A stretch of DNA of 64,000 nucleotides from Aquimarina sp. BL5 (GTDB taxonomy: Bacteria; Bacteroidota; Bacteroidia; Flavobacteriales; Flavobacteriaceae): assembly GCF_003443675.1 (NCBI RefSeq), contig NZ_CP031963.1, positions 372,001-436,000 of the forward strand, written 5' to 3'. Both the position numbers and the translations under genes were made by a program. Of the stretch, positions 1 to 64,000 are shown in pieces; position 1 is the first letter of the stretch; each line of letters opens with the position of its first letter. Under the pieces are notes generated by a model. It saw only the letters and a list, made by a program, of their open reading frames with translations. It was not told where the DNA came from and searched no databases.

Positions 1-3000
1 TAATAATTATAAGTCACCAATTGTTAATGGAAAATCTCAGTTTCAATTATTTAATACATTATTGACAGATGCTCTGGTAGCGAATAATCCTTATTTAAAT
101 AGATATACGGGCGGTTTAGGAAATAGTAATAATCCAGTAAATTGGAAACAGACTTCGTTTCTTACCGCGAAAGACGATATAGTAAATTTTGCAGTTGGAC
201 AGGATATCTCTACAATGTCTAAAGAACAAGGAACAATAAATACAAATCAGTATTTCCAATTCAACCCTAATAGCGGTACTTGGGACATTGTGCAAAGTCT
301 ACCATCAACAGGAAGAAATGTTACAATAAGTAGCGATTATATGACAGCTGGTAAAGACATTTTTTATCAGGATACAGATGGGCAATGGATTAAACAAGCA
401 CAACAGCTTACTAATTTAGGAGCTACAGAAACGGTGCAAAATCGAGGGTCAGTATATATTGCTTATCAAGATAATACAGATAATAATGCCCAAACATATT
501 TTGCTACTCCTCTAAATAGTGTACCTGGTTCTCCTATAAAATTACCGCTAACTGCTGGAGGTAGTGGTCAAAAAATAATGGTAGATCAAGAAACAGTAAA
601 ACCTGGTACTTTGTTAGCCGGAATTGATTCTTTTGTTACATTTCCTGCTGATCAAGACTTCGATACAGCCACTTCTGTTGCATTATACAAAGTCGTAGAT
701 AGAAAAGCAACAGATATTGTCCAAGTACAACCAGTATCTCATATTGAAATCTCAAGTGGTTCAGATTTAGAAGAAAAGTACTATCAATCATATGATTATG
801 CGCGATCAGCACAATCCGTAATTACATATGATAGTCGTTCTGGTTTAGCACAATTCCCGAAAGTTACTGTATTTACAGGAACTAAAATTCCTGATGTATC
901 ATTAACTACAAATGGAATTACAATCAGTTATTTCTCTAATGGAGTAGCAACGCAAAACGAAATACCATATAGTAATTGGATTTATAATTATAACCAATTA
1001 TTAAATGGCGCTCTACTTCAAAAAGTACAATATGATAAAGATGGTAATCTGGTAACTAAAGAAACTAATTATTGGAAAATCTTTAGCAATGATGTAGTTC
1101 AAAAAAGATATTTATACAGCGCTTTTTTTAGGTTAAGTAAATCGGTTACGGTTAGAGATGGTGTTAGTCAAACTTCTAGCATAACATATTATCAGGATCT
1201 AGGATTACCCATGAATAGCGTAACTACTTATTTTGATTCTAGTGGAGTAGAAAAAACAATTACAAGCGAGAAAAAATATGCTATTCAAATTCCTGAATAT
1301 GAGTCAGTTATGAAAGAGAAACACTTTCTTAATGCAATAGTTCAAGAATCAGTTGCTGTAACAGGAAAAAATGACATTAAAAAATATATAAGCTCTAAGG
1401 TAGTTACCTGGAAAAATTGGTCTGATACTAATGAATGGAAATGGTCAGCGTATCAAAATTATGATTGGTTGAATAATTCACAAAATAACCCTGTTTTTGA
1501 TTTTTCTCTTAAGAATAGTAATTCAGATTGGTTAAAGAAACAAGAAGTTATTACAAGAGGTATATTTGATACTGTAGATGAAATGATGAATGTAGATGGT
1601 GTAAGTTCATCCTATATTTATGATAAAAGCGGACAATTTCAAGTTGCAGAATTTATAACAGCCAGTAGAAAAGGAGAGGAAGCTTCTTTTTATAGTTTCG
1701 AAACATATGAAGAATCAAATGGATGGGAAATTAATGCAAATGCATCTATAATTCCAAATAGTATTGATAAAACTATTGATGCCAGAATAGGTGTCTCATC
1801 CCTAAAAATAGCTAAAGGAACGGGAATTCAACGACAATTTAGTCCTACCAATCAAGAACAGGATTATGTGTTTTCTAGCTATATAAAATTACCAGACACT
1901 TTCGATAAAAATAAAGGAGAAGCTAATTGGATCATAACCTTTAGTAATAACGGTACTGCTGTAGGGAAAAATATAATCTTACCCTTTGGAGAAACTGTAG
2001 GATCCTGGCAATATGTTTATTGCATATTAAATTTGAAAGACTATAATCTAGCTGGAACTTCTAAATTAATAACGATAACGCTAAAAGCACAAAATGATAA
2101 TTCAGATACTGCAGTACTAATAGATTGCTTGCGGTTTTCGCCATTGCAAAGTCTTTTTTCTGCTGTTTCAGTGGATACAAAAATTAACCTTATAAGTGAA
2201 AGTTTAGGTTCTAACGGAGAGGTAAGAAGTAAGTTTTTTGATAACTATCAAAGAGTCATGGCTACAACTAGTTTTTCTGATGAAACAACTTCGATGGCTA
2301 CAAACTATTTTTCTCGGACAGGTAATGATAATACATATGTAGCTGAAGACCCAAATAATAAGCTTAAAGTGTTATCCGCTGGCGGAGGTCCGGCACTTTG
2401 TTTTAAAAAAGGAAATCAATGGAAAGAATTTTGGACACCAAATGATAAATCTGATTGGCAAGTCGAAGATACCATACTGAAATTTACTCATTCATCATCC
2501 GAAGGGATATTAACATACAAAGAAGAAATGACCGATAATTACGGAGTAATGTTAAATCTCTCTCCGCTAGAAGCTATTAATGAGTCTTTGGGAATAAGAA
2601 TTGGGAATCAATTTACGGTTCAGTGGAATCCATCTGTTGGTCAGTGGCAATTATTAGATGGAAATAATCAAGTTTTGCAACAAAACAGTAGTAATACAAT
2701 TGACATAAGTACAGCTGCTACTTCAAAAAAAATAAATAATACTTCTACCTTAAGTTCGAAGCTATTAAGATCAGGTTTGCATATAAACCGTGAAATGAAT
2801 GTGATTGATGGAAAAAGCAGTGGTGTATATGATAAAAAATATAATAAATATTATGCTATAGATGCATCATCTGCAGGTTTGAGTATTAATAACTTAGAGA
2901 GTCAATGGTTCTTGCTGGTTAATGAAAATAGCATTTTGTTTTTTGCCGATGGAGCTCTTATATTTAATTACGTAAGTGATTCTGTAATTTCGGGCAAGGC

Positions 3001-6000
3001 ATCATTATTTGCAAATAATACAATTGGAATAGATTGTTTATTAACCTCATTTGATAATTTATCTACACTAACCTTTGTTAATGCAACTGGTAACGATATT
3101 CAATCACAGTTATTAGACAATACTACAATGACAATTGTGGAGAATATTTATAATAGTCAAGGATTTATAATAGCTAATACAAAACCTGCATTCGTAAAAG
3201 CAAATCAAAAAAATCCAATATTTGAATATTCCAAAGACTTCGTAACGTATAATTCGCAAACTGGAATTATGGGTGGATTGGTTTCTGATTTTTATCCTGA
3301 TGATAATGGATATCCATATTTTGGATACAGTTATGAACGTTCTCCATTAAATAGAGTTATAGAAAAATCGATGCCAGGAATAGCATATAAGTTGGGTACA
3401 AATACTCAAAAATTCATGTATGGAGCTAATACAGGAGAATTAGGATTGCCTGTAGGAGAATATTTTAAAACTACAATTATTGATCAAAATGGAAATACAT
3501 CTTATTCGATAGCTGATAAACGACAACAAGAAGTTCGAAAGATGGGTCAAAAAAATGACAATGAAGAGATTATTTCAGCTGTGTATTACGATGATTCAGG
3601 TAATCCAATAGCTATGCATACACCAAATGCAATGATCAAAACGAATAGTGAAAACTGGATAAATTATAGTACTTACAACTTTTTAGGACAATTAATTACT
3701 ACAAATTCTAATACAAGTGGTACTACAGAAATGATTTATGATCAAGCAAATAGGTTACGATTTAGACAAGATGCAGAAGCTAAAACAGAAGGGAATTATC
3801 AATATTATAAATATGATAATTCCGGTAGAATTAAAGAAACAGGTTATATAATAGGTACCTGGAATCGTGATGATTTACAAAAGAAAGCTAATAATACCCC
3901 AGACTATCCTACCAATCTGAATACCTGGAGATTAAAGACTTTGTACGATTATAATGGTACCGATAGTCCTTTGCAAATTGGTCAGGTTGTGCAAACATTA
4001 AACAATCATTCAGACAACGGAGTTGCAGATGTAGAGGAAAATTTCTTATATGATGTATATGGAAATGTGATCTCCAGAAGTCAAAAAGTATTGGAATTTG
4101 AAGACGAGTATTTTACTACAAATTTCGAATACAATAATCTAGGAGGAATACTTCGAATTGATTATCCAGTACAGAAAAATAAAACGGCTTATAGCGTTTA
4201 CTACACATATAATAGTATTGGACAAATAGAAGGAATAAGTAATTCTTCAATGTCCAAAAATGAGATCGCTACCTATACATATAATCCGGCAGGGAAACCA
4301 GAACAAGAGATTTTGTATCCTAATAGTAGCAATCCTGTGACAAGAAACTATGGATATAATTCACCAGTTTGGTTAGATGCCATGCAGGATATCGGAAATA
4401 ATACGGATCAAATTTTTAAAGAAACCTTAAAAACCGATGCTAGCAGTAATAATGGGCCAAAATACTTCAACGGACAATCAGCTGAAATAGCTTTCCAGTA
4501 CCCAAAGAGTATAAAAGCAGGATCTACTTATACTAATTGGTATAATAGTCTTAATGCTTTAGAAAAAGTAGATGAAGTTAGTAATCATATATCTCCTAAA
4601 ACAAGACTGTATGATTTTGATAACAATGGTAATTTTGATACAATAGCTATAGATGCAAATACGTATAAATTTATACCAGAGCCTGATAAAGGAGATCGTC
4701 TTCAGAAAGTAGATAACAGTGTTACTAATGAATCTTTATTCAATCTTTCTTATAATCAGAATGGATCAGTACATCTTTACACTGCATCGGGAGCAGACGG
4801 ACATGCACCACAAAATCTTTCTTTTAAGTATGATGCTGGTAACAGGATGACGTCTAAGATTGAAAATTTAGATAGTTCATTAGATTATAGTTTTTATTAT
4901 AATAGTTCTAATGATAGAGTACTGAAACAAGAAATATCTGGAACAACCATTGAAAAAACCACATTATATGTTAAAAGTCTGTCAGGTAATCCTTTAGTGC
5001 AAATAAGAAGACAGCAAAAGATAGAGGATAGTATGTACATTGTGTACGGTCCAATTGGGATTATATCTTTTGTTAAAAATGATAATCAATTTACTACTCT
5101 AAAGGATCATTTAGGTTCTGTAAGAGTTGTTCTAGATGATAAAGCTAGAGTAGTTGCTGCTTATGATTATGATATATATGGTAATGTAGAAGTATTAACA
5201 GAACCAGAGCAAGGCTTTTTTCCATATTTATATACAAGTCAGGAATATGATTTAGAATTAGGGATATACAATTATAAAGCACGTTTCTATTTTAGTAGAA
5301 TAGGTCGCTTTGGTGTTATAGATAATTATAATCAATTTTTTAGTCCATATATCTATGCAGGCAACAGTCCTGTAGTATATATTGATCCATCAGGAAATTT
5401 TTCTATTGGAAATTTCTTTTCAGCCATTGGAGGAGCTATCATAGGAGCTTTCGAAATTTTAATAGGTGTGGCTATTGATGCCGTTGCAGGTATACTCGAA
5501 GTAGTAACTGGTGGTTTGTCCACTCCAGTAAGTATTGGTCTTGCTGCATTAGCTGGTGGTTTTATAGGATCAGGAGTTAGTGCAGTATCTTATTCTGTAG
5601 TTAGTTTGATAACCAACGAATTTAGTTGGAAAGAATATGGCGTAAATACGGCTATCGGATTTGTAGCGGGAGCAATAACTGGTGGTTTTGGTGCGGCAGG
5701 AGCTATTGCAGCAGAAGCCGCTACTGGTGTTAAGGCTGCAGCAGAAGCAGGGCAAGCTGTGAGCACATTAGCTAAAGTTGCCAATGCAGGTATAAAAGCT
5801 GGATTTGCAATTACTGGAGCTGAAATCGCAGGTGTTTCATCTACTTTAATTAATAATGGAGCTCATGGAAATAGCCTAACCACTGGCCTTGATGAGGCAT
5901 TGGTTAAGGGTGTTTTAAGTTCTACTTTATCTTGGGCTATTCCAGGAATAGATTATAAAGCAGGGTGGGGAAATCTTTTTAAAAGAATCTCGGCAAGTGT

Positions 6001-6208
6001 TGCTAAATCTGAAGGAATTGGAGTCTCTATTCAATTAGGATCTAATGCTGTACATGGTAATAGTCTAGACACCGGATTAATGAATACCGTAATCAAAGGA
6101 TTTGTAAGTGGAAGTGTAGGAGCCTTAGGAACGAAGTCATATGCTAAAGAGAAAACAAAAAGCGAAATTGATTTATTGGGTCAAGAACTCAGTAATATAA
6201 ACTTCTAG
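1..6208 (+). CDS. RHS/YD-repeat giant protein, 3' part (5' end outside window)
   Basis: The frame is open from base 2 to the stop at 6208, at least 2,068 residues, and no stop or convincing start is seen near the left edge (a TTG at 62 is only the first start-like codon), so the true start lies outside. Numbering from base 62, YD/RHS-type repeats such as YDQANRLRFRQ and FKYDAGNRMTSKIE occur from about residue 1230 to 1610. The RHS-associated core follows (LKDHLGSVRVVLD, ELGIYNYKARFY, GRFGVIDNYNQF) and closes with DPSG near residue 1775. The last 270 residues are a Gly/Ala-rich, hydrophobic variable tail with an internal duplication: an HGNSLxTGL motif at about residues 1935 and 1998. Such proteins form large extracellular or secreted shells (Tc-toxin C subunits, polymorphic toxins, wall proteins). 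The tail matches no toxin fold I recognise. No immunity gene can be assigned with confidence. Family assignment is firm; the role is unknown. Confidence 0.9.
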   Translation, partial: NNYKSPIVNGKSQFQLFNTLLTDALVANNPYLNRYTGGLGNSNNPVNWKQTSFLTAKDDIVNFAVGQDISTMSKEQGTINTNQYFQFNPNSGTWDIVQSLPSTGRNVTISSDYMTAGKDIFYQDTDGQWIKQAQQLTNLGATETVQNRGSVYIAYQDNTDNNAQTYFATPLNSVPGSPIKLPLTAGGSGQKIMVDQETVKPGTLLAGIDSFVTFPADQDFDTATSVALYKVVDRKATDIVQVQPVSHIEISSGSDLEEKYYQSYDYARSAQSVITYDSRSGLAQFPKVTVFTGTKIPDVSLTTNGITISYFSNGVATQNEIPYSNWIYNYNQLLNGALLQKVQYDKDGNLVTKETNYWKIFSNDVVQKRYLYSAFFRLSKSVTVRDGVSQTSSITYYQDLGLPMNSVTTYFDSSGVEKTITSEKKYAIQIPEYESVMKEKHFLNAIVQESVAVTGKNDIKKYISSKVVTWKNWSDTNEWKWSAYQNYDWLNNSQNNPVFDFSLKNSNSDWLKKQEVITRGIFDTVDEMMNVDGVSSSYIYDKSGQFQVAEFITASRKGEEASFYSFETYEESNGWEINANASIIPNSIDKTIDARIGVSSLKIAKGTGIQRQFSPTNQEQDYVFSSYIKLPDTFDKNKGEANWIITFSNNGTAVGKNIILPFGETVGSWQYVYCILNLKDYNLAGTSKLITITLKAQNDNSDTAVLIDCLRFSPLQSLFSAVSVDTKINLISESLGSNGEVRSKFFDNYQRVMATTSFSDETTSMATNYFSRTGNDNTYVAEDPNNKLKVLSAGGGPALCFKKGNQWKEFWTPNDKSDWQVEDTILKFTHSSSEGILTYKEEMTDNYGVMLNLSPLEAINESLGIRIGNQFTVQWNPSVGQWQLLDGNNQVLQQNSSNTIDISTAATSKKINNTSTLSSKLLRSGLHINREMNVIDGKSSGVYDKKYNKYYAIDASSAGLSINNLESQWFLLVNENSILFFADGALIFNYVSDSVISGKASLFANNTIGIDCLLTSFDNLSTLTFVNATGNDIQSQLLDNTTMTIVENIYNSQGFIIANTKPAFVKANQKNPIFEYSKDFVTYNSQTGIMGGLVSDFYPDDNGYPYFGYSYERSPLNRVIEKSMPGIAYKLGTNTQKFMYGANTGELGLPVGEYFKTTIIDQNGNTSYSIADKRQQEVRKMGQKNDNEEIISAVYYDDSGNPIAMHTPNAMIKTNSENWINYSTYNFLGQLITTNSNTSGTTEMIYDQANRLRFRQDAEAKTEGNYQYYKYDNSGRIKETGYIIGTWNRDDLQKKANNTPDYPTNLNTWRLKTLYDYNGTDSPLQIGQVVQTLNNHSDNGVADVEENFLYDVYGNVISRSQKVLEFEDEYFTTNFEYNNLGGILRIDYPVQKNKTAYSVYYTYNSIGQIEGISNSSMSKNEIATYTYNPAGKPEQEILYPNSSNPVTRNYGYNSPVWLDAMQDIGNNTDQIFKETLKTDASSNNGPKYFNGQSAEIAFQYPKSIKAGSTYTNWYNSLNALEKVDEVSNHISPKTRLYDFDNNGNFDTIAIDANTYKFIPEPDKGDRLQKVDNSVTNESLFNLSYNQNGSVHLYTASGADGHAPQNLSFKYDAGNRMTSKIENLDSSLDYSFYYNSSNDRVLKQEISGTTIEKTTLYVKSLSGNPLVQIRRQQKIEDSMYIVYGPIGIISFVKNDNQFTTLKDHLGSVRVVLDDKARVVAAYDYDIYGNVEVLTEPEQGFFPYLYTSQEYDLELGIYNYKARFYFSRIGRFGVIDNYNQFFSPYIYAGNSPVVYIDPSGNFSIGNFFSAIGGAIIGAFEILIGVAIDAVAGILEVVTGGLSTPVSIGLAALAGGFIGSGVSAVSYSVVSLITNEFSWKEYGVNTAIGFVAGAITGGFGAAGAIAAEAATGVKAAAEAGQAVSTLAKVANAGIKAGFAITGAEIAGVSSTLINNGAHGNSLTTGLDEALVKGVLSSTLSWAIPGIDYKAGWGNLFKRISASVAKSEGIGVSIQLGSNAVHGNSLDTGLMNTVIKGFVSGSVGALGTKSYAKEKTKSEIDLLGQELSNINF

Positions 6209-6638
6209 AAGACGGTATTATTAGACTTTAGCATTTTGTTATCACTGTAGTAAAAAGATGGCGATGAGTATCATACTAGAAGATTTTAAAAAAGGTGAAC
6301 CAACCATTTAGGTAACTGTAACTCTTAAAAACCCACAAATGAAAATAGAAAATAAATAATCCTCGTGAGCTTGCCCTGAGAATTATTTACTGATACAATC
6401 AAAAAGGGGTTTTCAGACCATAGAGATCCTAATGATAATTGGGCTTGGGAATCTTCAATACTAACTAAATATTATTCTCATAATATCTATCAGAGCAAAT
6501 TAACAAAGAAAGTATTTGGCTAATCTTGTTTTGGTAGAAAACAATACAAATGTTTTTATCAATTAGAATATTAAATCGAAAAGAAAAAGTAATAACATCG
6601 TTTTTTATCAATAAATAATAAATTAAAATATATCAATT
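6209..6638. other. 430-bp intergenic stretch with a possible coding remnant
   Basis: No intact gene is seen. A 47-codon open stretch at 6380..6523 on the plus strand (reading GFSDHRDPNDNWAWESSI in its middle) has protein-like composition but no start codon, so it may be the remnant of a gene once following the RHS gene. A 17-codon ATG frame at 6258 is too short to support. An imperfect inverted repeat, AATAAT-CCTCGTGAG... to ...CCCTGAG-AATTATT, surrounds base 6370. All of this is weak. Confidence 0.35.
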
Positions 6639-6911
6639 ATGTCTGATTCAAAAACTTTTAATGGAGTAAGTATTTCAATCTGGGAATGTGTAAAAAAAAC
6701 TAGTTTAAAAGAACACGGAACGGTTTATGCGCCTCCTGGAGCGAATAAAGGAACAGCAAAAACAAGCACAATTGTAGGTGATGTTGTTCTAGATTTTGAT
6801 TTTGATCCAACCAAGGAGAGTGTTGCTTATACGATTGTAAAAAAACCTGTATTGGCACCCAAAAGCTCGATATGGAGTGGAATTCAAGATACTATAAACG
6901 GATGTTCCTGA
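6639..6911 (+). CDS. Small protein of unknown function, 90 residues
   Basis: An ATG-started frame of 90 residues beginning MSDSKTFNGVSISIWEC and ending in NGCS. It has no signal peptide and no membrane segment. It is rich in Thr, Lys and Val, has two cysteines (residue 17 and the penultimate residue), and its alternating polar/hydrophobic pattern suggests a small beta-rich fold. It stands alone, 430 bp downstream of the RHS gene and before a hairpin at 6951..6987, so it looks like its own transcription unit. The position after an RHS gene makes an immunity or accessory role thinkable, but nothing in the sequence shows that. I do not recognise the family. Codon use and the clean start support it being real. 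Confidence 0.6.
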   Translation: MSDSKTFNGVSISIWECVKKTSLKEHGTVYAPPGANKGTAKTSTIVGDVVLDFDFDPTKESVAYTIVKKPVLAPKSSIWSGIQDTINGCS

Positions 6912-6950
6912 GGTTAGAGTTAAAATTCATAAAACCATATTAGAACAAAC

Positions 6951-6987
6951 AACAAATCAAACTATCTACCAGATGGTTTGATTTGTT
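6951..6987 (+). terminator. Hairpin after the 90-residue gene
   Basis: A 12-bp perfect stem, AACAAATCAAAC at 6951..6962 pairing with GTTTGATTTGTT at 6976..6987, has a further ATCT/AGAT pairing inside its loop. There is no clear U-run after it, so it could be a factor-assisted terminator or an mRNA-stabilising 3' hairpin. Confidence 0.5.
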
Positions 6988-7151
6988 CATGATATTTAAG
7001 AATAATAAATTAGAACTTCGATAATCATCATTGACTCTTAAATACTATTAACATAATTTCTGAGGACCTACTTTCCCTAAACCAAATGTCTACTTCACTC
7101 AATATCGATTGTAATTAGTACTATCTCAGTGTAGTTTTATTTCATAATTAA

Positions 7152-8690
7152 AAAACTATCCAATATGAAATCACTACACTACTTTATGATGTAAGAGTTT
7201 TAAAAGATAAAAAAGCTGCTTCGTTATATGGATCTAGAGCAGTTCATGGATGTATTATTATTACTACACATAAGGGAAATTACGAAATAAAAAACAAAGA
7301 ATCCTATGAAGAAATTGTAGAAAATAGTTTTGAAAAAGTCCAGACATCTCCGCTATCTACATTCTCTATTGATGTGGATAAAGCATCCTATAGTAATGTG
7401 CGTAGAATGATTAACAATGGACAACAAATACCTGCAGGCGCTGTAAAGATTGAAGAAATGATCAACTATTTTGAGTATGATTATAAACAACCAAAAGGAG
7501 ATCATCCTTTTGCAATCCATACAGAATATGGAAAAACTCCTTGGAATAAAGAAACTCAATTAGTCAAAATTGGTTTAAAAGGAAAGGAAATTCCGCAAGA
7601 TGCGATTCCTGCTTCCAACTTAGTATTTCTGCTTGATGTATCAGGTTCTATGGATGAAGCAAATAAATTACCATTATTAAAGAGAGCTTTTAAATTATTA
7701 GTAAATCAATTAAGAGAAAAAGATAAGGTTTCTATAGTGGTTTATGCTGGAGCTGCCGGAATGGTATTAAAACCTACATCTGGTGCTTATAAAAACGAAA
7801 TCAACCAAGCCTTAGATAATATTAGTGCTGGTGGATCAACAGCTGGAGGGGCTGGAATCCAACTTGCTTATAAGATTGCTCAGGAAAATTTCATAAAAAA
7901 AGGTAATAACCGTGTAATTCTTGCTACAGATGGTGACTTTAATGTTGGAATAAGTAGTGATAAGGATATGAAAACCTTGATAGAAGAAAAGCGTAAATCC
8001 GGAGTATTTCTAACTTGTTTAGGTTTCGGTATGAATAACTATAAAGATAGTAAATTAGAAATCTTAGCAGACAAAGGCAATGGAAATCACGCATACATTG
8101 ATACGATGCAGGAAGCACAAAGAGTGTTAGGGAAAGAGTTTGGAGGAACATTGTATACAATAGCAAAAGATGTTAAAATTCAGGTGGAATTTAATCCAGC
8201 AAAAGTACAAGCATATCGACTTATAGGATATGAAAACAGGTTGTTGGCAGATGAAGATTTTGTGGATGATACAAAAGATGCAGGTGAATTAGGAAGTGGT
8301 CATACCGTTACTGCTTTATACCAAGTAATTCCTGTAGGTATTAGAACTGAGTATCTTAACGATATTCCAGATCTAAAATATACAAGCTCTCAAATCAATA
8401 AAACTTTTGGAGATGAATTGTTAACGGTAAAATTTAGATATAAAAAACCACAAGAAAGTAAAAGTATTGAAATGATACATGTACTAAAAACAGGCGAAAA
8501 CAAAGTTTCTAAAGATTTTAGCTTTGCTGCTTCCGTGGCTTGGTTTGGAATGAAAATTAGAAAATCTAAATACATAAACAATGACCAAATAAAAGATATC
8601 GTCACTTTAGCAGAAGAAAATAGAGCAACAGATAACCAGGGATATAGAGCTGAATTTGTCAGGCTAATGAATAGTTATCAGACCTTATAA
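7152..8690 (+). pseudogene. von Willebrand factor A protein, 5' end lost
   Basis: The frame is open from 7152 (stop at 7149) to 8690. From the GTG at 7374 it gives 438 residues, but family-conserved residues lie upstream of that codon: a TonB-plug remnant (KAASLYGSRAVHGCIIITT), then SPLSTFSIDVDKASYSNVRR, the usual entry to the YfbK-like vWA family. Full-length flavobacterial members begin with a signal peptide and a carboxypeptidase-like domain before the plug; both are missing here. There is no ATG in frame. An ATG at 7165 starts out of frame as MKSLHYFMM and stops after nine codons, which looks like an original start joined out of frame to the plug by a deletion. The rest is well kept: the MIDAS motif DVSGSM, and the C-terminal GYRAEFVRLMNSYQTL. 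Either a pseudogene or a shortened cytoplasmic product from GTG 7374. Confidence 0.75.
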
Positions 8691-8714
8691 TAAAGATTGG
8701 TGAGTTTAATTGGT

Positions 8715-8755
8715 AAAGAGACATCTGTAAAGGATTGCAGTTGTCTCTTTTTTGT
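8715..8755 (+). terminator. Intrinsic terminator after the vWA gene
   Basis: AAAGAGACA at 8715..8723 pairs with TGTCTCTTT at 8742..8750, with an extra CTG/CAG pairing inside and a run of T continuing to 8753. It separates the vWA remnant from the M24 peptidase gene. Confidence 0.75.
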
Positions 8756-8788
8756 GATACTTTTATTCGAACTTAACGAATCACACAA

Positions 8789-10108
8789 ATGAAAAAATTA
8801 CTTGTTCTTACACTACTTTTTATTACGAACATATCCAATGCACAAATCCTTCCAGAACGAGAGCGGGCTGATATAATTGATCAAATCCTTTCTGATAGGT
8901 TTAATAATCTATTACCTCAACTCATGGATCGTACGGATTTTGATATGTGGATTTTGATTTCCAGAGAATACAATGAAGATCCTGTTCTTAAAACTATGTT
9001 ACCGGCTAAATGGCTTAATGCCAGAAGGAGAACCATCCTTGTTTTTTACAGGGATAAAGAAAAAAACACTATCGAACAATTAGCTGTGGCAAGATATAAC
9101 GTAGGTAAGAATATCGATTCTGCTTGGGATAAAGAAAAACAACCGGATCAGTGGAAAGCGCTTATGGATATAATCACAAAAAGAGATCCTAAAAAAATAG
9201 GTCTTAATTATTCTACACATTTTGGTATCGTAGACGGAATTGTAAAGACAGATTATGAGGAGTTTATGAAAGAACTTCCTGAAACTTATAAATCTAGAGT
9301 AACTTCTGCTGAGAAATTGGCTATTGCTTGGGTAGAAACCAGAACAGAGCAGGAAATGGAACTATATAAAGAATTGGTTCAAACTACGCATGATATTATA
9401 GCAGAAGCATTTAGTACAAAGGTGATTAAACCAGGAACAACCACAACAGATGATGTGGTTTGGTGGTTGCGACAGAAAGTTACGGATATGGGTCTAAAGA
9501 CTTGGTTTCACCCAACAGTAGATATCCAAAGGGCTGGAGAGAAATTAGAAAGTCATATCACTTCCTTTTCTAATAGACCGGATAAGAAGATTATTCGTAA
9601 AGGAGATTTAATTCATTGTGATTTTGGAATTACATATTTACGATTAAATACAGATTGCCAGCAGCACGCATATATCCTTAATAATGAAGAAATGGTTCCT
9701 CCAGAATTTTTGACCAAGGCTTTTGCTGATGGGAATCGTGTTCAAGATATTTTTACTGCGAATTTTGAAACTGGAAAAACTGGAAATCAGATTTTACTGA
9801 AATCATTAGAAGAGGGTAGAGCAGAAGGATTGAAACCATCCATATACACACATCCGTTAGGATTGTATGGACATTCTTCAGGTACAACTTTAGGTATGTG
9901 GGATTCTCAAGGAGGAGTTCCTGTAAATGGTGACTATCCTTTATATGAAAATACCGTATATGCTATAGAACTAAATACTACAGTCAATATACCAGAATGG
10001 AATAAGGATATCAGAATTATGTTGGAAGAAGCTGGTTTTTGGGGATCTAAAGGTTTTAGATATGTAAATGAAAGACAAACCGAATTAATAACAATTCCAA
10101 AGAGATAA
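8789..10108 (+). CDS. Secreted M24-family metallopeptidase (Xaa-Pro aminopeptidase-like)
   Basis: 439 residues. It starts with a type I signal peptide (MKKLLVLTLLFITNISNAQ), so the enzyme acts in the periplasm or outside. The C-terminal half is a pita-bread peptidase fold, with the five usual metal ligands visible: Asp278 (HCDFG), Asp289 (LNTD), His362 (YGHSSG), Glu394 (AIELNT) and Glu413/414 (IMLEE). The N-terminal half (about residues 20-190) matches the creatinase/prolidase-like N domain. Family members remove N-terminal residues before proline from peptides. It has its own unit between the terminator at 8755 and a convergent gene at 10139. A damaged copy of its 3' end lies at 10722..10836. 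Assignment to M24 is firm; substrate is inferred. Confidence 0.9.
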   Translation: MKKLLVLTLLFITNISNAQILPERERADIIDQILSDRFNNLLPQLMDRTDFDMWILISREYNEDPVLKTMLPAKWLNARRRTILVFYRDKEKNTIEQLAVARYNVGKNIDSAWDKEKQPDQWKALMDIITKRDPKKIGLNYSTHFGIVDGIVKTDYEEFMKELPETYKSRVTSAEKLAIAWVETRTEQEMELYKELVQTTHDIIAEAFSTKVIKPGTTTTDDVVWWLRQKVTDMGLKTWFHPTVDIQRAGEKLESHITSFSNRPDKKIIRKGDLIHCDFGITYLRLNTDCQQHAYILNNEEMVPPEFLTKAFADGNRVQDIFTANFETGKTGNQILLKSLEEGRAEGLKPSIYTHPLGLYGHSSGTTLGMWDSQGGVPVNGDYPLYENTVYAIELNTTVNIPEWNKDIRIMLEEAGFWGSKGFRYVNERQTELITIPKR

Positions 10109-10138
10109 ATGAATTAAATAATATTTGAAATATAACTA

Positions 10139-10492
10139 TTAACCTTCAATCTCTGGCTTATGTAAGCCTACTACAACCAATACTGTTGCACCGATAACCC
10201 AGTAGTAAAGAGCATCTAATCCTTCAAAAGAAAGAACAAAAGGGACTATAATAAATAGTACAGCGACTAAAAAGTCAGCAATTAAATGAAACTTGTAAGG
10301 GATTACTTTAAGTGCTCCTAGTTGATGATCTGTTAACAAAGTTAAAATAAAAGCTACTGCTCCAACAGCTACCGAAGTTTGTATTGCTAATGGATTAGAT
10401 CCTCCAAGACCTAATAAAAAAGGTAAGACCATTAATGCAATTGCCACGGGATAATCTAAAAATGCGTGAATTTTTTTGGTGATAAAGCGCAT
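10139..10492 (-). CDS. Four-helix membrane protein, SPW-repeat-like
   Basis: 117 residues with about four transmembrane helices (near residues 14-30, 37-52, 68-86 and 91-108). The two halves are alike: each begins with a helix preceded by a HAFLDYPVA or HLIADFLVA motif and followed by a PFLLGL or PFVLSF turn. That two-fold pattern resembles SPW-repeat membrane proteins, which occur widely in Bacteroidota without known function. The gene is convergent with the M24 peptidase (30 bp apart) and its upstream region is the non-coding stretch holding the decayed peptidase tail. A loosely A-rich sequence precedes the ATG. Family call is moderate; that it is a real inner-membrane protein is likely. 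Confidence 0.75.
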   Translation of the reverse strand: MRFITKKIHAFLDYPVAIALMVLPFLLGLGGSNPLAIQTSVAVGAVAFILTLLTDHQLGALKVIPYKFHLIADFLVAVLFIIVPFVLSFEGLDALYYWVIGATVLVVVGLHKPEIEG

Positions 10493-10721
10493 AATTTTAT
10501 GTTTTATAAGATTAATTAAAATTTCTTATCAAAGATGATTATGTTTTAATGCTTTAAGATTGTCCGTTTTTCCTTGAATGATGTCTATTATTCCTTTTAA
10601 TGTGCTAATATTAAGCAAGGAGAGTATCTTAAAGCTTCTGTTGATACAATAAACATTGATTTAAATTCTTCAAGAAATTGTAGGAGTAGAGATAATTGCA
10701 AAAACCAAAATATTTTCTTTT

Positions 10722-10836
10722 GAGAATTGTGTTTAGGTATTCGAATTATATTAGGAGAAGTAGGTTTGTGAGGATCTAAAGGTTTTAGATATGTAAATAA
10801 AAACAAACCGAATTAACAACAATTCCGAAGAGATAG
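10722..10836 (+). pseudogene. Degenerate copy of the 3' end of the M24 peptidase gene
   Basis: About 115 bases match the last codons of the intact peptidase gene (9994..10108). The shared block GGATCTAAAGGTTTTAGATA, then TGTAAAT, is exact in both copies, followed by ACAAACCGAATTAA, ACAATTCC and AAGAGATA in the same order and spacing, and the stop codon is in the corresponding place. The copy has substitutions throughout and a TGA where the intact gene has a Gly/Trp stretch, so it cannot encode the peptidase tail. It looks like the surviving end of a former tandem paralogue. Confidence 0.8.
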
Positions 10837-10844
10837 TAGATAAA

Positions 10845-10880
10845 AAAAGCATCCGTAAAAACTTATTTACGGATGCTTTT
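10845..10880. terminator. Bidirectional intrinsic terminator
   Basis: A perfect 15-bp stem, AAAAGCATCCGTAAA at 10845..10859 with TTTACGGATGCTTTT at 10866..10880, loop of six. A and T runs on both sides let it work in either direction; it ends the minus-strand lipoprotein gene and the former plus-strand gene whose tail lies just before it. Confidence 0.85.
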
Positions 10881-10901
10881 GTAAGATTTTAAGATTTGTG
10901 T

Positions 10902-11699
10902 CTATAGATCAATCTCCTCAGTTGTACCATCTGGATATGTTACCGTTGCTTTATTATCGCAAGTACCGTCTCCATAATTAATGGAAGCAGTTAGTCCATT
11001 CTTAGTCATTACTAAAGTTCCAGTAGTAATATACTCACAGCTAAAAGTTCCTTCTAGAATAGGATCGGTAGTTAATGCATATGTATCAGCATCAACAGTT
11101 ACGGTCCAGTTTCCACCAAGTGTATATGCTGCATCAGCAGTACCAAGACCTGTTATTGTATAGGTCTTAGTTCCTTGTTCTGAAGCCGTTGTCCCATCCG
11201 CAAAAGTTATCGATAAATCCGAAGTCACAGTATATACAAAACTTCCTCCGTTAGTATCTAAAGAATACGATGTAGTTTTACTACCGTTAATTGAATTTCC
11301 AGCATACGTTAAATTATCAAAAGTAATAGATGTAGAAACAGCATTATTTTCGATAACTATGTTTACATTAATTGAACCGCTTATTGTTTCACCATCTTCA
11401 TTAGTACACTCGGTAAAAGTAAGAGTGTATCCATTCTCGGTAACGCTAAAATCTGCACAATCTGGTCTGTTAAATCTTGAAGAAATTTCAGCATTGGATC
11501 TGTTCATAGATATGTTATCTAATGTCAAATCGTCAATAAAATTAGAAATCTCTTCTACTTCTAAACTCTTCATTACATCTTCCTGAGTAATTTCAGAAGA
11601 AGCATTGGTATTACTATCATCGTCGCTACAACTCACTACGAGTAGTGAAGCCATTATAGCGATACCTAATACCTTAATTTTAAAAAATGGTTTGTTCAT
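10902..11699 (-). CDS. Lipoprotein of unknown function, 265 residues
   Basis: A lipoprotein signal peptide (hydrophobic helix, then LLVVSCSDDDSN) places the lipidated Cys at residue 24, followed by an acidic run of the type known in Bacteroidota to send lipoproteins to the cell surface. The mature part is Thr/Ser/Gly-rich and strongly beta in pattern, with repeated phrases such as YTLTFTECTNEDGETISG, YAGNSINGSKTTSYSL and YALTTDPILEGTFSC, and several cysteines that could pair. I recognise no domain. It ends with an acidic TTEEIDL close to the bidirectional terminator. Likely a surface-exposed beta-sandwich protein; its role is unknown. Confidence 0.8.
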   Translation of the reverse strand: MNKPFFKIKVLGIAIMASLLVVSCSDDDSNTNASSEITQEDVMKSLEVEEISNFIDDLTLDNISMNRSNAEISSRFNRPDCADFSVTENGYTLTFTECTNEDGETISGSINVNIVIENNAVSTSITFDNLTYAGNSINGSKTTSYSLDTNGGSFVYTVTSDLSITFADGTTASEQGTKTYTITGLGTADAAYTLGGNWTVTVDADTYALTTDPILEGTFSCEYITTGTLVMTKNGLTASINYGDGTCDNKATVTYPDGTTEEIDL

Positions 11700-11934
11700 T
11701 ATTTTTGCTTTTAAGTCCTACTTAAAAACTAGATTTATTACTTTTTATTTTATGTATAGCTCAATTTTTGATACTAATTTTTAAAATAAGAATGTAGTAG
11801 ATGAGCCATCAAAACAAAAAACAAAAGGCACTCCTTTCGATCTAACAAGAAAATACTATGATCTTTTGTTTCTTTAAAAAGTAACTATAAATAGAATCCT
11901 ATATTCTATCAAATACTGTTTTCACTCTATAATT

Positions 11935-13563
11935 CTACACCTGAATCACTCCAAGATTAAAAGGCTTTTCGATAGGAGCGTGGTCCGCAGCTTCGATACC
12001 CATAGAAACCCACTTTCTGGTGTCTAACGGGTCAATAATACCATCAGTCCAGATCCTTGCTGCCGCATAATAAGGAGATATTTGCTTATCGTATCGGGCT
12101 TTTACCTTATCGAATAAAGCTTTTTCATCCTCTTCAGAAAGTTTTTCTCCTTTCTTTTTTAAAGAAGCTGTTTCGATTTGCGTCAATACTTTAGCTGCTT
12201 GTGCACCTCCCATCACTGCTAATTCAGCACTTGGCCAAGCACAAATCAATCTTGGATCATAAGCTTTACCACACATCGCATAATTACCGGCACCATAAGA
12301 ATTACCAATAACAATAGTAAATTTTGGTACCACACTGTTACTAACAGCATTTACCATTTTTGCACCATCTTTTATAATACCTCCATGTTCACTTTTGCTA
12401 CCTACCATAAATCCAGTAACATCTTGTAGAAAAACTAAAGGAATCTTCTTTTGATTACAATTAGCTATAAACCTAGTAGCTTTATCTGCAGAATCAGAAT
12501 AGATGACACCACCAAATTGCATTTCGCCTTTTTTCGTTTTTACAAGCTTTCGTTGATTAGCCACAATACCAACAGCCCAGCCATCGATTCGAGCATATCC
12601 AGTAATTATTGTCTGACCATAGCCAGATTTGTATTCTTCAAAATCAGAATCATCAACTAATCGATGGATGATTTCCATCATATCATATTGTTCGTTTCTT
12701 GCTTTTGGCAAAATTCCGTAGATATCTTTTGGATCTTTTTTAGGTTTAGAAGGTTTAGCTCTATTGTATCCTGCTTTGTCAAAGTCTCCAATTTTAGAAA
12801 CTATATTTTTTATGGTATCCAGTGCAGCTTTATCATCTTTAGATTTATAATCGGTTACACCAGAAACTTCGCAATGCGTAGTTGCTCCACCTAAGGTCTC
12901 ATTATCAATACTTTCACCGATAGCAGCTTTTACAAGATAACTACCAGCCAGAAAGATACTTCCCGTTTTATCTACAATTAATGCTTCATCACTCATGATT
13001 GGTAAATAGGCTCCTCCTGCTACACAACTTCCCATAACTGCAGAGATTTGAGTAATTCCCATGCTACTCATAACTGCATTATTTCTAAAAATTCTCCCGA
13101 AATGTTCTTTATCAGGAAAAATCTCATCCTGCATAGGAAGATAAACACCAGCACTATCTACAAGATAAATTATAGGTAGTTTATTCTCGATTGATATTTC
13201 CTGAGCTCTAAGATTTTTTTTACCCGTAATAGGAAACCAAGCTCCTGCTTTTACAGTAGCGTCATTAGCAACTACAATACATTGCTTACCACTAATATGA
13301 CCAATCTTTATAACAACTCCACCGCTAGGACATCCACCATGCTCTTCGTACATATCGTCTCCTGCAAAAGCAGCAATTTCTATAGCCTTAGAGTCATCAT
13401 CTAATAAATATTCGATTCTTTCTCGAGCAGTCATTTTACCTTTAGCGTGTAGTTTTTCTATACGTTTTTCTCCACCACCAAGTTTTACTTTTCCTAGTTT
13501 CTGGTGTAATGAAGAGACCAAAAGTTTATTGTGATCTTCGTTCTTATTGAAGTTTATATCCAT
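11935..13563 (-). CDS. Acyl-CoA carboxylase, carboxyltransferase (beta) subunit
   Basis: 542 residues from the ATG at 13563 (MDINFNKNEDHNKLL), preferred over an upstream start at 13599 because the family begins here and the extra 12 residues look non-coding. It is a two-domain crotonase-fold carboxyltransferase of the methylcrotonyl/propionyl-CoA carboxylase group: the N-terminal half carries KMTARERIEYLLD and CVAGGAYLPIMSDE, the C-terminal half FLQDVTGFMVG, GNSYGAGNYAMCGKAYDP and ELAVMGGAQAA. It transfers carboxyl from biotin to an acyl-CoA, probably in leucine or odd-chain breakdown, in the cytoplasm. No biotin carboxylase gene is adjacent, so the alpha subunit must be elsewhere. The substrate (methylcrotonyl versus propionyl) cannot be decided from this reading. 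Confidence 0.93.
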   Translation of the reverse strand: MDINFNKNEDHNKLLVSSLHQKLGKVKLGGGEKRIEKLHAKGKMTARERIEYLLDDDSKAIEIAAFAGDDMYEEHGGCPSGGVVIKIGHISGKQCIVVANDATVKAGAWFPITGKKNLRAQEISIENKLPIIYLVDSAGVYLPMQDEIFPDKEHFGRIFRNNAVMSSMGITQISAVMGSCVAGGAYLPIMSDEALIVDKTGSIFLAGSYLVKAAIGESIDNETLGGATTHCEVSGVTDYKSKDDKAALDTIKNIVSKIGDFDKAGYNRAKPSKPKKDPKDIYGILPKARNEQYDMMEIIHRLVDDSDFEEYKSGYGQTIITGYARIDGWAVGIVANQRKLVKTKKGEMQFGGVIYSDSADKATRFIANCNQKKIPLVFLQDVTGFMVGSKSEHGGIIKDGAKMVNAVSNSVVPKFTIVIGNSYGAGNYAMCGKAYDPRLICAWPSAELAVMGGAQAAKVLTQIETASLKKKGEKLSEEDEKALFDKVKARYDKQISPYYAAARIWTDGIIDPLDTRKWVSMGIEAADHAPIEKPFNLGVIQV

Positions 13564-13805
13564 TTGTGTGTATTGTTTGCACGAAAATACAAAAATCAAG
13601 GAATTTTCGAATGATTAAAACCAAAGCATACACCCGTTAATTTAATCAAAAATATTGTTGTTTTTTTTTAGTATTGTTTAATTGTTAATTATTGATTTAC
13701 AATTTGTTAAATGTTGTTTTTTGGGGAAAATTTAACTATTTTAATTAGTTTTATGTTTATTTTAAGAAAATTAATTATCAGAACTAATTAAAAATATGTC
13801 CAATT

Positions 13806-15218
13806 ATGAAACTATTTAGAACAAATTCTATCGCATTCTATTTTCTTTTTTCTTTTTTTCTTACTGCTTGTAGCGTAGAAGAAGATTTTGTTGACCAAGC
13901 TTCAGAGACGATTCCGTTAGAAATTACTGGAGAATTAAAGGTGTTGACAAATTATTATGATAATGAGGGACCTCATGATCATTTCTTTAACCAAAAAAGG
14001 ATTGATGGTTTTACTGAAACTTATGAATCAGGTTCTAAAGGAAGTTATGCAGGAGGTACCGTTACGCTTACAGATTCTGGAGATTGGTATTTAAGTGATG
14101 CTTTGATAGGAAGTTTATCTAATGATCGTAAATATGGTTCTAAATCTGTTAGAATCCGGAATACTGGTTATGCAATCATGTCTTTTAGTATGGATAATGG
14201 GGCAGAAACTGTAAGAATACGCCATGCTAAATATGGCAATAATGGGAATTCTACTTGGCGATTAATCGCATCGTATGATAACGGAGTTTCTTGGTATTAT
14301 GTTGGATCTGAAATTACTACAAGTTCCACTACATTAAATACGGTAAGCTTTAATGTAAACGAAACGGGGAATGTTCGTTATGGAATACAAAAAACTTCTG
14401 GAGGTTCTAATAGAATTAATATTGATAATGTGGAAATTACTATTCCATCGTCTGGCGGCGGAGTTGCAGGAAAAGATAGTAATATTACATTTGGTAATCC
14501 ATCCGATGCGGGATCAAACTCTGATAATTATTATTTATCAAAACCAGATTTTATTCTTTCATATAATAACGCCAAAGGAACTGCTAATTGGGTAAGCTGG
14601 CATTTAAGTAGTGCATGGACAGGAAATACACCAAGATGTAATTGCTTTAAACGAGATACTTCTCTTCCAAGTAGTTTTTTTAGAGCCACATCTAGCGATT
14701 ATACAAATTCAGGGTTCGATAGAGGTCATTTATGTCCATCTGCAGATCGTAATGGGTCAGAAGATTCTAATGAAAATACATATTATATGACTAACATTGC
14801 TCCACAAGCACCAGATAATAACCAAAGGAGTTGGGCAAATTTTGAAAACTACCTTAGGTCATTAACTTTAGAGGGTAATGAAGTCCATATAATTACAGGA
14901 GTAGTAGGAAGTGGCGGTACTGGGAGAAACGGATTTGCTTCAACTATAGATGGAGGTAATATTACCGTGCCAGATTCATTTTGGAAAGTTGCTTTGATCT
15001 TGCCTAATGGGACTAATGATATTAACAGAGTAACCACTTCTACCAGAGTTATTGCTATTAATGTTCCTAATGATCAAGGGATAAGTACAGATTGGACTCA
15101 GTTTAGAACATCTGTTGATTCTATTGAAAGTTTAACTGGGTATGATCTTTTGGAAAACATAACAAATTCTATTGAATCTGTTTTAGAATCTGTAATAGAC
15201 AATGGACCTTTTAATTAA
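13806..15218 (+). CDS. Lipid-anchored DNA/RNA non-specific endonuclease with N-terminal beta domain
   Basis: 470 residues. The lipoprotein signal ends FLTACSVEED, with acidic residues after the Cys, suggesting surface display. Residues about 45-210 form a jelly-roll-like module (ITFxNPSD linker region follows a segment with SWYYVGSEITT and RINIDNVEI). The C-terminal 230 residues are a NUC1-type beta-beta-alpha-metal nuclease: the catalytic D-R-G-H is at 305-308 (FDRGHLCPSADRN), and the metal-binding Asn in MTNIAPQ is near residue 330. Such enzymes cut DNA and RNA without sequence preference, here probably for nutrient or matrix DNA scavenging. It is a single gene with a 5' region rich in T and the motif GTTTTTTGGGGAAA at 13716..13729, ending in a terminator. 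The nuclease call is firm; the role of the beta module is inferred. Confidence 0.92.
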   Translation: MKLFRTNSIAFYFLFSFFLTACSVEEDFVDQASETIPLEITGELKVLTNYYDNEGPHDHFFNQKRIDGFTETYESGSKGSYAGGTVTLTDSGDWYLSDALIGSLSNDRKYGSKSVRIRNTGYAIMSFSMDNGAETVRIRHAKYGNNGNSTWRLIASYDNGVSWYYVGSEITTSSTTLNTVSFNVNETGNVRYGIQKTSGGSNRINIDNVEITIPSSGGGVAGKDSNITFGNPSDAGSNSDNYYLSKPDFILSYNNAKGTANWVSWHLSSAWTGNTPRCNCFKRDTSLPSSFFRATSSDYTNSGFDRGHLCPSADRNGSEDSNENTYYMTNIAPQAPDNNQRSWANFENYLRSLTLEGNEVHIITGVVGSGGTGRNGFASTIDGGNITVPDSFWKVALILPNGTNDINRVTTSTRVIAINVPNDQGISTDWTQFRTSVDSIESLTGYDLLENITNSIESVLESVIDNGPFN

Positions 15219-15240
15219 AAAAATGATTTAATTGTATAAA

Positions 15241-15276
15241 AACGGGGACTTAATATTTCAGTTCCTGTTTTTTTAT
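15241..15276 (+). terminator. Intrinsic terminator after the nuclease gene
   Basis: AACGGGGACT at 15241..15250 pairs with AGTTCCTGTT at 15260..15269, including two G-U pairs in RNA, and is followed directly by a T-run. Confidence 0.7.
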
Positions 15277-15427
15277 GAAATCTATTAGATAACCATTTGT
15301 CTAACAATAGATAAGAAGATAAAGTAGTCGAAGATCTCTCTAAAAAGCTGTTTTTTGACGATAAAATACCGATATTTGTACGCTGTTTTTGATTTAATAT
15401 CAAAAACATTTAACTAAATAACTTGCT

Positions 15428-15610
15428 ATGGGAATGAATAAAAATACGGTATTAGCGTGGGCTACTTTTATAATGATTCTAGCTGGACTAGGGTTGATAG
15501 CCTTAGGAGCATTTAGATATAGAGATGTTTCAGGGTGGGGATTTGCAGCTGTTGGAGTAGGTTTTTTCGCTAATGCATGGGTATTTAATGCTTTAAAAGG
15601 CAGATTATAA
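15428..15610 (+). CDS. Small membrane protein, CAL67264-like
   Basis: 60 residues with two transmembrane helices (about 9-27 and 36-54) joined by a short basic loop, FRYRDVSGWGF. The sequence and its place directly upstream of ettA fit the small flavobacterial family named after CAL67264, whose function is unknown. Two starts are possible (ATG 15428 or ATG 15434, giving MNKN); the first is kept for lack of a strong ribosome site at either. It lies 56 bp before ettA and is probably co-transcribed with it. Size, conservation pattern and context support it as a real gene. Confidence 0.8.
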   Translation: MGMNKNTVLAWATFIMILAGLGLIALGAFRYRDVSGWGFAAVGVGFFANAWVFNALKGRL

Positions 15611-15666
15611 TTATCCAAACTTATTTGGATTACTAACGATATTATTAAAAAAAATTATAGGGGCTT

Positions 15667-17358
15667 ATGTCAGACGATAAAAAAATCATCTTTTCTATGT
15701 CTGGGGTTACAAAGACGTATAAAAGCGCGAATACTCCAGTTCTAAAAAACATATATTTAAGTTTTTTCTACGGTGCAAAAATTGGAATTCTAGGTCTTAA
15801 TGGATCTGGTAAATCTACATTACTTAAGATAATAGCTGGTATTGACAAGAATTATCAGGGAGACGTGTTGTTTTCTCAAGATTATTCTGTTGGATATTTA
15901 GAACAAGAACCACAATTAGATCCGGAAAAAACAGTTCTGGAAGTCGTAAAAGAAGGTGCTGCAGAGATGGTTTCTATTCTAGACGAGTATAATAAGATTA
16001 ATGATATGTTCGGTTTAGAAGAAGTATATAGTGACGCTGATAAAATGCAGAAGCTTATGGATCGACAAGCTGTGTTACAGGATCAGATAGATGCTGGTAA
16101 TGGTTGGGAACTAGATACTAAGCTAGAAATTGCCATGGATGCACTAAGGACTCCAGACCAGGATAAAAAAATAGGAGTATTATCAGGAGGAGAAAGAAGA
16201 AGAGTGGCGCTGTGTCGTCTTCTGCTTCAGGAACCAGATGTTCTTTTATTAGATGAACCTACAAACCACTTGGATGCAGAATCAGTACATTGGCTAGAAC
16301 ACCATTTGGCACAATATAAAGGAACTGTTATTGCAGTAACGCACGATAGATATTTCTTAGATAACGTTGCTGGTTGGATTTTAGAATTGGATAGGGGAGA
16401 AGGAATCCCTTGGAAAGGAAATTATTCTTCCTGGTTGGATCAAAAATCAAAACGTTTAGCACAGGAAAGTAAATCTGCCTCAAAACGTCAGAAAACTTTA
16501 GAACGAGAGCTAGAATGGGTACGTCAAGGTGCAAAAGGAAGACAAACCAAACAAAAAGCTCGTTTAAAGAATTATGATAAATTAATGAGTCAAGATCAAA
16601 AACAACTTGACGAAAAATTAGAGATATATATTCCTAACGGGCCGCGTTTGGGAACGAACGTATTAGAAGCTTCTGGAATAAGTAAAGCCTATGGAGATAA
16701 ATTGCTATATGAAGATCTTAATTTCAAGCTTCCTCAAGCAGGTATTGTTGGGATTATAGGTCCTAATGGAGCTGGGAAAACTACTATTTTTAAAATGATT
16801 ATGGGAGAAGAAACTCCTGATAAAGGAAGTTTTTCTGTAGGTGAAACTGCAAAGATTGCATATGTCGATCAAGCGCATTCTAATATTGATCCTGATAAAT
16901 CAATTTGGCAAAATTTTAGTGATGAACAGGATTTAGTAATGATGGGAGGTAAGGAAGTAAATTCTCGTGCATATCTGAGTCGTTTTAATTTTGGTGGAAG
17001 CGAACAAAATAAGAAGGTATCTACACTTTCTGGTGGAGAACGTAATAGATTACATTTGGCAATGACACTAAAAGAAGAAGGTAATGTATTACTTTTAGAT
17101 GAGCCAACTAATGATCTTGATGTCAATACATTAAGAGCATTAGAGGAAGGGTTAGAGAACTTTGCAGGTTGCGCAGTTGTGATTTCTCACGACCGTTGGT
17201 TTCTAGATCGTATTTGTACTCATATATTAGCTTTCGAAGGAGATTCTCAGGTATATTTCTTCGAAGGAAGTTTCTCAGATTACGAGGAGAATAAGAAGAA
17301 ACGTTTAGGAGGAGATTTAATGCCTAAACGTATTAAATACAAGAAACTAGTTAGGTAG
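15667..17358 (+). CDS. ettA: Energy-dependent translational throttle protein EttA
   Basis: 563 residues, an ABC-F ATPase without membrane segments. First nucleotide-binding domain: Walker A GLNGSGKST, signature LSGGERRRVAL, Walker B and D-loop VLLLDEPTNHLD. The linker carries the arm and P-site-tRNA interaction motif region (residues about 250-325, basic and helical). Second domain: GPNGAGKTT, LSGGERNRLHL, VLLLDEPTNDLD. Length and domain order match EttA rather than Uup or vga-type proteins. It binds the ribosomal E site and gates the first peptide bonds according to the ATP/ADP ratio. A HAD phosphatase gene follows at once. Confidence 0.95.
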   Translation: MSDDKKIIFSMSGVTKTYKSANTPVLKNIYLSFFYGAKIGILGLNGSGKSTLLKIIAGIDKNYQGDVLFSQDYSVGYLEQEPQLDPEKTVLEVVKEGAAEMVSILDEYNKINDMFGLEEVYSDADKMQKLMDRQAVLQDQIDAGNGWELDTKLEIAMDALRTPDQDKKIGVLSGGERRRVALCRLLLQEPDVLLLDEPTNHLDAESVHWLEHHLAQYKGTVIAVTHDRYFLDNVAGWILELDRGEGIPWKGNYSSWLDQKSKRLAQESKSASKRQKTLERELEWVRQGAKGRQTKQKARLKNYDKLMSQDQKQLDEKLEIYIPNGPRLGTNVLEASGISKAYGDKLLYEDLNFKLPQAGIVGIIGPNGAGKTTIFKMIMGEETPDKGSFSVGETAKIAYVDQAHSNIDPDKSIWQNFSDEQDLVMMGGKEVNSRAYLSRFNFGGSEQNKKVSTLSGGERNRLHLAMTLKEEGNVLLLDEPTNDLDVNTLRALEEGLENFAGCAVVISHDRWFLDRICTHILAFEGDSQVYFFEGSFSDYEENKKKRLGGDLMPKRIKYKKLVR

Positions 17359-17404
17359 AAGAGGTAATGCCTTGATCTCTAAATATTCCTCTAAATACTT
17401 AAAT

Positions 17405-18097
17405 ATGCCACTAAAGAATATTAAGGCAATAGCTTTCGATGCGGATGATACCTTATGGGTGAATGAGACTTTTTTTAGGAAAGCTGAAGAGGAGTTTTGC
17501 GAACTTGTGTCTGATCATCTTCCAAAGGAACAAGCTAATAAACTTCTTTTCGAAGTAGAAATGCAAAACCTTAAGCTGTATGGCTATGGTATTAAACCTT
17601 TTACGCTTTCTTTAATAGAGGCAGCTATTAAGATTACTAATGGAAATATGAACATCCAATTAGTAGAGAATCTTATAGAAAAAGGAAAGCAGATGCTTCA
17701 AGAACCTGTAGAATTGTTGGATGGTATCGAAGAGACACTTCAATATTTATCTAAAAAATACCGTTTAGTAGTGGCAACCAAAGGTGATTTATTAGATCAG
17801 GAACGTAAGTTGATTAAATCCGGATTATCAACCTATTTTCATCATATAGAAATTGTTTCTAATAAAACAGAAAAGCAATATCAGAAATTAGTACATCATT
17901 TGGATATCAGCGAAACCGAATTTTTAATGGTTGGTAATTCTTTGAAGTCAGATATTATTCCAGTTTTGAATATTGGAGCTCACGCTTTTCATATTCCGTT
18001 TCATACTACTTGGGAGCACGAAGTACACAATGGAACGATTGATTACCCTAATTTTAGAAGTTTAACTAATTCAAAGGAACTATTGCAATATCTATAA
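17405..18097 (+). CDS. HAD-family hydrolase
   Basis: 230 residues from ATG 17405 (MPLKNIKAIAFDADDTLW). An upstream TTG at 17372 would add 11 residues that do not belong to the fold. The HAD motif I, FDADDTLW, carries the nucleophile Asp; motif II is VVATKG around residue 125; motif III uses a Lys near 158; motif IV is VGNSLKSDI. The cap is helical (C1 type, residues about 20-90). It belongs with the YjjG/phosphoglycolate-phosphatase group and most likely removes phosphate from a small metabolite or nucleotide in the cytoplasm. Its stop overlaps the start of the next gene (TAATGA), so the two are translationally coupled. Confidence 0.88.
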   Translation: MPLKNIKAIAFDADDTLWVNETFFRKAEEEFCELVSDHLPKEQANKLLFEVEMQNLKLYGYGIKPFTLSLIEAAIKITNGNMNIQLVENLIEKGKQMLQEPVELLDGIEETLQYLSKKYRLVVATKGDLLDQERKLIKSGLSTYFHHIEIVSNKTEKQYQKLVHHLDISETEFLMVGNSLKSDIIPVLNIGAHAFHIPFHTTWEHEVHNGTIDYPNFRSLTNSKELLQYL

Positions 18098-18735
18098 TGA
18101 ATAAATCGGCTTTGGATCTAACTACATGGAACAGAAGAGAACATTATGAGTTCTTTAGTGGTTTTGATGAGCCATTTTTTGGTATCGTATCAACAGTAGA
18201 TTTTACTATTGGATATCAAAAAATTAAAGACAATGGGTATCCATATTTTCTTTATTATTTGCATAAAGCACTAAAAGCAGCTAATCACGTAACACCTTTT
18301 CGATATAGAATCGAAGAAGACAAAGTCTATGTGTATGAAAGTATTCACGCTTCTGCAACTATTGGAAGAGAGGATCATACTTTTGGTTTTTCATTTATAA
18401 TGTTTGATGAAGATTTTAAATCTTTTAGCATAAACGCCCAAAAAGAAATAGAAGCAGTTAGAAATTCCACAGGATTACGCAATAATGATAATGCAAAACG
18501 AATGGATAGTTTACATATTTCTTCTATTCCGTGGTATAATTTTTCTAGTATTTCTCACGCAAGACACTTTCAATATAGAGATAGTGTACCAAAAATTTCT
18601 TTCGGAAAATATACAAAGGAGGGTAGTAAAATCAATCTACCTATATCTATCCATGTACATCACGCACTAATGGATGGTTACCACGTGGGATTGTATTTAG
18701 AAGAGTTTCAACGATTATTAAACGAGGACGCTTAA
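18097..18735 (+). CDS. Chloramphenicol acetyltransferase-like acyltransferase (CatA fold)
   Basis: 212 residues. It shows the trimeric CAT fold signature: HHALMDGYHVGLY with the catalytic His and structural Asp near residues 190-195, and IPWYNFSSISH, which corresponds to the WVNFDSFN segment holding the transition-state Ser of CAT. The N-terminal Trp-Asn-Arg-Arg-x-His-Tyr-x-x-Phe start is also typical. CATs transfer acetyl from acetyl-CoA to chloramphenicol, but chromosomal CatA-like proteins of Bacteroidota have untested substrates. It is coupled to the HAD gene by a one-base stop/start overlap and followed by an outer-membrane protein gene, in a plain housekeeping setting with no mobile element. 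Family call is firm; drug resistance is not implied. Confidence 0.88.
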   Translation: MNKSALDLTTWNRREHYEFFSGFDEPFFGIVSTVDFTIGYQKIKDNGYPYFLYYLHKALKAANHVTPFRYRIEEDKVYVYESIHASATIGREDHTFGFSFIMFDEDFKSFSINAQKEIEAVRNSTGLRNNDNAKRMDSLHISSIPWYNFSSISHARHFQYRDSVPKISFGKYTKEGSKINLPISIHVHHALMDGYHVGLYLEEFQRLLNEDA

Positions 18736-18771
18736 TTAAGTTAGAATTATATTGTAGATAATAATGTTTTT

Positions 18772-19677
18772 ATGAAAAAACTAATACCTCTGGTTCTTTT
18801 AGTTTTGTTTTCATTTCTAGTACATGCTCAGGATTATACTGATATCGTAAGATTGAATATATCAAGAGTAAATCTGGAGGATGTAGAGCAGACTTTTGAT
18901 ACCGATATTACAAATATTAATTTTGAATTATTATATCCTAAAGTATTAAATGATAAGTTCGTTTTACTTACAGGTATAACCGCAGAAAATACACATCTAA
19001 ACCTTTCTCAGTTTGCTACTGATGAGAATTTAACTATGACACGCGTAAATGCGGGGGTTAAAGTAAAGCATTCGGAAAAATGGTCGGGAACTTATGTGGT
19101 TTTACCTAAATTGGCTTCTAATTTTGAGGAGGTAGGATCCAGGGATTTTCAATTTGGCGCAATTGCTCTTTTAGATTTTCAGTATAACGAAAAGGTGAGA
19201 GCGAAATTTGGGTTATATTCTTCTTCAGAAAATTTTGGGACAATTATTACCCCACTATTAGGTGCTTTTTATAAGTCACCTAATAAGAAATTTCATATTG
19301 ATGCTGTTCTGCCAATACGTATTGAGGCAAATTATATGCTAGCAAACCATTTTAGCTTAGGTTTTGATTTAAGAACTTCTGTGAAATCTTATAATTTGGT
19401 TAATGAAGATATTGATTTTTATGTTCAGGAAGAATCTGTTCGTGCAGCGTTTTATACATCTTATGGATTGCTTAATGATTCTTTATTACTAAGAGCGAAA
19501 CTTGGTTTTGATACCACTGATTATGGATTGTATGTTGCTGATGATAAAGTAGGTGTTCAAGTTCTTACGTTTGCTCTTGATGGCGATGATAGAACTCGAT
19601 TAAACAATGAGTTCGATAGTAGTTTATTCTTTGGGTTAGATTTTATCTATAGATTTGATATTTCAGGAAAACAATAA
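18772..19677 (+). CDS. DUF6268-type outer-membrane beta-barrel protein
   Basis: 301 residues with a type I signal peptide (ending FLVHAQDYTD). The mature part consists of alternating-residue strands with aromatic girdles (for example NINFELLYPKVL, VRAKFGLYSSSENF, HFSLGFDLRTSVKSYNL) and ends in IYRFDISGKQ, a pattern of outer-membrane beta-barrels in Bacteroidota; length and sequence suit the DUF6268 family. It sits 36 bp after the acyltransferase gene and before a strong terminator, so it may be the last gene of that unit. Function is unknown; possibly a channel or envelope scaffold. Confidence 0.8.
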   Translation: MKKLIPLVLLVLFSFLVHAQDYTDIVRLNISRVNLEDVEQTFDTDITNINFELLYPKVLNDKFVLLTGITAENTHLNLSQFATDENLTMTRVNAGVKVKHSEKWSGTYVVLPKLASNFEEVGSRDFQFGAIALLDFQYNEKVRAKFGLYSSSENFGTIITPLLGAFYKSPNKKFHIDAVLPIRIEANYMLANHFSLGFDLRTSVKSYNLVNEDIDFYVQEESVRAAFYTSYGLLNDSLLLRAKLGFDTTDYGLYVADDKVGVQVLTFALDGDDRTRLNNEFDSSLFFGLDFIYRFDISGKQ

Positions 19678-19737
19678 TATCTATTGTGTTTTTGGTCGAT
19701 TTAGATTATTAAATACAGTTTTAGGTTGACTATTATG

Positions 19738-19775
19738 AAAAGCTTCAAAGTTTCAACCTAAACTTTGAAGCTTTT
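19738..19775. terminator. Bidirectional intrinsic terminator
   Basis: A perfect 16-bp stem: AAAAGCTTCAAAGTTT at 19738..19753 with AAACTTTGAAGCTTTT at 19760..19775, six-base loop. It lies between two convergent genes and has A/T runs on both sides. Confidence 0.9.
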
Positions 19776-19794
19776 ATCATAAAAAAAGTAATGA

Positions 19795-20385
19795 TTAGCG
19801 ATATACATATCCTACAACACCTTCATAAGCATACCCAGCATTTACACCTTCATTATAATTAGTAGTGTATAAATGATCAGTATTAGAAGCTCCGTAAAAT
19901 CTATAAAGTTTTACTCTTCCGCTTCCTCCACTATTATGAATATAAGCGGCTTTTTTAATGTTCCCATATAAAGTTCTAACGCTATAGTCTCTAAACCCTC
20001 TTCTTAATAAATTAGATTTTTCTGAATTACTAGTAGTCATAACAAAATCTCTATTTCCCGGTGCAAGGAGGAAGAATATTTGTTTGGTGCCTGATGGAGG
20101 TGCAGAGATAAAGTCATAAGTTCCCAATTTAAAGGGTCTACCTTCATAAGTGCCTATTCCTATTCCCAGATTCAATACTCTGTATGTGTGTACAGTATTT
20201 GATCCACCAGAATAATAACGACTTACCGCTAATATAGCACTTGCTTTAGCGTTAATATCTGAAGTTGTACTTACTTCTTCAGATACCGTGTTTTCAGAAT
20301 TAATTTCATCTTTTTCACAAGATGTTAATGTCAATACAGCAAGTATTGCTGTGTACATAATTGATAGTTTTAATGTAGTTTTCAT
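19795..20385 (-). CDS. Lipoprotein with two DUF5648-like repeats
   Basis: 196 residues. Lipoprotein signal ending LTLTSCEKDE. After a Ser/Thr/Glu-rich linker come two related repeats: SRYYSGGSNTVHTYRV...GTYEGRPFKLGTY (about residues 56-95) and YRFYGASNTDHLYTTNY...YAYEGVVGYVY (about 160-195). The [YR]-x-Y/F-G-x-x-N-x-[DH]-H-x-Y-T pattern with a closing YEG is that of the DUF5648 repeat, found in secreted and cell-surface proteins, often beside hydrolase domains. Here no enzyme domain is attached. The mature protein could bind sugar or matrix, which is inference. The upstream region holds a copy of GTTTTTTGGGGAAA on the other strand (see findings). Confidence 0.8.
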   Translation of the reverse strand: MKTTLKLSIMYTAILAVLTLTSCEKDEINSENTVSEEVSTTSDINAKASAILAVSRYYSGGSNTVHTYRVLNLGIGIGTYEGRPFKLGTYDFISAPPSGTKQIFFLLAPGNRDFVMTTSNSEKSNLLRRGFRDYSVRTLYGNIKKAAYIHNSGGSGRVKLYRFYGASNTDHLYTTNYNEGVNAGYAYEGVVGYVYR

Positions 20386-20557
20386 AATTTAAGAATGATT
20401 AATATGTTATAAGCCAAAGGTGTCGCTTATCTCATTTTCTTAAATTGTTTTGTGGTGTTTTTTGGGGAAATTGTGGACTAATGTCGTTATTTAAGTGATG
20501 TGTGTTTTAAATTATTTTTTTTAGCACAAAATCCCATGAAGTATTACCATAATTGTT

Positions 20558-21151
20558 TTACAGCATTACTGTTTGTAGCTCCTTTACCTCACCAATTTGC
20601 ATATCACTTAGTTGTATATTTCCCACTCTAATACGCACTAATCGCAATGTAGGAAAGCCTACTGCAGATGTCATTTTTCGAACTTGTCTGAATTTACCTT
20701 CTTTTAAGGTTATTGAAACCCAACTCGTTGGGCCATGTCTTTCATCTCTTATTTTTTTCGATCTTTCTGGAAAATCAGGAATACCATTTATTTTAAATGC
20801 CTTGCATGGGTTTGTCGTGTATTTTTTACCATCAAAACCAATTTCTACTCCATTTGTTAGTTTGGATATAGCATCATTGGTAATATCGCCATCTACTTGC
20901 GCATAGTATTCTTTTTCAATACCACTACTACATATATAATTACTAGTTTTTCCATCTGTAGTTAGTAATAATAGGCCTTCGGATTTTTCATCTAATCGAC
21001 CTATAGCCATAGTTCCATTAGGAAAATCAAATAGTTCACCAAGTAATTTTTTGGAATTCTGTTTTTGTCCATTATTCACAAACTGGCTTAAATACCCATA
21101 AGGTTTATAGATCATAAAATGCCTATCATCTTTCTTCTTTTCTTCTAACAT
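20558..21151 (-). CDS. 23S rRNA pseudouridine synthase, RluE type
   Basis: 197 residues, RsuA/RluE-family size but without an S4 domain, as in RluE. The catalytic motif GRLDEKSEGLLLLTTDG carries the nucleophilic Asp near residue 58; KEYYAQVDG and the C-terminal KEGKFRQVRKMTSAVG and LVRIRVGNIQL are the expected RNA-binding and fold motifs. Family members convert uridine to pseudouridine in 23S rRNA (U2457 in E. coli). It is transcribed alone, divergent from the metalloprotease gene at 21314. Assignment to the RluE subgroup rather than RluB/RluF rests on the missing S4 domain. Confidence 0.9.
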   Translation of the reverse strand: MLEEKKKDDRHFMIYKPYGYLSQFVNNGQKQNSKKLLGELFDFPNGTMAIGRLDEKSEGLLLLTTDGKTSNYICSSGIEKEYYAQVDGDITNDAISKLTNGVEIGFDGKKYTTNPCKAFKINGIPDFPERSKKIRDERHGPTSWVSITLKEGKFRQVRKMTSAVGFPTLRLVRIRVGNIQLSDMQIGEVKELQTVML

Positions 21152-21313
21152 TATTAAATAAACATTTATTATAAGATGTAGCCAAATGTAATAATTGTCT
21201 AACAGTATAAGAAAACTTTTATCTTCTTTAGGTTGACCTTTATGTTTTGTTTTTCACTAATTGATACTTTGATAAGGATTATTCTTTTTTAAGCTAATTA
21301 AATAAATTTCACT

Positions 21314-22105
21314 ATGTCAATTCATATGATAGGACAGCCATATAGCCAAGATATTATTATAGGAGGATATGGTTCGGGGAGAAATAGAAACCGAGAACCT
21401 AATTATTTTGCCCCTAACTTTTTAGATCCTTGGGAACGAGATCGAGTAAGGGGTTTTTATCAAGTAATGGAGCAAGAGGATTTAATAGACATACATTATT
21501 ACAGATCAAACGAGAATGTTTCGATTAATATATATGCTGTAAAACAATCCGAAGTATTGTTCGTAGAAAGAACATTAGATTTACTGCCTTCAGGACATTT
21601 AAGATGGCTAAAAGAGCGTAAGCCAGAAGGGATCATTTTTGCAAATTCTGCAGGAAGGGGGAGTTCAGAGCGATATACTGGTGGTTTGAATCCTGGATAT
21701 GACGATAGGAGTACTCCGTTTTTTGATGAAAGTGAGGGTATTATAATTACATACGGATCATTGTGGAGATATCAAAATTTAGGCATTTCGCCTACATTAA
21801 TTCACGAAATCGGTCATATAATGACACATGCTGGTAAAATTAGTTATCGATATTTTTCTGAAAGAGATAGAGTTACCTTATCTAACACGAGAGTTTCAAG
21901 AAATCCTGGAAGTTTAGAAGCTTTATGTAATGCCTATATGTATTTTATTTGCTATGCTAGTTCAACTCCTGCGATACGACTTTTCGGTAGTAGACCACTA
22001 ATTTTGGAGCGAAGTCGTCAGACTAGAGAAGCGCTTAGGGGATGTCCAGGGTTTTCTTCGCGTATGCTTTCTTCATCAGAAATGACACGTTTCAGAGAAC
22101 GTTAA
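21314..22105 (+). CDS. Putative zinc metalloprotease (HEIGH motif), unknown family
   Basis: 263 residues, no signal peptide or lipobox. A zincin motif, LIHEIGHIMTH, lies at about residues 165-175, with a conserved-looking helix downstream, SLEALCNAYMYF (about 203-214), whose Glu could be the third zinc ligand as in gluzincins. The segment before the motif (GGLNPGYDDRSTPFFDESEG, then IIITYGSLWRY) resembles the layout of anthrax-lethal-factor-type and related zincins, where a Tyr/Ser-rich strand precedes the active helix. The basic C-terminus (ILERSRQTREALRGC) is unusual. It has its own promoter region and neighbours of unrelated function. I do not recognise the family; a peptidase acting inside the cell or exported by a non-classical route are both possible. 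Confidence 0.65.
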   Translation: MSIHMIGQPYSQDIIIGGYGSGRNRNREPNYFAPNFLDPWERDRVRGFYQVMEQEDLIDIHYYRSNENVSINIYAVKQSEVLFVERTLDLLPSGHLRWLKERKPEGIIFANSAGRGSSERYTGGLNPGYDDRSTPFFDESEGIIITYGSLWRYQNLGISPTLIHEIGHIMTHAGKISYRYFSERDRVTLSNTRVSRNPGSLEALCNAYMYFICYASSTPAIRLFGSRPLILERSRQTREALRGCPGFSSRMLSSSEMTRFRER

Positions 22106-22233
22106 CTGATGATTATTTTTTAATTATAAGTTCCTTCTATTAGGATATAGATTAAATTACCTATATAATTACCTTAATTAAAATGGATCATCTATCTTTG
22201 TAGAAATTAGTACATATTAAAATATTTTAAGTT

Positions 22234-22329
22234 ATGTGTACTTGGTCGTTGCAACAACTGGGTCAATTATTCGGTAAATCAATCTCTAAGAATTGTCATT
22301 TTCCAATCATTCGTTTAGTATTTCGATGA
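22234..22329 (+). CDS. Possible 31-codon leader ORF of the cold-shock gene
   Basis: ATG 22234 to TGA 22329 encodes MCTWSLQQLGQLFGKSISKN and 11 more residues. It lies within the leader of the cold-shock-domain gene and runs through the left arms of both helices described in the next entry; its stop falls in the right arm of the inner helix. A ribosome on it would open that structure. Short frames occur by chance, so this is a suggestion only. Confidence 0.3.
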   Translation: MCTWSLQQLGQLFGKSISKNCHFPIIRLVFR

Positions 22330-22368
22330 CAATTATGTTTAATAAAAAAAATAGAAGTTTACCGAATG
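22269..22368 (+). promoter_or_regulatory. Nested inverted repeats pairing with the start codon of the cold-shock gene
   Basis: Outer arms: ATTCGGTAAA at 22269..22278 is the exact reverse complement of TTTACCGAAT at 22358..22367, and the last two bases of that arm are the first two of the ATG at 22366. Inner arms: AATTGTCAT at 22291..22299 with ATGACAATT at 22326..22334. In mRNA the two helices nest and would bury the initiation region. Cold-shock genes in other bacteria are controlled by leader structure, so a temperature-dependent switch is plausible. The repeats are seen directly; folding and function are inferred. Confidence 0.55.
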
Positions 22369-22815
22369 GCAAAATCACAACAGACATTTAGCAAGATTGA
22401 AAAAGAAAAAAAGAAAATAAAAAAGCGCGAAGACAAGCAGAAGAAGAAAGAAGAACGAAGAGCGAATTCTAAAAAAGGAAGCGGTTTCGATAATATGATT
22501 GCTTATGTTGATGAAAATGGCCACTTAACTGATACTCCTCCAGATCCATCAAAAAAGAAAAAGGTAAAAGCTGAAAATATAGAAATTGGTATACCTAAAA
22601 GAGAACACGTAGAAGAGGATCCGATTAAAAAGGGTAAAGTTGCTTTTTTCAATGATTCAAAAGGATATGGATTTATTACGGAGCAAGAATCTCAAGAAAA
22701 ATACTTTGTTCACGTGAATGGTTTAATGCAGGAAGTACGAGAAGGTGATAAAGTGCAGTTTGAGTTGGAAATGGGAATGAAAGGATTAAACGCTGTACGC
22801 GTAAAAAAGATTTAA
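22366..22815 (+). CDS. Cold-shock-domain protein with basic N-terminal tail
   Basis: 149 residues. The first 45 are a highly charged Lys/Glu/Arg helix (KKEERRANSKKGSG), followed by a Pro-rich linker and a C-terminal cold-shock domain from about residue 85 to 149: KKGKVAFFNDSKGYGFITEQ is the RNP1-type strand pair, with YFVHVNGL the RNP2 part and a final VRVKKI. Cold-shock domains bind single-stranded RNA and melt structure; the basic tail would add RNA or ribosome affinity. This architecture is common in flavobacteria. The leader carries the nested inverted repeats that reach its start codon, and a strong terminator follows. Confidence 0.9.
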   Translation: MAKSQQTFSKIEKEKKKIKKREDKQKKKEERRANSKKGSGFDNMIAYVDENGHLTDTPPDPSKKKKVKAENIEIGIPKREHVEEDPIKKGKVAFFNDSKGYGFITEQESQEKYFVHVNGLMQEVREGDKVQFELEMGMKGLNAVRVKKI

Positions 22816-22837
22816 AAATCGTTTTATAATACTATTT

Positions 22838-22877
22838 AAAAAAGCATTTGCAGTATATGATCTGCAAATGCTTTTTT
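22838..22877. terminator. Bidirectional intrinsic terminator
   Basis: AAAAAAGCATTTGCAG at 22838..22853 pairs perfectly with CTGCAAATGCTTTTTT at 22862..22877 (16 bp, eight-base loop). It lies between the cold-shock gene and the convergent hydrolase gene. Confidence 0.9.
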
Positions 22878-22881
22878 GGTT

Positions 22882-23688
22882 TTATTTCATTGTGGGATAC
22901 CAATTTAGCTGTACAACTTCTATTTTACTATCTCCTTTATTCACAGTTTCCCTAAATTTAATGATATTACTTAACCCATTACTTCCTCTATAATGATATG
23001 GATAAACTTGCTTTGGCTTAAACTCCAAAACGGCGTCTGCTGCGCTTTCGACAGTCATGGTATAAGGAAGATTCATGCAGACAAAAGCTTTGTCAATATT
23101 TTTGAGTGCTCTCATTTCAGGAATATCCTCTGTGTCTCCAGAGAAGTATAAGCGTTCGTTCCCTAAGGTAATTACATATCCATTACCACGTCCTTTATCG
23201 TGAAACTTCAATGCTTCTTCTCTTAAATTATACATAGGTATGGCTTCGATTGATATTCCTTCTACATCTTTTACTTCTCCATTATTAATAATAACTAATT
23301 GTTTTGTGTAACGAGCCGGAAGCCTTTCTGCAACTGCTTGCGGTACTACTAATTTTGATTTCTCAAGGTCAAGACTGTCCAAAGTTTCAATATTCATATG
23401 ATCTCCATGTATATCCGTTATAAGCACTATATCAGGAATTTTTTGGTTTTTAAAAGCTTTTGCACCACCAGTCGGGTCTATATAAATTGTCTTCTCCTTA
23501 TATTCTAATACTGCTGTAGCGTGTGTGATCGGAATAATTTTTAAATCAGAAATCGGTTTTTCTGTGGATTTATCCGTAGAGGCAGTTTCTTGGTTTTCTG
23601 TATTGGTAGTTGTTTCTTCTTTTTTAGTATCCTTACAGCTAATGATAAAAAGCGAAATTCCTAAAAGGAATAGGGTATGTGACTTCAT
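22882..23688 (-). CDS. MBL-fold metallo-hydrolase lipoprotein (UlaG-like)
   Basis: 268 residues. Lipoprotein signal ending FIISCKDTKKEE, then a Thr/Glu-rich linker to about residue 48. The rest is a metallo-beta-lactamase fold of the UlaG/YhfI type: ITHATAVLEYKEKTIYIDP at the N-terminal strand pair, DIHGDHMN as the HxxDHxx-like metal motif (here H-G-D-H), FSGDTEDIPEM and, near the end, VYPYHYRGSN holding the last His. Members cleave phosphoesters, lactones or acyl groups; being lipid-anchored it acts in the periplasm or at the outer membrane. It is transcribed toward the shared terminator and stands 70 bp downstream (in its own direction of reading) of the TauE/SafE gene, so the two may be one unit. 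Substrate unknown. Confidence 0.87.
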   Translation of the reverse strand: MKSHTLFLLGISLFIISCKDTKKEETTTNTENQETASTDKSTEKPISDLKIIPITHATAVLEYKEKTIYIDPTGGAKAFKNQKIPDIVLITDIHGDHMNIETLDSLDLEKSKLVVPQAVAERLPARYTKQLVIINNGEVKDVEGISIEAIPMYNLREEALKFHDKGRGNGYVITLGNERLYFSGDTEDIPEMRALKNIDKAFVCMNLPYTMTVESAADAVLEFKPKQVYPYHYRGSNGLSNIIKFRETVNKGDSKIEVVQLNWYPTMK

Positions 23689-23757
23689 TGTATTTGGTTT
23701 TAGTTACGTTAACAAGGTATAAAACGACTATAAAACCAGAAACATTTTAATGTAAGA

Positions 23758-24513
23758 TTAACTATCCATCCATAACTTAATGGCCATGGCAATTACCATA
23801 ATAAGGAGGAAGACTTTTACGATACCATCTCCTTTTTTTACAGACCATCTACTAGCTATCCAGCCACCTGAAGCATTTCCAAAAGCTAAAACAAACCCAT
23901 ATAGATAGTTTATTTGATTATCGAAAGCAAAAATTGCTAACGCACCTATAGTGTATATGAAAACTACTACAGCTTTTACAGCATTAGATTTTACTAAACC
24001 CATTCTATTGATAGAAGTAAGAGCTAGAAGAATAAATATTCCTACACCAGCTTGTATAAAACCACCATAAATACCAATGACAAAGAATGCTAAAATCCCT
24101 ATTAGGCGATACTTTCCTTGTATGCGTTCTACAAAGTCCGCAACATTCACTTTAGGCTTAAAAATTATAAATAATACAACAATCAGCATTACTGTGGCTA
24201 ATATTCTATTAAAAGTTTCACCTTTTATATCAATTGCAATTCTGGCTCCAATTAAGGAACCAGCTAGCGCCGATACCCCTAGATATACACTAAAAAGAGT
24301 TGGTTGTATTCCTTTACTTTTAAAACCTGCTACAGAAGTAATGCTCTGTATAAAAATCCCAATTCTATTTGTGCCATTGGCAACTGATGGGGGTAAGCCC
24401 ATAAAAATTAGCATTGGTAATGTTAATAAAGACCCGCCTCCAGCAATAGTATTAATAACTCCCGCTATAAAGCCTACTAATGCCAGGAGAATAAGCAGTA
24501 GTGATTCGTTCAT
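23758..24513 (-). CDS. TauE/SafE-family (TSUP) sulfite/anion exporter
   Basis: 251 residues with about eight transmembrane helices, in the two-half arrangement of the TSUP family. The conserved N-terminal motif GFIAGVINTIAGGGSLLTLP and the second-half counterpart GIYGGFIQAGVGIFIL are clear. The family moves sulfite, sulfoacetate, taurine-derived anions or other organosulfur compounds across the inner membrane. It is divergent from a SulP anion transporter, with 115 bp between them, which suggests a shared sulfur-anion theme. The exact substrate cannot be read from the sequence. Confidence 0.9.
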   Translation of the reverse strand: MNESLLLILLALVGFIAGVINTIAGGGSLLTLPMLIFMGLPPSVANGTNRIGIFIQSITSVAGFKSKGIQPTLFSVYLGVSALAGSLIGARIAIDIKGETFNRILATVMLIVVLFIIFKPKVNVADFVERIQGKYRLIGILAFFVIGIYGGFIQAGVGIFILLALTSINRMGLVKSNAVKAVVVFIYTIGALAIFAFDNQINYLYGFVLAFGNASGGWIASRWSVKKGDGIVKVFLLIMVIAMAIKLWMDS

Positions 24514-24628
24514 TTGATTGTGTTAGCGCCCAAAAATAAGTAAATCTAAAAAATACCAATGCTTTTTGTAATTCATTTAGTATAAAATCTTAAACTATCG
24601 TAGATTTACGATACAATTCAAAAATTAA

Positions 24629-26377
24629 ATAACAGTCAAAGCGCTACACAAAATACTTCCTATTTTAGCTTCTTTTGAAGGCTATGATAAAACTACTTTT
24701 GGTTCAGATGCCATTGCAGGTATTACGGTCGGGGTGATTCTTATTCCGCAAGCTATTGCATATGCTTTATTGATGGGAACTCCACCGATTTATGGATTAT
24801 ATGCCTGCTTAATTCCATTGATTTTGTATGCTTTTTTCGGCACATCAAGACAATTGAGTATTGGTCCAGTAGCCGTTACTGCTATTTTAGTAATGAGTGG
24901 TGTTAGCCAGATTGCCACTCCATTTACACAGGAATTCACCAATTTGGTAATTTTTTCTGGGTTGTTGATTGGAATATTGCAAATAGCGTTAAGTTTATTA
25001 AGAATGGGCTTCTTAGTGAATCTTATTTCTCAACCAGTAATTTCTGGATTTATTTCAGCAGCGGCTATCATTATTATTATTTCTCAGCTTAGTGAATCAT
25101 TAGGCATAGATATTCCAAATTTTGATTATACCCACGAATCCTTATGGTATGTATTGCAGAATATTTCTTCAGTACATCTCATAACATTCTGTATGTGTAT
25201 AGGATCTATACTAATTATGTTAATTCTAAAAAGATGGAAAAAATCATTTCCAGGGGCCCTTTTTGTGTTGATTATAAGTACAGTTATTACCATTTTTTTT
25301 GATTTAAAAGCTTTAGGTCTTTCTGTTATTGAGGATGTGCCAAAAGGCTTGCCATCGTTTACCATTCCTGAAATGAATTACGATTCAATGGTAGCATTAA
25401 TACCTTCAGTGCTTACGGTAACGTTCATAGGATATGTTGGAAGTATTGGTATAGCTAAATCTTTAGAAATGAAGAATAGAGACCATATGGTTCGACCTAA
25501 TCAAGAATTATTAGCCTTGGGGATTGCTAAATTGATAGGAGCGTTTTTTCAGGCCATTCCATCTTCCGGAAGTTATAGCAGGTCGGCTATTAATGATGAG
25601 GCAGGAGGGAAGACCACAGTTTCGTCAATCATTACTGTAATCATGGTTGTTATTTCATTATTATTTCTAACATCTTTTTTTTATTACATACCCAAAGCAG
25701 TTTTAGCAGCTATTATACTGGTTTCTGTTTTTGGTTTAATTAATTTTAGTGAAGCAAAATATCTCTTGAAGCTGAGAAGAAGAGAGTTTATTGTAATGAT
25801 TATTACGTTTGTTGGGACATTAGTTTTTGGAGTAGAGAAAGGTATTTTTATCGGTGTAGTACTGTCTTATGTTTTTTTACAATATTATAGTTCCCGACCT
25901 CATATAGCAGAATTAGTAAATATTCCAGGAACCAATTATTACCGTAATGTTAATAGATTTCCAGAAGCAAGACAATCTTCTAAATATCTGATTATTAGAT
26001 TTGATGATCAATTGTATTTTGCTAACACCAGTTATTTTAAGGATGAAATTTTAAATCACATAAAAAGAAGAGAGGTATTGCCTGAGTTTTTAATTTTAGA
26101 TAGTACAAATATTAATGATATAGATAGTACGGGATTACATATTCTGGAAGATGTACATCAATATTTAGAAGAATTAGGTGTTCAGTTATTAATCTCAGGA
26201 ACCATTGGGCCAGTAAGAGACTTTCTTAAAAGATCAGGTTTTACAGATACTCTGGGTAGTCATCATAATTTTCTTAATATCGAAGATGCAGTACAATACA
26301 CAAAGAATAAAACAGTTCAGGAAAACTTGTTAGAGGTTGCTGTTCAGTATAATAAGAAACGATCTTTTCTGGATTAA
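24629..26377 (+). CDS. SulP-family inorganic anion transporter; start codon not canonical
   Basis: The conserved frame runs from just after the stop at 24626 to 26377. SulP residues lie upstream of the first standard start codon (GTG 24734): SFEGYDKTTFGSDAIAGITV is the normal first-helix entry, so GTG 24734 would cut off part of helix 1. The only candidate at the expected place is ATA 24629 (followed by ACA GTC AAA), which may be an ATG changed by one base, or a rare start. The rest is intact: SulP signature SIGPVAVTAIL, ten or more membrane helices, AIPSSGSYSRSAIND, and a C-terminal STAS domain from about residue 440 (numbering from 24734) with DSTNINDIDSTGLHIL. It imports or exchanges sulfate, bicarbonate or a similar anion. 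Confidence 0.88.
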   Translation: MTVKALHKILPILASFEGYDKTTFGSDAIAGITVGVILIPQAIAYALLMGTPPIYGLYACLIPLILYAFFGTSRQLSIGPVAVTAILVMSGVSQIATPFTQEFTNLVIFSGLLIGILQIALSLLRMGFLVNLISQPVISGFISAAAIIIIISQLSESLGIDIPNFDYTHESLWYVLQNISSVHLITFCMCIGSILIMLILKRWKKSFPGALFVLIISTVITIFFDLKALGLSVIEDVPKGLPSFTIPEMNYDSMVALIPSVLTVTFIGYVGSIGIAKSLEMKNRDHMVRPNQELLALGIAKLIGAFFQAIPSSGSYSRSAINDEAGGKTTVSSIITVIMVVISLLFLTSFFYYIPKAVLAAIILVSVFGLINFSEAKYLLKLRRREFIVMIITFVGTLVFGVEKGIFIGVVLSYVFLQYYSSRPHIAELVNIPGTNYYRNVNRFPEARQSSKYLIIRFDDQLYFANTSYFKDEILNHIKRREVLPEFLILDSTNINDIDSTGLHILEDVHQYLEELGVQLLISGTIGPVRDFLKRSGFTDTLGSHHNFLNIEDAVQYTKNKTVQENLLEVAVQYNKKRSFLD

Positions 26378-26417
26378 AGTAGTTCTAAATACACAACAAG
26401 TTCTATTAATAAATTAG

Positions 26418-26452
26418 TAAGATTGAAAAATAGTTTCGAACTAAAAATCTTA
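26418..26452. terminator. Weak nested hairpin between convergent genes
   Basis: TAAGATT at 26418..26424 pairs with AATCTTA at 26446..26452, enclosing TAGTT-TCG-AACTA at 26431..26443. The right arm includes the stop codon of the minus-strand gene. Possible shared terminator; AT-rich and therefore uncertain. Confidence 0.35.
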
Positions 26453-27415
26453 TTTTTCGTAAACGTGCATTTTTATACCCATTCCATAATTCATAAAACC
26501 TTTTTGGATTAAAGTGTTGTTTTCACTGTATTTTTTGTCAAAACACTGCCAAGTTCTATTTTTAAAGAATATTCTCCTAGTGAACGTAATATTATCTTCT
26601 ATTTTATTCGTGAAAGGAAGTAAAGGTCTAAATGTAGTAGAGATTTTCACGATACCTTTACGGGTTTCCACCTCGTGGTATTTTTTAGTGTCCTGAAGCT
26701 TCCCTTCTTTATCTGTATATCCTAATACTTGAACGGAAACAAAAACACCGTTTTTAGGTATAAACACTTTATATTCAGAAATATCAAGCTCAAAATTGGT
26801 TTTATCTCTGTTTGTGATTCTAAAAATAATATCATCTCCAGATAACCTTTTACCAGGAGTACCATTATTATTTTCATAGAATTGCATTTTGAACAAGGTA
26901 GAAAAAGATTGCTTTCTACCGGAAGAGGATCCGCTAGAAGTTTCCATCATTACTGGCAAAAACACCGAAGCTATTTTAGTAGATTTTAAAGGATCTCTTG
27001 GGAAAAACACAGCAATTTCGGACTCTACTGTGGGTAACCAACATCTAAAGTAATCATCGTGTACTTTAGAATTCTTTTTCTTTGTTTTGTATTTACCTAA
27101 ATTATCTGCTTTTACTACTACTTCTTGGAGTTCGGCTATATCGGGTATTAATAAAATATTTTTGGGTAAATTTTTTGTGCTTAGGCCTTTTTCTTTATAT
27201 CCAAGTGCTGATATAAATAATGAATCTATACCATTATATCTTTTTTCTGAAAATTTAAAAACTCCATCAGCATCGGCAAACAAACCGTTACCATTTCCAA
27301 ATGAAATTGTTGCATAGGATATGGGGAATTTTTGTTCTGCATCTTGTATTTTGTATACCTGAGCATAAATGCCTTCAAACATTAGTAATACAAGTATGAA
27401 GCATACTTTTTTCAT
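26450..27415 (-). CDS. Secreted protein with carboxypeptidase-like regulatory domain
   Basis: 321 residues with a type I signal peptide (MKKVCFILVLLMFEGIYAQ). Residues about 20-105 form a CarboxypepD_reg-like beta-sandwich (FPISYATISFGNGNGLFADADGV, DSLFISALGYKEK, LQEVVVKA), the domain that opens many TonB-dependent receptors in this phylum. No plug or barrel follows; the remaining 215 residues hold a basic linker (KYKTKKKNSK), then a beta-rich region of unknown type (KMQFYENNNGTPGKRL, DISEYKVFIPKNGVFVSVQ). It is known as a stand-alone envelope protein type with unassigned function. Single gene, convergent with the SulP gene. Confidence 0.82.
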   Translation of the reverse strand: MKKVCFILVLLMFEGIYAQVYKIQDAEQKFPISYATISFGNGNGLFADADGVFKFSEKRYNGIDSLFISALGYKEKGLSTKNLPKNILLIPDIAELQEVVVKADNLGKYKTKKKNSKVHDDYFRCWLPTVESEIAVFFPRDPLKSTKIASVFLPVMMETSSGSSSGRKQSFSTLFKMQFYENNNGTPGKRLSGDDIIFRITNRDKTNFELDISEYKVFIPKNGVFVSVQVLGYTDKEGKLQDTKKYHEVETRKGIVKISTTFRPLLPFTNKIEDNITFTRRIFFKNRTWQCFDKKYSENNTLIQKGFMNYGMGIKMHVYEK

Positions 27416-27673
27416 AGAGGTTAGGGGCTTTAAATATTAAGCAAATTAATGAAAATAATTTAAAACAATAATTAATCTAATAACGCCATATTATTTTTAT
27501 GATTGTATTTCTCTTTTTTTTATTATCAAAAAGAAAGCCAAAAAAAGAAACATATTCATTAGATGTGCTGTATTTTTGAGAATAGTGTATTTTGATTTGG
27601 TAAATAGATAGAGGAACAAGTTTTATCTTTGACTCAATATATTATATCTATAATATGTTTAAAAAGTAAGTAT

Positions 27674-28507
27674 TTGAAGAAAGCAATTTATTTTATGATT
27701 CTGAGCACCATATCCTTCACGGCTATGAATTTACTCGTTAAATATCTTGTTGGTTTTAGTGCGTATCAGCTGGTGTTTTTTAGATCTATAGGTACATTGT
27801 TTTTTACGATGCCATTTTTATTTTATCATAAGATTTCTATTCTTGGTAATCAAAAGAGCTTACTCATATTTCGTGGTTTGGCTGGAGTGACTTCTATGGG
27901 GTTGTTTTTCATGTCTGTGGAATATCTTAAAATAGGTTCTGCCGTTTCTCTACGGTATCTTTCTCCTATTTTCGCAACTATATTGGCGGTTATATTTCTT
28001 AGAGAGAAGGTGAAAAATATACAATGGTTATTTTTCTTACTTGCTTTTTTTGGTGTTTTGATCATCAAAGGTTTTGATGCAGATATTAATTCTGTTGGAT
28101 TGTTATTAATTGTCTTATCTGCTTTGTTTAGTGGAGTAGTGTATGTCTTAATTAATAAGATAGGTTTACGAGATCATCCAGTGGTCATTGTAAATTATTT
28201 TATGTGGATTGCAACAATCTTAGGTGGAATTTTTTCTATTTTTAATTGGAAGAAAACGCCAGAAGGGATCGAATGGGGATTGTTATTAAGCTTAGGTGTT
28301 TTTGGTTATTTTGGACAATTATTTATGACAAAAGCTTTTCAGTCACAGGTTACCAATAAGGTAGTTTCTCTAAAATATATGGAAGTTATTTTTACTATGA
28401 TTGCAGGGATTTTCTTGTTTGGCGACAAGTATCCTTTGTTAAGTATCTTAGGTACTGCTATGGTAATTACCGGATTGGTTCTTAATATGTTTTATCGATC
28501 AAAATAA
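27674..28507 (+). CDS. DMT-family (EamA) transporter
   Basis: 277 residues when started at TTG 27674, giving MKKAIYFMILSTISFTAMNL, the normal start of this family. An upstream TTG at 27629 would add 15 residues outside the fold, and the first in-frame ATG (27695) would cut into helix 1. Ten transmembrane helices in two EamA halves are visible, with SLRYLSPIFATILAVIFLRE closing the first half and SLKYMEVIFTMIAGIFLFGD the second. The family exports amino acids, nucleobases or other metabolites across the inner membrane. It has its own promoter region and no functional partner next to it. Substrate unknown. Confidence 0.88.
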   Translation: MKKAIYFMILSTISFTAMNLLVKYLVGFSAYQLVFFRSIGTLFFTMPFLFYHKISILGNQKSLLIFRGLAGVTSMGLFFMSVEYLKIGSAVSLRYLSPIFATILAVIFLREKVKNIQWLFFLLAFFGVLIIKGFDADINSVGLLLIVLSALFSGVVYVLINKIGLRDHPVVIVNYFMWIATILGGIFSIFNWKKTPEGIEWGLLLSLGVFGYFGQLFMTKAFQSQVTNKVVSLKYMEVIFTMIAGIFLFGDKYPLLSILGTAMVITGLVLNMFYRSK

Positions 28508-28547
28508 AAGTTAATCATTTGTTTTATAGTTTTTTTATAAGATTTAA

Positions 28548-30161
28548 TTAAATTATTGCTCCAAGTTTTTTATTTAATCCACATTGTTCTACAAACTTGT
28601 TCGTGAACACTTCTCTTGTATCATCATTTAATAATTCATTCCGAGAGTCTATCCAATGCTGAACAGTTGCAGCACCATACATTTTTTGTATCCTATTAAA
28701 ATTGAGATTGAAATTTATTTTCCCCCAATGTAATGTATATGGAATGTTTTTAGTTTCGAGTCGGTTCCATATTTTTTCATAGAAATTTCTGGTAACTCCT
28801 GAGTCTACTCCGTCTAATTCTAAGACACAGGTTTTTGGAAATTTAGTAAAACCTAATAACGCATCAGTTCCTTTTACATATCGTAAAGAAATCCCGCCAG
28901 GAAAAGGATCACCTCCATCGATTATATTTAGTATTTCTTTTACAACTTTCGCACTATTTTTTATGTCTATACCCAGTGCTGCACTTGCTACTTTTCCTCG
29001 AAACTTCGTATTGTTATAAGTCTCACCTATAGTACCTTCTAATGCTCCTGTTTCTTTGTATGCAAGAGGAAATAATAGATTCACAAGACTTGGCACTAGC
29101 TTTACGGATAAGGCTCCTAGACTATCCATCATAGTTTGTATCAATCCTAAAAGGTCGTCGCCGTACGTTAATCCGTTACTGTCTCTAGTTCTACGCGTAT
29201 AATCATCACGATATTTTCGTTTATATGCAACTTTGATGTAAACTCCTTTATTTGTGTCATTAGGCTTAAAATCATAAGGATTGATAAGTACTTCGAAATG
29301 ATATAATTCCCGATCAGGAGAAAACTGAGGAAAAGGTAGCAGGGTTTCAATAGCAGAAAAATCCTGTGTGTTCATCGTATGTTTTAGCGCATCGTTATAA
29401 GCGATTTTATCTATACGGTGTTCTTCTAATAAATACTTAGGCTCAGTTTCTATTAGCACTCCGTGAATGAAACCAAAACTCCCAAAACTTACTATAGCGG
29501 AATTAAACATAGTGTCATCCTGAATTCTTTCGGCTCCTAACCAGTCAACAAATTTATCAGACATTACCGGATTAGAATGACGTTCTAACCAAATATGTCT
29601 ATCCTTACCAACGATTAAATGCAATCCTACTACAAAATCTTGTAGTGCTCCCACATTAAATGCTGCTCCATGTGTTCCTGTTGATAAAGCTCCTGCAATG
29701 GTTTGTCCGTTACTAGCTCCTGAGGCTTTGATAGATCTATTGGGTCTTTTCTCCTTTTCAAGTTTTGAGTTTAGTTGCAGTATTGACATGCCACATTGTG
29801 TGAAAAATAGGTTTTCAGGTGTTCCGCCTTTGTCTAAATAAGCAGTATCGACATATGATTTGGAAACAGAGAAGGAGAGCCGCAATGATTTAGTGTCAAT
29901 GATTCCTCCTTCGGATACTGCTACTTTAGAAAAAGACCAACCACTACCCATTGCTCTGAGTCGGATTTTGTTTTTGACCGCATGCCCAATCAACCATTGA
30001 ATATTTTTAGTGGTTGCTTTGTATTTTTCAGAACTTTTAGATAAAGAATGATCGTTTCTAATTTTAAAAGAAGCATCCTTAGTCAGTTTTTGTTTAAAAT
30101 TCTGGTGTCTGTTTTCCCAAGATGTGATTGGTAATATTTCTATGCCTTTTGGTAATGCCAT
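28548..30161 (-). CDS. FAD-binding oxidase, sugar-lactone/cholesterol oxidase type
   Basis: 537 residues from ATG 30161 (MALPKGIEILPI); an earlier ATG at 30233 would lie inside the upstream gene and adds a basic segment foreign to the family. The N-terminal half is a PCMH/FAD-binding-4 fold: AMGSGWSFSKVAVSEGG, then NGQTIAGALSTGTHGAA as the FAD pyrophosphate loop (the His in GTHG may bind flavin covalently), and FGSFGFIHGVLIE. The C-terminal part matches the D-arabinono-1,4-lactone oxidase region, with LHWGKI near residue 500. There is no signal peptide. Reaction class: oxidation of an alcohol or lactone by oxygen. It follows a Bor-like lipoprotein gene by 29 bp on the same strand. Confidence 0.85.
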   Translation of the reverse strand: MALPKGIEILPITSWENRHQNFKQKLTKDASFKIRNDHSLSKSSEKYKATTKNIQWLIGHAVKNKIRLRAMGSGWSFSKVAVSEGGIIDTKSLRLSFSVSKSYVDTAYLDKGGTPENLFFTQCGMSILQLNSKLEKEKRPNRSIKASGASNGQTIAGALSTGTHGAAFNVGALQDFVVGLHLIVGKDRHIWLERHSNPVMSDKFVDWLGAERIQDDTMFNSAIVSFGSFGFIHGVLIETEPKYLLEEHRIDKIAYNDALKHTMNTQDFSAIETLLPFPQFSPDRELYHFEVLINPYDFKPNDTNKGVYIKVAYKRKYRDDYTRRTRDSNGLTYGDDLLGLIQTMMDSLGALSVKLVPSLVNLLFPLAYKETGALEGTIGETYNNTKFRGKVASAALGIDIKNSAKVVKEILNIIDGGDPFPGGISLRYVKGTDALLGFTKFPKTCVLELDGVDSGVTRNFYEKIWNRLETKNIPYTLHWGKINFNLNFNRIQKMYGAATVQHWIDSRNELLNDDTREVFTNKFVEQCGLNKKLGAII

Positions 30162-30190
30162 TTTAACTGTTTTTTTAATTCTTATACGTA

Positions 30191-30514
30191 TTACAAATCT
30201 TCTATAGGTGTGTCTACTGGGGCACATTCCCATTCTACGGTCTGTGGTACTACGATCCCAATTGTTATTGCTGATATAAGAATATAGCCTAAATTAGTAG
30301 TGCTGGTAACTGAGTTCATTCGTTTAGATTCACAGCCAGGATCAATATCTTTTGGTGTTACTAGTCCCCAAGCATAGCTCCATGAAGTTTTAGTGTGTTT
30401 TACTACAGAATCATTATCATACTCACTGACAACTCGTGTTGACATACAGCTTTGACAACATAGGATAAGTATAAGTAATAGACTTACACTTCGTAATCGA
30501 ACATAGTTTTGCAT
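30191..30514 (-). CDS. Bor-like small lipoprotein
   Basis: 107 residues. Lipoprotein signal ending CCQSCMSTRV. The mature part follows the layout of the phage lambda Bor / Iss family: a strand ending in SYAWGLVTPK (Bor has an aromatic-x-x-G-hydrophobic segment here), a Cys in DPGCESKRM, a hydrophobic helix with ILISAITIGIVVPQTVE, and a final Cys in WECAP. In enterobacteria these proteins give serum resistance; the wider family in Bacteroidota has no known role. Likely co-transcribed with the oxidase gene downstream. The family match is by pattern only and the identity is low, so treat it as probable. Confidence 0.65.
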   Translation of the reverse strand: MQNYVRLRSVSLLLILILCCQSCMSTRVVSEYDNDSVVKHTKTSWSYAWGLVTPKDIDPGCESKRMNSVTSTTNLGYILISAITIGIVVPQTVEWECAPVDTPIEDL

Positions 30515-30680
30515 ACCTCGTAATTTTTAGAGGCAATTAGACGGAAGTTGGGTGTGAATGCGTTATGAGTTAAAAATACATATATAAAATATGTATAAAA
30601 AGGGGATTTTAACTGTTTTTTGTTAGGATTGTACCTGTTGGCAACTAATATGTGTATAAAAGCGTATATTAATTTTTAAA

Positions 30681-30826
30681 GTATAGATTAGTATACATTA
30701 AATGTTTATAATAATTTTAAGGTATATTTTTATATACTTTATTATATTTGTAATAATAAATTACTTTAAGTATATTTTTTTATACCTAAAAATATTTATT
30801 ATATCATAAAGTATATTTTGGTATAC
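30681..30826 (+). promoter_or_regulatory. Four operator palindromes GTATA-N6-TATAC (probable HipB sites)
   Basis: Four exact copies of GTATA-N6-TATAC lie at 30681..30696, 30722..30737, 30770..30785 and 30811..30826. Their starts are 41, 48 and 41 bp apart, and the last ends 14 bp before the hipB start codon. E. coli HipB binds four inverted-repeat operators upstream of hipBA in the same way, with a different sequence. The repeats are seen directly; binding by the neighbouring HipB is inferred. Confidence 0.75.
30743..30750 (+). promoter_or_regulatory. Probable -7 box of the hipBA promoter
   Basis: TATATTTG matches the Bacteroidota sigma-factor -7 consensus TANNTTTG exactly and lies between the second and third operators, so HipB bound on either side would block polymerase. 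No clear -33 TTG is seen at the usual distance. Confidence 0.45.
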
Positions 30827-30840
30827 GTTAATTTAAAGAT

Positions 30841-31170
30841 ATGGATTTAAACAGACTTTCTGATGATGATGTTTTATCAGAACTTACACAGCGGGTAAAA
30901 AAAAGAAGACTCAATCTTAATATAACCCAAGAAGAACTTTCTAAAAGGGCAGGAGTTCATGTGCAGACCATCAAAAACTTTGAATCTGGTAAAGCAACAA
31001 CCTTACTTACTTTTATTCAGATTTTAAGAGCATTTGGAGAACTTGATGCATTGAGTTTGTTTTTACCTGATCCAGGAGTTAGTCCTATTGAATTACTGAA
31101 GTTGAAAGGTAAAGAAAGAGAAAGAGCTTCTGGAAGCTCTAAAAGTAAACCAAACAAATCATCATGGTAG
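30841..31170 (+). CDS. hipB: HipB-type antitoxin, XRE helix-turn-helix
   Basis: 109 residues with a Cro/C1-type helix-turn-helix at about 22-75: NITQEELSKRAGVHVQTIKN is the HTH core. The C-terminal 35 residues (LKGKERERASGSSKSKPNKS) are charged and probably flexible, as in HipB proteins, where the tail contacts HipA. It overlaps hipA by seven bases (ATGGTAG region at 31164), so the two are translationally coupled. It should bind the four upstream palindromes, repress its own operon with HipA as co-repressor, and neutralise the kinase. The pairing with a full-size HipA makes the role firm. Confidence 0.9.
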   Translation: MDLNRLSDDDVLSELTQRVKKRRLNLNITQEELSKRAGVHVQTIKNFESGKATTLLTFIQILRAFGELDALSLFLPDPGVSPIELLKLKGKERERASGSSKSKPNKSSW

Positions 31171-32450
31171 ATGTTATTAAAATAACACTTTGGGGTCAAG
31201 AACTAGGTGCTTTGAGCTGGGATGCAGATAAGAAGTATGCTTCTTTTGAGTTTTTTCCTGATTTCTTAAGGAACAATTGGGATGTTTCACCCATACATAT
31301 GCCAATTCTTAATTCTGAAAAACGAATATATAGTTTTCCTCGTATTAATGAAGATACTTATAAAGGGTTACCAGGAATGTTATCAGATGTTCTTCCGGAT
31401 GATTTTGGAAATCGTCTGATCGACCAATGGTTATTGCTTAATAATATTCCTAAAGCTCAATTTACACCTTTAGATCGCCTATGTTATATTGGAACTCGTG
31501 GAATGGGAGCTTTAGAATTTCAACCTGCAAGAAATATAGGTAAGAAGATATCAAGTACTGTAGAAATAGATAAACTAGTAACGCTTGCTCAAAAAGTATT
31601 GAATTCACGTGAGAAAATAGCATTAAATATCTCCGAAACCGAACACCTAAATGAATTAATCAAAGTAGGTACTTCTGCTGGTGGACAAAGAGCTAAGGCG
31701 ATTATTGCATTTAATTCTACAACCAATGAGATTAGATCCGGACAAACCGATGTTCCAGATGGATTCGAGCATTATCTCTTTAAGTTCGATGGAGTAAATG
31801 ATATATCTCTTGGTGATCCGCAAGGATATGGAAGAATTGAATACGCATATTATTTAATGGCGCTGGATTGCGGCATTGATATGGAGCATTCTCAGTTGTT
31901 CGAAGAGCACGATCGTGCACATTTTATGACGAAAAGATTTGATCGATTACCCAATAATGAGAAGCTGCATATGCAAACATTATGTTCTTTAGCTCATTTC
32001 GATTATAAATCTCCAGGAGCATACTCTTATGAAAATGCTTTCGAAATTATGAGACAACTTAGGTTACCTCATCAGGATGCTATTCAGCTTTATAAAAGAA
32101 TGTTATTAAACGTTATCGCTAGAAATCAAGATGACCATACCAAAAATATTTCATTCCTAATGAATAAACAAGGAATCTGGAAACTAGCTCCAGCGTATGA
32201 TATCACATATTCATATAATCCTACCGGAATTTGGACTAGTATGCATCAGATGTCTATAAATGGAAAAAGAGATGATTTTAGGTTAAGTGACTTACTTGAA
32301 GTAGGAGATAAAATAAGTTATAAAAATAGTAAGGCCGAAATACAGCAAATTTTAGAAGTAGTAAATAACTGGAATCATTATGCTAATAAAGCAGGAATTC
32401 CTCCCGAACAAGCTGCTAAATTGCAAAAAGCCTTTAGAATTAGGTTGTAG
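31164..32450 (+). CDS. hipA: HipA serine/threonine kinase toxin
   Basis: 428 residues, full HipA length in one chain. N-terminal subdomain (about 1-110) with GLPGMLSDVLPDDFGNRLID, the HipA N-domain motif. Kinase core: GTSAGGQRAKAIIAF (about 170-185) as the Gly-rich loop, YLFKFDGV as the ATP-binding strand, the catalytic loop ARNQDDHTKN near residues 318-327 and the metal-binding APAYDITYSY at about 340. E. coli HipA phosphorylates glutamyl-tRNA synthetase, halting translation and causing persistence. All catalytic motifs are intact, so the toxin should be active. It is the second gene of the operon; no third gene follows within 339 bp. Confidence 0.92.
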   Translation: MVDVIKITLWGQELGALSWDADKKYASFEFFPDFLRNNWDVSPIHMPILNSEKRIYSFPRINEDTYKGLPGMLSDVLPDDFGNRLIDQWLLLNNIPKAQFTPLDRLCYIGTRGMGALEFQPARNIGKKISSTVEIDKLVTLAQKVLNSREKIALNISETEHLNELIKVGTSAGGQRAKAIIAFNSTTNEIRSGQTDVPDGFEHYLFKFDGVNDISLGDPQGYGRIEYAYYLMALDCGIDMEHSQLFEEHDRAHFMTKRFDRLPNNEKLHMQTLCSLAHFDYKSPGAYSYENAFEIMRQLRLPHQDAIQLYKRMLLNVIARNQDDHTKNISFLMNKQGIWKLAPAYDITYSYNPTGIWTSMHQMSINGKRDDFRLSDLLEVGDKISYKNSKAEIQQILEVVNNWNHYANKAGIPPEQAAKLQKAFRIRL

Positions 32451-32789
32451 TATTCTTTTTACAGGACTATTTTTGTCATAATACTTCAAGGTTTAGCTAT
32501 TACTCTATACATAAGTTTGATAATTGTTACGGTTAACCTTGAACAATAATTCTATAAACTTTTCACAGGGTTTTAATGTCAAATAATGGTTAAGGCTTTC
32601 TAAAGCCTGGTTACTATGTAATTGCCTAAAATAAAATTGGCAGATAGAAAAAAAATAAAAATTTAAGGTAACAAAATCTAAGGTTTAGCAACTAATATAT
32701 AGTAACCATCTATAATAAATCTAAAGATGTTATTTGCGTGATGTTTGTCTAAGAATATGTTTAATTTAGCGGCCCAAAATAATTGATCC
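32451..32789. other. 339-bp intergenic stretch with short repeats
   Basis: No gene is seen between hipA and the TIG-repeat lipoprotein gene. Short repeats are present: AAGGTTTAGC at 32488..32497 and again at 32680..32689; an inverted pair TGGTTACTAT at 32608..32617 with ATAGTAACCA at 32699..32708; and a compact palindrome, AGGCTTTCTAAAGCCT, near 32593..32608. They may include the hipA transcript end and a promoter for the next gene, but no element can be named. Confidence 0.5.
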
Positions 32790-35570
32790 ATGTTTAAAAA
32801 AATACTTCTAACTTTTTTGTTTGCTGGTTTGTTTGTCTCTTGTGATGAAGATGAAAATCAAATCAATTTTCTAGACTTAAAAATTTCATCTTTTGAAATT
32901 ATAGACAATAATGAAAATGGTATTTATACAACAACCAATATCTTTCCAAGTAATGTAGAAGCATATAATATAAATGACCATGGAGTAATTTGGATGAAGA
33001 ATGGTTCTGTTGTTGACAGACTTAATCTTGGAGATCTTCAGCAAAACAGTTTTGAAGCAAATTTTGCAACAAGTTTAATTAAAGGAGAAAGATATTCCGT
33101 ATTTCCTTATTTAGTATCAGAATATGGATATACCTATGGTGATACATTAAGTTTTGTTAGTAATGTAGACGTTAATGTTTTGATTACAGAATTAACTCCA
33201 AGGAATGGTTTTATACGTGATACTGTTACGATTAAAGGAGAAAATTTTTGTTCAGCATCTTTTAATAGTTCCAATAGACTTTTATTAGATGATACATATC
33301 ATAATGTGATTTTTGAATCTGATTCGTTAATCAGAGCAGTAATATATCCTTATTTGACCTCTTCAGAAGCATCGCCTTCTCTTAAAAGTTGTGGTATCAT
33401 AACAGATATTGAAGGGAAGTTCTCTGTGAATCCGCCTGTACTAGATTCAATAACAAGTAAAAACCTATATGTTGGAGAGGAATTAGTTGTTTATGGAGAA
33501 AACATCCATCATAATATAAGTAAAGTATGGTTAGAGGGTGTTGAAACTGAGTTAATTGTTACGGATTCGATTACGCAAATAAAAGCTAGAGTTCCGGAAA
33601 ATTTGCCAGCGGGAAAATTAGATTTTAAACTTCAAGTACTTGATAAAATAATTGAACGTACAGATTTTTATCAAAGTACAACACCTGTAATAGAAGAAAT
33701 TAGCCCCCGCAATACAGGTTTTTTAGATACATTAACTATAAGAGGAAAATTTTTAGACCAACAAAGCGATATTCTTGAAGTTGTGATAGGTGATAGGACG
33801 CAGAATATTATTAGCCAAAGTGATGAAGAAATTAAAGTTATTATTGATCAGTTATTTTCGGTTGATAACCCAGAGTTAGTTTTGAATACTGGGACTTTTA
33901 GTTTGTCTGAACCAATTACCATGTTACCTCCTGAAATTATAGGATTTGATAAAGAGAAGTATCATTTAGATGGTGAAATTATTATACAAACAAAATATTA
34001 TTTAGGAAATAGAAGTACAGCTAAAATAGGTAGTATAATAGCAGATACGGAAAGTGCCTATACTCAAATTGATAATGACGGAACCTTTAAAGTTGATTTG
34101 AAAAAATGGCTTGATGTTTCAGATTTATTTCCTGACTATATAATTAAAAATTCTGGTTTAATGGAAGTGTTTATTGAGACCAACTATGGAACATCTTCCA
34201 AGGACTTTTTAATTTATGCACCAGAAATAACAAAGATTAATCAAACAGCTTTTTTTCACGCATCCTCGATTGCATTAGAAGGAACCGATTTTGGATACAA
34301 TAAAGGTTATGCTGGGGTTGCTGAAATTTATGTTGATGATATATTGGTTGAAAATCCTGGTAACTCTTCTTATTTTTTATATAACTATACTGCTCAGATT
34401 CCTGTTTCTAATACTCTTTATCCTGGTAATCATAAAATAAAAATAATTACAGGAGGACAGGAAAGTAATCAAGTTGAATTTACGATAAAATCTTTAACCA
34501 TAAATAGTCTAAGTCCTACCGCAGGAACTAGAAAAAATGTGTATTCAATAGAAGGCGATAATTTAGAATATAGACTATCATATCGTATTAAGGCTAATGG
34601 TTATAATTGTAAGGTAATTAATTCTACAAAAAATAAAGTGGAGTTTAAATTACCACAGGGTATAGAATTAGATCCTGTAGCCAATATAACATTAGAATAT
34701 GGGCCACAAACTTTCGATGTGGGAAGTATTACTGTAACTGAACCCTATGAAAGAATAGAAGGGTATTCATTGTACCTATCAGATTATTATGTTGGTAGTT
34801 ATTCTTTTGAATATAATAACAAGTTTCATTATATCAACATTAATGGAATATTTGAATTGGATGAGAGTTCTTATACTTGGAATAAAATAGAAACTGATAT
34901 TCCTATTAATGTTTTTGTAAATAATAAAGTTCAACCTCCAGTTATTGGAAACCAGCTATACATACCATCAGGAAATACGTTTCATATATATAATTTTGAT
35001 ACTAAATCCTGGAGTATAAAGGAGCTAAATCTAAGTTCTGAGTTATCACTTCAAAGAGTCGCTATTCATGATAATATTTTGATAGCAATTGTAATGGATA
35101 GTGGTTTTAATATTTTTCATTACAGATACAATTTAGATGATGATACAAAAGAATTAATGCAATTTCCAAGTATAGGTACCATAAGCGCTACGACCTTTTA
35201 TTATAATAATGGTAAAATTTATTTAGACACGCTTAATGATGATATTTATGTGTACGACTTGGATAACGATTCTTGGGAAAATATTGGTTTCCCAAGAAGT
35301 CATAAGTATTTTCATCGAAATAATTTATATGTATATAATGGAATTCTCTATTTCAGTGGTGGTCTCGGAAACGAAGATGCAGAAAGAGGGTTGTATGCGT
35401 ATAATTTACAAACAAAACAGTGGATAGAAAAAGTGCCTACACTCAATGTTCTGACTGATCATTCTGTGTTTGGTTCAGGGCAAAATTTGTATTTTTTATT
35501 AGGTAGAAGTTTGTATGGGTATGAGCATAACGAATTGATTAAGTATACTATAAATGAAGATCCTTTTTAA
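32790..35570 (+). CDS. Large surface lipoprotein with TIG/IPT repeats and a kelch-like propeller
   Basis: 926 residues. Lipoprotein signal ending LFVSCDEDENQ; the acidic run after the Cys suggests surface export. From about residue 130 to 640 there are at least five immunoglobulin-like IPT/TIG domains: each begins I-x-x-L/I-x-P-R/T-x-G (ITELTPRNGFIRDTVTIKG, IEEISPRNTGFLDTLTIRG, INSLSPTAGTRKNVYSIEG). Residues 650-926 switch to kelch-like blades with repeated NGKIYLDTLNDDIYVYDLDN, NGILYFSGGLGN and GQNLYFLLGRSLYGYE phrases. Such proteins bind polysaccharide or protein partners at the cell surface; no SusC/SusD pair is nearby. Single gene with its own start region. Confidence 0.85.
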   Translation: MFKKILLTFLFAGLFVSCDEDENQINFLDLKISSFEIIDNNENGIYTTTNIFPSNVEAYNINDHGVIWMKNGSVVDRLNLGDLQQNSFEANFATSLIKGERYSVFPYLVSEYGYTYGDTLSFVSNVDVNVLITELTPRNGFIRDTVTIKGENFCSASFNSSNRLLLDDTYHNVIFESDSLIRAVIYPYLTSSEASPSLKSCGIITDIEGKFSVNPPVLDSITSKNLYVGEELVVYGENIHHNISKVWLEGVETELIVTDSITQIKARVPENLPAGKLDFKLQVLDKIIERTDFYQSTTPVIEEISPRNTGFLDTLTIRGKFLDQQSDILEVVIGDRTQNIISQSDEEIKVIIDQLFSVDNPELVLNTGTFSLSEPITMLPPEIIGFDKEKYHLDGEIIIQTKYYLGNRSTAKIGSIIADTESAYTQIDNDGTFKVDLKKWLDVSDLFPDYIIKNSGLMEVFIETNYGTSSKDFLIYAPEITKINQTAFFHASSIALEGTDFGYNKGYAGVAEIYVDDILVENPGNSSYFLYNYTAQIPVSNTLYPGNHKIKIITGGQESNQVEFTIKSLTINSLSPTAGTRKNVYSIEGDNLEYRLSYRIKANGYNCKVINSTKNKVEFKLPQGIELDPVANITLEYGPQTFDVGSITVTEPYERIEGYSLYLSDYYVGSYSFEYNNKFHYININGIFELDESSYTWNKIETDIPINVFVNNKVQPPVIGNQLYIPSGNTFHIYNFDTKSWSIKELNLSSELSLQRVAIHDNILIAIVMDSGFNIFHYRYNLDDDTKELMQFPSIGTISATTFYYNNGKIYLDTLNDDIYVYDLDNDSWENIGFPRSHKYFHRNNLYVYNGILYFSGGLGNEDAERGLYAYNLQTKQWIEKVPTLNVLTDHSVFGSGQNLYFLLGRSLYGYEHNELIKYTINEDPF

Positions 35571-35854
35571 ATAGTATGTCCAATTGAATTGGTTCTGTAA
35601 AACTAAAGAGTATATGCTAAACCATCCTATGCTCTAATATTTACTAGAGAATTTTTGTTAAATTGACTTGTTTAATAATATAAAAATAATCATTAAAATA
35701 TTTTATTAATGAGCATACAAGTACCGAGAAATTTGGTGAATATCTAGGGCAAATTATTCAAATTTGGTTACAATAAGTGGGGCAAAATGTTCTAATAAAG
35801 AAACTAAATTAAGTCTCATTGCACTTATACGCTCAAAAAATATATTGTGATAGT

Positions 35855-36106
35855 CTAATTAAAATCTTCTCTTAAATAGAACATTAACTTAGCTTTATCA
35901 GTGAAGCTTTTTATAGCTATAATTTCACCATTCAATTTATTATATATGATTTCAGCAAACAGAAAATCTATATAAAATACACTATAGTAAAAATCGCGGT
36001 TAGCATCATTAATAGAAAAGAGGTGAATTCCTTTATTCCAAATGTGATGATATTTTTCGGATAAGTCTTGTGAATTAAAACGTTTTTCAAGGGTAGTTTT
36101 TTGCAT
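35855..36106 (-). CDS. Small conserved-type protein of unknown function, 83 residues
   Basis: 83 residues, MQKTTLEKRFNSQDLSEKYH at the start, no signal peptide. The composition (many aromatic residues, FYYSVFYIDFLFAEIIYN in the middle, then KLNGEIIAIKSF) suggests a small mixed alpha/beta cytoplasmic protein. Flavobacteria carry short proteins of this layout as single genes, but I cannot give a family name. It lies in an otherwise empty stretch, with 284 bp on one side and 194 bp on the other; its codon use is like its neighbours. Moderately sure it is real. Confidence 0.6.
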   Translation of the reverse strand: MQKTTLEKRFNSQDLSEKYHHIWNKGIHLFSINDANRDFYYSVFYIDFLFAEIIYNKLNGEIIAIKSFTDKAKLMFYLREDFN

Positions 36107-36300
36107 AAGCAGGGTTTTAAAAATTTAAGGCAAGTACAATCTACGGAAAAACCGTAAGAAAACAAACATAAAAACTTAAAAAAGATAATAATTCCCCATT
36201 TATTACTTGTAAATTACCCGGAAATAATCTAAACTAGTGTAAATAATTAATAGAGGAAATAGAATAATATCTTATTTTCGTAGTCGAAAAATGTATCGTA

Positions 36301-36972
36301 TTGGCTACTGTTTCTCAAAATATCTTTCTTACTAAAAAAGAAAAATTACGTTGTATTTCTTGTAATAAAAAAATTCCATTAGGAAAATCTTTTATCTCAG
36401 AGAGTGAAAATCATAAAGGCACTTGTTTTAGTTGTTCTCCCTTTGTGGGTTATGTACTATTGCCTCCTGGTAATGTAGCAATGACTAGAAGATCTAAGAA
36501 ATATTCTACGCTTTGTGGAGTTGTTCTAGAATGGAATCAACGCAGAAAACGATATGAACGTAGAGGGCAATTGGTAGAAGAAAAAGCGATAGAAAAAGCG
36601 CGTTTAGAATGTGAGAAAGACCAAGCATCCAGAGATCTTAAAAATAAGAAGGCAGCATTAGTTAGGGAGCAAAAGGATCGTGAATATATATTTAATTTTG
36701 CATTAGCGATCAGAGGGCGATATCCCAATTGCCCTGAAAAAAGGGAATTTGCAATTGCCATACATGCTTGTGAAAAATATAGTGGAAGAGTAGGGAGAAC
36801 GGCAGATGCAAAAGATTTTGACCCCAAAATGATCGATTTGGCGGTAGAAGCACATATTAGACATACAGAAACAAATTATGATGAACAATTTCGTAAAGGA
36901 AAACGTAAAAAAGAAATCAGATCTGATGTCCGATCCAATATTAACAGTGTCTTGAAAAAATGGAAACAATAG
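36301..36972 (+). CDS. DUF2293 protein with N-terminal zinc-ribbon-like segment
   Basis: 223 residues when started at TTG 36301. An ATG at 36291 is in another frame and no in-frame ATG fits. Residues 18-45 carry two CxxC pairs (RCISCNKK and TCFSCSPF), a probable zinc ribbon. The middle (YVLLPPGNVAMTRRSKKYS, VVLEWNQRRKRYERRG) and the C-terminal domain (AVEAHIRHTETNYDEQFRKG) are the DUF2293 signatures. The long charged helix between them (residues 95-130) suggests a coiled coil. DUF2293 has no known activity; the basic C-terminal part resembles nucleic-acid-binding proteins. It precedes two overlapping short genes on the same strand. Confidence 0.85.
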   Translation: MATVSQNIFLTKKEKLRCISCNKKIPLGKSFISESENHKGTCFSCSPFVGYVLLPPGNVAMTRRSKKYSTLCGVVLEWNQRRKRYERRGQLVEEKAIEKARLECEKDQASRDLKNKKAALVREQKDREYIFNFALAIRGRYPNCPEKREFAIAIHACEKYSGRVGRTADAKDFDPKMIDLAVEAHIRHTETNYDEQFRKGKRKKEIRSDVRSNINSVLKKWKQ

Positions 36973-37029
36973 GATTAAGAGGGTTTTGTTTTCTATTTTT
37001 GTGTATAGAATTACATGGTATCGAGTAAA

Positions 37030-37200
37030 ATGGCTAAAAAAGGAAGAGAAAAAAATACTCAGAATAAGGCAAAGCATACAAAGCTTATGAATCGTAAAAA
37101 GAATAAACTCCGAAAAGAAAAAGAGCTTAGAGCAGAACGATTAAAAGCAATTGTACAAAGAGCAAATGAGTCTAAGCAAAATGAACCTGATAATGAGTAA
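37030..37200 (+). CDS. Very basic 56-residue protein
   Basis: 56 residues from ATG 37030 (MAKKGREKNTQNKAKHTKLM); a second ATG at 37015 would add five. Over a third of the residues are Lys or Arg, with a helical, charged C-terminal half (KEKELRAERLKAIVQRANES), so an RNA- or ribosome-associated peptide is plausible. The stop overlaps the start of the YchJ-like gene (ATGAGTAA at 37193..37200), which implies coupled translation and supports it being real. No family is recognised. Confidence 0.6.
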   Translation: MAKKGREKNTQNKAKHTKLMNRKKNKLRKEKELRAERLKAIVQRANESKQNEPDNE

Positions 37201-37579
37201 ATGCTATTGTGGAAGGTCACAGACTTATGATAGTTGTTGTGGCAGTATTCATAACGATATAAGACAAGCATTAACTGCAGAAGATTTAATGAGATCTCGT
37301 TATACTGCTTTTGTATTGGCGAAAGGTGATTATTTAATGAAAAGCCACCATAGTTCGACCCGCTCTATTAAAGAAAAAAAATCTATTGTACAGTGGGCAA
37401 AATCTGTAAAATGGATCAAATTAGAAGTTTTACATACTACTAAAGGTCTAGCATCGGATGAAAAAGGTACTGTAACGTTCAAGGCTTTTTACTTTGAAAA
37501 TGGTGCATTGGAATTTATTCATGAAGATTCTTCATTCGTTAAAGAAAATGGTTATTGGGTATATCTTGGAGAAAATTAA
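37193..37579 (+). CDS. YchJ-family protein with SEC-C metal-binding motif
   Basis: 128 residues from ATG 37193, inside the last codons of the basic 56-residue gene. The N-terminus has the SEC-C zinc motif, KCYCGRSQTYDSCCG, at residues 3-17 (C-x-C...C-C in the YchJ form). It is followed by the YchJ domain: AEDLMRSRYTAFVLAKGDYL and the small alpha/beta fold ending in FVKENGYWVYLGEN. YchJ proteins are cytoplasmic and of unknown role, with an NTF2-like fold. Upstream frames at 37151 would lengthen the product by 14 residues not found in the family. A terminator hairpin follows. Confidence 0.9.
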   Translation: MSKCYCGRSQTYDSCCGSIHNDIRQALTAEDLMRSRYTAFVLAKGDYLMKSHHSSTRSIKEKKSIVQWAKSVKWIKLEVLHTTKGLASDEKGTVTFKAFYFENGALEFIHEDSSFVKENGYWVYLGEN

Positions 37580-37655
37580 TGCACGTACATAAAGTCAATA
37601 CTTATAAATATTTTGTAGAAATTTCACCTAATTATTCTAAGTTTCTAAATATAGA

Positions 37656-37682
37656 AACCCCACGATAGAATCTCGTAGGGTT
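37656..37682 (+). terminator. Hairpin after the YchJ-like gene
   Basis: AACCCCACGA at 37656..37665 pairs with TCGTAGGGTT at 37673..37682 with one mismatch, followed by a short T-rich stretch. Probable intrinsic terminator. Confidence 0.55.
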
Positions 37683-37735
37683 ATTTATGTCTTATTGTAT
37701 ACAATGGATATACATACAATAAAGCAGAAAAAGTG

Positions 37736-38299
37736 TTAGTTTCCTAAAAATACAGTATATACCACATTGTCTACGTTCCAACCTCTTTCATTAAAACATC
37801 TATTAGAAGCATCGGCATTTACAAAAGAAATTTTCTTTGGTCTGATTTGTCTTTGGATATCAGCGATATGAGCTTCGAACTGAAATTGATATATATCCAT
37901 ATTAATATCAGAGTCACCATCTATATAATAAGAATAGTCATAGGTAAATTGTTGAGCTTCTATTGGAAATATTATAATTCCTACAGGATAACTAATACAT
38001 CCCGAAGCATTAACATATTCTTCTATTTCTAAAGCGGCATCACTACCACAGCCAATATCACTATTTAGCGTACAACCCACTCTTTTCATAGTGGATATAC
38101 CATCCTCTTGCTTTTGTTGTAATTCTTCTAATAATTGTAACGTTTCTTGTTCATTAGAAACATCTTTTACGGTAACAAATTGCTGTACGTTAGGAGAAGA
38201 TTTTTGGATCTCAGGTGTTTCGTTTTCTTCTTTTTGGCAACTTGTAATGAATACAAATGAACAAAAGATAAGACTAAATTTTAATACGATTTTTTTCAT
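37736..38299 (-). CDS. Lipoprotein of unknown function, 187 residues
   Basis: Lipoprotein signal ending FITSCQKEENE; acidic residues after the Cys suggest surface display. A Gln/Glu-rich helix follows (ETLQLLEELQQKQED, about residues 52-66), then a compact Cys-containing domain with VGCTLNSDIGCGSDAA, SGCISYPVGIIIFPIE and ASNRCFNERGWN, ending YTVFLGN. Four cysteines could form disulfides outside the cell. I recognise no family. The domain looks globular with an alternating-strand pattern (QQFTYDYSYYIDGDSDINM). Single minus-strand gene, convergent with the YchJ-like unit. Confidence 0.78.
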   Translation of the reverse strand: MKKIVLKFSLIFCSFVFITSCQKEENETPEIQKSSPNVQQFVTVKDVSNEQETLQLLEELQQKQEDGISTMKRVGCTLNSDIGCGSDAALEIEEYVNASGCISYPVGIIIFPIEAQQFTYDYSYYIDGDSDINMDIYQFQFEAHIADIQRQIRPKKISFVNADASNRCFNERGWNVDNVVYTVFLGN

Positions 38300-38728
38300 T
38301 TTATGAACTTTTTGATTAAATAAAATTGGTTAATGATAGCACCAAAATTATTCAAAAAGAAGGGAATTTTTCAGTTCAATAAAATTGTTTACCTAAAGAT
38401 AAAATCTAGAATAAAAAAGTAATTATAAATTAATTGAAAAGTCTTTTTTTTAAGGTTTATACTAGTTCTTTAACAAGTCTATCTTTATTCTAAATCATCG
38501 GCAAGTAACTTGTTTACAGTGTTTTATTGATGAAATAGATAATGTGTTTTATAAAATTGTTTATAACCGAATTTTTTGCAGTTTTTGAAATTTTAAATAT
38601 GAAATGGGTAACAAAATTATTCCTCAGTTATATAAAGGTGTAATATCAAAAAGCGCGCTTGATAAATACAACTTTTTTTGAGGTCGCCGAAAATCTTAAA
38701 GAGTAGGCAAAATCTAAACATACAAATA
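38300..38728. other. 429-bp region upstream of the RiPP precursor gene
   Basis: Gene-free. It holds the promoter region of the minus-strand lipoprotein and of the plus-strand precursor gene. A perfect 10-bp palindrome, AAGCGCGCTT at 38651..38660, stands out against the AT-rich surroundings about 70 bp before the precursor start and could be an operator. No exact TANNTTTG box is placed convincingly. Confidence 0.5.
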
Positions 38729-38944
38729 ATGAAAAAGGTATTCTTATTACCAAGAGGCTTAGACAAGTTTTCTTCAAAGGAACTTAAAAACATGGAAGCT
38801 ATTTTAGGAGGAACAATCGATGTCCCTGTAGAAATATACTATCCAACTAGTGGCGGTAGAAGATGTGCAGATGGCCAGGTTTGGTCAGAAACATTACAAA
38901 AATGTGTTCCGATTGTTATCGGAGTACCTATTGAACGTAGGTAG
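38729..38944 (+). CDS. GG-leader peptide precursor (probable RiPP)
   Basis: 71 residues from ATG 38729 (MKKVFLLPRG); a start at 38678 would add 17 residues that break the leader pattern. Residues 1-28 look like a double-glycine leader: positively charged start, helix SSKELKNMEAILGG, cleavage expected after Gly28. The 43-residue core is TIDVPVEIYYPTSGGRRCAD followed by GQVWSETLQKCVPIVIGVPI and ERR: two Cys (core 18 and 31), one Trp, two adjacent Tyr and a Pro/Val/Ile tail. A radical SAM/SPASM enzyme gene follows 210 bp downstream on the same strand, so post-translational cross-linking is the likely fate. No transporter or C39 protease is close by. The leader type is seen; modification and activity are inferred. 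Confidence 0.72.
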   Translation: MKKVFLLPRGLDKFSSKELKNMEAILGGTIDVPVEIYYPTSGGRRCADGQVWSETLQKCVPIVIGVPIERR

Positions 38945-39052
38945 ACGATTAAGAAATGGGTGTTAATTTTCTTAGTGATAGTCACTATAGAACTTTAACA
39001 ATCACTATTTCAAATTCGTATATAGAAAAGGGTTGATCTATCAATCCATAAA

Positions 39053-39115
39053 ATACTAAGCGAAGCCAGAGAAACTTACTTGTACAATCTATTATCTCTG
39101 AACTTCGCTTAGTAT
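39053..39115 (+). promoter_or_regulatory. Long intercistronic hairpin between precursor and maturase
   Basis: ATACTAAGCGAAG at 39053..39065 is the exact reverse complement of CTTCGCTTAGTAT at 39103..39115; a second stem inside pairs CAGAGA at 39067..39072 with TCTCTG at 39095..39100. There is no T-run. A smaller hairpin, TAGTGA-TAG-TCACTA, lies at 38973..38987. Such structures commonly protect or attenuate so that the precursor is made in excess over its enzyme. Confidence 0.6.
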
Positions 39116-39154
39116 GCTAAATAAACGACTTTAACTTCTTAAAAAACACAACTC

Positions 39155-40378
39155 ATGCAATTCGATGCCTTAATACTCAAGGTTGCCAGTAGATGCAATC
39201 TTAATTGTTCTTATTGTTTTATGTATAATCTTGGCGATACAACCTATAAAAGGCAGCCTAAATTTATGTCATATGATATGATCGATTCGATTTTAGAAAA
39301 AACCAAAAAATACATTCTGAGATATAACAAAAAAGAGTTTTCATTTATCTTTCATGGAGGAGAGCCTTTATTAATAGAAAAGGATTTTTATAGAGCTTTT
39401 ATTACCAAAGCGAATACTATTAAAGAAACGTTACAAGATGTCGTTTTTAGATACGACATTCAGACCAATGGAGTTTTGATTGATAAGGATTGGTGTTCAT
39501 TGTTTAGAGAGTTACAGATTTATCCCAGTACCAGCGTAGATGGTACCAAAAAAGCACACGATATGTTCCGAGTGGATCATAAGGGTAATGGAAGTTATGA
39601 TCAAGTTTTTAATGCAGTAACATTACTTAAAAATCAAATAGGGTATGCCGACACGGTTTGTGTAATTAATATAGAGGAAGAACCAAAAGCTATTTATGAA
39701 AGTTTTAAAAAGATGCAGGTGAATTCTGTAAATTTTTTAATTCCTGATTTCACACATGATAACTTTCCATTTGATATGGAAAAAAGTGAAATGGCGGATT
39801 GGTTGATTGTATTATTTGATATTTGGATACAAGATCCGAATAGATATAAAATACCAATGTTCATTGGGATAATGAATAGGTTACTAGGTGTTACCGAGAA
39901 TTCTAATAATGAATCGGCAGTATTAGTAATTGAAACTAATGGGGGAATTGAAGCAATCGATTCATTGAAAGCCTGTGGTCATGGATTTACTAAGTCGGAA
40001 ATGAATGTATTGAATAATGATTTTTCTGATATCAAAAATTCACCACTAGGAAAATTATATTTCGAAGATAGTACTACAAAACTATGTTCTCAATGTTTAG
40101 AATGTCCTATTCGAGATGTTTGTCAGGGAGGAAGATTAGTACATCGATTTAAAAAGGAGAATGGTTTTAATAATCCATCTGTATATTGTAAAGATCTTAT
40201 TAAATTCATAGCTCATGTTCAGAATACACTGATCGGTCTTTTTCCAGAACTATATTCTAAAGAGCATATAGATCGCATGAAAACTGATGAGATAATGAGA
40301 TATGTTAATGATGCACATAAAAAAAAACGTACAAACATCAGTTATACTGATGAACTAGAGTTTTTTGGACAAATTTAA
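39155..40378 (+). CDS. Radical SAM/SPASM peptide maturase
   Basis: 407 residues. The radical SAM cluster motif is C14-x3-C18-x2-C21 (ASRCNLNCSYCFMY), followed by the GGEP motif (FIFHGGEPLL). The C-terminal SPASM region has Cys274 (KACGHG), Cys311, Cys314, Cys317 and Cys323 (LCSQCLECPIRDVCQGG) and Cys345 (YCKDL), with GRLVHRF and NGFNNPSVYC, which are typical of peptide-modifying members. The N-terminal LKVASRCNLNCSYCFMYN resembles the FxsB-like maturases that join side chains in three-residue cyclophanes. With the GG-leader precursor just upstream it forms a minimal RiPP cassette. The reaction and the residues joined are inferred only. Confidence 0.88.
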   Translation: MQFDALILKVASRCNLNCSYCFMYNLGDTTYKRQPKFMSYDMIDSILEKTKKYILRYNKKEFSFIFHGGEPLLIEKDFYRAFITKANTIKETLQDVVFRYDIQTNGVLIDKDWCSLFRELQIYPSTSVDGTKKAHDMFRVDHKGNGSYDQVFNAVTLLKNQIGYADTVCVINIEEEPKAIYESFKKMQVNSVNFLIPDFTHDNFPFDMEKSEMADWLIVLFDIWIQDPNRYKIPMFIGIMNRLLGVTENSNNESAVLVIETNGGIEAIDSLKACGHGFTKSEMNVLNNDFSDIKNSPLGKLYFEDSTTKLCSQCLECPIRDVCQGGRLVHRFKKENGFNNPSVYCKDLIKFIAHVQNTLIGLFPELYSKEHIDRMKTDEIMRYVNDAHKKKRTNISYTDELEFFGQI

Positions 40379-40462
40379 AGTTGTAATAGTGCTTTGTAGG
40401 TTTTATTTTTTAATGAAATCAAAATCAACTTAAAATATATTTTCCAACAATGAACTGTTAAA

Positions 40463-40496
40463 AACTTGTTTTCTTTTTCTCCTAAAAAAACAAGTT
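40463..40496 (+). terminator. Possible terminator after the maturase gene
   Basis: AACTTGTTTT at 40463..40472 pairs with AAAACAAGTT at 40487..40496, 85 bp after the maturase stop; a short T-containing stretch follows. It separates the RiPP genes from the next gene, but is AT-rich and uncertain. Confidence 0.4.
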
Positions 40497-40517
40497 CTTT
40501 GTTCACGGAAAAAAAAA

Positions 40518-41093
40518 TTGTCATTGGAAGAGCAAGTTGTTACAACAAAGAAATTTACTAGAAATAATTTCTTTAAGAATACTTATTGTGTATTCAAAGG
40601 AGTACGATTAAGAGAAATATCTAGAAGAAAGCCACATTATCGTAGTGAATCCGGTAGTACATATTATTATACAACTAACGGAGTATATCGATTATCCAAT
40701 CATTGGGGAAGAGCAGCCAAATGTAACTGGAGACTGGTTTCAGAAATCCCTGTAGAGATTGATGATCTACGTTTAGGGTATGCGGATTGGACAGATTTTA
40801 GAGAGAATTTAAGTGAAGATGTAGATGCATATTATATAGCTGTAGATTTTGAAACGAAAACCGTGAGTTATAAGCATAAAGATAATCCAGCCTACGATCA
40901 GATAGCAATTATTAGACCTGTGGATGCCACTCGTAAATTGATTAAGCAAATTAAGAATCTTTTAGAAGATCATAAATGGGCAAAATATTACGATTACGAT
41001 GATTTAGATGAGTTCAGAAAAGAAGTAATTCTGGAACTAGTTAATACCAATAAATCATTGCAGGAGATACGACAGGAATTGGCTGCTTATTAA
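40518..41093 (+). CDS. Conserved-type protein of unknown function, 191 residues
   Basis: 191 residues from TTG 40518 (MSLEEQVV); no in-frame ATG fits better. It has no signal peptide or membrane segment. The N-terminal part is basic and aromatic (NTYCVFKGVRLREISRRKPH, then SGSTYYYTTNGVYRLSNHWG, RAAKCNWRLVSEIP), and the C-terminal part is helical and acidic (DYDDLDEFRKEVILELVNTN). The middle SNHWGRAAKCNWRL block looks like a folded core conserved in flavobacteria, in genomes where no RiPP is involved as far as I recall. Although it follows the maturase gene on the same strand, the hairpin at 40463 and the 139-bp gap argue against a shared role. Function unknown. Confidence 0.75.
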   Translation: MSLEEQVVTTKKFTRNNFFKNTYCVFKGVRLREISRRKPHYRSESGSTYYYTTNGVYRLSNHWGRAAKCNWRLVSEIPVEIDDLRLGYADWTDFRENLSEDVDAYYIAVDFETKTVSYKHKDNPAYDQIAIIRPVDATRKLIKQIKNLLEDHKWAKYYDYDDLDEFRKEVILELVNTNKSLQEIRQELAAY

Positions 41094-41099
41094 ATAATG

Positions 41100-41972
41100 C
41101 TATTCTGGCATTACTACGTAACTATCATCATTCGGAACCTTAGGGAATTGTTTGTTTTTCCATTTATTTTTAGCTTCTTCCAGTCTCTCTTTACTTGATG
41201 CTACAAAGTTCCAGTAGATATGTCGTTCTTCAGGAAATGGTTGCCCACCAAATAATAAAAGATGTGTGTTGGGTTCTAAAATAACAGAACAGCTATCCTC
41301 TATTTTAGAAACCAGCATATTTCCTTTTGTAATCGTAGTTTCACATGCTTGTATTTCACCATCAACTATGCAGATACCTATTTCTCCTTGTAACTCTCCT
41401 TTGATTTGTAATTCATAACGTTCTGTACTTTTTACTTCTACCATAAACAGCTCAGAATGCACCGGTAAAGGCGACTCTTTTCCGTATCCTTTTCCTGCGA
41501 TGAGTTTAAATTCTGTAGTTCCATCTGCCCAAGTAGGTAAATCACTTTTATCTAAATGATGAAACTCTGGTTCCATATCTTCCAGATGTTTTGGCAAAGC
41601 CACCCAAATCTGATATCCGTGTGCTAAAAATTCTGAGCCATCTCTCATATCTCGTGGAGTACGTTCTGTATGAGTAACGCCTTTTCCGGCAACCATCCAG
41701 TTTACAGAACCTGGAGAAATTCGTTGGTTGGTACCGATACTATCCTGATGCATAATTTCGCCATCTAATAAATAGGTTAATGTGGATAACCCAATATGAG
41801 GATGCTGACCAACATCCATATACTTTCCTTTTTTGATCATGGTAGGTCCCATATGATCTATAAAAATAAAAGGACCAACCATTCTTTTCTTTCTAAACGG
41901 AATGAGCCTTCCTACCAGGAAATCACCAATATCACGACTGCGTTCTTCAATTATTAATCCTTGATTAGACAT
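41100..41972 (-). CDS. Pirin-family protein
   Basis: 290 residues, two cupin domains. The first holds the metal site of pirins: DVGQHPHIGLSTLTYLLDG (two His), HQDSIGTNQRI and THTERTPRD (His and Glu). The second domain is degenerate, ending in RHIYWNFVASSKERLEEAK, the usual pirin end. Pirins are iron-binding cupins; some oxidise quercetin, others act as redox-linked regulators. It is convergent with the preceding gene with only six bases between stops, and divergent from the antiporter gene. Confidence 0.92.
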   Translation of the reverse strand: MSNQGLIIEERSRDIGDFLVGRLIPFRKKRMVGPFIFIDHMGPTMIKKGKYMDVGQHPHIGLSTLTYLLDGEIMHQDSIGTNQRISPGSVNWMVAGKGVTHTERTPRDMRDGSEFLAHGYQIWVALPKHLEDMEPEFHHLDKSDLPTWADGTTEFKLIAGKGYGKESPLPVHSELFMVEVKSTERYELQIKGELQGEIGICIVDGEIQACETTITKGNMLVSKIEDSCSVILEPNTHLLLFGGQPFPEERHIYWNFVASSKERLEEAKNKWKNKQFPKVPNDDSYVVMPE

Positions 41973-42128
41973 TAAAACAGTTTTTTATTTAGAATTTCTA
42001 AAATACACTTTTTGGTAAGAGCGTTACGTTAAATAAATATTAAGTAGTAATACGATAATTACCTAAGAGGTAGATGAAATTATTTTACTATCTTTTCCCC
42101 AGTAATCTTAAATAACCTAAATTAACCA

Positions 42129-43451
42129 ATGGAAATATTTTCTTCTTATAATCTAATTATAGGTACTTCGCTTACAATCATTCTTTCTTTTATTTTTAAT
42201 GGTATCGCTAAAAAAACGAATATTCCTTCAGTATTAATGCTTATTATTCTTGGGATTGTTTATCAATATGGTATTAAGACATTTGGTGCAGAATCTCCTG
42301 ATTTCATGGATGAGCTTAAGGTATTAGGTACCGTTGGTTTAATATTGATTGTTTTAGAAGCCGCTTTAGAATTAAAACTAAAACGTGAAAAATTGGTCCC
42401 TATTTTCAAATCGCTAGTTATTTCGTTATTAGGATTGGTAGCTTCTGCTTATGCAGCAGCCATTATTTTAAAAGCTTTAGTTGACGGAATGACAATGCAA
42501 TCTGCATTACTATATGCTACACCATTATCCATTTTATCGAGTGCTATTATTATTCCTAGTGTTGCGGGATTATCAGAGGACAAGAAGGAATTTCATGTAT
42601 ACGAAAGTACGTTCTCGGATATTTTGGGCATCACAATGTTTTATTTTCTTGCAGGAAAGTTAAATCCCGCTGAAGATACAGGAGTAGCTGGTTTTGGGTT
42701 TAATCTAATTCTTACTATTATTATTTCGTTAATAGTCAGCTATGGAATTATCCTAATTTTTCAAAAAATCAAGAGTCAGGTAAAACTTTTCCTGTTGATT
42801 GCAGTTTTATTATTATTGTATGGTTTAGGTGGAAAAATACATTTATCATCATTAATTATTATACTGATTTTTGGTTTGGTAATAGCAAATATGAAACTGT
42901 TTTTTCAGTGGAAATTGGAAAATCTGCTTGATTATGAAAAGGCAAAGGCTATTTACCATGAGTTGCATGTAATCACTGCAGAAACTGCTTTTGTGGTAAG
43001 AACTCTTTTCTTTGTAATCTTTGGAATTACCATAACACTATCTTCATTACTAAACTTAAAAGTAGCCTTGATAAGTATTTTGATTATTATATCTATTTAT
43101 TTGATACGATATGTACTATTACGAATATTTGTTGGTAAAGACATATCACCGCAATTATTCATTGCACCAAGAGGTTTAATAACTATTTTGTTATTTTATG
43201 CTATTCCTGCAGAAGCAATGGTCCCTGGTTTTGAACCTGGAATTTTATTATTTGTAATTATCGGAACCAGCTTAATTATGACAGGTGGAATGATACGTGA
43301 TAAAAGAATGAAAGGAGCAGTACTTACTCCAGAAGAAGTCGAAGCAGCTGCTGATGCTGAAGTGGAATTTATAATGAATACCACTACAGATCTCAGTGAA
43401 ATAGAAGCGACTGATAATGATGATATTGATGAAGAAACCATAAGTAATTAG
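42129..43451 (+). CDS. Cation:proton antiporter (CPA1/NhaP-like)
   Basis: 440 residues with about eleven to twelve transmembrane helices from residue 5 to 400, and a hydrophilic acidic tail (EEVEAAADAEVEF, then SEIEATDNDDIDEETISN). The family landmarks are present: GIVYQYGI in helix 2, ATPLSILSSAIIIPSVAGL (helix 5, in place of the ND pair seen in many CPA1 members) and APRGLITILLFYAIP near the C-terminus. It moves Na+ or K+ against protons across the inner membrane. Its stop is one base from the start of a WYL-type regulator, so that regulator is co-transcribed and probably responds to the same condition. Confidence 0.9.
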   Translation: MEIFSSYNLIIGTSLTIILSFIFNGIAKKTNIPSVLMLIILGIVYQYGIKTFGAESPDFMDELKVLGTVGLILIVLEAALELKLKREKLVPIFKSLVISLLGLVASAYAAAIILKALVDGMTMQSALLYATPLSILSSAIIIPSVAGLSEDKKEFHVYESTFSDILGITMFYFLAGKLNPAEDTGVAGFGFNLILTIIISLIVSYGIILIFQKIKSQVKLFLLIAVLLLLYGLGGKIHLSSLIIILIFGLVIANMKLFFQWKLENLLDYEKAKAIYHELHVITAETAFVVRTLFFVIFGITITLSSLLNLKVALISILIIISIYLIRYVLLRIFVGKDISPQLFIAPRGLITILLFYAIPAEAMVPGFEPGILLFVIIGTSLIMTGGMIRDKRMKGAVLTPEEVEAAADAEVEFIMNTTTDLSEIEATDNDDIDEETISN

Positions 43452-43452
43452 A

Positions 43453-44133
43453 ATGAAAAGATTACATCGGTTAACGGCGATCTTGGTAAAATTACAATCT
43501 AAAAAAGTCGTTCAAGCTTCGGATTTGGCTGATAAATTTGATGTTAGCGTACGAACTATCTATCGTGATATGTTAGCATTATCTGATGCTGGGGTTCCGA
43601 TAGGAGCAGAAGCTGGTACTGGTTATTTTTTGGTTGATGGATATTCACTGCCTCCAATTATGTTTAGCGAAAAAGAAGCCAATGCTCTTATTACGGCTTC
43701 TAAAATAATAGAGACTAATAACGACGAGTCACTAATTTCTGACTTTAATGAAGCTATAGAAAAGGTGAAAGCAATTCTAAATGCAACTCAAAAAGAAAAA
43801 TTAGAACTTTTAGAAAAACGAATCGTTAGTCCTCCTTATGAAAAATCGCCTTCTAGTACTTATTTATCTGTAATTCAAAAAGCAATTACTGATTTAAGAG
43901 TTCTTAAAATTCAATATACAGCAGCTTCTAAAGAATATACTGAACGAACAATAGAACCACTTGGAGTATATTTTACTCATACGATTTGGGTAGTGATTGC
44001 TTATTGTAGATTGCGTAAGGATTATCGCGAATTTAGAACTGATAGAATCATTAACCTTATCGAAACATCAGACTTATTTCCTACTAAACTATTTACCCTA
44101 GAAGATTATTTTAAGAAATATCGGGAAAATTAG
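43453..44133 (+). CDS. YafY/WYL-family transcriptional regulator
   Basis: 226 residues. An N-terminal winged helix-turn-helix of the HTH_11 (DeoR-like) type, residues 1-60 (QASDLADKFDVSVRTIYRDM), is followed by a WYL-type ligand domain from about 130 to 205 (AITDLRVLKIQYTAASKEYT, TIEPLGVYFTHTIWVVIAYC and RLRKDYREFRTDRI). WYL domains sense nucleotides or other small ligands and control stress or antiphage genes. Here the gene begins one base after the antiporter stop, so it is likely an autogenous regulator of that operon. It is an ordinary single-copy regulator with no phage-defence gene nearby. Confidence 0.9.
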   Translation: MKRLHRLTAILVKLQSKKVVQASDLADKFDVSVRTIYRDMLALSDAGVPIGAEAGTGYFLVDGYSLPPIMFSEKEANALITASKIIETNNDESLISDFNEAIEKVKAILNATQKEKLELLEKRIVSPPYEKSPSSTYLSVIQKAITDLRVLKIQYTAASKEYTERTIEPLGVYFTHTIWVVIAYCRLRKDYREFRTDRIINLIETSDLFPTKLFTLEDYFKKYREN

Positions 44134-44192
44134 TAATTACTACTGACATAAGGTTGTCATAGGCCTCTAGTAATTTTGACTAAAATTAAATA

Positions 44193-44585
44193 ATGTATCA
44201 CTTAATTCACACAATTATGCTTAGTATGTTTTTATGCTGCGCAACTACATTTAGTCAAAACCAAAACCTTATGAAAAACAAACCGTACGCAATCGAAGTT
44301 GTATTATTCGAAGCAAATCCTAATTATTCCAAAGAAGAAGTAAAAACTGCCTTAATTTCTTTAAACAATATCATAAAATTATATGATGGATTCATAGATA
44401 GAACTACCGCATGCAATGAACAAGGTAACTATATAGATCTATTATATTGGACAGACATAGAAGCTGCTAAAAAAGCAGGGGAGGATATCATGAAAAATCC
44501 AGAGGCTGTTGCAATTTTCGAAGTTATTAAACCTGAGAGTATGCAAATGTATCATCTGGATGTTTTTAATCAGTTCGAAGAATAG
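44193..44585 (+). CDS. Secreted ABM-like dimeric alpha/beta-barrel protein
   Basis: 130 residues. An N-terminal hydrophobic segment (MLSMFLCCATTFSQNQ) is likely a signal peptide, cleaved after Ser-Gln or lipidated at one of the Cys. The mature 95 residues match an antibiotic-biosynthesis-monooxygenase-like fold: AIEVVLFEANPNYSKEEV, a helix, DGFIDRTTACNEQGNYIDLL and AIFEVIKPESMQMYHLDVF. Such domains bind haem or small aromatics, or act as simple dimeric scaffolds. The start at 44193 may be late or early by ten residues (an ATG at 44217 lies inside the signal segment). Function is unassigned; the next gene begins 24 bp later, so the two may be co-transcribed. Confidence 0.72.
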   Translation: MYHLIHTIMLSMFLCCATTFSQNQNLMKNKPYAIEVVLFEANPNYSKEEVKTALISLNNIIKLYDGFIDRTTACNEQGNYIDLLYWTDIEAAKKAGEDIMKNPEAVAIFEVIKPESMQMYHLDVFNQFEE

Positions 44586-44608
44586 TTATATATTTAAAAT
44601 TCATTAGC

Positions 44609-45451
44609 ATGTTATTAGACTTAAAACCAACTACACAATATCAAGATAAAATGATTCCAGATCATATTTTAAACCGAAAAGGAGCAAGGAGTTTTAAAGA
44701 TCTTAATCCAGAGGTTGTCGATTATTTAAATAATGGTCTTATCCAAACAGCCAATTTAATGGAGTGGCTAGCAGTAGATCAATTAAAATTGTTAAAAAAA
44801 GTATTAGATGAATTGAATAAATCAGATTGGTATGATAATTTTTATGAGGCTGTTTCTAATCAAAAAAAGCCTAGTGCCAATAGTAACACAAAAGTAATAG
44901 GAATGACTTTTGCTCAACTTACTTATGATACTGATATTATTGATTATTTAGCGAATCACACATCTGATGTCCCCAGGTGCTGGGCTGCTCAATATTACGC
45001 AGCTATAGATATGTCTATCACAGAAAGACTGCATACCATCAAACCGTATGCAGCTGATTCTCATTTCGGGGTTAGAGAAGTTGCTATTTTTTCTGCTAAG
45101 GAATATATCATTCAGGATCTGGATCAAGCTATTATGATATTATCTAACTGGACAAAAGATACTAATGAAAATATTAGACGATATGCAGTAGAAGCGACAA
45201 GGCCTATCGGTGTTTGGACTAAAAAGATAGATATACTAAAAGAATTTCCAGAAAGGGCGATAGACATTCTAGAACCCTTAAAATCAGATACCTCTAAATA
45301 TGTGAAAGATGCTGTTGGTAATTGGTTAAATGATGCCAGTAAAACCAGACCCGACTGGGTTATAAAAGTTTGCGAAAAGTGGAAAACAAATTCTACGACT
45401 AAAGATACAGCTTATATCATTAAGAAGGCATTGCGTACAATCAACAAGTAG
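44609..45451 (+). CDS. AlkC-like DNA alkylation repair protein (HEAT-like repeats)
   Basis: 280 residues, all-helical. From about residue 100 it shows short HEAT-like pairs with the AlkC/AlkD motif pattern: CWAAQYYAAIDMSITERLHT, REVAIFSAKEYI, NIRRYAVEATRPIGVWTKKI, KYVKDAVGNWLNDASKTRPD. The phrase ATRPIGVWTKKI corresponds to the AlkC signature around the DNA-binding and catalytic groove. AlkC/AlkD excise cationic alkylated bases (3-methyladenine, 7-methylguanine) without flipping them. Position after a small secreted protein has no obvious link. Family match is by repeat pattern and this motif; glycosylase activity is inferred. Confidence 0.82.
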   Translation: MLLDLKPTTQYQDKMIPDHILNRKGARSFKDLNPEVVDYLNNGLIQTANLMEWLAVDQLKLLKKVLDELNKSDWYDNFYEAVSNQKKPSANSNTKVIGMTFAQLTYDTDIIDYLANHTSDVPRCWAAQYYAAIDMSITERLHTIKPYAADSHFGVREVAIFSAKEYIIQDLDQAIMILSNWTKDTNENIRRYAVEATRPIGVWTKKIDILKEFPERAIDILEPLKSDTSKYVKDAVGNWLNDASKTRPDWVIKVCEKWKTNSTTKDTAYIIKKALRTINK

Positions 45452-45668
45452 TTTTCGTTTATTAACAATCTCATAGTATTTCTCATTTTGTCTAAAAATT
45501 ATCAAATCAGAAAACATTTTATCAAATAATTATTAAATAATCATTAATTCTTGTTCTTTTTAAAATTTTTATAAGGAAATATTTTCAAGTTTTTTATAGA
45601 TTTAAACTCCTTTTAAGAGATATTAACAATTTTTTTATCTCTTAAATTTTGGCACTAAAGAATAAGTT

Positions 45669-47075
45669 ATGAAAGTACTTCACACGAGTTTAGAATGTTA
45701 TCCTTTAGCAAAAGTTGGAGGTCTCGGTGATGTAGTAGGTTCACTACCTAAATATTTAACTGATTTAGATTGCATTACTGAGGTTGTTATGCCATTTTTT
45801 GATAATGAAAAAATCAATCATCTTTCATTCGAAGAGGTGTATAGTGGTGCTCTAGATTTAGGCAAGAATACATTCGATTTTAGTATTAAAAAAGTATTGT
45901 CTAAAGACTTTGGATTTCAGATATATTTGGTGCATCAAAAGGAGTTACTGTATAGACCTAATGTTTATAGCTACGAAGATGACACAGAACGGTTTTTAGG
46001 TTTTCAATTAGCTGTTTTGAATTGGTTATTAGATACTGAAATAAAACCTGATATTATTCATTGTCATGATCATCATACGGGATTAATCCCTTTTTTAGTA
46101 TCACAAGTTAATAAATATAACAGTTTAATTGATATACCTACGGTACTTACAATTCATAATGCGCAATATCAAGGTCAGTTTTCATATGATAAATTAGATT
46201 ATATACCACAATTTGACCTGCATAATATTGGTTTGTTGGATTGGGATCATTGTATTAATTCATTGGCTACTGGTATTAAATGCGCGTGGAAAGTTACGAC
46301 AGTTTCACCAACTTATATGGATGAGTTGCAACACCAAGCTAATGGTTTAGAAGGACTTTTGTCTCATGAGAAAGCTAAATGTGTTGGCATTTTAAATGGA
46401 ATAGATCAGGATATCTGGGATCCTAAAACAGATCCAATGATCGTACATAACTATGGGGCAAAAAATATAATTTCTGGGCGAAAAGCTAATAAGGAATGGT
46501 TATGTAAGGAGTTTAATTTCGATGTAGATAAACCGTTATTTGCTTTTATTGGTCGTTTGGTATATGAAAAAGGAGCAGACTTACTGCCAGATATCATTTC
46601 TGAAGCATTAGAACGTCTGGATGTTAATATCTTAATTTTAGGATCTGGGGATTCTACTGTAGAATCGCGTTTAGAGGAATTAAAGGAATATTTCCCTGGC
46701 TCTTATAATACATATATCGGATATGATGAAAAATTATCACATATTATATATGCGGGAGCTGATTTTCTACTAATGCCTTCGCGAGTAGAACCTTGCGGAC
46801 TTAATCAAATGTATGCTTTACGATATGGATTAATACCTATAGTCAGAAGTATTGGTGGTTTAAAGGATACCGTTATAGATATAGGGGATAATGGTTTCGG
46901 AATTTGTCATAACCACGTAAGTATACAGGATGTCTATTATTCAATTAAAAGGGGAGTTGAATTTTATGAAGACCAAAAATATTATAGGAAAACACAAAAA
47001 GAGATTTTAAAAATTGATCATTCTTGGAATAATTCAGCAGCGCAATATATCGAATTATACAAATCTTTAAAATAA
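45669..47075 (+). CDS. glgA: Glycogen synthase
   Basis: 468 residues, a GT5-family glucosyltransferase of bacterial length. The ADP-glucose site KVGGLGDVVGSLPKYL is at residues 16-31, HCHDHHTGLIP near 137-147, FIGRLVYEKGADLLPDI near 292-308, and the C-terminal catalytic region PSRVEPCGLNQMYALRYGLIP near 376-396. It adds glucose from ADP-glucose to the non-reducing ends of alpha-1,4-glucan. Five bases separate its stop from glgC, so the two are one transcript. The 217-bp upstream region is AT-rich with no confident promoter box. Confidence 0.95.
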   Translation: MKVLHTSLECYPLAKVGGLGDVVGSLPKYLTDLDCITEVVMPFFDNEKINHLSFEEVYSGALDLGKNTFDFSIKKVLSKDFGFQIYLVHQKELLYRPNVYSYEDDTERFLGFQLAVLNWLLDTEIKPDIIHCHDHHTGLIPFLVSQVNKYNSLIDIPTVLTIHNAQYQGQFSYDKLDYIPQFDLHNIGLLDWDHCINSLATGIKCAWKVTTVSPTYMDELQHQANGLEGLLSHEKAKCVGILNGIDQDIWDPKTDPMIVHNYGAKNIISGRKANKEWLCKEFNFDVDKPLFAFIGRLVYEKGADLLPDIISEALERLDVNILILGSGDSTVESRLEELKEYFPGSYNTYIGYDEKLSHIIYAGADFLLMPSRVEPCGLNQMYALRYGLIPIVRSIGGLKDTVIDIGDNGFGICHNHVSIQDVYYSIKRGVEFYEDQKYYRKTQKEILKIDHSWNNSAAQYIELYKSLK

Positions 47076-47080
47076 TAAAT

Positions 47081-48355
47081 ATGATTAACAAAAAAGTTCT
47101 TGCAATTATTCTCGGAGGAGGACAAGGAACCAGATTATCCCCACTGACAGAAAGTCGATCAAAACCCGCGGTTTCAATTGCAGGAAAATACAGATTAGTA
47201 GATATACCTATTACTAATTGTATACATTCTGATATCAAGAGAATGTTTGTGCTTACACAATTTAATTCTGCCTCTTTAAATAGTCATATAAAGAACACCT
47301 ATATCTTCAGTTCTTTTAGTGATGCTTTTGTAGACGTTTTAGCCGCAGAACAAACTCCTGACAATAAAACTTGGTTTCAGGGAACTGCTGATGCCGTAAG
47401 ACAATCGATGCATCACTTTCTTAATCATGATTTCGAATATGCTTTGATTTTATCTGGAGATCAACTGTATCAAATGGATTTTAACGAGATGATCGATGCG
47501 CATATCGAAAAAGAAGCTGATATATCTATTGCTACTTTACCAGTAAATCCAAAAGACGCAACTCAATTTGGGATTCTTAAAACCGACGACGATAGTTTTA
47601 TTACTTCCTTTACAGAAAAACCAAGTCTTGACAAACTTCCAGGTTGGGAATCTGAAGTAAGTGAAGAAATGAAGAGTGAAAATCGACACTATCTTGCTTC
47701 TATGGGGATTTATATTTTTAGTAGACAGTTATTAGTAGATATTTTATCGGATCCTAAGAGAATAGATTTTGGTAAAGAAATTATTCCTGAATCAATAGGT
47801 AATAAAAAAGTATTGGCCTACCAGTACGAAGGATACTGGACGGATATTGGTAACATTTCTTCATTCTTTGAGGCAAATATAGAGTTAGCAAATGATGTTC
47901 CTAAGTTTGATTTATTTGACAATTCACGACGAATTTTAACTAGACCAAGAATATTACCTCCTTCAAAAATCTCGGGGACTTGTTTAGATAAATCCATGAT
48001 TGCAGAGGGTTGTTTAATTCAAGCAAAGGAAATTAACGAATCTGTCATTGGAATACGATCCAGAATAGGCAAGGATACAAATATTAAAAAATCCTACATG
48101 ATAGGTAGTAATAGGTATCAAGATATAGATGAATTAGAAAGGGATGCTAAAGAAAACAGACCTTTTATTGGTGTAGGAGAACGATGTAACATCAAAAATA
48201 CTATTATTGACAAAAATTGTAGAATAGGTAATGATGTAATTATTAATGGAGGAGAACACCTAGCTGATAAAAATGAAGATGAGTATGTAATAAAAGACGG
48301 TATTGTTGTAATCAAAAAAGGAGCTATTATTCCCGATGGTTTTAGAATAGAATAA
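47081..48355 (+). CDS. glgC: Glucose-1-phosphate adenylyltransferase
   Basis: 424 residues. The nucleotidyltransferase domain begins ILGGGQGTRLSPLTESRSKP with the ATP-binding and activator Arg/Lys pattern, and has FQGTADAVRQSMHH and YEGYWTDIGNISSFFEANI; the C-terminal left-handed beta-helix starts about residue 280 (SKISGTCLDKSMIAEGCLI, ITDKNCRIG-type hexads). It makes ADP-glucose from glucose-1-phosphate and ATP, the committed step of glycogen synthesis, and is normally controlled by sugar phosphates. Second gene of the glgAC unit, 129 bp before glgB. Confidence 0.95.
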   Translation: MINKKVLAIILGGGQGTRLSPLTESRSKPAVSIAGKYRLVDIPITNCIHSDIKRMFVLTQFNSASLNSHIKNTYIFSSFSDAFVDVLAAEQTPDNKTWFQGTADAVRQSMHHFLNHDFEYALILSGDQLYQMDFNEMIDAHIEKEADISIATLPVNPKDATQFGILKTDDDSFITSFTEKPSLDKLPGWESEVSEEMKSENRHYLASMGIYIFSRQLLVDILSDPKRIDFGKEIIPESIGNKKVLAYQYEGYWTDIGNISSFFEANIELANDVPKFDLFDNSRRILTRPRILPPSKISGTCLDKSMIAEGCLIQAKEINESVIGIRSRIGKDTNIKKSYMIGSNRYQDIDELERDAKENRPFIGVGERCNIKNTIIDKNCRIGNDVIINGGEHLADKNEDEYVIKDGIVVIKKGAIIPDGFRIE

Positions 48356-48484
48356 AATTTTTAATAATTATTGTAGACCCTTTTCAATTTAAAATTTTAA
48401 GAGAGCCATATAATAATTAAGAAACTAAAAATGATTGTTTCCTATTTTTGGAAGTAGTTAATTATTAATGGCGAACCAAAAAAT

Positions 48485-50395
48485 ATGGGTGAAGTAATAG
48501 TACATAGTTTATTTTCTGATTTTGATATCAGTCTTTTTAAATCCGGAAAACACTATAGGTTGTATGAAAAAATGGGATCTCATATCATTTCTGTTGATGG
48601 AGTAAAAGGAACTTATTTTGCTGTTTGGGCTCCTTCTGCTAAATCAGTCTCTGTTATTGGAGATTTTAATTTTTGGACAGACGGAGAACATCAATTAAAT
48701 GTTCGCTGGGATGCATCTGGTATATGGGAAGGTTTTATTCCAGAAGTAGGAAAAGGTAGTACCTATAAATATAAGATTCACTCTCATAATAATGATATTA
48801 AAACCGAAAAAGCAGATCCTTACGCTCGTAGATGTGAACATCCGCCAAAAACAGCTTCTGTAGTTTGGGAAGATTCTTATGACTGGAAGGATGCTAAATG
48901 GATGAAAAAAAGAAAGAAGAATAATGCTATTGATGCTCCTTTTTCTGTTTACGAAGTTCATTTAGGATCTTGGAAAAGAAAAATAGAAGAAAATAGATCA
49001 CTTTCTTATATCGAATTAGCAGATGAATTAGTGTCTTATGTGAAAGAGATGAACTTTACACACGTAGAATTGATGCCAGTAATGGAATATCCGTATGATC
49101 CTTCTTGGGGATATCAGCTTACTGGTTATTTTGCACCTACTTCGCGTTTTGGTTATCCAGAAGAGTTTAAGGTATTAGTTGATAAATTACATCAAAATGA
49201 TATAGGAATACTATTGGATTGGGTACCATCTCATTTTCCTGAAGATGTTCATGGATTAGGCTTTTTTGATGGATCTTGTTTATATGAACATCCCGATAAG
49301 AAAAAAGGATATCATCCAGACTGGAAAAGTCTGATATTTAATTATGGTCGAAATGAAGTAAAAAGCTTCTTGATTAGTAACGCAATTTTTTGGTTAGACC
49401 AGTATCATGCCGATGGTTTACGAGTTGATGCGGTTGCTTCTATGTTATTCTTAGACTATTCCAGAGAAGAAGGAGAATGGGAGCCAAACATCTATGGAGG
49501 AAGAGAAAATTTGGATGCTATTGATTTTATGAAGGAATTAAATAAAGAAGTCTATAGAAGTTTCCCAGATGTACAGACCATAGCAGAAGAATCTACTTCA
49601 TTCCCTATGGTTTCTAAACCAACTTTTCTTGGTGGTCTTGGCTTTGGTATGAAATGGATGATGGGGTGGATGCATGACACTTTACAATATTTTACAAAAG
49701 AACCTATTTATAGAAAGCATCATCAGAATGACTTAACCTTTAGTATGACATATGCTTTTACAGAAAACTTTATGCTTCCATTATCGCATGATGAAGTGGT
49801 GTATGGTAAAAAAAGCATTATTGGTAGAATGCCAGGTGATGAGTGGCAACAGTTTGCTAATCTAAGATTGATGTACAGTTATATGTTTACACATCCAGGT
49901 ACCAATCTATTGTTTATGGGAGCAGAATTTGGACAACGAGAAGAATGGAATTTCCAGAGTAGTTTAGACTGGCACTTATTAAAATATGATTATCACTCCG
50001 GAATCAAAAATCTAATTATAGATCTTAATACATTATATAAAAGCTACCCCGCATTATACGAGAAACAGTTTGATGCAGATGGTTTTGAATGGATTAGTTA
50101 TGATGATCATGAAAATTCTGTAGTAGCATATATCCGAAAAGGGAATAAAGAGGAAGATTGTTTAGTGGTAGCCTGCAATTTCACACCAGTTCCTAGAACT
50201 AATTATCGAATTGGATTACCTTCTAAGGGGAGACTAGTGCAACTTTTTAATAGTAACGATAAAAACTATGGAGGAACCGGAGATTTTAGGGATGATCAAA
50301 TCACAATAGAAAAAATGGATTGGCATTATAGAAAGTATGCATCAGAGATTAATATACCTCCATTAGGAGCTGTTGTTTTTAAAATTGATAAATAA
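48485..50395 (+). CDS. glgB: 1,4-alpha-glucan branching enzyme
   Basis: 636 residues, GH13. It has the short N-terminal region of the type lacking the first module of E. coli GlgB (728 residues): after about 40 residues it enters the CBM48 (TYFAVWAPSAKSVSVIGDFN). Catalytic residues: the nucleophile Asp315 in LRVDAVASML, the acid/base Glu368 in TIAEESTSFP, and the transition-state Asp in LPLSHDEVVYGK. YGGRENLDAIDF and the C-terminal all-beta domain follow as expected. It cuts alpha-1,4 chains and rejoins them as alpha-1,6 branches. An exact TATTTTTG box stands at 48443..48450, so it may have its own promoter. A GH31 gene follows. Confidence 0.95.
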   Translation: MGEVIVHSLFSDFDISLFKSGKHYRLYEKMGSHIISVDGVKGTYFAVWAPSAKSVSVIGDFNFWTDGEHQLNVRWDASGIWEGFIPEVGKGSTYKYKIHSHNNDIKTEKADPYARRCEHPPKTASVVWEDSYDWKDAKWMKKRKKNNAIDAPFSVYEVHLGSWKRKIEENRSLSYIELADELVSYVKEMNFTHVELMPVMEYPYDPSWGYQLTGYFAPTSRFGYPEEFKVLVDKLHQNDIGILLDWVPSHFPEDVHGLGFFDGSCLYEHPDKKKGYHPDWKSLIFNYGRNEVKSFLISNAIFWLDQYHADGLRVDAVASMLFLDYSREEGEWEPNIYGGRENLDAIDFMKELNKEVYRSFPDVQTIAEESTSFPMVSKPTFLGGLGFGMKWMMGWMHDTLQYFTKEPIYRKHHQNDLTFSMTYAFTENFMLPLSHDEVVYGKKSIIGRMPGDEWQQFANLRLMYSYMFTHPGTNLLFMGAEFGQREEWNFQSSLDWHLLKYDYHSGIKNLIIDLNTLYKSYPALYEKQFDADGFEWISYDDHENSVVAYIRKGNKEEDCLVVACNFTPVPRTNYRIGLPSKGRLVQLFNSNDKNYGGTGDFRDDQITIEKMDWHYRKYASEINIPPLGAVVFKIDK

Positions 50396-50593
50396 AGATC
50401 TAAAGATTAAAATCAATATGTGTTTGAATAATATTTCCAAACTTTTATTATGACATATTAAACAATTGTTAATAGAATTTAGTTTCAAACGTTTTCGTTA
50501 ACTTTTATTAATAAATACTGATTAAAAGAGTTTAATTATTGAGATAGATATTGTTTTTTTACATTACTAAGAAGCAAAAGAAACCAACCAGCT

Positions 50594-52999
50594 ATGATTA
50601 CTAATACTGAGTTAGAAGTAAAAGGGAATTTGTTTCCCGGAAAAATCATCTCCTTTTCACAGAACGTAGATAAGATTAATTTCACCACAGAAAATGGAGT
50701 TATTCTTCAAGTTACTATTATAAGAGGAAGTGTTGTTCGTTTTAGATATGCCACTGATAATAATTTTGAGAAAGATTTTTCTTATGCTATTAGTGAAAAA
50801 GGAGTAAGAGGATATAGTGAATTGGAGGTTAAGGAGCTGGAAAATGAGTATGAGATTACCACCAAAAGAATAAAAATCTTTATTGCTAAGGCAAATATCC
50901 ATGTTACTATAAAAGACAAAGAAGGAAACATTATCTGTAAAGATGATTGGGGTTTTCATTGGGAACAAAGCTACGAGTATGGTGGTAACATTGTGAAAAT
51001 GAGTAAATCTGCTCCACAGGGAGAATGTTATTACGGTTTAGGAGATAAACCAATGCACCTTAACCTAAAAGGAAAACGAATTGAGAATTGGGCTACGGAC
51101 CAATATGCATTCGGTAAAGATCAGGATCCATTATATAAGAGTGTTCCTTTTTATATTGGAATGTATGAAGAAAGAGCCTATGGAATCTTCTTTGACAATT
51201 CCTTTAAAACATACTTCGATTTTTGTAATGAACGTCGCAACGTTACTAGTTTTTGGGCACACGGAGGAGAAATGAATTATTATTTCTTTTATGGTCCGAA
51301 TATGGAAGATGTGATAACAAGATATACAGATCTTACAGGTAAACCAGAACTACCTCCATTATGGGCATTAGGATATCATCAATGTAAATGGAGTTACTAT
51401 CCAGAGAGTAAAGTAAAAGAAGTCACTACAAAGTTTAGAGATTTAAAAATACCTTGTGATGCGATATATCTGGATATTGACTATATGGAAGGATTCAGGT
51501 GTTTTACATGGAATAAAGAATATTTTCCAGACCCCAAACGTATGGTCCAGGAATTAGCAGAAGATGGCTATAAAACGATAGTTATTATAGATCCGGGAAT
51601 TAAAATTGACGATGATTATTGGGTGTATCAAGAAGCTATGGAAAAAGATTATTTCTGTAAGCGGGCAGATGGACCATATATGAGAGGAAAAGTATGGCCA
51701 GGAGAATGTTTCTTTCCTGATTTCACCAATCCCGAAGTTAGAGAGTGGTGGGCCGGATTATTTAAGGAACTTATCGACGAAATAGGAGTCAAAGGAGTTT
51801 GGAATGATATGAATGAACCTGCAGTAATGGAAGTTCCAGGAAAAACATTCCCTGATGATGTTCGTCATAATTATGATGGTAACCCTTGTAGTCACAGAAA
51901 AGCACATAATATCTATGGCACTCAGATGGCGAGAGCTACTTATGAAGGAATCAAAAGATTCGGATACCCTAAAAGGCCATTTGTTATTACTAGATCAGCA
52001 TATTCTGGTGCGCAACGATATACTTCCTCGTGGACAGGAGATAACGTGGCGACTTGGGAGCATCTTTGGATTGCTAATATCCAGGCACAGCGAATGAGTA
52101 TGAGTGGAATGTCATTTACAGGTAGTGATATTGGTGGATTTGCTGAACACCCTACGGGAGAATTATACGCTAGGTGGATACAGTTAGGAGTATTTCATCC
52201 TTTTTGTCGTACGCATTCCTCTGGTGATCATGGGAATCAGGAACCTTGGACATTTGGCGAAGAAGTTATAGATGTTACCAGGAAATATGTAGAATTACGA
52301 TATCAGTTACTTCCATATTTATATACGATGTTTTGGGAGTATGCAGAAGAAGGAATACCAATGCTTAAATCATTAGTTCTATATGATCAGCTAGATCCTC
52401 AAACACATTATAGAACAGATGAATTTGTGTTTGGTAACCAGATATTAGTATGCCCAGTACAAGAACCTAATGCTAAAGGTAGAAGATTGTATATTCCTAG
52501 AGGGAACTGGTATAATTACTGGACTCGTGAATATGTAAAAGGTGGTATGGAACAATGGGTAGATGCTGAGCTAGATACAATTCCGCTATTCGTGAAAGAA
52601 GGTGCTATTATACCTAAATATCCAATCCAGCAATATGTAGGAGAGAAAAAGATTGAAGAGCTTAAATTAGAAGTATACTATAAATTAGGAAATAAAGAAG
52701 TGTCCAAAGTATATGAAGATGCACAAGATGGCTATGATTATACTAAAGGTAGATATAGTCTAAGAAGTTTTGCTTTTACTGGAAAAGAAAATGAACTTAT
52801 CATTCAGCAACATAAGAATGGGACCTATATTACTGAGTACGATACTATGAAGATTGAATTTATCGGATTACCTTTTGATATTGATGAAATTGAAATCGAT
52901 AATGTGGTTGTATCTCTAAAAGATTTAAAATTTAATAAAAAAGAGAATACAGTTGTCGTTCCAAAAAACTTTGCTGAATTACATATTATAGCCAAATAA
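50594..52999 (+). CDS. GH31-family alpha-glucosidase
   Basis: 801 residues, no signal peptide, so probably cytoplasmic. An N-terminal beta-sandwich (about 1-230) is followed by the GH31 barrel: YLDIDYMEGFRCFTWNKEYF, the nucleophile Asp405 in GVWNDMNEPAVMEVP, the acid/base Asp in SWTGDNVATWEHL, and GSDIGGFAEHPTGELY. Two C-terminal beta domains close the protein. The specificity pattern (WNDMNEP, TGSDIGGF) is that of alpha-1,4-glucosidases. Placed after glgB in the same direction, it may trim maltooligosaccharides during glycogen turnover; glgP and glgX are not in the window. Confidence 0.92.
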   Translation: MITNTELEVKGNLFPGKIISFSQNVDKINFTTENGVILQVTIIRGSVVRFRYATDNNFEKDFSYAISEKGVRGYSELEVKELENEYEITTKRIKIFIAKANIHVTIKDKEGNIICKDDWGFHWEQSYEYGGNIVKMSKSAPQGECYYGLGDKPMHLNLKGKRIENWATDQYAFGKDQDPLYKSVPFYIGMYEERAYGIFFDNSFKTYFDFCNERRNVTSFWAHGGEMNYYFFYGPNMEDVITRYTDLTGKPELPPLWALGYHQCKWSYYPESKVKEVTTKFRDLKIPCDAIYLDIDYMEGFRCFTWNKEYFPDPKRMVQELAEDGYKTIVIIDPGIKIDDDYWVYQEAMEKDYFCKRADGPYMRGKVWPGECFFPDFTNPEVREWWAGLFKELIDEIGVKGVWNDMNEPAVMEVPGKTFPDDVRHNYDGNPCSHRKAHNIYGTQMARATYEGIKRFGYPKRPFVITRSAYSGAQRYTSSWTGDNVATWEHLWIANIQAQRMSMSGMSFTGSDIGGFAEHPTGELYARWIQLGVFHPFCRTHSSGDHGNQEPWTFGEEVIDVTRKYVELRYQLLPYLYTMFWEYAEEGIPMLKSLVLYDQLDPQTHYRTDEFVFGNQILVCPVQEPNAKGRRLYIPRGNWYNYWTREYVKGGMEQWVDAELDTIPLFVKEGAIIPKYPIQQYVGEKKIEELKLEVYYKLGNKEVSKVYEDAQDGYDYTKGRYSLRSFAFTGKENELIIQQHKNGTYITEYDTMKIEFIGLPFDIDEIEIDNVVVSLKDLKFNKKENTVVVPKNFAELHIIAK

Positions 53000-53125
53000 G
53001 AACAACTTATCGATAATTATTGCCTTATATAGATCTTACTGTATAAATTGATGATCTTTTATTAAAAAGGGTGTGTTGAATTTTGTAATTTTAACTTACG
53101 AAATTAATATCTATTCATAAATATC

Positions 53126-53947
53126 ATGAAAAAGAAAAAAATAATAGTTGCTCTAGGATCGATTTTACTTTTCCTATCCTGTGCACCGAATCCGTTTACT
53201 GGTAAGAAAACATTAGCATTAGTGCCTAATTCTCAGATCTTTCCAATGGCTTTTGCTCAATACAATCAGGTACTAGAGGAAAGTAAAGTGGTGAAAGGTA
53301 CATCTGATGCTGAAATGATTAAAAGAGTAGGTAAAAGATTATCTGTTGCTGCAGAAAGGTGGCTAAATGCTAATGGATTTCCTGGATATCTAAAAGATTA
53401 TAAATGGGAATATAATCTTATTGATGATAAAGTAGTAAATGCTTGGGCAATGCCAGGAGGAAAAATTGCTTTTTACACAGGTATCTTACCAATCGCTAAA
53501 ACTGAAACTGGTATTGCTGCTATCATGGGGCATGAGATAGTTCATGCTATCGCAAATCATGGACAGCAACGTATGAGTGCAGCTCAGATCCAACAAGTGG
53601 CTGGAGTTGCTACTGCGGTAGCTGTTAGTGGCCAAAATGAGCAAACACAACAATTAGTTGGGCAAGCTTTTGGATTAGGAAGCCAATTTGGGGTTATGTT
53701 ACCATTTAGCAGAAGTCACGAGACTGAAGCTGATAAAATTGGATTGACACTAATGGCTATAGCTGGATATAATCCAGATGAAGCTGCTGAATTATGGAAA
53801 CGTATGAAAGCAAACAGTGGAGGACAGGCACCACCTGAGTTTATGAGTACACACCCATCGAATGATACGCGTATTGCGAATCTAACCGCTTGGGCTCCCG
53901 CAGCAAAAGAAGAAGCAAAGAAATTTGGTGTTACTAGCTTTAAATAA
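53126..53947 (+). CDS. M48-family metallopeptidase lipoprotein (LoiP/BepA-like)
   Basis: 273 residues. A lipoprotein signal ends FLSCAPNPFTGKKTL (the Ala-Pro after the Cys is common in M48 lipoproteins). The zinc site is HEIVHAIANHGQQR at about residues 139-152 (HExxH), with the third ligand Glu in SHETEADKIGLTLMAIAGYN around 200. Short C-terminal region with APPEFMSTHPSNDTRIANL, the typical end motif. Family members degrade misfolded outer-membrane proteins in the periplasm. Single gene with its own start region (129 bp) and a terminator after it. Confidence 0.92.
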   Translation: MKKKKIIVALGSILLFLSCAPNPFTGKKTLALVPNSQIFPMAFAQYNQVLEESKVVKGTSDAEMIKRVGKRLSVAAERWLNANGFPGYLKDYKWEYNLIDDKVVNAWAMPGGKIAFYTGILPIAKTETGIAAIMGHEIVHAIANHGQQRMSAAQIQQVAGVATAVAVSGQNEQTQQLVGQAFGLGSQFGVMLPFSRSHETEADKIGLTLMAIAGYNPDEAAELWKRMKANSGGQAPPEFMSTHPSNDTRIANLTAWAPAAKEEAKKFGVTSFK

Positions 53948-53988
53948 TTGTAAATTTTCAATTCTTTAAAAGATTATACCTATTTTAG

Positions 53989-54022
53989 AAGCTGTTCTGG
54001 AACAATCCAGAACAGCTTTTTT
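53989..54022 (+). terminator. Intrinsic terminator after the M48 gene
   Basis: AAGCTGTTCTGG at 53989..54000 pairs perfectly with CCAGAACAGCTT at 54007..54018, six-base loop, followed by six T. Confidence 0.9.
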
Positions 54023-54033
54023 AATTCTATAAC

Positions 54034-55353
54034 ATGCAAGAAACATTACCTAAAGGGCATAAAAAATTACTAAACGCTTGGGCTTTTTATGATTGGGCGA
54101 ATTCTGTATATAGTTTAACCATTGCATCCGCAATATTCCCAATTTTTTGGGGTGCTTTAACGATTGTTAGAGATGCTGATGATAAAATCATTAGTGATAC
54201 CGTTAATTTCCTCGGTATTGATTTTAATAATGATTCTCTAATTAGTTATGTAACAGCATTAGCTTTTTTACTAGTGTCAATTCTTAGTCCCTTATTATCT
54301 GGTATTGCAGATTATATTGGTAATAAAAAGAGCTTCTTGAAGTTTTTCTGTTATTTAGGTGCATTGTCTTGTATTGGTTTATACTGGTTTAATATGGAAC
54401 ATCTTTGGTTTGGACTATTATGTTATTTTTTGGCATTAATTGGTTTCTGGGCAAGTTTGGTGTTTTATAATTCATACCTACCGGATATCGCGTTTCCAGA
54501 ACAACAAGATGCTATCAGTGCAAAGGGATATTCTTTGGGATATGTTGGTAGTGTTATTCTTTTGATAATAAATTTAGTGATGATATTCTTTTATGACACC
54601 TTTGGTTTTGAGAATGAAGGAGTTCCAACGAGATTATCTTTTGTGATGGTAGGAGTATGGTGGATAGGATTTAGTCAATATACGTACTACTATTTACCAA
54701 AAGGAAATAAAAAGGATAAGCTTACAAAAGATGTTGTTTTTAATGGTTTTAAGGAACTAAGAAGTATCTGGAACGCTATGCAACATGATCTTAGACTTCG
54801 TAGATATCTTTCTGCTTTTTTTGTATATAGTATGGCGGTACAGACTATTATGTTAATTGCCACGTATTTCGGTATAGAAGAATTGGATTGGGGGGATCAG
54901 AATGCAACTACCGGATTAATTATTAGTATTTTATTAATTCAGTTGGTAGCCGTTTTGGGAGCTTTTCTTACATCAATAGCTTCTGCAAAATATGGAAATA
55001 TAAAGGTTTTGATTTTTATTAATTTTATTTGGATAGGAATATGTGTATTTGCGTATACAATCACCGCACCTGAACAATTTTATGTAACGGCAGCAATCGT
55101 TGGTTTAGTAATGGGTGGAATTCAATCCTTATCCAGATCAACGTATTCGAAGTTTTTACCAGAAAATGCTGTGGATACAGCTTCTTATTTCAGTTTTTAT
55201 GATGTTGCAGAAAAAATAGGAATAGTAATTGGTATGTTTTCATATGGTTTAATAGCTCAGCTTACCGGAAGTATTAGATATTCAATACTCTTTCTTGTTT
55301 TATTTTTCGTAATTGGTGTCCTGTTATTGTTCAGAGTTCCCAAAAATCAATAA
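54034..55353 (+). CDS. MFS transporter, UMF1 (Atg22-like) family
   Basis: 439 residues with twelve transmembrane helices. The start LLNAWAFYDWANSVYSLTIA is the mark of the UMF1/Atg22 group, and LSPLLSGIADYIGNKKSFLK is the loop-2 MFS motif; GGIQSLSRSTYSKFLPENAV and FSFYDVAEKIGIVIGMFSYG follow in the second half. Members are thought to export amino acids or related solutes; yeast Atg22 releases amino acids from vacuoles. The gene starts 12 bp after a terminator and is monocistronic. Substrate unknown. Confidence 0.92.
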   Translation: MQETLPKGHKKLLNAWAFYDWANSVYSLTIASAIFPIFWGALTIVRDADDKIISDTVNFLGIDFNNDSLISYVTALAFLLVSILSPLLSGIADYIGNKKSFLKFFCYLGALSCIGLYWFNMEHLWFGLLCYFLALIGFWASLVFYNSYLPDIAFPEQQDAISAKGYSLGYVGSVILLIINLVMIFFYDTFGFENEGVPTRLSFVMVGVWWIGFSQYTYYYLPKGNKKDKLTKDVVFNGFKELRSIWNAMQHDLRLRRYLSAFFVYSMAVQTIMLIATYFGIEELDWGDQNATTGLIISILLIQLVAVLGAFLTSIASAKYGNIKVLIFINFIWIGICVFAYTITAPEQFYVTAAIVGLVMGGIQSLSRSTYSKFLPENAVDTASYFSFYDVAEKIGIVIGMFSYGLIAQLTGSIRYSILFLVLFFVIGVLLLFRVPKNQ

Positions 55354-55700
55354 TTACATTTTTCATATGAATTAATTATTCTATCATTTAAGGACATAAA
55401 AAAAAGTATCTATAACTAAATTTGCTTCATCAAGATTTACGTTTTCTACATATATTATTTGCGCAGAAATATCATATAAAAGTAACGTCAAAAAGAAATA
55501 TAGATTTGAATTAACCGTTATTATTTTACAATATATAGTTCAAAAATAATTAAAAATTGATTTTAATCTAGAATCTTTACACTTTATCTAATTAATGAAA
55601 TAGTTTTAAATTAATTTTCAAATAAAGTATTTAAGTATACAGATATTTGAATTTAAATTATGCAACCAAATTTTACACATAAATAATAAATTAGAAACTC
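55354..55700. other. 347-bp gene-free region before the lipocalin/OmpA pair
   Basis: Strongly AT-rich, no coding stretch. TAGATTTG at 55501..55508 fits the TANNTTTG -7 consensus but lacks a -33 partner and lies 190 bp from the gene, so it is not called. The long leader may hold regulation for the envelope genes that follow; nothing specific is seen. Confidence 0.5.
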
Positions 55701-56177
55701 ATGAAAAAACTAATATTAATAGTTACAGTTATTTTACTAGCGTCTTGTTCTGCTAGTCAGAAAACTATTATTGCTGCAAAAAAAACACTAAAAGGTGAGT
55801 GGTCGTTAGATAAGATATCATATGACCGTTCAGGAATTTTCGAAGTTACTTTGTACAATGATGCTTCTGCAGAATGTCTTACCGGAGGTGTATGGAAATT
55901 TATCCCTAACAATAATACTGGTAAGTATACTGTAAATGATAGCCAATGTACATCTACAGGAGCTAGAAATTTTAGATTTACTATTCCTAAACCAACAGAG
56001 AATGGTGATTATAGTTTTCTTTTTAAACCCACTGACGAAAAGAAAAAAAGCACCAATAACAATAAAGGGTATAGAATGACTCTGAAACATCTGGATGATA
56101 CAACAATGACCTGGACTCAGACAGTAAGTCTAGAAGGAAAACCGTTTGTAATCACAATGAATTTTAACAAACTATAA
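55701..56177 (+). CDS. Lipocalin-like lipoprotein, copy A
   Basis: 158 residues. Lipoprotein signal ending ILLASCSASQKT. The mature part begins with a basic helix (IIAAKKTLKG), then a beta-barrel-like domain: EWSLDKISYDRSG, LTGGVWKFIPNNNTGKYTV, NNNKGYRMTLKHLDDTTMTW, and ending in VITMNFNKL. The G-x-W near the start and the order of strands suit lipocalin-like domains of Bacteroidota. A clear paralogue lies at 58798..59280 with the same order and the NNNTG and NNNKGYRM motifs; the next gene in both places is an OmpA-type protein. It is 19 bp before that OmpA gene and so part of one unit. Ligand unknown. Confidence 0.8.
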   Translation: MKKLILIVTVILLASCSASQKTIIAAKKTLKGEWSLDKISYDRSGIFEVTLYNDASAECLTGGVWKFIPNNNTGKYTVNDSQCTSTGARNFRFTIPKPTENGDYSFLFKPTDEKKKSTNNNKGYRMTLKHLDDTTMTWTQTVSLEGKPFVITMNFNKL

Positions 56178-56196
56178 TAACTCAAATCATAAAGCA

Positions 56197-56889
56197 ATGA
56201 TCAAAACAATTTTTAATAAAACAATACTAGCGCTAACCGCTTTAGCAATTTTAAATAGCTGTGATGCTGTACAAAATGCAAATAATACTCAAAAAGGAGC
56301 AGTAATCGGTACAACTTCTGGAGCTGTTCTTGGAGGAGTAATAGGAAATAATGTTGGAAACAAGGAAAACTCAGTACTTGGAGCTATCATTGGTGGAGTT
56401 ATCGGCGGAGTTGCCGGTGGAGTTATCGGTAAACAAATGGATAAACAAGCTCAAAAAATAGAGGAAGAAATCCCTGGTGCTGAAGTAACTAGAGTAGGAG
56501 AAGGAATTGATATCATATTTGATGAAAATAGTGGTATTTATTTTGAAACGAATAAGCATAATATCAATACAAAATCTAAAGAAACCCTTAATAAATTGAT
56601 TGGTGTTTTTAAAGATTATCCTGATACGAATATTATAGTTGATGGACATACTGATAGCTCAGGTGATGATGCTTATAATATGGAGTTATCAAAGAAACGA
56701 GCTAACTCTGTAACGGATTATCTTATGTCTCAGGGAATAAGTAAATCAAGATTAACAACCTATTACCACGGTGAAACTTTACCAAAATATGATAATGCCA
56801 CTGCGGAAGGAAGAGCAAAAAATAGAAGAGTGGAGTTTGGAGTATTAGCAAATGATAAAATGATCAATGATGCTAAAAAAATAGACTAA
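56197..56889 (+). CDS. OmpA-family lipoprotein with glycine zipper, copy A
   Basis: 230 residues. Signal segment ends AILNSCDAVQNAN, so it is probably lipidated. Residues 30-82 are a glycine zipper (GVIGNNVGNKENSVLGAIIG and GVAGGVIG), able to enter or associate with the membrane. The C-terminal OmpA domain (about 105-225) has VDGHTDSSGDDAYNMELSKK and TAEGRAKNRRVEFGV, with the Asp and Arg that bind peptidoglycan diaminopimelate. It tethers the outer membrane to the wall. It follows a lipocalin-like lipoprotein by 19 bp, and both have a paralogue pair 3 kb downstream. A strong terminator follows. Confidence 0.9.
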   Translation: MIKTIFNKTILALTALAILNSCDAVQNANNTQKGAVIGTTSGAVLGGVIGNNVGNKENSVLGAIIGGVIGGVAGGVIGKQMDKQAQKIEEEIPGAEVTRVGEGIDIIFDENSGIYFETNKHNINTKSKETLNKLIGVFKDYPDTNIIVDGHTDSSGDDAYNMELSKKRANSVTDYLMSQGISKSRLTTYYHGETLPKYDNATAEGRAKNRRVEFGVLANDKMINDAKKID

Positions 56890-56910
56890 ATAAAAACTTA
56901 AAATAGATAT

Positions 56911-56947
56911 AAAATCCCCAACAGAATAAAGTTCTGTTGGGGATTTT
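56911..56947 (+). terminator. Intrinsic terminator after OmpA copy A
   Basis: AAAATCCCCAACAGA at 56911..56925 pairs perfectly with TCTGTTGGGGATTTT at 56933..56947 (15 bp, seven-base loop). It closes the first lipocalin/OmpA unit. Confidence 0.9.
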
Positions 56948-57080
56948 ATGTTAATTCTTATTTAGAGAATTATTATAATTACAAGGTTTAACAAAAAAGC
57001 ACTTTGATTTCTAATTAATAAAGTAGTTTTGAAATATGTGTTCAGACTCTTGGAAAGAATAATTAAGAATCAGAAGAAAT

Positions 57081-58667
57081 ATGAAAAATATCTTTAATAA
57101 AACAGAAGTAATAAAATGGAAAACAGATGAATCTATTCTTAGTTTTTTGAAAAACAATATTGACACTAATGGTAATCTTGGCACTAATGCCTTCACGTTG
57201 CCAGGAGATAAAAAAATTGATAATAAATTACCGTTTTCTACTTTCGGTCCTTTTGATAATCCTAAACCTGGGAAAAAAGATTTAAAAAAATTAAAAAAAA
57301 GAATTGGAAAGCTTACCAAACTTTTGAAAAAAATATCTAAAACAGGTGATATAAAAAGTGAATCAGAATTTTACAAAGAAATTACTGAGACTAAGTATAT
57401 AACAGAAATAATCGATGAATTTCTTTATAAGTTAACCCAATTAAAAATCCCTATTGAAGACCATTTATTTAATTTCGCTCATAATTTAGCTACGAAAACA
57501 GATAATAAGAACAGTGTAAAGTTTGGTATTGCTATTCTGATTATATGCGAAAAAAAGAAACCTGTTGAAGATTTAAAGATACTTGGATTACACGAGGAAT
57601 TCACTGTTTTGTCAAGTCTTGCGATATCATACCTTTCAGATAATGTGATATCTGACTTATGGGAATTAGCAAAAAAAGTTGACGGATACGGTAAAATAAA
57701 TCTAGTGGAATACATGGCCAAAATGGATATGTCAGATGAAATACGTGATTGGTTAGTGTATGAAGGGTATAAAAACAACATGCTATATGAACACTCAGCG
57801 TATACTTGTATTATTAATGGGAGATTAAGTGAGAAGTTATCTAAAAGTTCAATTGATAATGAATTATTCATTTCGGCGGGTAAATTAATTCCTGTAGTTA
57901 TGTATGAAGAACCTGAAGAACAATTGAATCCTGTTTCTTTATTAAAAGATTATTTAAAACATTCAAAAGAACAACAGTTAAAGATTTCTGATTTTAATTT
58001 TATAAATACGATTAAAAGTTACTTTGAAGATCTTTTGTCTGAAATTCAAGATGTAAATATTCAGAATTGGGAAGAAAATGATTTATCCAATTGCCTAATC
58101 GATATTGATGAAATCTTAATATCCAAAGATTGGAATTTTGATATTCAAAAAGCCTTTAAGAGTTCGGATAAAGAAGAATACAATTCTGCTGTAGAGGCAG
58201 CAAAAAAAATGAGGATTAATATTTTAGATATTTTATGGGATAAGCTCATAAGCCACCCTTTTGATAGTGTAACTTGGTCGAATATTATCGCAAATGCTAA
58301 TCCAGAAGATGCAACCAGAATTATTGAACAAGCAATTAAACATTTACCTCTAGAAGAAATATCAACGGGTCCAAAAAATTGTTCCATACCAGATACCAAA
58401 TTAATTTATGAGAAACATCTTTCTTTACAGTATCTAATTACGTTTTTAGAAAATTATCCAAAAGAGGGTCACGAGATAATAATAGCTGGGTTAAGAAACC
58501 CAATGAGCGAAAATAGATATAGAACCATAGAAACTCTGGAAAAATGGACATCTAGTAATTGGACACAAGAAATAGAAAATGAATTATTAAAACTTAAAAA
58601 GATTGAACCAAATTCTTATGTTAAAAAGAATTTAAAAAAGCTTATTCTAAATAAGGTAATACAATAG
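57081..58667 (+). CDS. Unknown 528-residue helical protein
   Basis: 528 residues, no signal peptide. A basic, Lys-rich stretch (KPGKKDLKKLKKRIGKLTKL, about residues 60-85) precedes a long all-helical region whose 30-40 residue units resemble HEAT-type repeats: VKFGIAILIICEKKKPVEDL, LHEEFTVLSSLAISYL, DLWELAKKVDGYGKINLVEY, and at the end SENRYRTIETLEKW. Repeat proteins of similar layout occur in Firmicutes under misleading enzyme names; none has a proven role. It sits between the two lipocalin/OmpA units, after a terminator and before a gap of 130 bp, so it is its own transcript. Real gene, function unknown. Confidence 0.75.
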   Translation: MKNIFNKTEVIKWKTDESILSFLKNNIDTNGNLGTNAFTLPGDKKIDNKLPFSTFGPFDNPKPGKKDLKKLKKRIGKLTKLLKKISKTGDIKSESEFYKEITETKYITEIIDEFLYKLTQLKIPIEDHLFNFAHNLATKTDNKNSVKFGIAILIICEKKKPVEDLKILGLHEEFTVLSSLAISYLSDNVISDLWELAKKVDGYGKINLVEYMAKMDMSDEIRDWLVYEGYKNNMLYEHSAYTCIINGRLSEKLSKSSIDNELFISAGKLIPVVMYEEPEEQLNPVSLLKDYLKHSKEQQLKISDFNFINTIKSYFEDLLSEIQDVNIQNWEENDLSNCLIDIDEILISKDWNFDIQKAFKSSDKEEYNSAVEAAKKMRINILDILWDKLISHPFDSVTWSNIIANANPEDATRIIEQAIKHLPLEEISTGPKNCSIPDTKLIYEKHLSLQYLITFLENYPKEGHEIIIAGLRNPMSENRYRTIETLEKWTSSNWTQEIENELLKLKKIEPNSYVKKNLKKLILNKVIQ

Positions 58668-58797
58668 TTTCCAAAAATAATATTTTTTCTCCCTGAAAAC
58701 CGTGATGTAGTTTTCACCATTTATGATGTAGTTTAAAGAAGGTGTTATGATGATATTTGTACTGTACAAATTATAAGAACCTCTTTAAACCAAAATC

Positions 58798-59280
58798 TTG
58801 AAAACAATCTATATAATACTTACCTGTACTATTTTATTCAGTTGTGGAGCATCAAATAAACTAACCAGAGCAGCAAAAAAATCGATTAATGGAGTTTGGA
58901 TCTTAAAAGATGTGGACTATAATACAGATAGTAAAGGAACCTATGCTATTACTGTTTTAGACAACATTTCACTAAAGTGTATCGAAAATACTAATTGGGA
59001 GTTTATTGCTAATAATAACACTGGTAGTTATGCCTTATCAGGTTCGTCTTGTTCAAATACTGGTGTCCAAAATTTTATATGGTCAATTCCCAAAGAAATG
59101 TATGGGTTTAATCATAGTATTATGATGAAACCTGTGAATCATAAAATGAAAAGTAATAATAACAACAAAGGATATCGTATGCAATTGTTTGAACTAGAAG
59201 AAACTACAATGATCTGGAGTTATGATATGATAGTCGATGGAGAAAAATTTACAATAAAACTGAACTTTGATAAACAATAA
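58798..59280 (+). CDS. Lipocalin-like lipoprotein, copy B
   Basis: 160 residues from TTG 58798 (MKTIYIILTCTILFSCGASN). Lipoprotein signal with Cys at residue 16. It is a paralogue of copy A: shared basic helix (TRAAKKSINGVW against IIAAKKTLKGEW), NNNTGSY against NNNTGKY, NNNKGYRMQLFELEETTMIW against NNNKGYRMTLKHLDDTTMTW, and an end in F-N/F-x-K. It lies 38 bp before OmpA copy B. A TTG start where copy A has ATG may lower its output. Function unknown, likely the same as copy A or a divergent duplicate. Confidence 0.8.
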   Translation: MKTIYIILTCTILFSCGASNKLTRAAKKSINGVWILKDVDYNTDSKGTYAITVLDNISLKCIENTNWEFIANNNTGSYALSGSSCSNTGVQNFIWSIPKEMYGFNHSIMMKPVNHKMKSNNNNKGYRMQLFELEETTMIWSYDMIVDGEKFTIKLNFDKQ

Positions 59281-59318
59281 AACTCATAAACATTAAAACC
59301 GATAAACATAGAATACAC

Positions 59319-60011
59319 ATGAAGTCACACAATATTAAATACTCAAAAAAGCTTATATACCTAGGAATACTATTGATAACTATGGTTAGTTGTAAGTCTA
59401 TAAAAAATGCAGAGATAGGTGGTTATATAGGAGCAGCAGGCGGTGCTATTATAGGCGGAGTTATAGGAAATAATGTAGGAGGGGAAACTGAACTTGGAGC
59501 CGTTATAGGTGGAGTTGTAGGAGCAACTGTAGGTAGCGTTATTGGTAATCGAATGGACCAGCAAGCTAAAAAAATAGAAGAAGAAATGCCAAGTGTAGCA
59601 GTGCAGAGAATTGAAGAAGACATTAATATTGTTTTTGATGAAGAAAGTGGCGTGTATTTTAATACCAATAAGCATGATTTAAACGAGTCATCTAAAGAAA
59701 CAATCGAAAAATTGGCAGTAATTCTGGAAGAATATCCTAATTCTAATATACTTATTGAAGGACATACCGATAATGTAGGTAAAGAAGAATCAAATTTTCT
59801 GTTATCAAAATATAGGGCACAAGCTGTAAGGGATTATCTTGTTCTCCAAGGCGTTGATGAACAGAGGTTTACTGTTAAGTATTATGGGGAATCACAACCT
59901 AGATATGATAATACTACTACAGAAGGTAAAACCAAAAATAGAAGGGTAGAAGTAACAATATCACCGAATGAAGAACTAAGACGACAAGCGGTTGCACAAA
60001 TAAAAGAGTAA
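59319..60011 (+). CDS. OmpA-family lipoprotein with glycine zipper, copy B
   Basis: 230 residues, the same length as copy A. Signal segment ending ITMVSCKSIKNAE, then a glycine zipper (GAAGGAIIGGVIGNNVGGET) and a C-terminal OmpA domain with IEGHTDNVGKEESNFLLSKY and TEGKTKNRRVEVTI, with the peptidoglycan-binding Asp/Arg kept. Similarity to copy A runs along the whole length (MDQQAKKIEEEMPSVAV against MDKQAQKIEEEIPGAEV). It is followed by a terminator that ends the unit and separates it from the polyketide locus. Confidence 0.9.
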   Translation: MKSHNIKYSKKLIYLGILLITMVSCKSIKNAEIGGYIGAAGGAIIGGVIGNNVGGETELGAVIGGVVGATVGSVIGNRMDQQAKKIEEEMPSVAVQRIEEDINIVFDEESGVYFNTNKHDLNESSKETIEKLAVILEEYPNSNILIEGHTDNVGKEESNFLLSKYRAQAVRDYLVLQGVDEQRFTVKYYGESQPRYDNTTTEGKTKNRRVEVTISPNEELRRQAVAQIKE

Positions 60012-60032
60012 GATATTGTAATTGAGAATGAT

Positions 60033-60062
60033 AAATCCCGACTTAATGTTCGGGATTTTTTT
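60033..60062 (+). terminator. Intrinsic terminator before the polyketide locus
   Basis: AAATCCCGA at 60033..60041 pairs with TCGGGATTT at 60050..60058, loop of eight, followed by a T-run. Confidence 0.85.
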
Positions 60063-60090
60063 ATGCTCAAAATTTATGTATCTTCAATAA

Positions 60091-61215
60091 ATGAATAGTC
60101 ATGCACACATACTAATTATCGGTGGTGGTTTAGCAGGTTTAACCAGTGCTATTCATCTCGCTAAGGCCCAAATTCCGGTTACTCTTATTGAGAAAGATAT
60201 ATATCCGAAGCATAAAGTTTGTGGGGAATACATTTCTAATGAAGTACTGTCTTATTTGGATTTTTTGGGAGTGAATATGAATGAATTGAAACCTGTAAAA
60301 ATTTCAGAGCTAAATATAAGTACCCAAAAAGGAAAAATGATCAAAAGTAAACTTCCATTAGGTGGTTTTGGGATAAGTAGATACGCATTAGATTATTATC
60401 TATGGAACCAGGCTAAGAGTTTTGGGGTACAAATGATAAATGATCAAGTTCTAGATGTTAAGTACGATCACAAGACGTTTCAGGTATTGACTACTCATAA
60501 TATATTTACCAGTGATTATGTAATTGGTGCTTATGGTAAACGCTCTAGCTTGGACAAAAATTTCAAACGAGATTTTAGTTATAAAAAATCTCCTTGGTTA
60601 GCCGTAAAAGCTCATTATAAGGCTAATTTCGATTCTAAAACAGTGGCATTGCATAATTTTGATGGAGGTTATTGTGGATTATCTTTGGTAGAAAACAATA
60701 CAGTAAACGCTTGTTATTTAGTCAATTATAAAAGCTTTAAAAAGTACAAAAATATTGAGGAATTTGAAAAGAAAGTGCTTTATGAGAACCCTCATCTAAA
60801 AGACTTTTTTGAAAACTCTAAGCAGATATTCGAGAAACCTATAACCATTAGTCAGATTAATTTTGATAAGAAAAAACCTGTAGAGAATCATATTTTTATG
60901 TTGGGAGATGCAGCGGGACTGATTCATCCTCTTTGTGGCAATGGCATGGCAATGGCGATCCAAAGTTCTCAAATTTTATGTGAACTGTTAGTTAAGAATT
61001 ATAGTTCTAAAATATATTCTTCAGAAGAAATTGAAAAACGGTATACTAAGCAATGGAATACTACTTTTTCTAAAAGATTACGAGCAGGAAGAATATTACA
61101 GAAAGTGCTATTAAGTGATAATTTTCAACATGTAGCTCAAAAAATCGCTAGCACTGTTCCTTCGATTGTTCCGGAAATTATAAAACAAACACATGGAAAA
61201 CCTATAGTATGCTAG
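60091..61215 (+). CDS. FAD-dependent oxidoreductase of the polyketide locus
   Basis: 374 residues. The Rossmann fold opens with ILIIGGGLAGLTSAIHLAKA (GxGxxG) and the acidic strand end LIEKD; the GD motif is MLGDAAGLIHPLCGNGMAMAI (about 271-291). KHKVCGEYIS near residue 40 is the mark of the geranylgeranyl-reductase-like/UbiH-like group, which includes aromatic hydroxylases and halogenase relatives. No halogenase WxWxIP motif is seen. It probably oxidises or reduces the polyketide product. Its stop overlaps the methyltransferase start by seven bases, so it is translationally coupled. First gene of the locus, 29 bp after the terminator hairpin, so its promoter must be very close to the start or inside that region. 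Confidence 0.88.
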   Translation: MNSHAHILIIGGGLAGLTSAIHLAKAQIPVTLIEKDIYPKHKVCGEYISNEVLSYLDFLGVNMNELKPVKISELNISTQKGKMIKSKLPLGGFGISRYALDYYLWNQAKSFGVQMINDQVLDVKYDHKTFQVLTTHNIFTSDYVIGAYGKRSSLDKNFKRDFSYKKSPWLAVKAHYKANFDSKTVALHNFDGGYCGLSLVENNTVNACYLVNYKSFKKYKNIEEFEKKVLYENPHLKDFFENSKQIFEKPITISQINFDKKKPVENHIFMLGDAAGLIHPLCGNGMAMAIQSSQILCELLVKNYSSKIYSSEEIEKRYTKQWNTTFSKRLRAGRILQKVLLSDNFQHVAQKIASTVPSIVPEIIKQTHGKPIVC

Positions 61216-61919
61216 TAAACCTTGAATATAGAAGTAATGAAGCGGAACTCATGGATGATCCAGAGGTTAATGAAAAAGATTTAGGAATAGCACTAGAAGA
61301 TATTTCTAGAGTTAATCGATTACTTGGTGGAAATAGTATTACAATAAATGCGGTTTTAGATGAAATAAAAAAGAGTGAGCATACAAAGAATTTGGTGATT
61401 ATGGACTTAGGTTGTGGTGACGGCGAAATGCTTAGAAAATTAGCAGATGTTTTTAGTAAAAAAGAAATAAATGCACGATTAATTGGAGTTGATAATAACG
61501 AAAAATGCCTATCACAAGCAAGAGAATTGAGTGCTTCATATACTGAGATAGAATTCCATAATAAGAATATTTTAACATTAGAAAAAAATGATTTTCATTG
61601 TGATATTATCATTTGTACACTAACATTACATCATTTTAAAGATGAAGATATAAAAAGTGTGCTTAAAAAAAGTTTAGAGCTGGTTTCTAAAGCAGTAATT
61701 ATTAATGATATTCATAGAAATAAGTGGTCTTATTATCTATTCAAAATGTTTAGCTACTTTTTTATTAAAGGATATATAGCTAAAAATGATGGATTAGTAT
61801 CTATAAAGAGAGGTTTTAAAAGAAAAGAATTACTTCATTTTGCAAAAGAACTAAAGTTAGATACGTATCAATTAGATTGGAAATGGGCGTTTAGATATCG
61901 TTGGGTAATTAGAAATTAA
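61209..61919 (+). CDS. SAM-dependent methyltransferase of the polyketide locus
   Basis: 236 residues, class I methyltransferase. Motif I is VIMDLGCGDGEMLRKLADVF (about 59-78), motif II LIGVDNNEKCL, and motif IV DIIICTLTLHHFKDED. The N-terminal EAELMDDPEVNEKDLGIALE is a helical lid found in this group next to type III polyketide synthases. The C-terminal region is helical with an aromatic stretch (LDWKWAFRYRWVIRN) and no membrane helix. It likely methylates an oxygen or carbon of the polyketide-derived phenol or pyrone. It starts seven bases before the end of the FAD gene and is followed by the synthase gene after 19 bp. Confidence 0.88.
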   Translation: MLVNLEYRSNEAELMDDPEVNEKDLGIALEDISRVNRLLGGNSITINAVLDEIKKSEHTKNLVIMDLGCGDGEMLRKLADVFSKKEINARLIGVDNNEKCLSQARELSASYTEIEFHNKNILTLEKNDFHCDIIICTLTLHHFKDEDIKSVLKKSLELVSKAVIINDIHRNKWSYYLFKMFSYFFIKGYIAKNDGLVSIKRGFKRKELLHFAKELKLDTYQLDWKWAFRYRWVIRN

Positions 61920-61938
61920 AAAAATAAAGGGAAATAAA

Positions 61939-62991
61939 TTGAGTGTAAAAATAAAGACGGTTGCTAAAGAGTTGCCACAATATGTTAGAGATACAAAGGA
62001 AATACTTCCTTTTGTATCCCAATGGCTTACAGGTCAGGAAGATCGTTTTAGGCGAAAAGTTCTTAAGATTTTTGAAAATGCTGCTGTGGATAGACGATAT
62101 GGAATCATGAGTATCGAAGAAGTTTTTACAGCAACTTCTTTTGAAGAAAAGAATGACATCCATATCAGAGAAGTAAAAAAGTTAGGGAACTCTGTAGTCA
62201 AGAAAGCTTTGAATCAAGCAGATTGGGATCCAAAATCACTAGACTATATTATTACTGTAAGCTGTACTGGAATCATGATTCCGTCTTTGGATGCATATAT
62301 TATTAATGAACTAGGTCTTAGACAAGATGTTGTAAGATTACCTGTTACTGAAATGGGATGTGCCGCCGGAGTATCAGGGATGATTTATGCTAAAAACTTT
62401 TTACAAGCAAATCCAGGTAAAAGAGCTGCAGTAATTGCTATTGAATCACCAACCGCAACGTTTCAACATACTGATTATAGCATGGTAAATATTGTAAGTG
62501 CGGCTATTTTTGGAGATGGAGCCGCTTGTGTATTGCTTTCTTCAGAAGAAGAGGTTAACGGTCCTAAAATTATCGCAGATGAGATGTATCATTTTTATGA
62601 TGCAACGACAATGATGGGATTTAAATTAACAAATGGTGGATTGCAAATGGTATTGGACAAAGAGGTTCCTGAAAAGATTGCAAGACATTTTCCGGATATC
62701 ATACATCCTTTTTTACAAAAGCACGGAAAAACGATAGAAGAAATTGATCATTTAATCTTTCATCCTGGTGGGAAAAAGATTGTTCAGACCGTAGAAGGTC
62801 TTTTTGGAGATCTTGGTAAGAACATCGATGATACTAAGGCTGTATTGCAAGAATATGGTAATATGAGTAGCGCTACTGTGCTATATGTATTAGAGCGTTT
62901 TATGAATAAAAAGCCAACTAAAGGAGAAACAGGGCTTATGCTTAGTTTTGGCCCCGGATTCTCGGCACAAAGGATATTATTAGAGTGGTAA
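61939..62991 (+). CDS. Type III polyketide synthase (chalcone synthase-like)
   Basis: 350 residues from TTG 61939 (MSVKIKTVAKELPQYV); no in-frame ATG fits. The thiolase-fold triad is intact: Cys141 (EMGCAAGVSGM), His275 (IFHPGGKKIV) and Asn308 (EYGNMSSATV). The C-terminal loop reads SFGPGFSAQRILLEW, the family's GFGPG region. Such homodimeric enzymes extend an acyl-CoA starter with malonyl-CoA and cyclise it to a resorcinol, pyrone or phloroglucinol without acyl carrier protein. The upstream FAD enzyme and methyltransferase would tailor the ring. Starter and chain length cannot be read from the sequence. Central gene of the locus. Confidence 0.94.
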   Translation: MSVKIKTVAKELPQYVRDTKEILPFVSQWLTGQEDRFRRKVLKIFENAAVDRRYGIMSIEEVFTATSFEEKNDIHIREVKKLGNSVVKKALNQADWDPKSLDYIITVSCTGIMIPSLDAYIINELGLRQDVVRLPVTEMGCAAGVSGMIYAKNFLQANPGKRAAVIAIESPTATFQHTDYSMVNIVSAAIFGDGAACVLLSSEEEVNGPKIIADEMYHFYDATTMMGFKLTNGGLQMVLDKEVPEKIARHFPDIIHPFLQKHGKTIEEIDHLIFHPGGKKIVQTVEGLFGDLGKNIDDTKAVLQEYGNMSSATVLYVLERFMNKKPTKGETGLMLSFGPGFSAQRILLEW

Positions 62992-63034
62992 ACATAAAGT
63001 AGGTTTAATTAGTATTAACTAAAACTATACAAAA

Positions 63035-63517
63035 ATGAAGAATGTATTGATTTGTATTATTGTATTCACAATCTCAGCTTCTGCTTGCTCAAAGGACAAT
63101 GATTCGTCTATAGAAACAGATATTTCGATACCTGAAGTTACTGCTGGTGTTACAAGTGTTTCTGTAACTGGACAAGAGGATAATTATACATTTAGTGTAG
63201 AAATAAAGAGCCCAGATTTAGGATGTAACCAATATGCAGATTGGTGGGAAATCGTGTCTGAAGACGGGAGATTACTGTATCGTAGGATATTGGCGCATAG
63301 CCATGTAAATGAGCAACCTTTTACCAGATCTGGAGGTCCCGTGAATATTGCTAAGGATGAGATAGTATATATCAGAGCGCATATGAATAATAAAGGGTAT
63401 GGAGATGTAGTATTTAAAGGAAGCGTATCTGCTGGGTTTAACCAAGAAACGTTGGAAACTACTTTTGCTAGTGAATTAGAAACGACTGCACCTTTACCAA
63501 ACGGATGTGCTTTTTAA
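63035..63517 (+). CDS. Lipoprotein of unknown function within the polyketide locus
   Basis: 160 residues. Lipoprotein signal ending ISASACSKDNDS with acidic residues after the Cys. The mature part is a beta-sandwich-like domain: GVTSVSVTGQEDNYTFSVEI, DLGCNQYADWWEIVSEDGRL, DEIVYIRAHMNNKGYGDVVF, and a C-terminal Cys (NGCAF) that may pair with the one in LGCNQY. It is placed 43 bp after the synthase and 12 bp before the dehydratase, on the same strand, so it is probably co-transcribed, but a surface lipoprotein in a polyketide locus is unexplained. No family recognised. Confidence 0.75.
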   Translation: MKNVLICIIVFTISASACSKDNDSSIETDISIPEVTAGVTSVSVTGQEDNYTFSVEIKSPDLGCNQYADWWEIVSEDGRLLYRRILAHSHVNEQPFTRSGGPVNIAKDEIVYIRAHMNNKGYGDVVFKGSVSAGFNQETLETTFASELETTAPLPNGCAF

Positions 63518-63529
63518 AAAATAAAAACT

Positions 63530-63961
63530 TTGACTAAAGAACAAATCATAGAAAAATTACCGTATGAAGCTCCCTTTTTATTTGTAGATGAAATTTTAGA
63601 GGTAAATGAGGACGGTATTAAAGGATACTATACATTAAAACCCGATGAATATTTTTATAAAGGTCATTTTAAAGATCATCCTATTACGCCAGGTGTCATT
63701 CTAACAGAGATTATGGCCCAAATCGGATTAGTGTGTTTAGGAATATTTATTCTAAAAGAACAAATAGATAAAAGCACAATTGGAGTTGCTATGAGTAGTA
63801 CTGGAATCAATTTTTATAAATCGGTCCTGCCAGGAGAAAAGGTATTGGTGAAATCGGAAAAGGAATACTTTAGATTTAATAAGTTAAAATGTAAAGTTGA
63901 AATGTTTAATGAGGAGCAAAAATTAATTGCAAAAGGAGAAATTGCCGGAATGATTGTGTGA
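63530..63961 (+). CDS. FabZ-like 3-hydroxyacyl dehydratase
   Basis: 143 residues from TTG 63530 (MTKEQIIEKLPYEAPFLFVD). Hot-dog fold with the catalytic His46 (KGHFKDHPITPG) and Glu60 (LTEIMAQIG); their spacing of 14 residues equals that of E. coli FabZ (His54/Glu68). PITPGVILTEIMAQIG is the family signature. It dehydrates 3-hydroxyacyl chains; here it may act on an acyl starter or a reduced polyketide intermediate. In flavobacterial loci of this kind, ketosynthase and carrier-protein genes often follow, so the locus probably continues past the right edge. Confidence 0.88.
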   Translation: MTKEQIIEKLPYEAPFLFVDEILEVNEDGIKGYYTLKPDEYFYKGHFKDHPITPGVILTEIMAQIGLVCLGIFILKEQIDKSTIGVAMSSTGINFYKSVLPGEKVLVKSEKEYFRFNKLKCKVEMFNEEQKLIAKGEIAGMIV

Positions 63962-64000
63962 AGTAGTTAATTAGTTAAGCTTAAAGGAAAACAAAAAATA

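Follow-up and report, generated by a model that had tools for sequence, protein, structure and literature searches.

A double-glycine leader peptide and its radical SAM enzyme in Aquimarina sp. BL5: a probable minimal triceptide-type RiPP cassette

Introduction

In the triceptides made by the radical SAM enzymes known as 3-CyFEs, an aromatic residue at position i is joined to the beta carbon of the residue at i+2 (PMC11002830). Among these enzymes XncB and OscB are reported to act on Trp and YhhB on Tyr and His, Tyr-based cross-links being described for both YhhB and YxdB; in the part of that account available here, the partner residues named are Arg, Asn, Asp, Ser and Ala, and neither Glu nor Thr (PMC11002830). 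Aro-x-Asn motifs are reported in a further study (PMC9062424).

The DNA considered here, called the window below, is the whole stretch of 64,000 nucleotides that was analysed from Aquimarina sp. BL5 (contig NZ_CP031963.1, positions 372,001 to 436,000), and it lies within a single contig; the genome measures 6.01 Mb. An original prediction, made from its letters alone, had described a compact locus comprising a short precursor with a double-glycine (GG) leader and a radical SAM/SPASM enzyme, probably specifying an undescribed RiPP cross-linked at Trp or Tyr. We compared this locus with its relatives and with the described families nearest to it.

Results

The precursor gene occupies positions 38729-38944 of the forward strand, with its ATG at 38729 and its stop codon ending at 38944, and encodes 71 residues. 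Re-reading of the open reading frame confirmed the proposed division into a 28-residue leader ending in LGG (38729..38812, forward strand) and a 43-residue core (38813..38944 with the stop codon, same strand), and the features of the core singled out earlier (the YY pair, VWSE, both Cys and a further GG) are all there. After a gap of 210 bp the same strand carries the gene for a YhhB/FxsB-like radical SAM enzyme whose set of SPASM cysteines is reduced (39155..40378; ATG at 39155, stop codon ending at 40378), for which the predicted length of 407 residues, the position, the CxxxCxxC motif (C14, C18, C21) and HGGEP were also borne out.

A search with the single precursor sequence returned 17 proteins, and a profile search returned 72 at E ≤ 10, all of them below 1e-11, from sources that include Aquimarina, Tenacibaculum and Kordia. 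Counted from the MKK or MNK start (the annotated start lies further upstream in a few records), the leader runs for 28 residues to the GG in 72/72 members. All but one of these proteins are complete through the core (71 of 72), the exception, P0193, being a fragment of 47 residues. P39-T40, C46, W52 and C59 are present in 71/71 complete members and G49 in 70/71, and the spacing from the Trp to the second Cys is six residues in 70/71 and five in one. The loop from Cys46 to Cys59 (C-x5-W-x6-C; 38864..38905, forward strand) is probably closed by a disulfide after export. Within it, Trp52-Ser53-Glu54 (38882..38890, forward strand) is proposed as the site of a three-residue cyclophane (Omega-x-X3) from its conservation and from the +2 pattern of the relatives described below. 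An aromatic-x-X3 motif thus stands beside the enzyme as W-[SHN]-x in 71/71 complete precursors: the residue at W+1 is S in 42, H in 21 and N in 8, and that at W+2 is E in 29, D in 21, N in 8, V in 4, S in 4, T in 2, H in 2 and A in 1, so that 58/71 have E, D or N and 13/71 have one of the other five. The pair ahead of P-T is more variable (YY 42, HY 10, YI 10, HI 7 and YF 2 of the 71). Outside the 72, the core at locus L065 retains PT...C-x2-G-x2-W-x6-C despite an unrelated leader.

The view that the precursor was undescribed held, as no NCBIfam or Pfam family matched it at cut-off. The NCBIfam scan of the precursor (P0001) gave 0 families at E ≤ 1, TIGR04149 and the other named families of GG-leader precursors included, and in the scan of 16 members five families appeared, each matched by one member, the sole precursor-type match among them being lant_leader_L1a at E 0.38. 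The structure model of the precursor is of low confidence (pTM 0.27) and has a beta hairpin (50-53/58-61) in its best-scoring stretch; PDB chains compared with the precursor profile matched at chance level only, the best being an antibody chain at E 0.054, with TNFRSF12A at 0.62. Kinship with CBM_14 (PF01607) was considered and not accepted, the score being 15.3 bits over 18 residues against a gathering score of 22.1.

For the enzyme, the best NCBIfam models are YhhB (NF041707) at 317.9 bits and FxsB (TIGR04269) at 283.7 bits, neither of which reaches its curated cut-off (445 and 370 bits, respectively), followed by a sulfatase maturase model at 183 bits and XyeB at 180 bits, while the PapB ranthipeptide maturase model gives 105 bits. 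The E-values of the YhhB, FxsB, XyeB and GrrM models range from 1e-33 to 1e-95, all under the cut-offs, and the order of YhhB best and FxsB next recurs in ten further enzymes of this group and its neighbours, all likewise below cut-off. The label of an undescribed RiPP can be kept for the precursor, which has no name in the databases searched; for the enzyme, YhhB and FxsB are named families that lie near. PADLOC matched the enzyme to viperin models only, at up to 46 bits.

The cysteines were compared in an alignment of 121 proteins, the enzyme (P0002) and the best 120 of its 2264 matches. Within this set those of CxxxCxxC are present in 93/93 proteins that reach the region, and 28/121 (P0069 and P0100, for example) begin after it, probably because of misplaced start codons. 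C274, C314, C317, C323 and C345 occur in 121/121 of the same proteins and C311 in 83/121. The canonical SPASM pattern is CX2CX5CX3C, and its fourth Cys is replaced by Arg327 in the window's enzyme, so that the SPASM cysteines, which had been described as intact, are for the most part present but form a reduced set. Judged by its sequence, the enzyme is a SPASM radical SAM protein related to the characterised 3-CyFEs and having this reduced set; its structure model has a pLDDT of 81 and a pTM of 0.83. In a tree of 34 enzymes, rooted at the midpoint, the 17 that accompany this type of precursor fall on one side of a branch with support 100/99. The enzyme of L065 falls in this group (100/99), a placement that rests on a long branch.

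The original prediction expected precursor and enzyme to occur together in related genomes, and they do so in the same 8/33 genomes of the genus and at 6/6 Kordia orthologues. The precursor was found in 8/56 relatives searched, all eight among the 33 genus genomes, and the same eight have the enzyme at 62-100% identity; three more genomes in this search hold relatives of the enzyme at 33-43%. In 8/8 Aquimarina genomes the precursor lies upstream of the enzyme, on the same strand and 74-210 bp away. A match to the enzyme is found at E ≤ 1e-90 in 8/11 Kordia genomes, in six of them as the orthologue, and each of these six has the precursor 104-123 bp upstream, one locus having two in tandem. In the family as a whole the precursor profile matches 2/397 genomes at E ≤ 0.01; a search of the same size found the enzyme in five genomes at E ≤ 1e-80, the two with the precursor carrying the orthologue and the other three an enzyme of the neighbouring type. 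A search of 392 genomes from the phylum gave eight with a match to the enzyme at E ≤ 1e-90, L065 being one of these. The pairing of precursor and enzyme exceeds chance.

At the Kordia locus L035 (573-1377) the two tandem precursors next to the single enzyme differ in their W-x-x triplets, and another contig perhaps holds three precursors (P0143, P0165, P0172). Such arrangements suggest that one enzyme may serve a small library of cores.

Only the precursor and the enzyme form the conserved unit, because the flanking genes differ between three sets of loci: nine from Aquimarina (placed between a YchJ-like gene and a pirin gene), L057, and six from Kordia, the last of which adjoin a Lon-like protease gene (named by eye). 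The YchJ-like neighbour, which served to ask whether the cassette had been inserted at an otherwise empty site, occurs in 18/33 genus genomes, and 10 of these 18 are without the cassette. Seven of the 10 were inspected: G027 (L142) is the only one that retains a 191-aa open reading frame and the downstream antiporter gene without the pair, and three others retain just one upstream neighbour, a picture that would fit insertion as well as loss. In the window this reading frame, of unknown family, follows the enzyme on the forward strand (40518-41093, TTG start). It is present at 89-100% identity in 9/16 loci, that is in 9/10 Aquimarina loci, and absent from L057 and all six Kordia loci; since cassette-free G027 has it too (69% identity), its conservation at this site does not seem to depend on the cassette. 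A 102-aa gene, c14, lies downstream of the cassette in 6/16 loci and is absent from the window. Both were considered as a third cassette gene and set aside, as by their distribution they look like parts of the Aquimarina site and not of the unit. In 4/16 loci, that of the window among them, a lipoprotein-like gene of 187 residues (37736-38299, reverse strand) separates the cassette from the YchJ-like gene.

The neighbouring enzymes offer a further view of the cores. In 11 of their precursors, whose cores were picked where the leader end was recognisable and after the motif had been noticed, and which leave out the His-rich L025 as well as L070 (no clear core), the +2 position holds E, D, K, R, Q or N for 28/32 aromatics of the core, compared with a mean of 9.15 (about 9.2) in shuffles that control for composition only, 0/5000 of which reach 28. 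The same residues show no excess at +1, +3 and +4 in these 11 precursors (8, 5 and 3). The pattern belongs to enzymes outside the window's group; the identities, where given, are 39-48%, measured to P0002 for L023 and L024/L068 and to P0040 for L031/L041, L028/L049, L029/L050 and L030/L039. The Kordia peptide of L041 repeats WEE-WGE-WGE-WAE, and that of L066 has WTQ-WTK. At L041, L042, L049, L050, L066, L069 and L023 the enzyme is preceded by a small precursor in which aromatic-x-polar motifs recur.

Two RNA elements accompany the pair. A DUF805b-type RNA leader (RF02914; 38677..38709, forward strand; 30.4 bits, E 5.6e-6), composed of a small hairpin and a GCC/GGC pseudoknot, ends 19 nt upstream of the precursor ATG and scores below the Rfam gathering value of 35.6. 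The element stands ahead of 8/8 Aquimarina precursors at 30.4-38.0 bits; of the other seven copies that of L008 (38.0) reaches the gathering score and six lie at 34.1-35.4. The neighbouring-type precursor of L023 also has one upstream (38.2 bits). The RF02914 search gave no match at E ≤ 1 ahead of the Kordia precursors or L065; by pattern, 7/7 Kordia precursors share the layout, with the pseudoknot pairing 3/3 in five and 2/3 in two. Over 31 elements the three-base pseudoknot covaries, with 43/48 pairs in 16 distinct arm pairs, the mean of shuffles being 30.0 and 0/10000 reaching 43.

At E ≤ 1e-7 the element was found in 57/120 family genomes versus 0/14 controls, 5 of the 14 control genomes having matches at E ≤ 0.05 and none of them above cut-off. 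The own genome has at least 18 matches at E ≤ 0.05 among the 150 of 4050 candidates that were scored. Of the 17 elements at E ≤ 1e-3 among these 150 (L071-L087), with gene classes assigned by eye, 11 directly precede short peptides with GG or AG leaders, 5 precede lipoprotein/Sec-type genes and 1 another gene. By the same assignment by eye, 29 of the best loci in other family genomes (L089-L117) comprise 24 before Sec/lipoprotein-type genes, 4 before GG-leader peptides and 1 other; because 24/29 of these outside loci precede Sec/lipoprotein-type genes, DUF805b appears to mark exported products generally and not RiPPs. Its first base lies mostly 46-64 nt upstream of start codons. A literature search on DUF805b found no description.

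The second element is a long intergenic hairpin (39053..39115, forward strand; outer arms 39053-39065 and 39103-39115; intergenic z -6.9). A long hairpin between precursor and enzyme was obtained in 16/16 loci folded (z -2.3 to -7.0); its sequence differs between Aquimarina and Kordia, and in L022 and several Kordia loci it is trailed by U-runs and resembles a terminator. A hairpin in this position would probably give a high precursor-to-enzyme ratio.

The statement in the original prediction that no transporter or protease gene is near holds for C39 exporters: all 4 PF03412 matches in the genome fall outside the window, and other transporters and proteases near the cassette were checked by eye only, among the open reading frames at 34-46 kb. 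The strongest of the four is a 734-residue protein at 5.437 Mb, whose gene adjoins an HlyD-like gene of 432 residues (named by eye) near two GG-leader peptides, one of which has a DUF805b element at 5,440,889. This C39 protein may also export the window's peptide. The locus (L145; G000:C1:5432000-5446000), which holds the C39 exporter, the HlyD-like gene and GG peptides of 73 and 77 aa, also contains two proteins of 425-427 aa that resemble each other.

Discussion

The sequence comparisons make the assignment of the two genes as a GG-leader RiPP precursor and its own radical SAM maturase well supported. We consider it probable that the cassette is a minimal triceptide-type RiPP locus whose product has a Trp52-Ser53-Glu54 cyclophane inside a two-Cys hairpin. 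The cross-link had been placed at Trp or Tyr, and only the first of these sites gained from the comparison: Trp52 is present in 71/71 complete precursors and the relatives have aromatic-x-polar motifs, whereas the Tyr-Tyr pair is not conserved (42/71). On this conservation Trp is the better-supported half of the earlier guess at the chemistry.

From the sequences we infer both a cross-link and a disulfide in the window's peptide, and the chemical steps, leader binding, export and expression ratio have the same footing. The radical SAM enzyme would bind the 28-residue leader, and its CxxxCxxC cluster would generate the 5'-deoxyadenosyl radical, which would abstract a hydrogen at the C-beta of residue 54. 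This carbon would then be joined to the indole ring of Trp52, yielding a strained three-residue W-S-E cyclophane. Cleavage of the leader after Gly-Gly would fall to an exporter of the C39 type whose gene lies outside the window, and the core would fold as a hairpin around the cyclophane, closed by the Cys46-Cys59 disulfide.

Several observations count against this scheme. The enzyme scores under the YhhB and FxsB cut-offs, and YhhB is reported to act on Tyr and His, not on Trp; neither Glu nor Thr is one of the partner residues listed in the Introduction; X3 is not strictly polar, as 13/71 precursors have V, S, T, H or A there; the +2 pattern comes from enzymes outside the window's group; and no exporter is linked to the cassette. 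The invariant T40, C46 and C59 could also be the modified residues. A thioether of the sacti- or ranthipeptide type, linking Cys46 or Cys59 with some other residue of the core, would account for the presence of both Cys in 71/71 complete precursors and agrees with the 105-bit PapB match and with the resemblance of the fold to 5why/5wgg, deposited under thioether formation in sactipeptides. We nevertheless regard it as unlikely, as the cores of L041, L049, L050 and L066 are without Cys and yet retain the aromatic-x-polar motif, and the YhhB and FxsB scores are about three times that of PapB.

The cross-link might also sit at Tyr38-Pro39-Thr40, an Omega-x-X3 motif with an invariant Thr, instead of or besides Trp52. 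P39-T40 is found in 72/72 precursors, and Tyr-based cross-links are reported for YhhB and YxdB (PMC11002830); this site fits less well than Trp52 because position 38 is Ile in 17/71, and position 37 is His in 17/71, while the PT may be recognised and not modified, so that we hold a cross-link there to be rather improbable. Very improbable, in our estimate, is that the peptide is a small CBM_14-like carbohydrate-binding hairpin, incidentally modified or merely lying beside the enzyme, with no cross-linked product: CBM_14 weakly matches 12/16 members (best E 0.015) and the source record of P0180 calls it a family 14 carbohydrate-binding module protein, but the co-occurrence of precursor and enzyme speaks against it.

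The triceptide-type scheme with Trp52 can be widened, tentatively and with considerable doubt, to a bicyclic RiPP produced by a partner-tolerant type of enzyme (accepting E, D, N, S, T, H, V and A), with a disulfide-closed hairpin and an export-sensing DUF805b leader. Here the invariant Trp would be locked as a cyclophane within the disulfide-closed Cys-x12-Cys hairpin, and the DUF805b pseudoknot leader would co-regulate the precursor with the remaining GG-leader and Sec-exported products of the cell; with such co-regulation, the leader would read out the state of peptide export.

The analysis defines an unnamed precursor family of 72 proteins together with its enzyme group. A triceptide motif inside a disulfide-type hairpin would be a scaffold of interest for peptide design, and the link to DUF805b gives a candidate structured RNA a testable job at exported-peptide genes. 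Cyclophane and radical SAM searches on Aquimarina, Kordia and Tenacibaculum, in which few subscription journals were covered, found no publication on the cassette.

Compared with known systems, the RNA element agrees with DUF805b (RF02914) in sequence and in its hairpin-pseudoknot layout; that name seems to point to DUF805 genes, whereas here the element precedes GG-leader and Sec/lipoprotein-type genes. After ChlB, described next, the anaerobic sulfatase-maturating enzymes (anSME, 4k36-4k39) have the closest fold, and their family model (183 bits) is slightly above XyeB (180). These enzymes act on Cys or Ser in sulfatases, and no sulfatase was noticed by eye among the open reading frames at 34-46 kb. 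ChlB (PDB 9gm3, 9gmc), solved with the leader of its precursor, is the nearest solved structure by sequence (E 3e-50) and has the fold nearest to the model of the window's enzyme (TM 0.82/0.89), but the identity is 29% and ChlB has a Thr aligned with C274; the chain in the structure goes by the name of a radical SAM domain, so that full ChlB may hold more. A literature search on ChlB found no paper. With the YhhB/FxsB triceptide maturases the window's pair shares the CxxxCxxC core, the best family scores, the aromatic-x-X3 motif and the precursor beside the enzyme, and it differs from them in the GG leader of its precursor, in the single Trp motif that this peptide has within a Cys-x12-Cys loop and in an X3 that is mostly Glu or Asp across the precursor family. 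The cassette represents a precursor family that is new, together with an enzyme group of its own, and its proposed chemistry is of a known kind.
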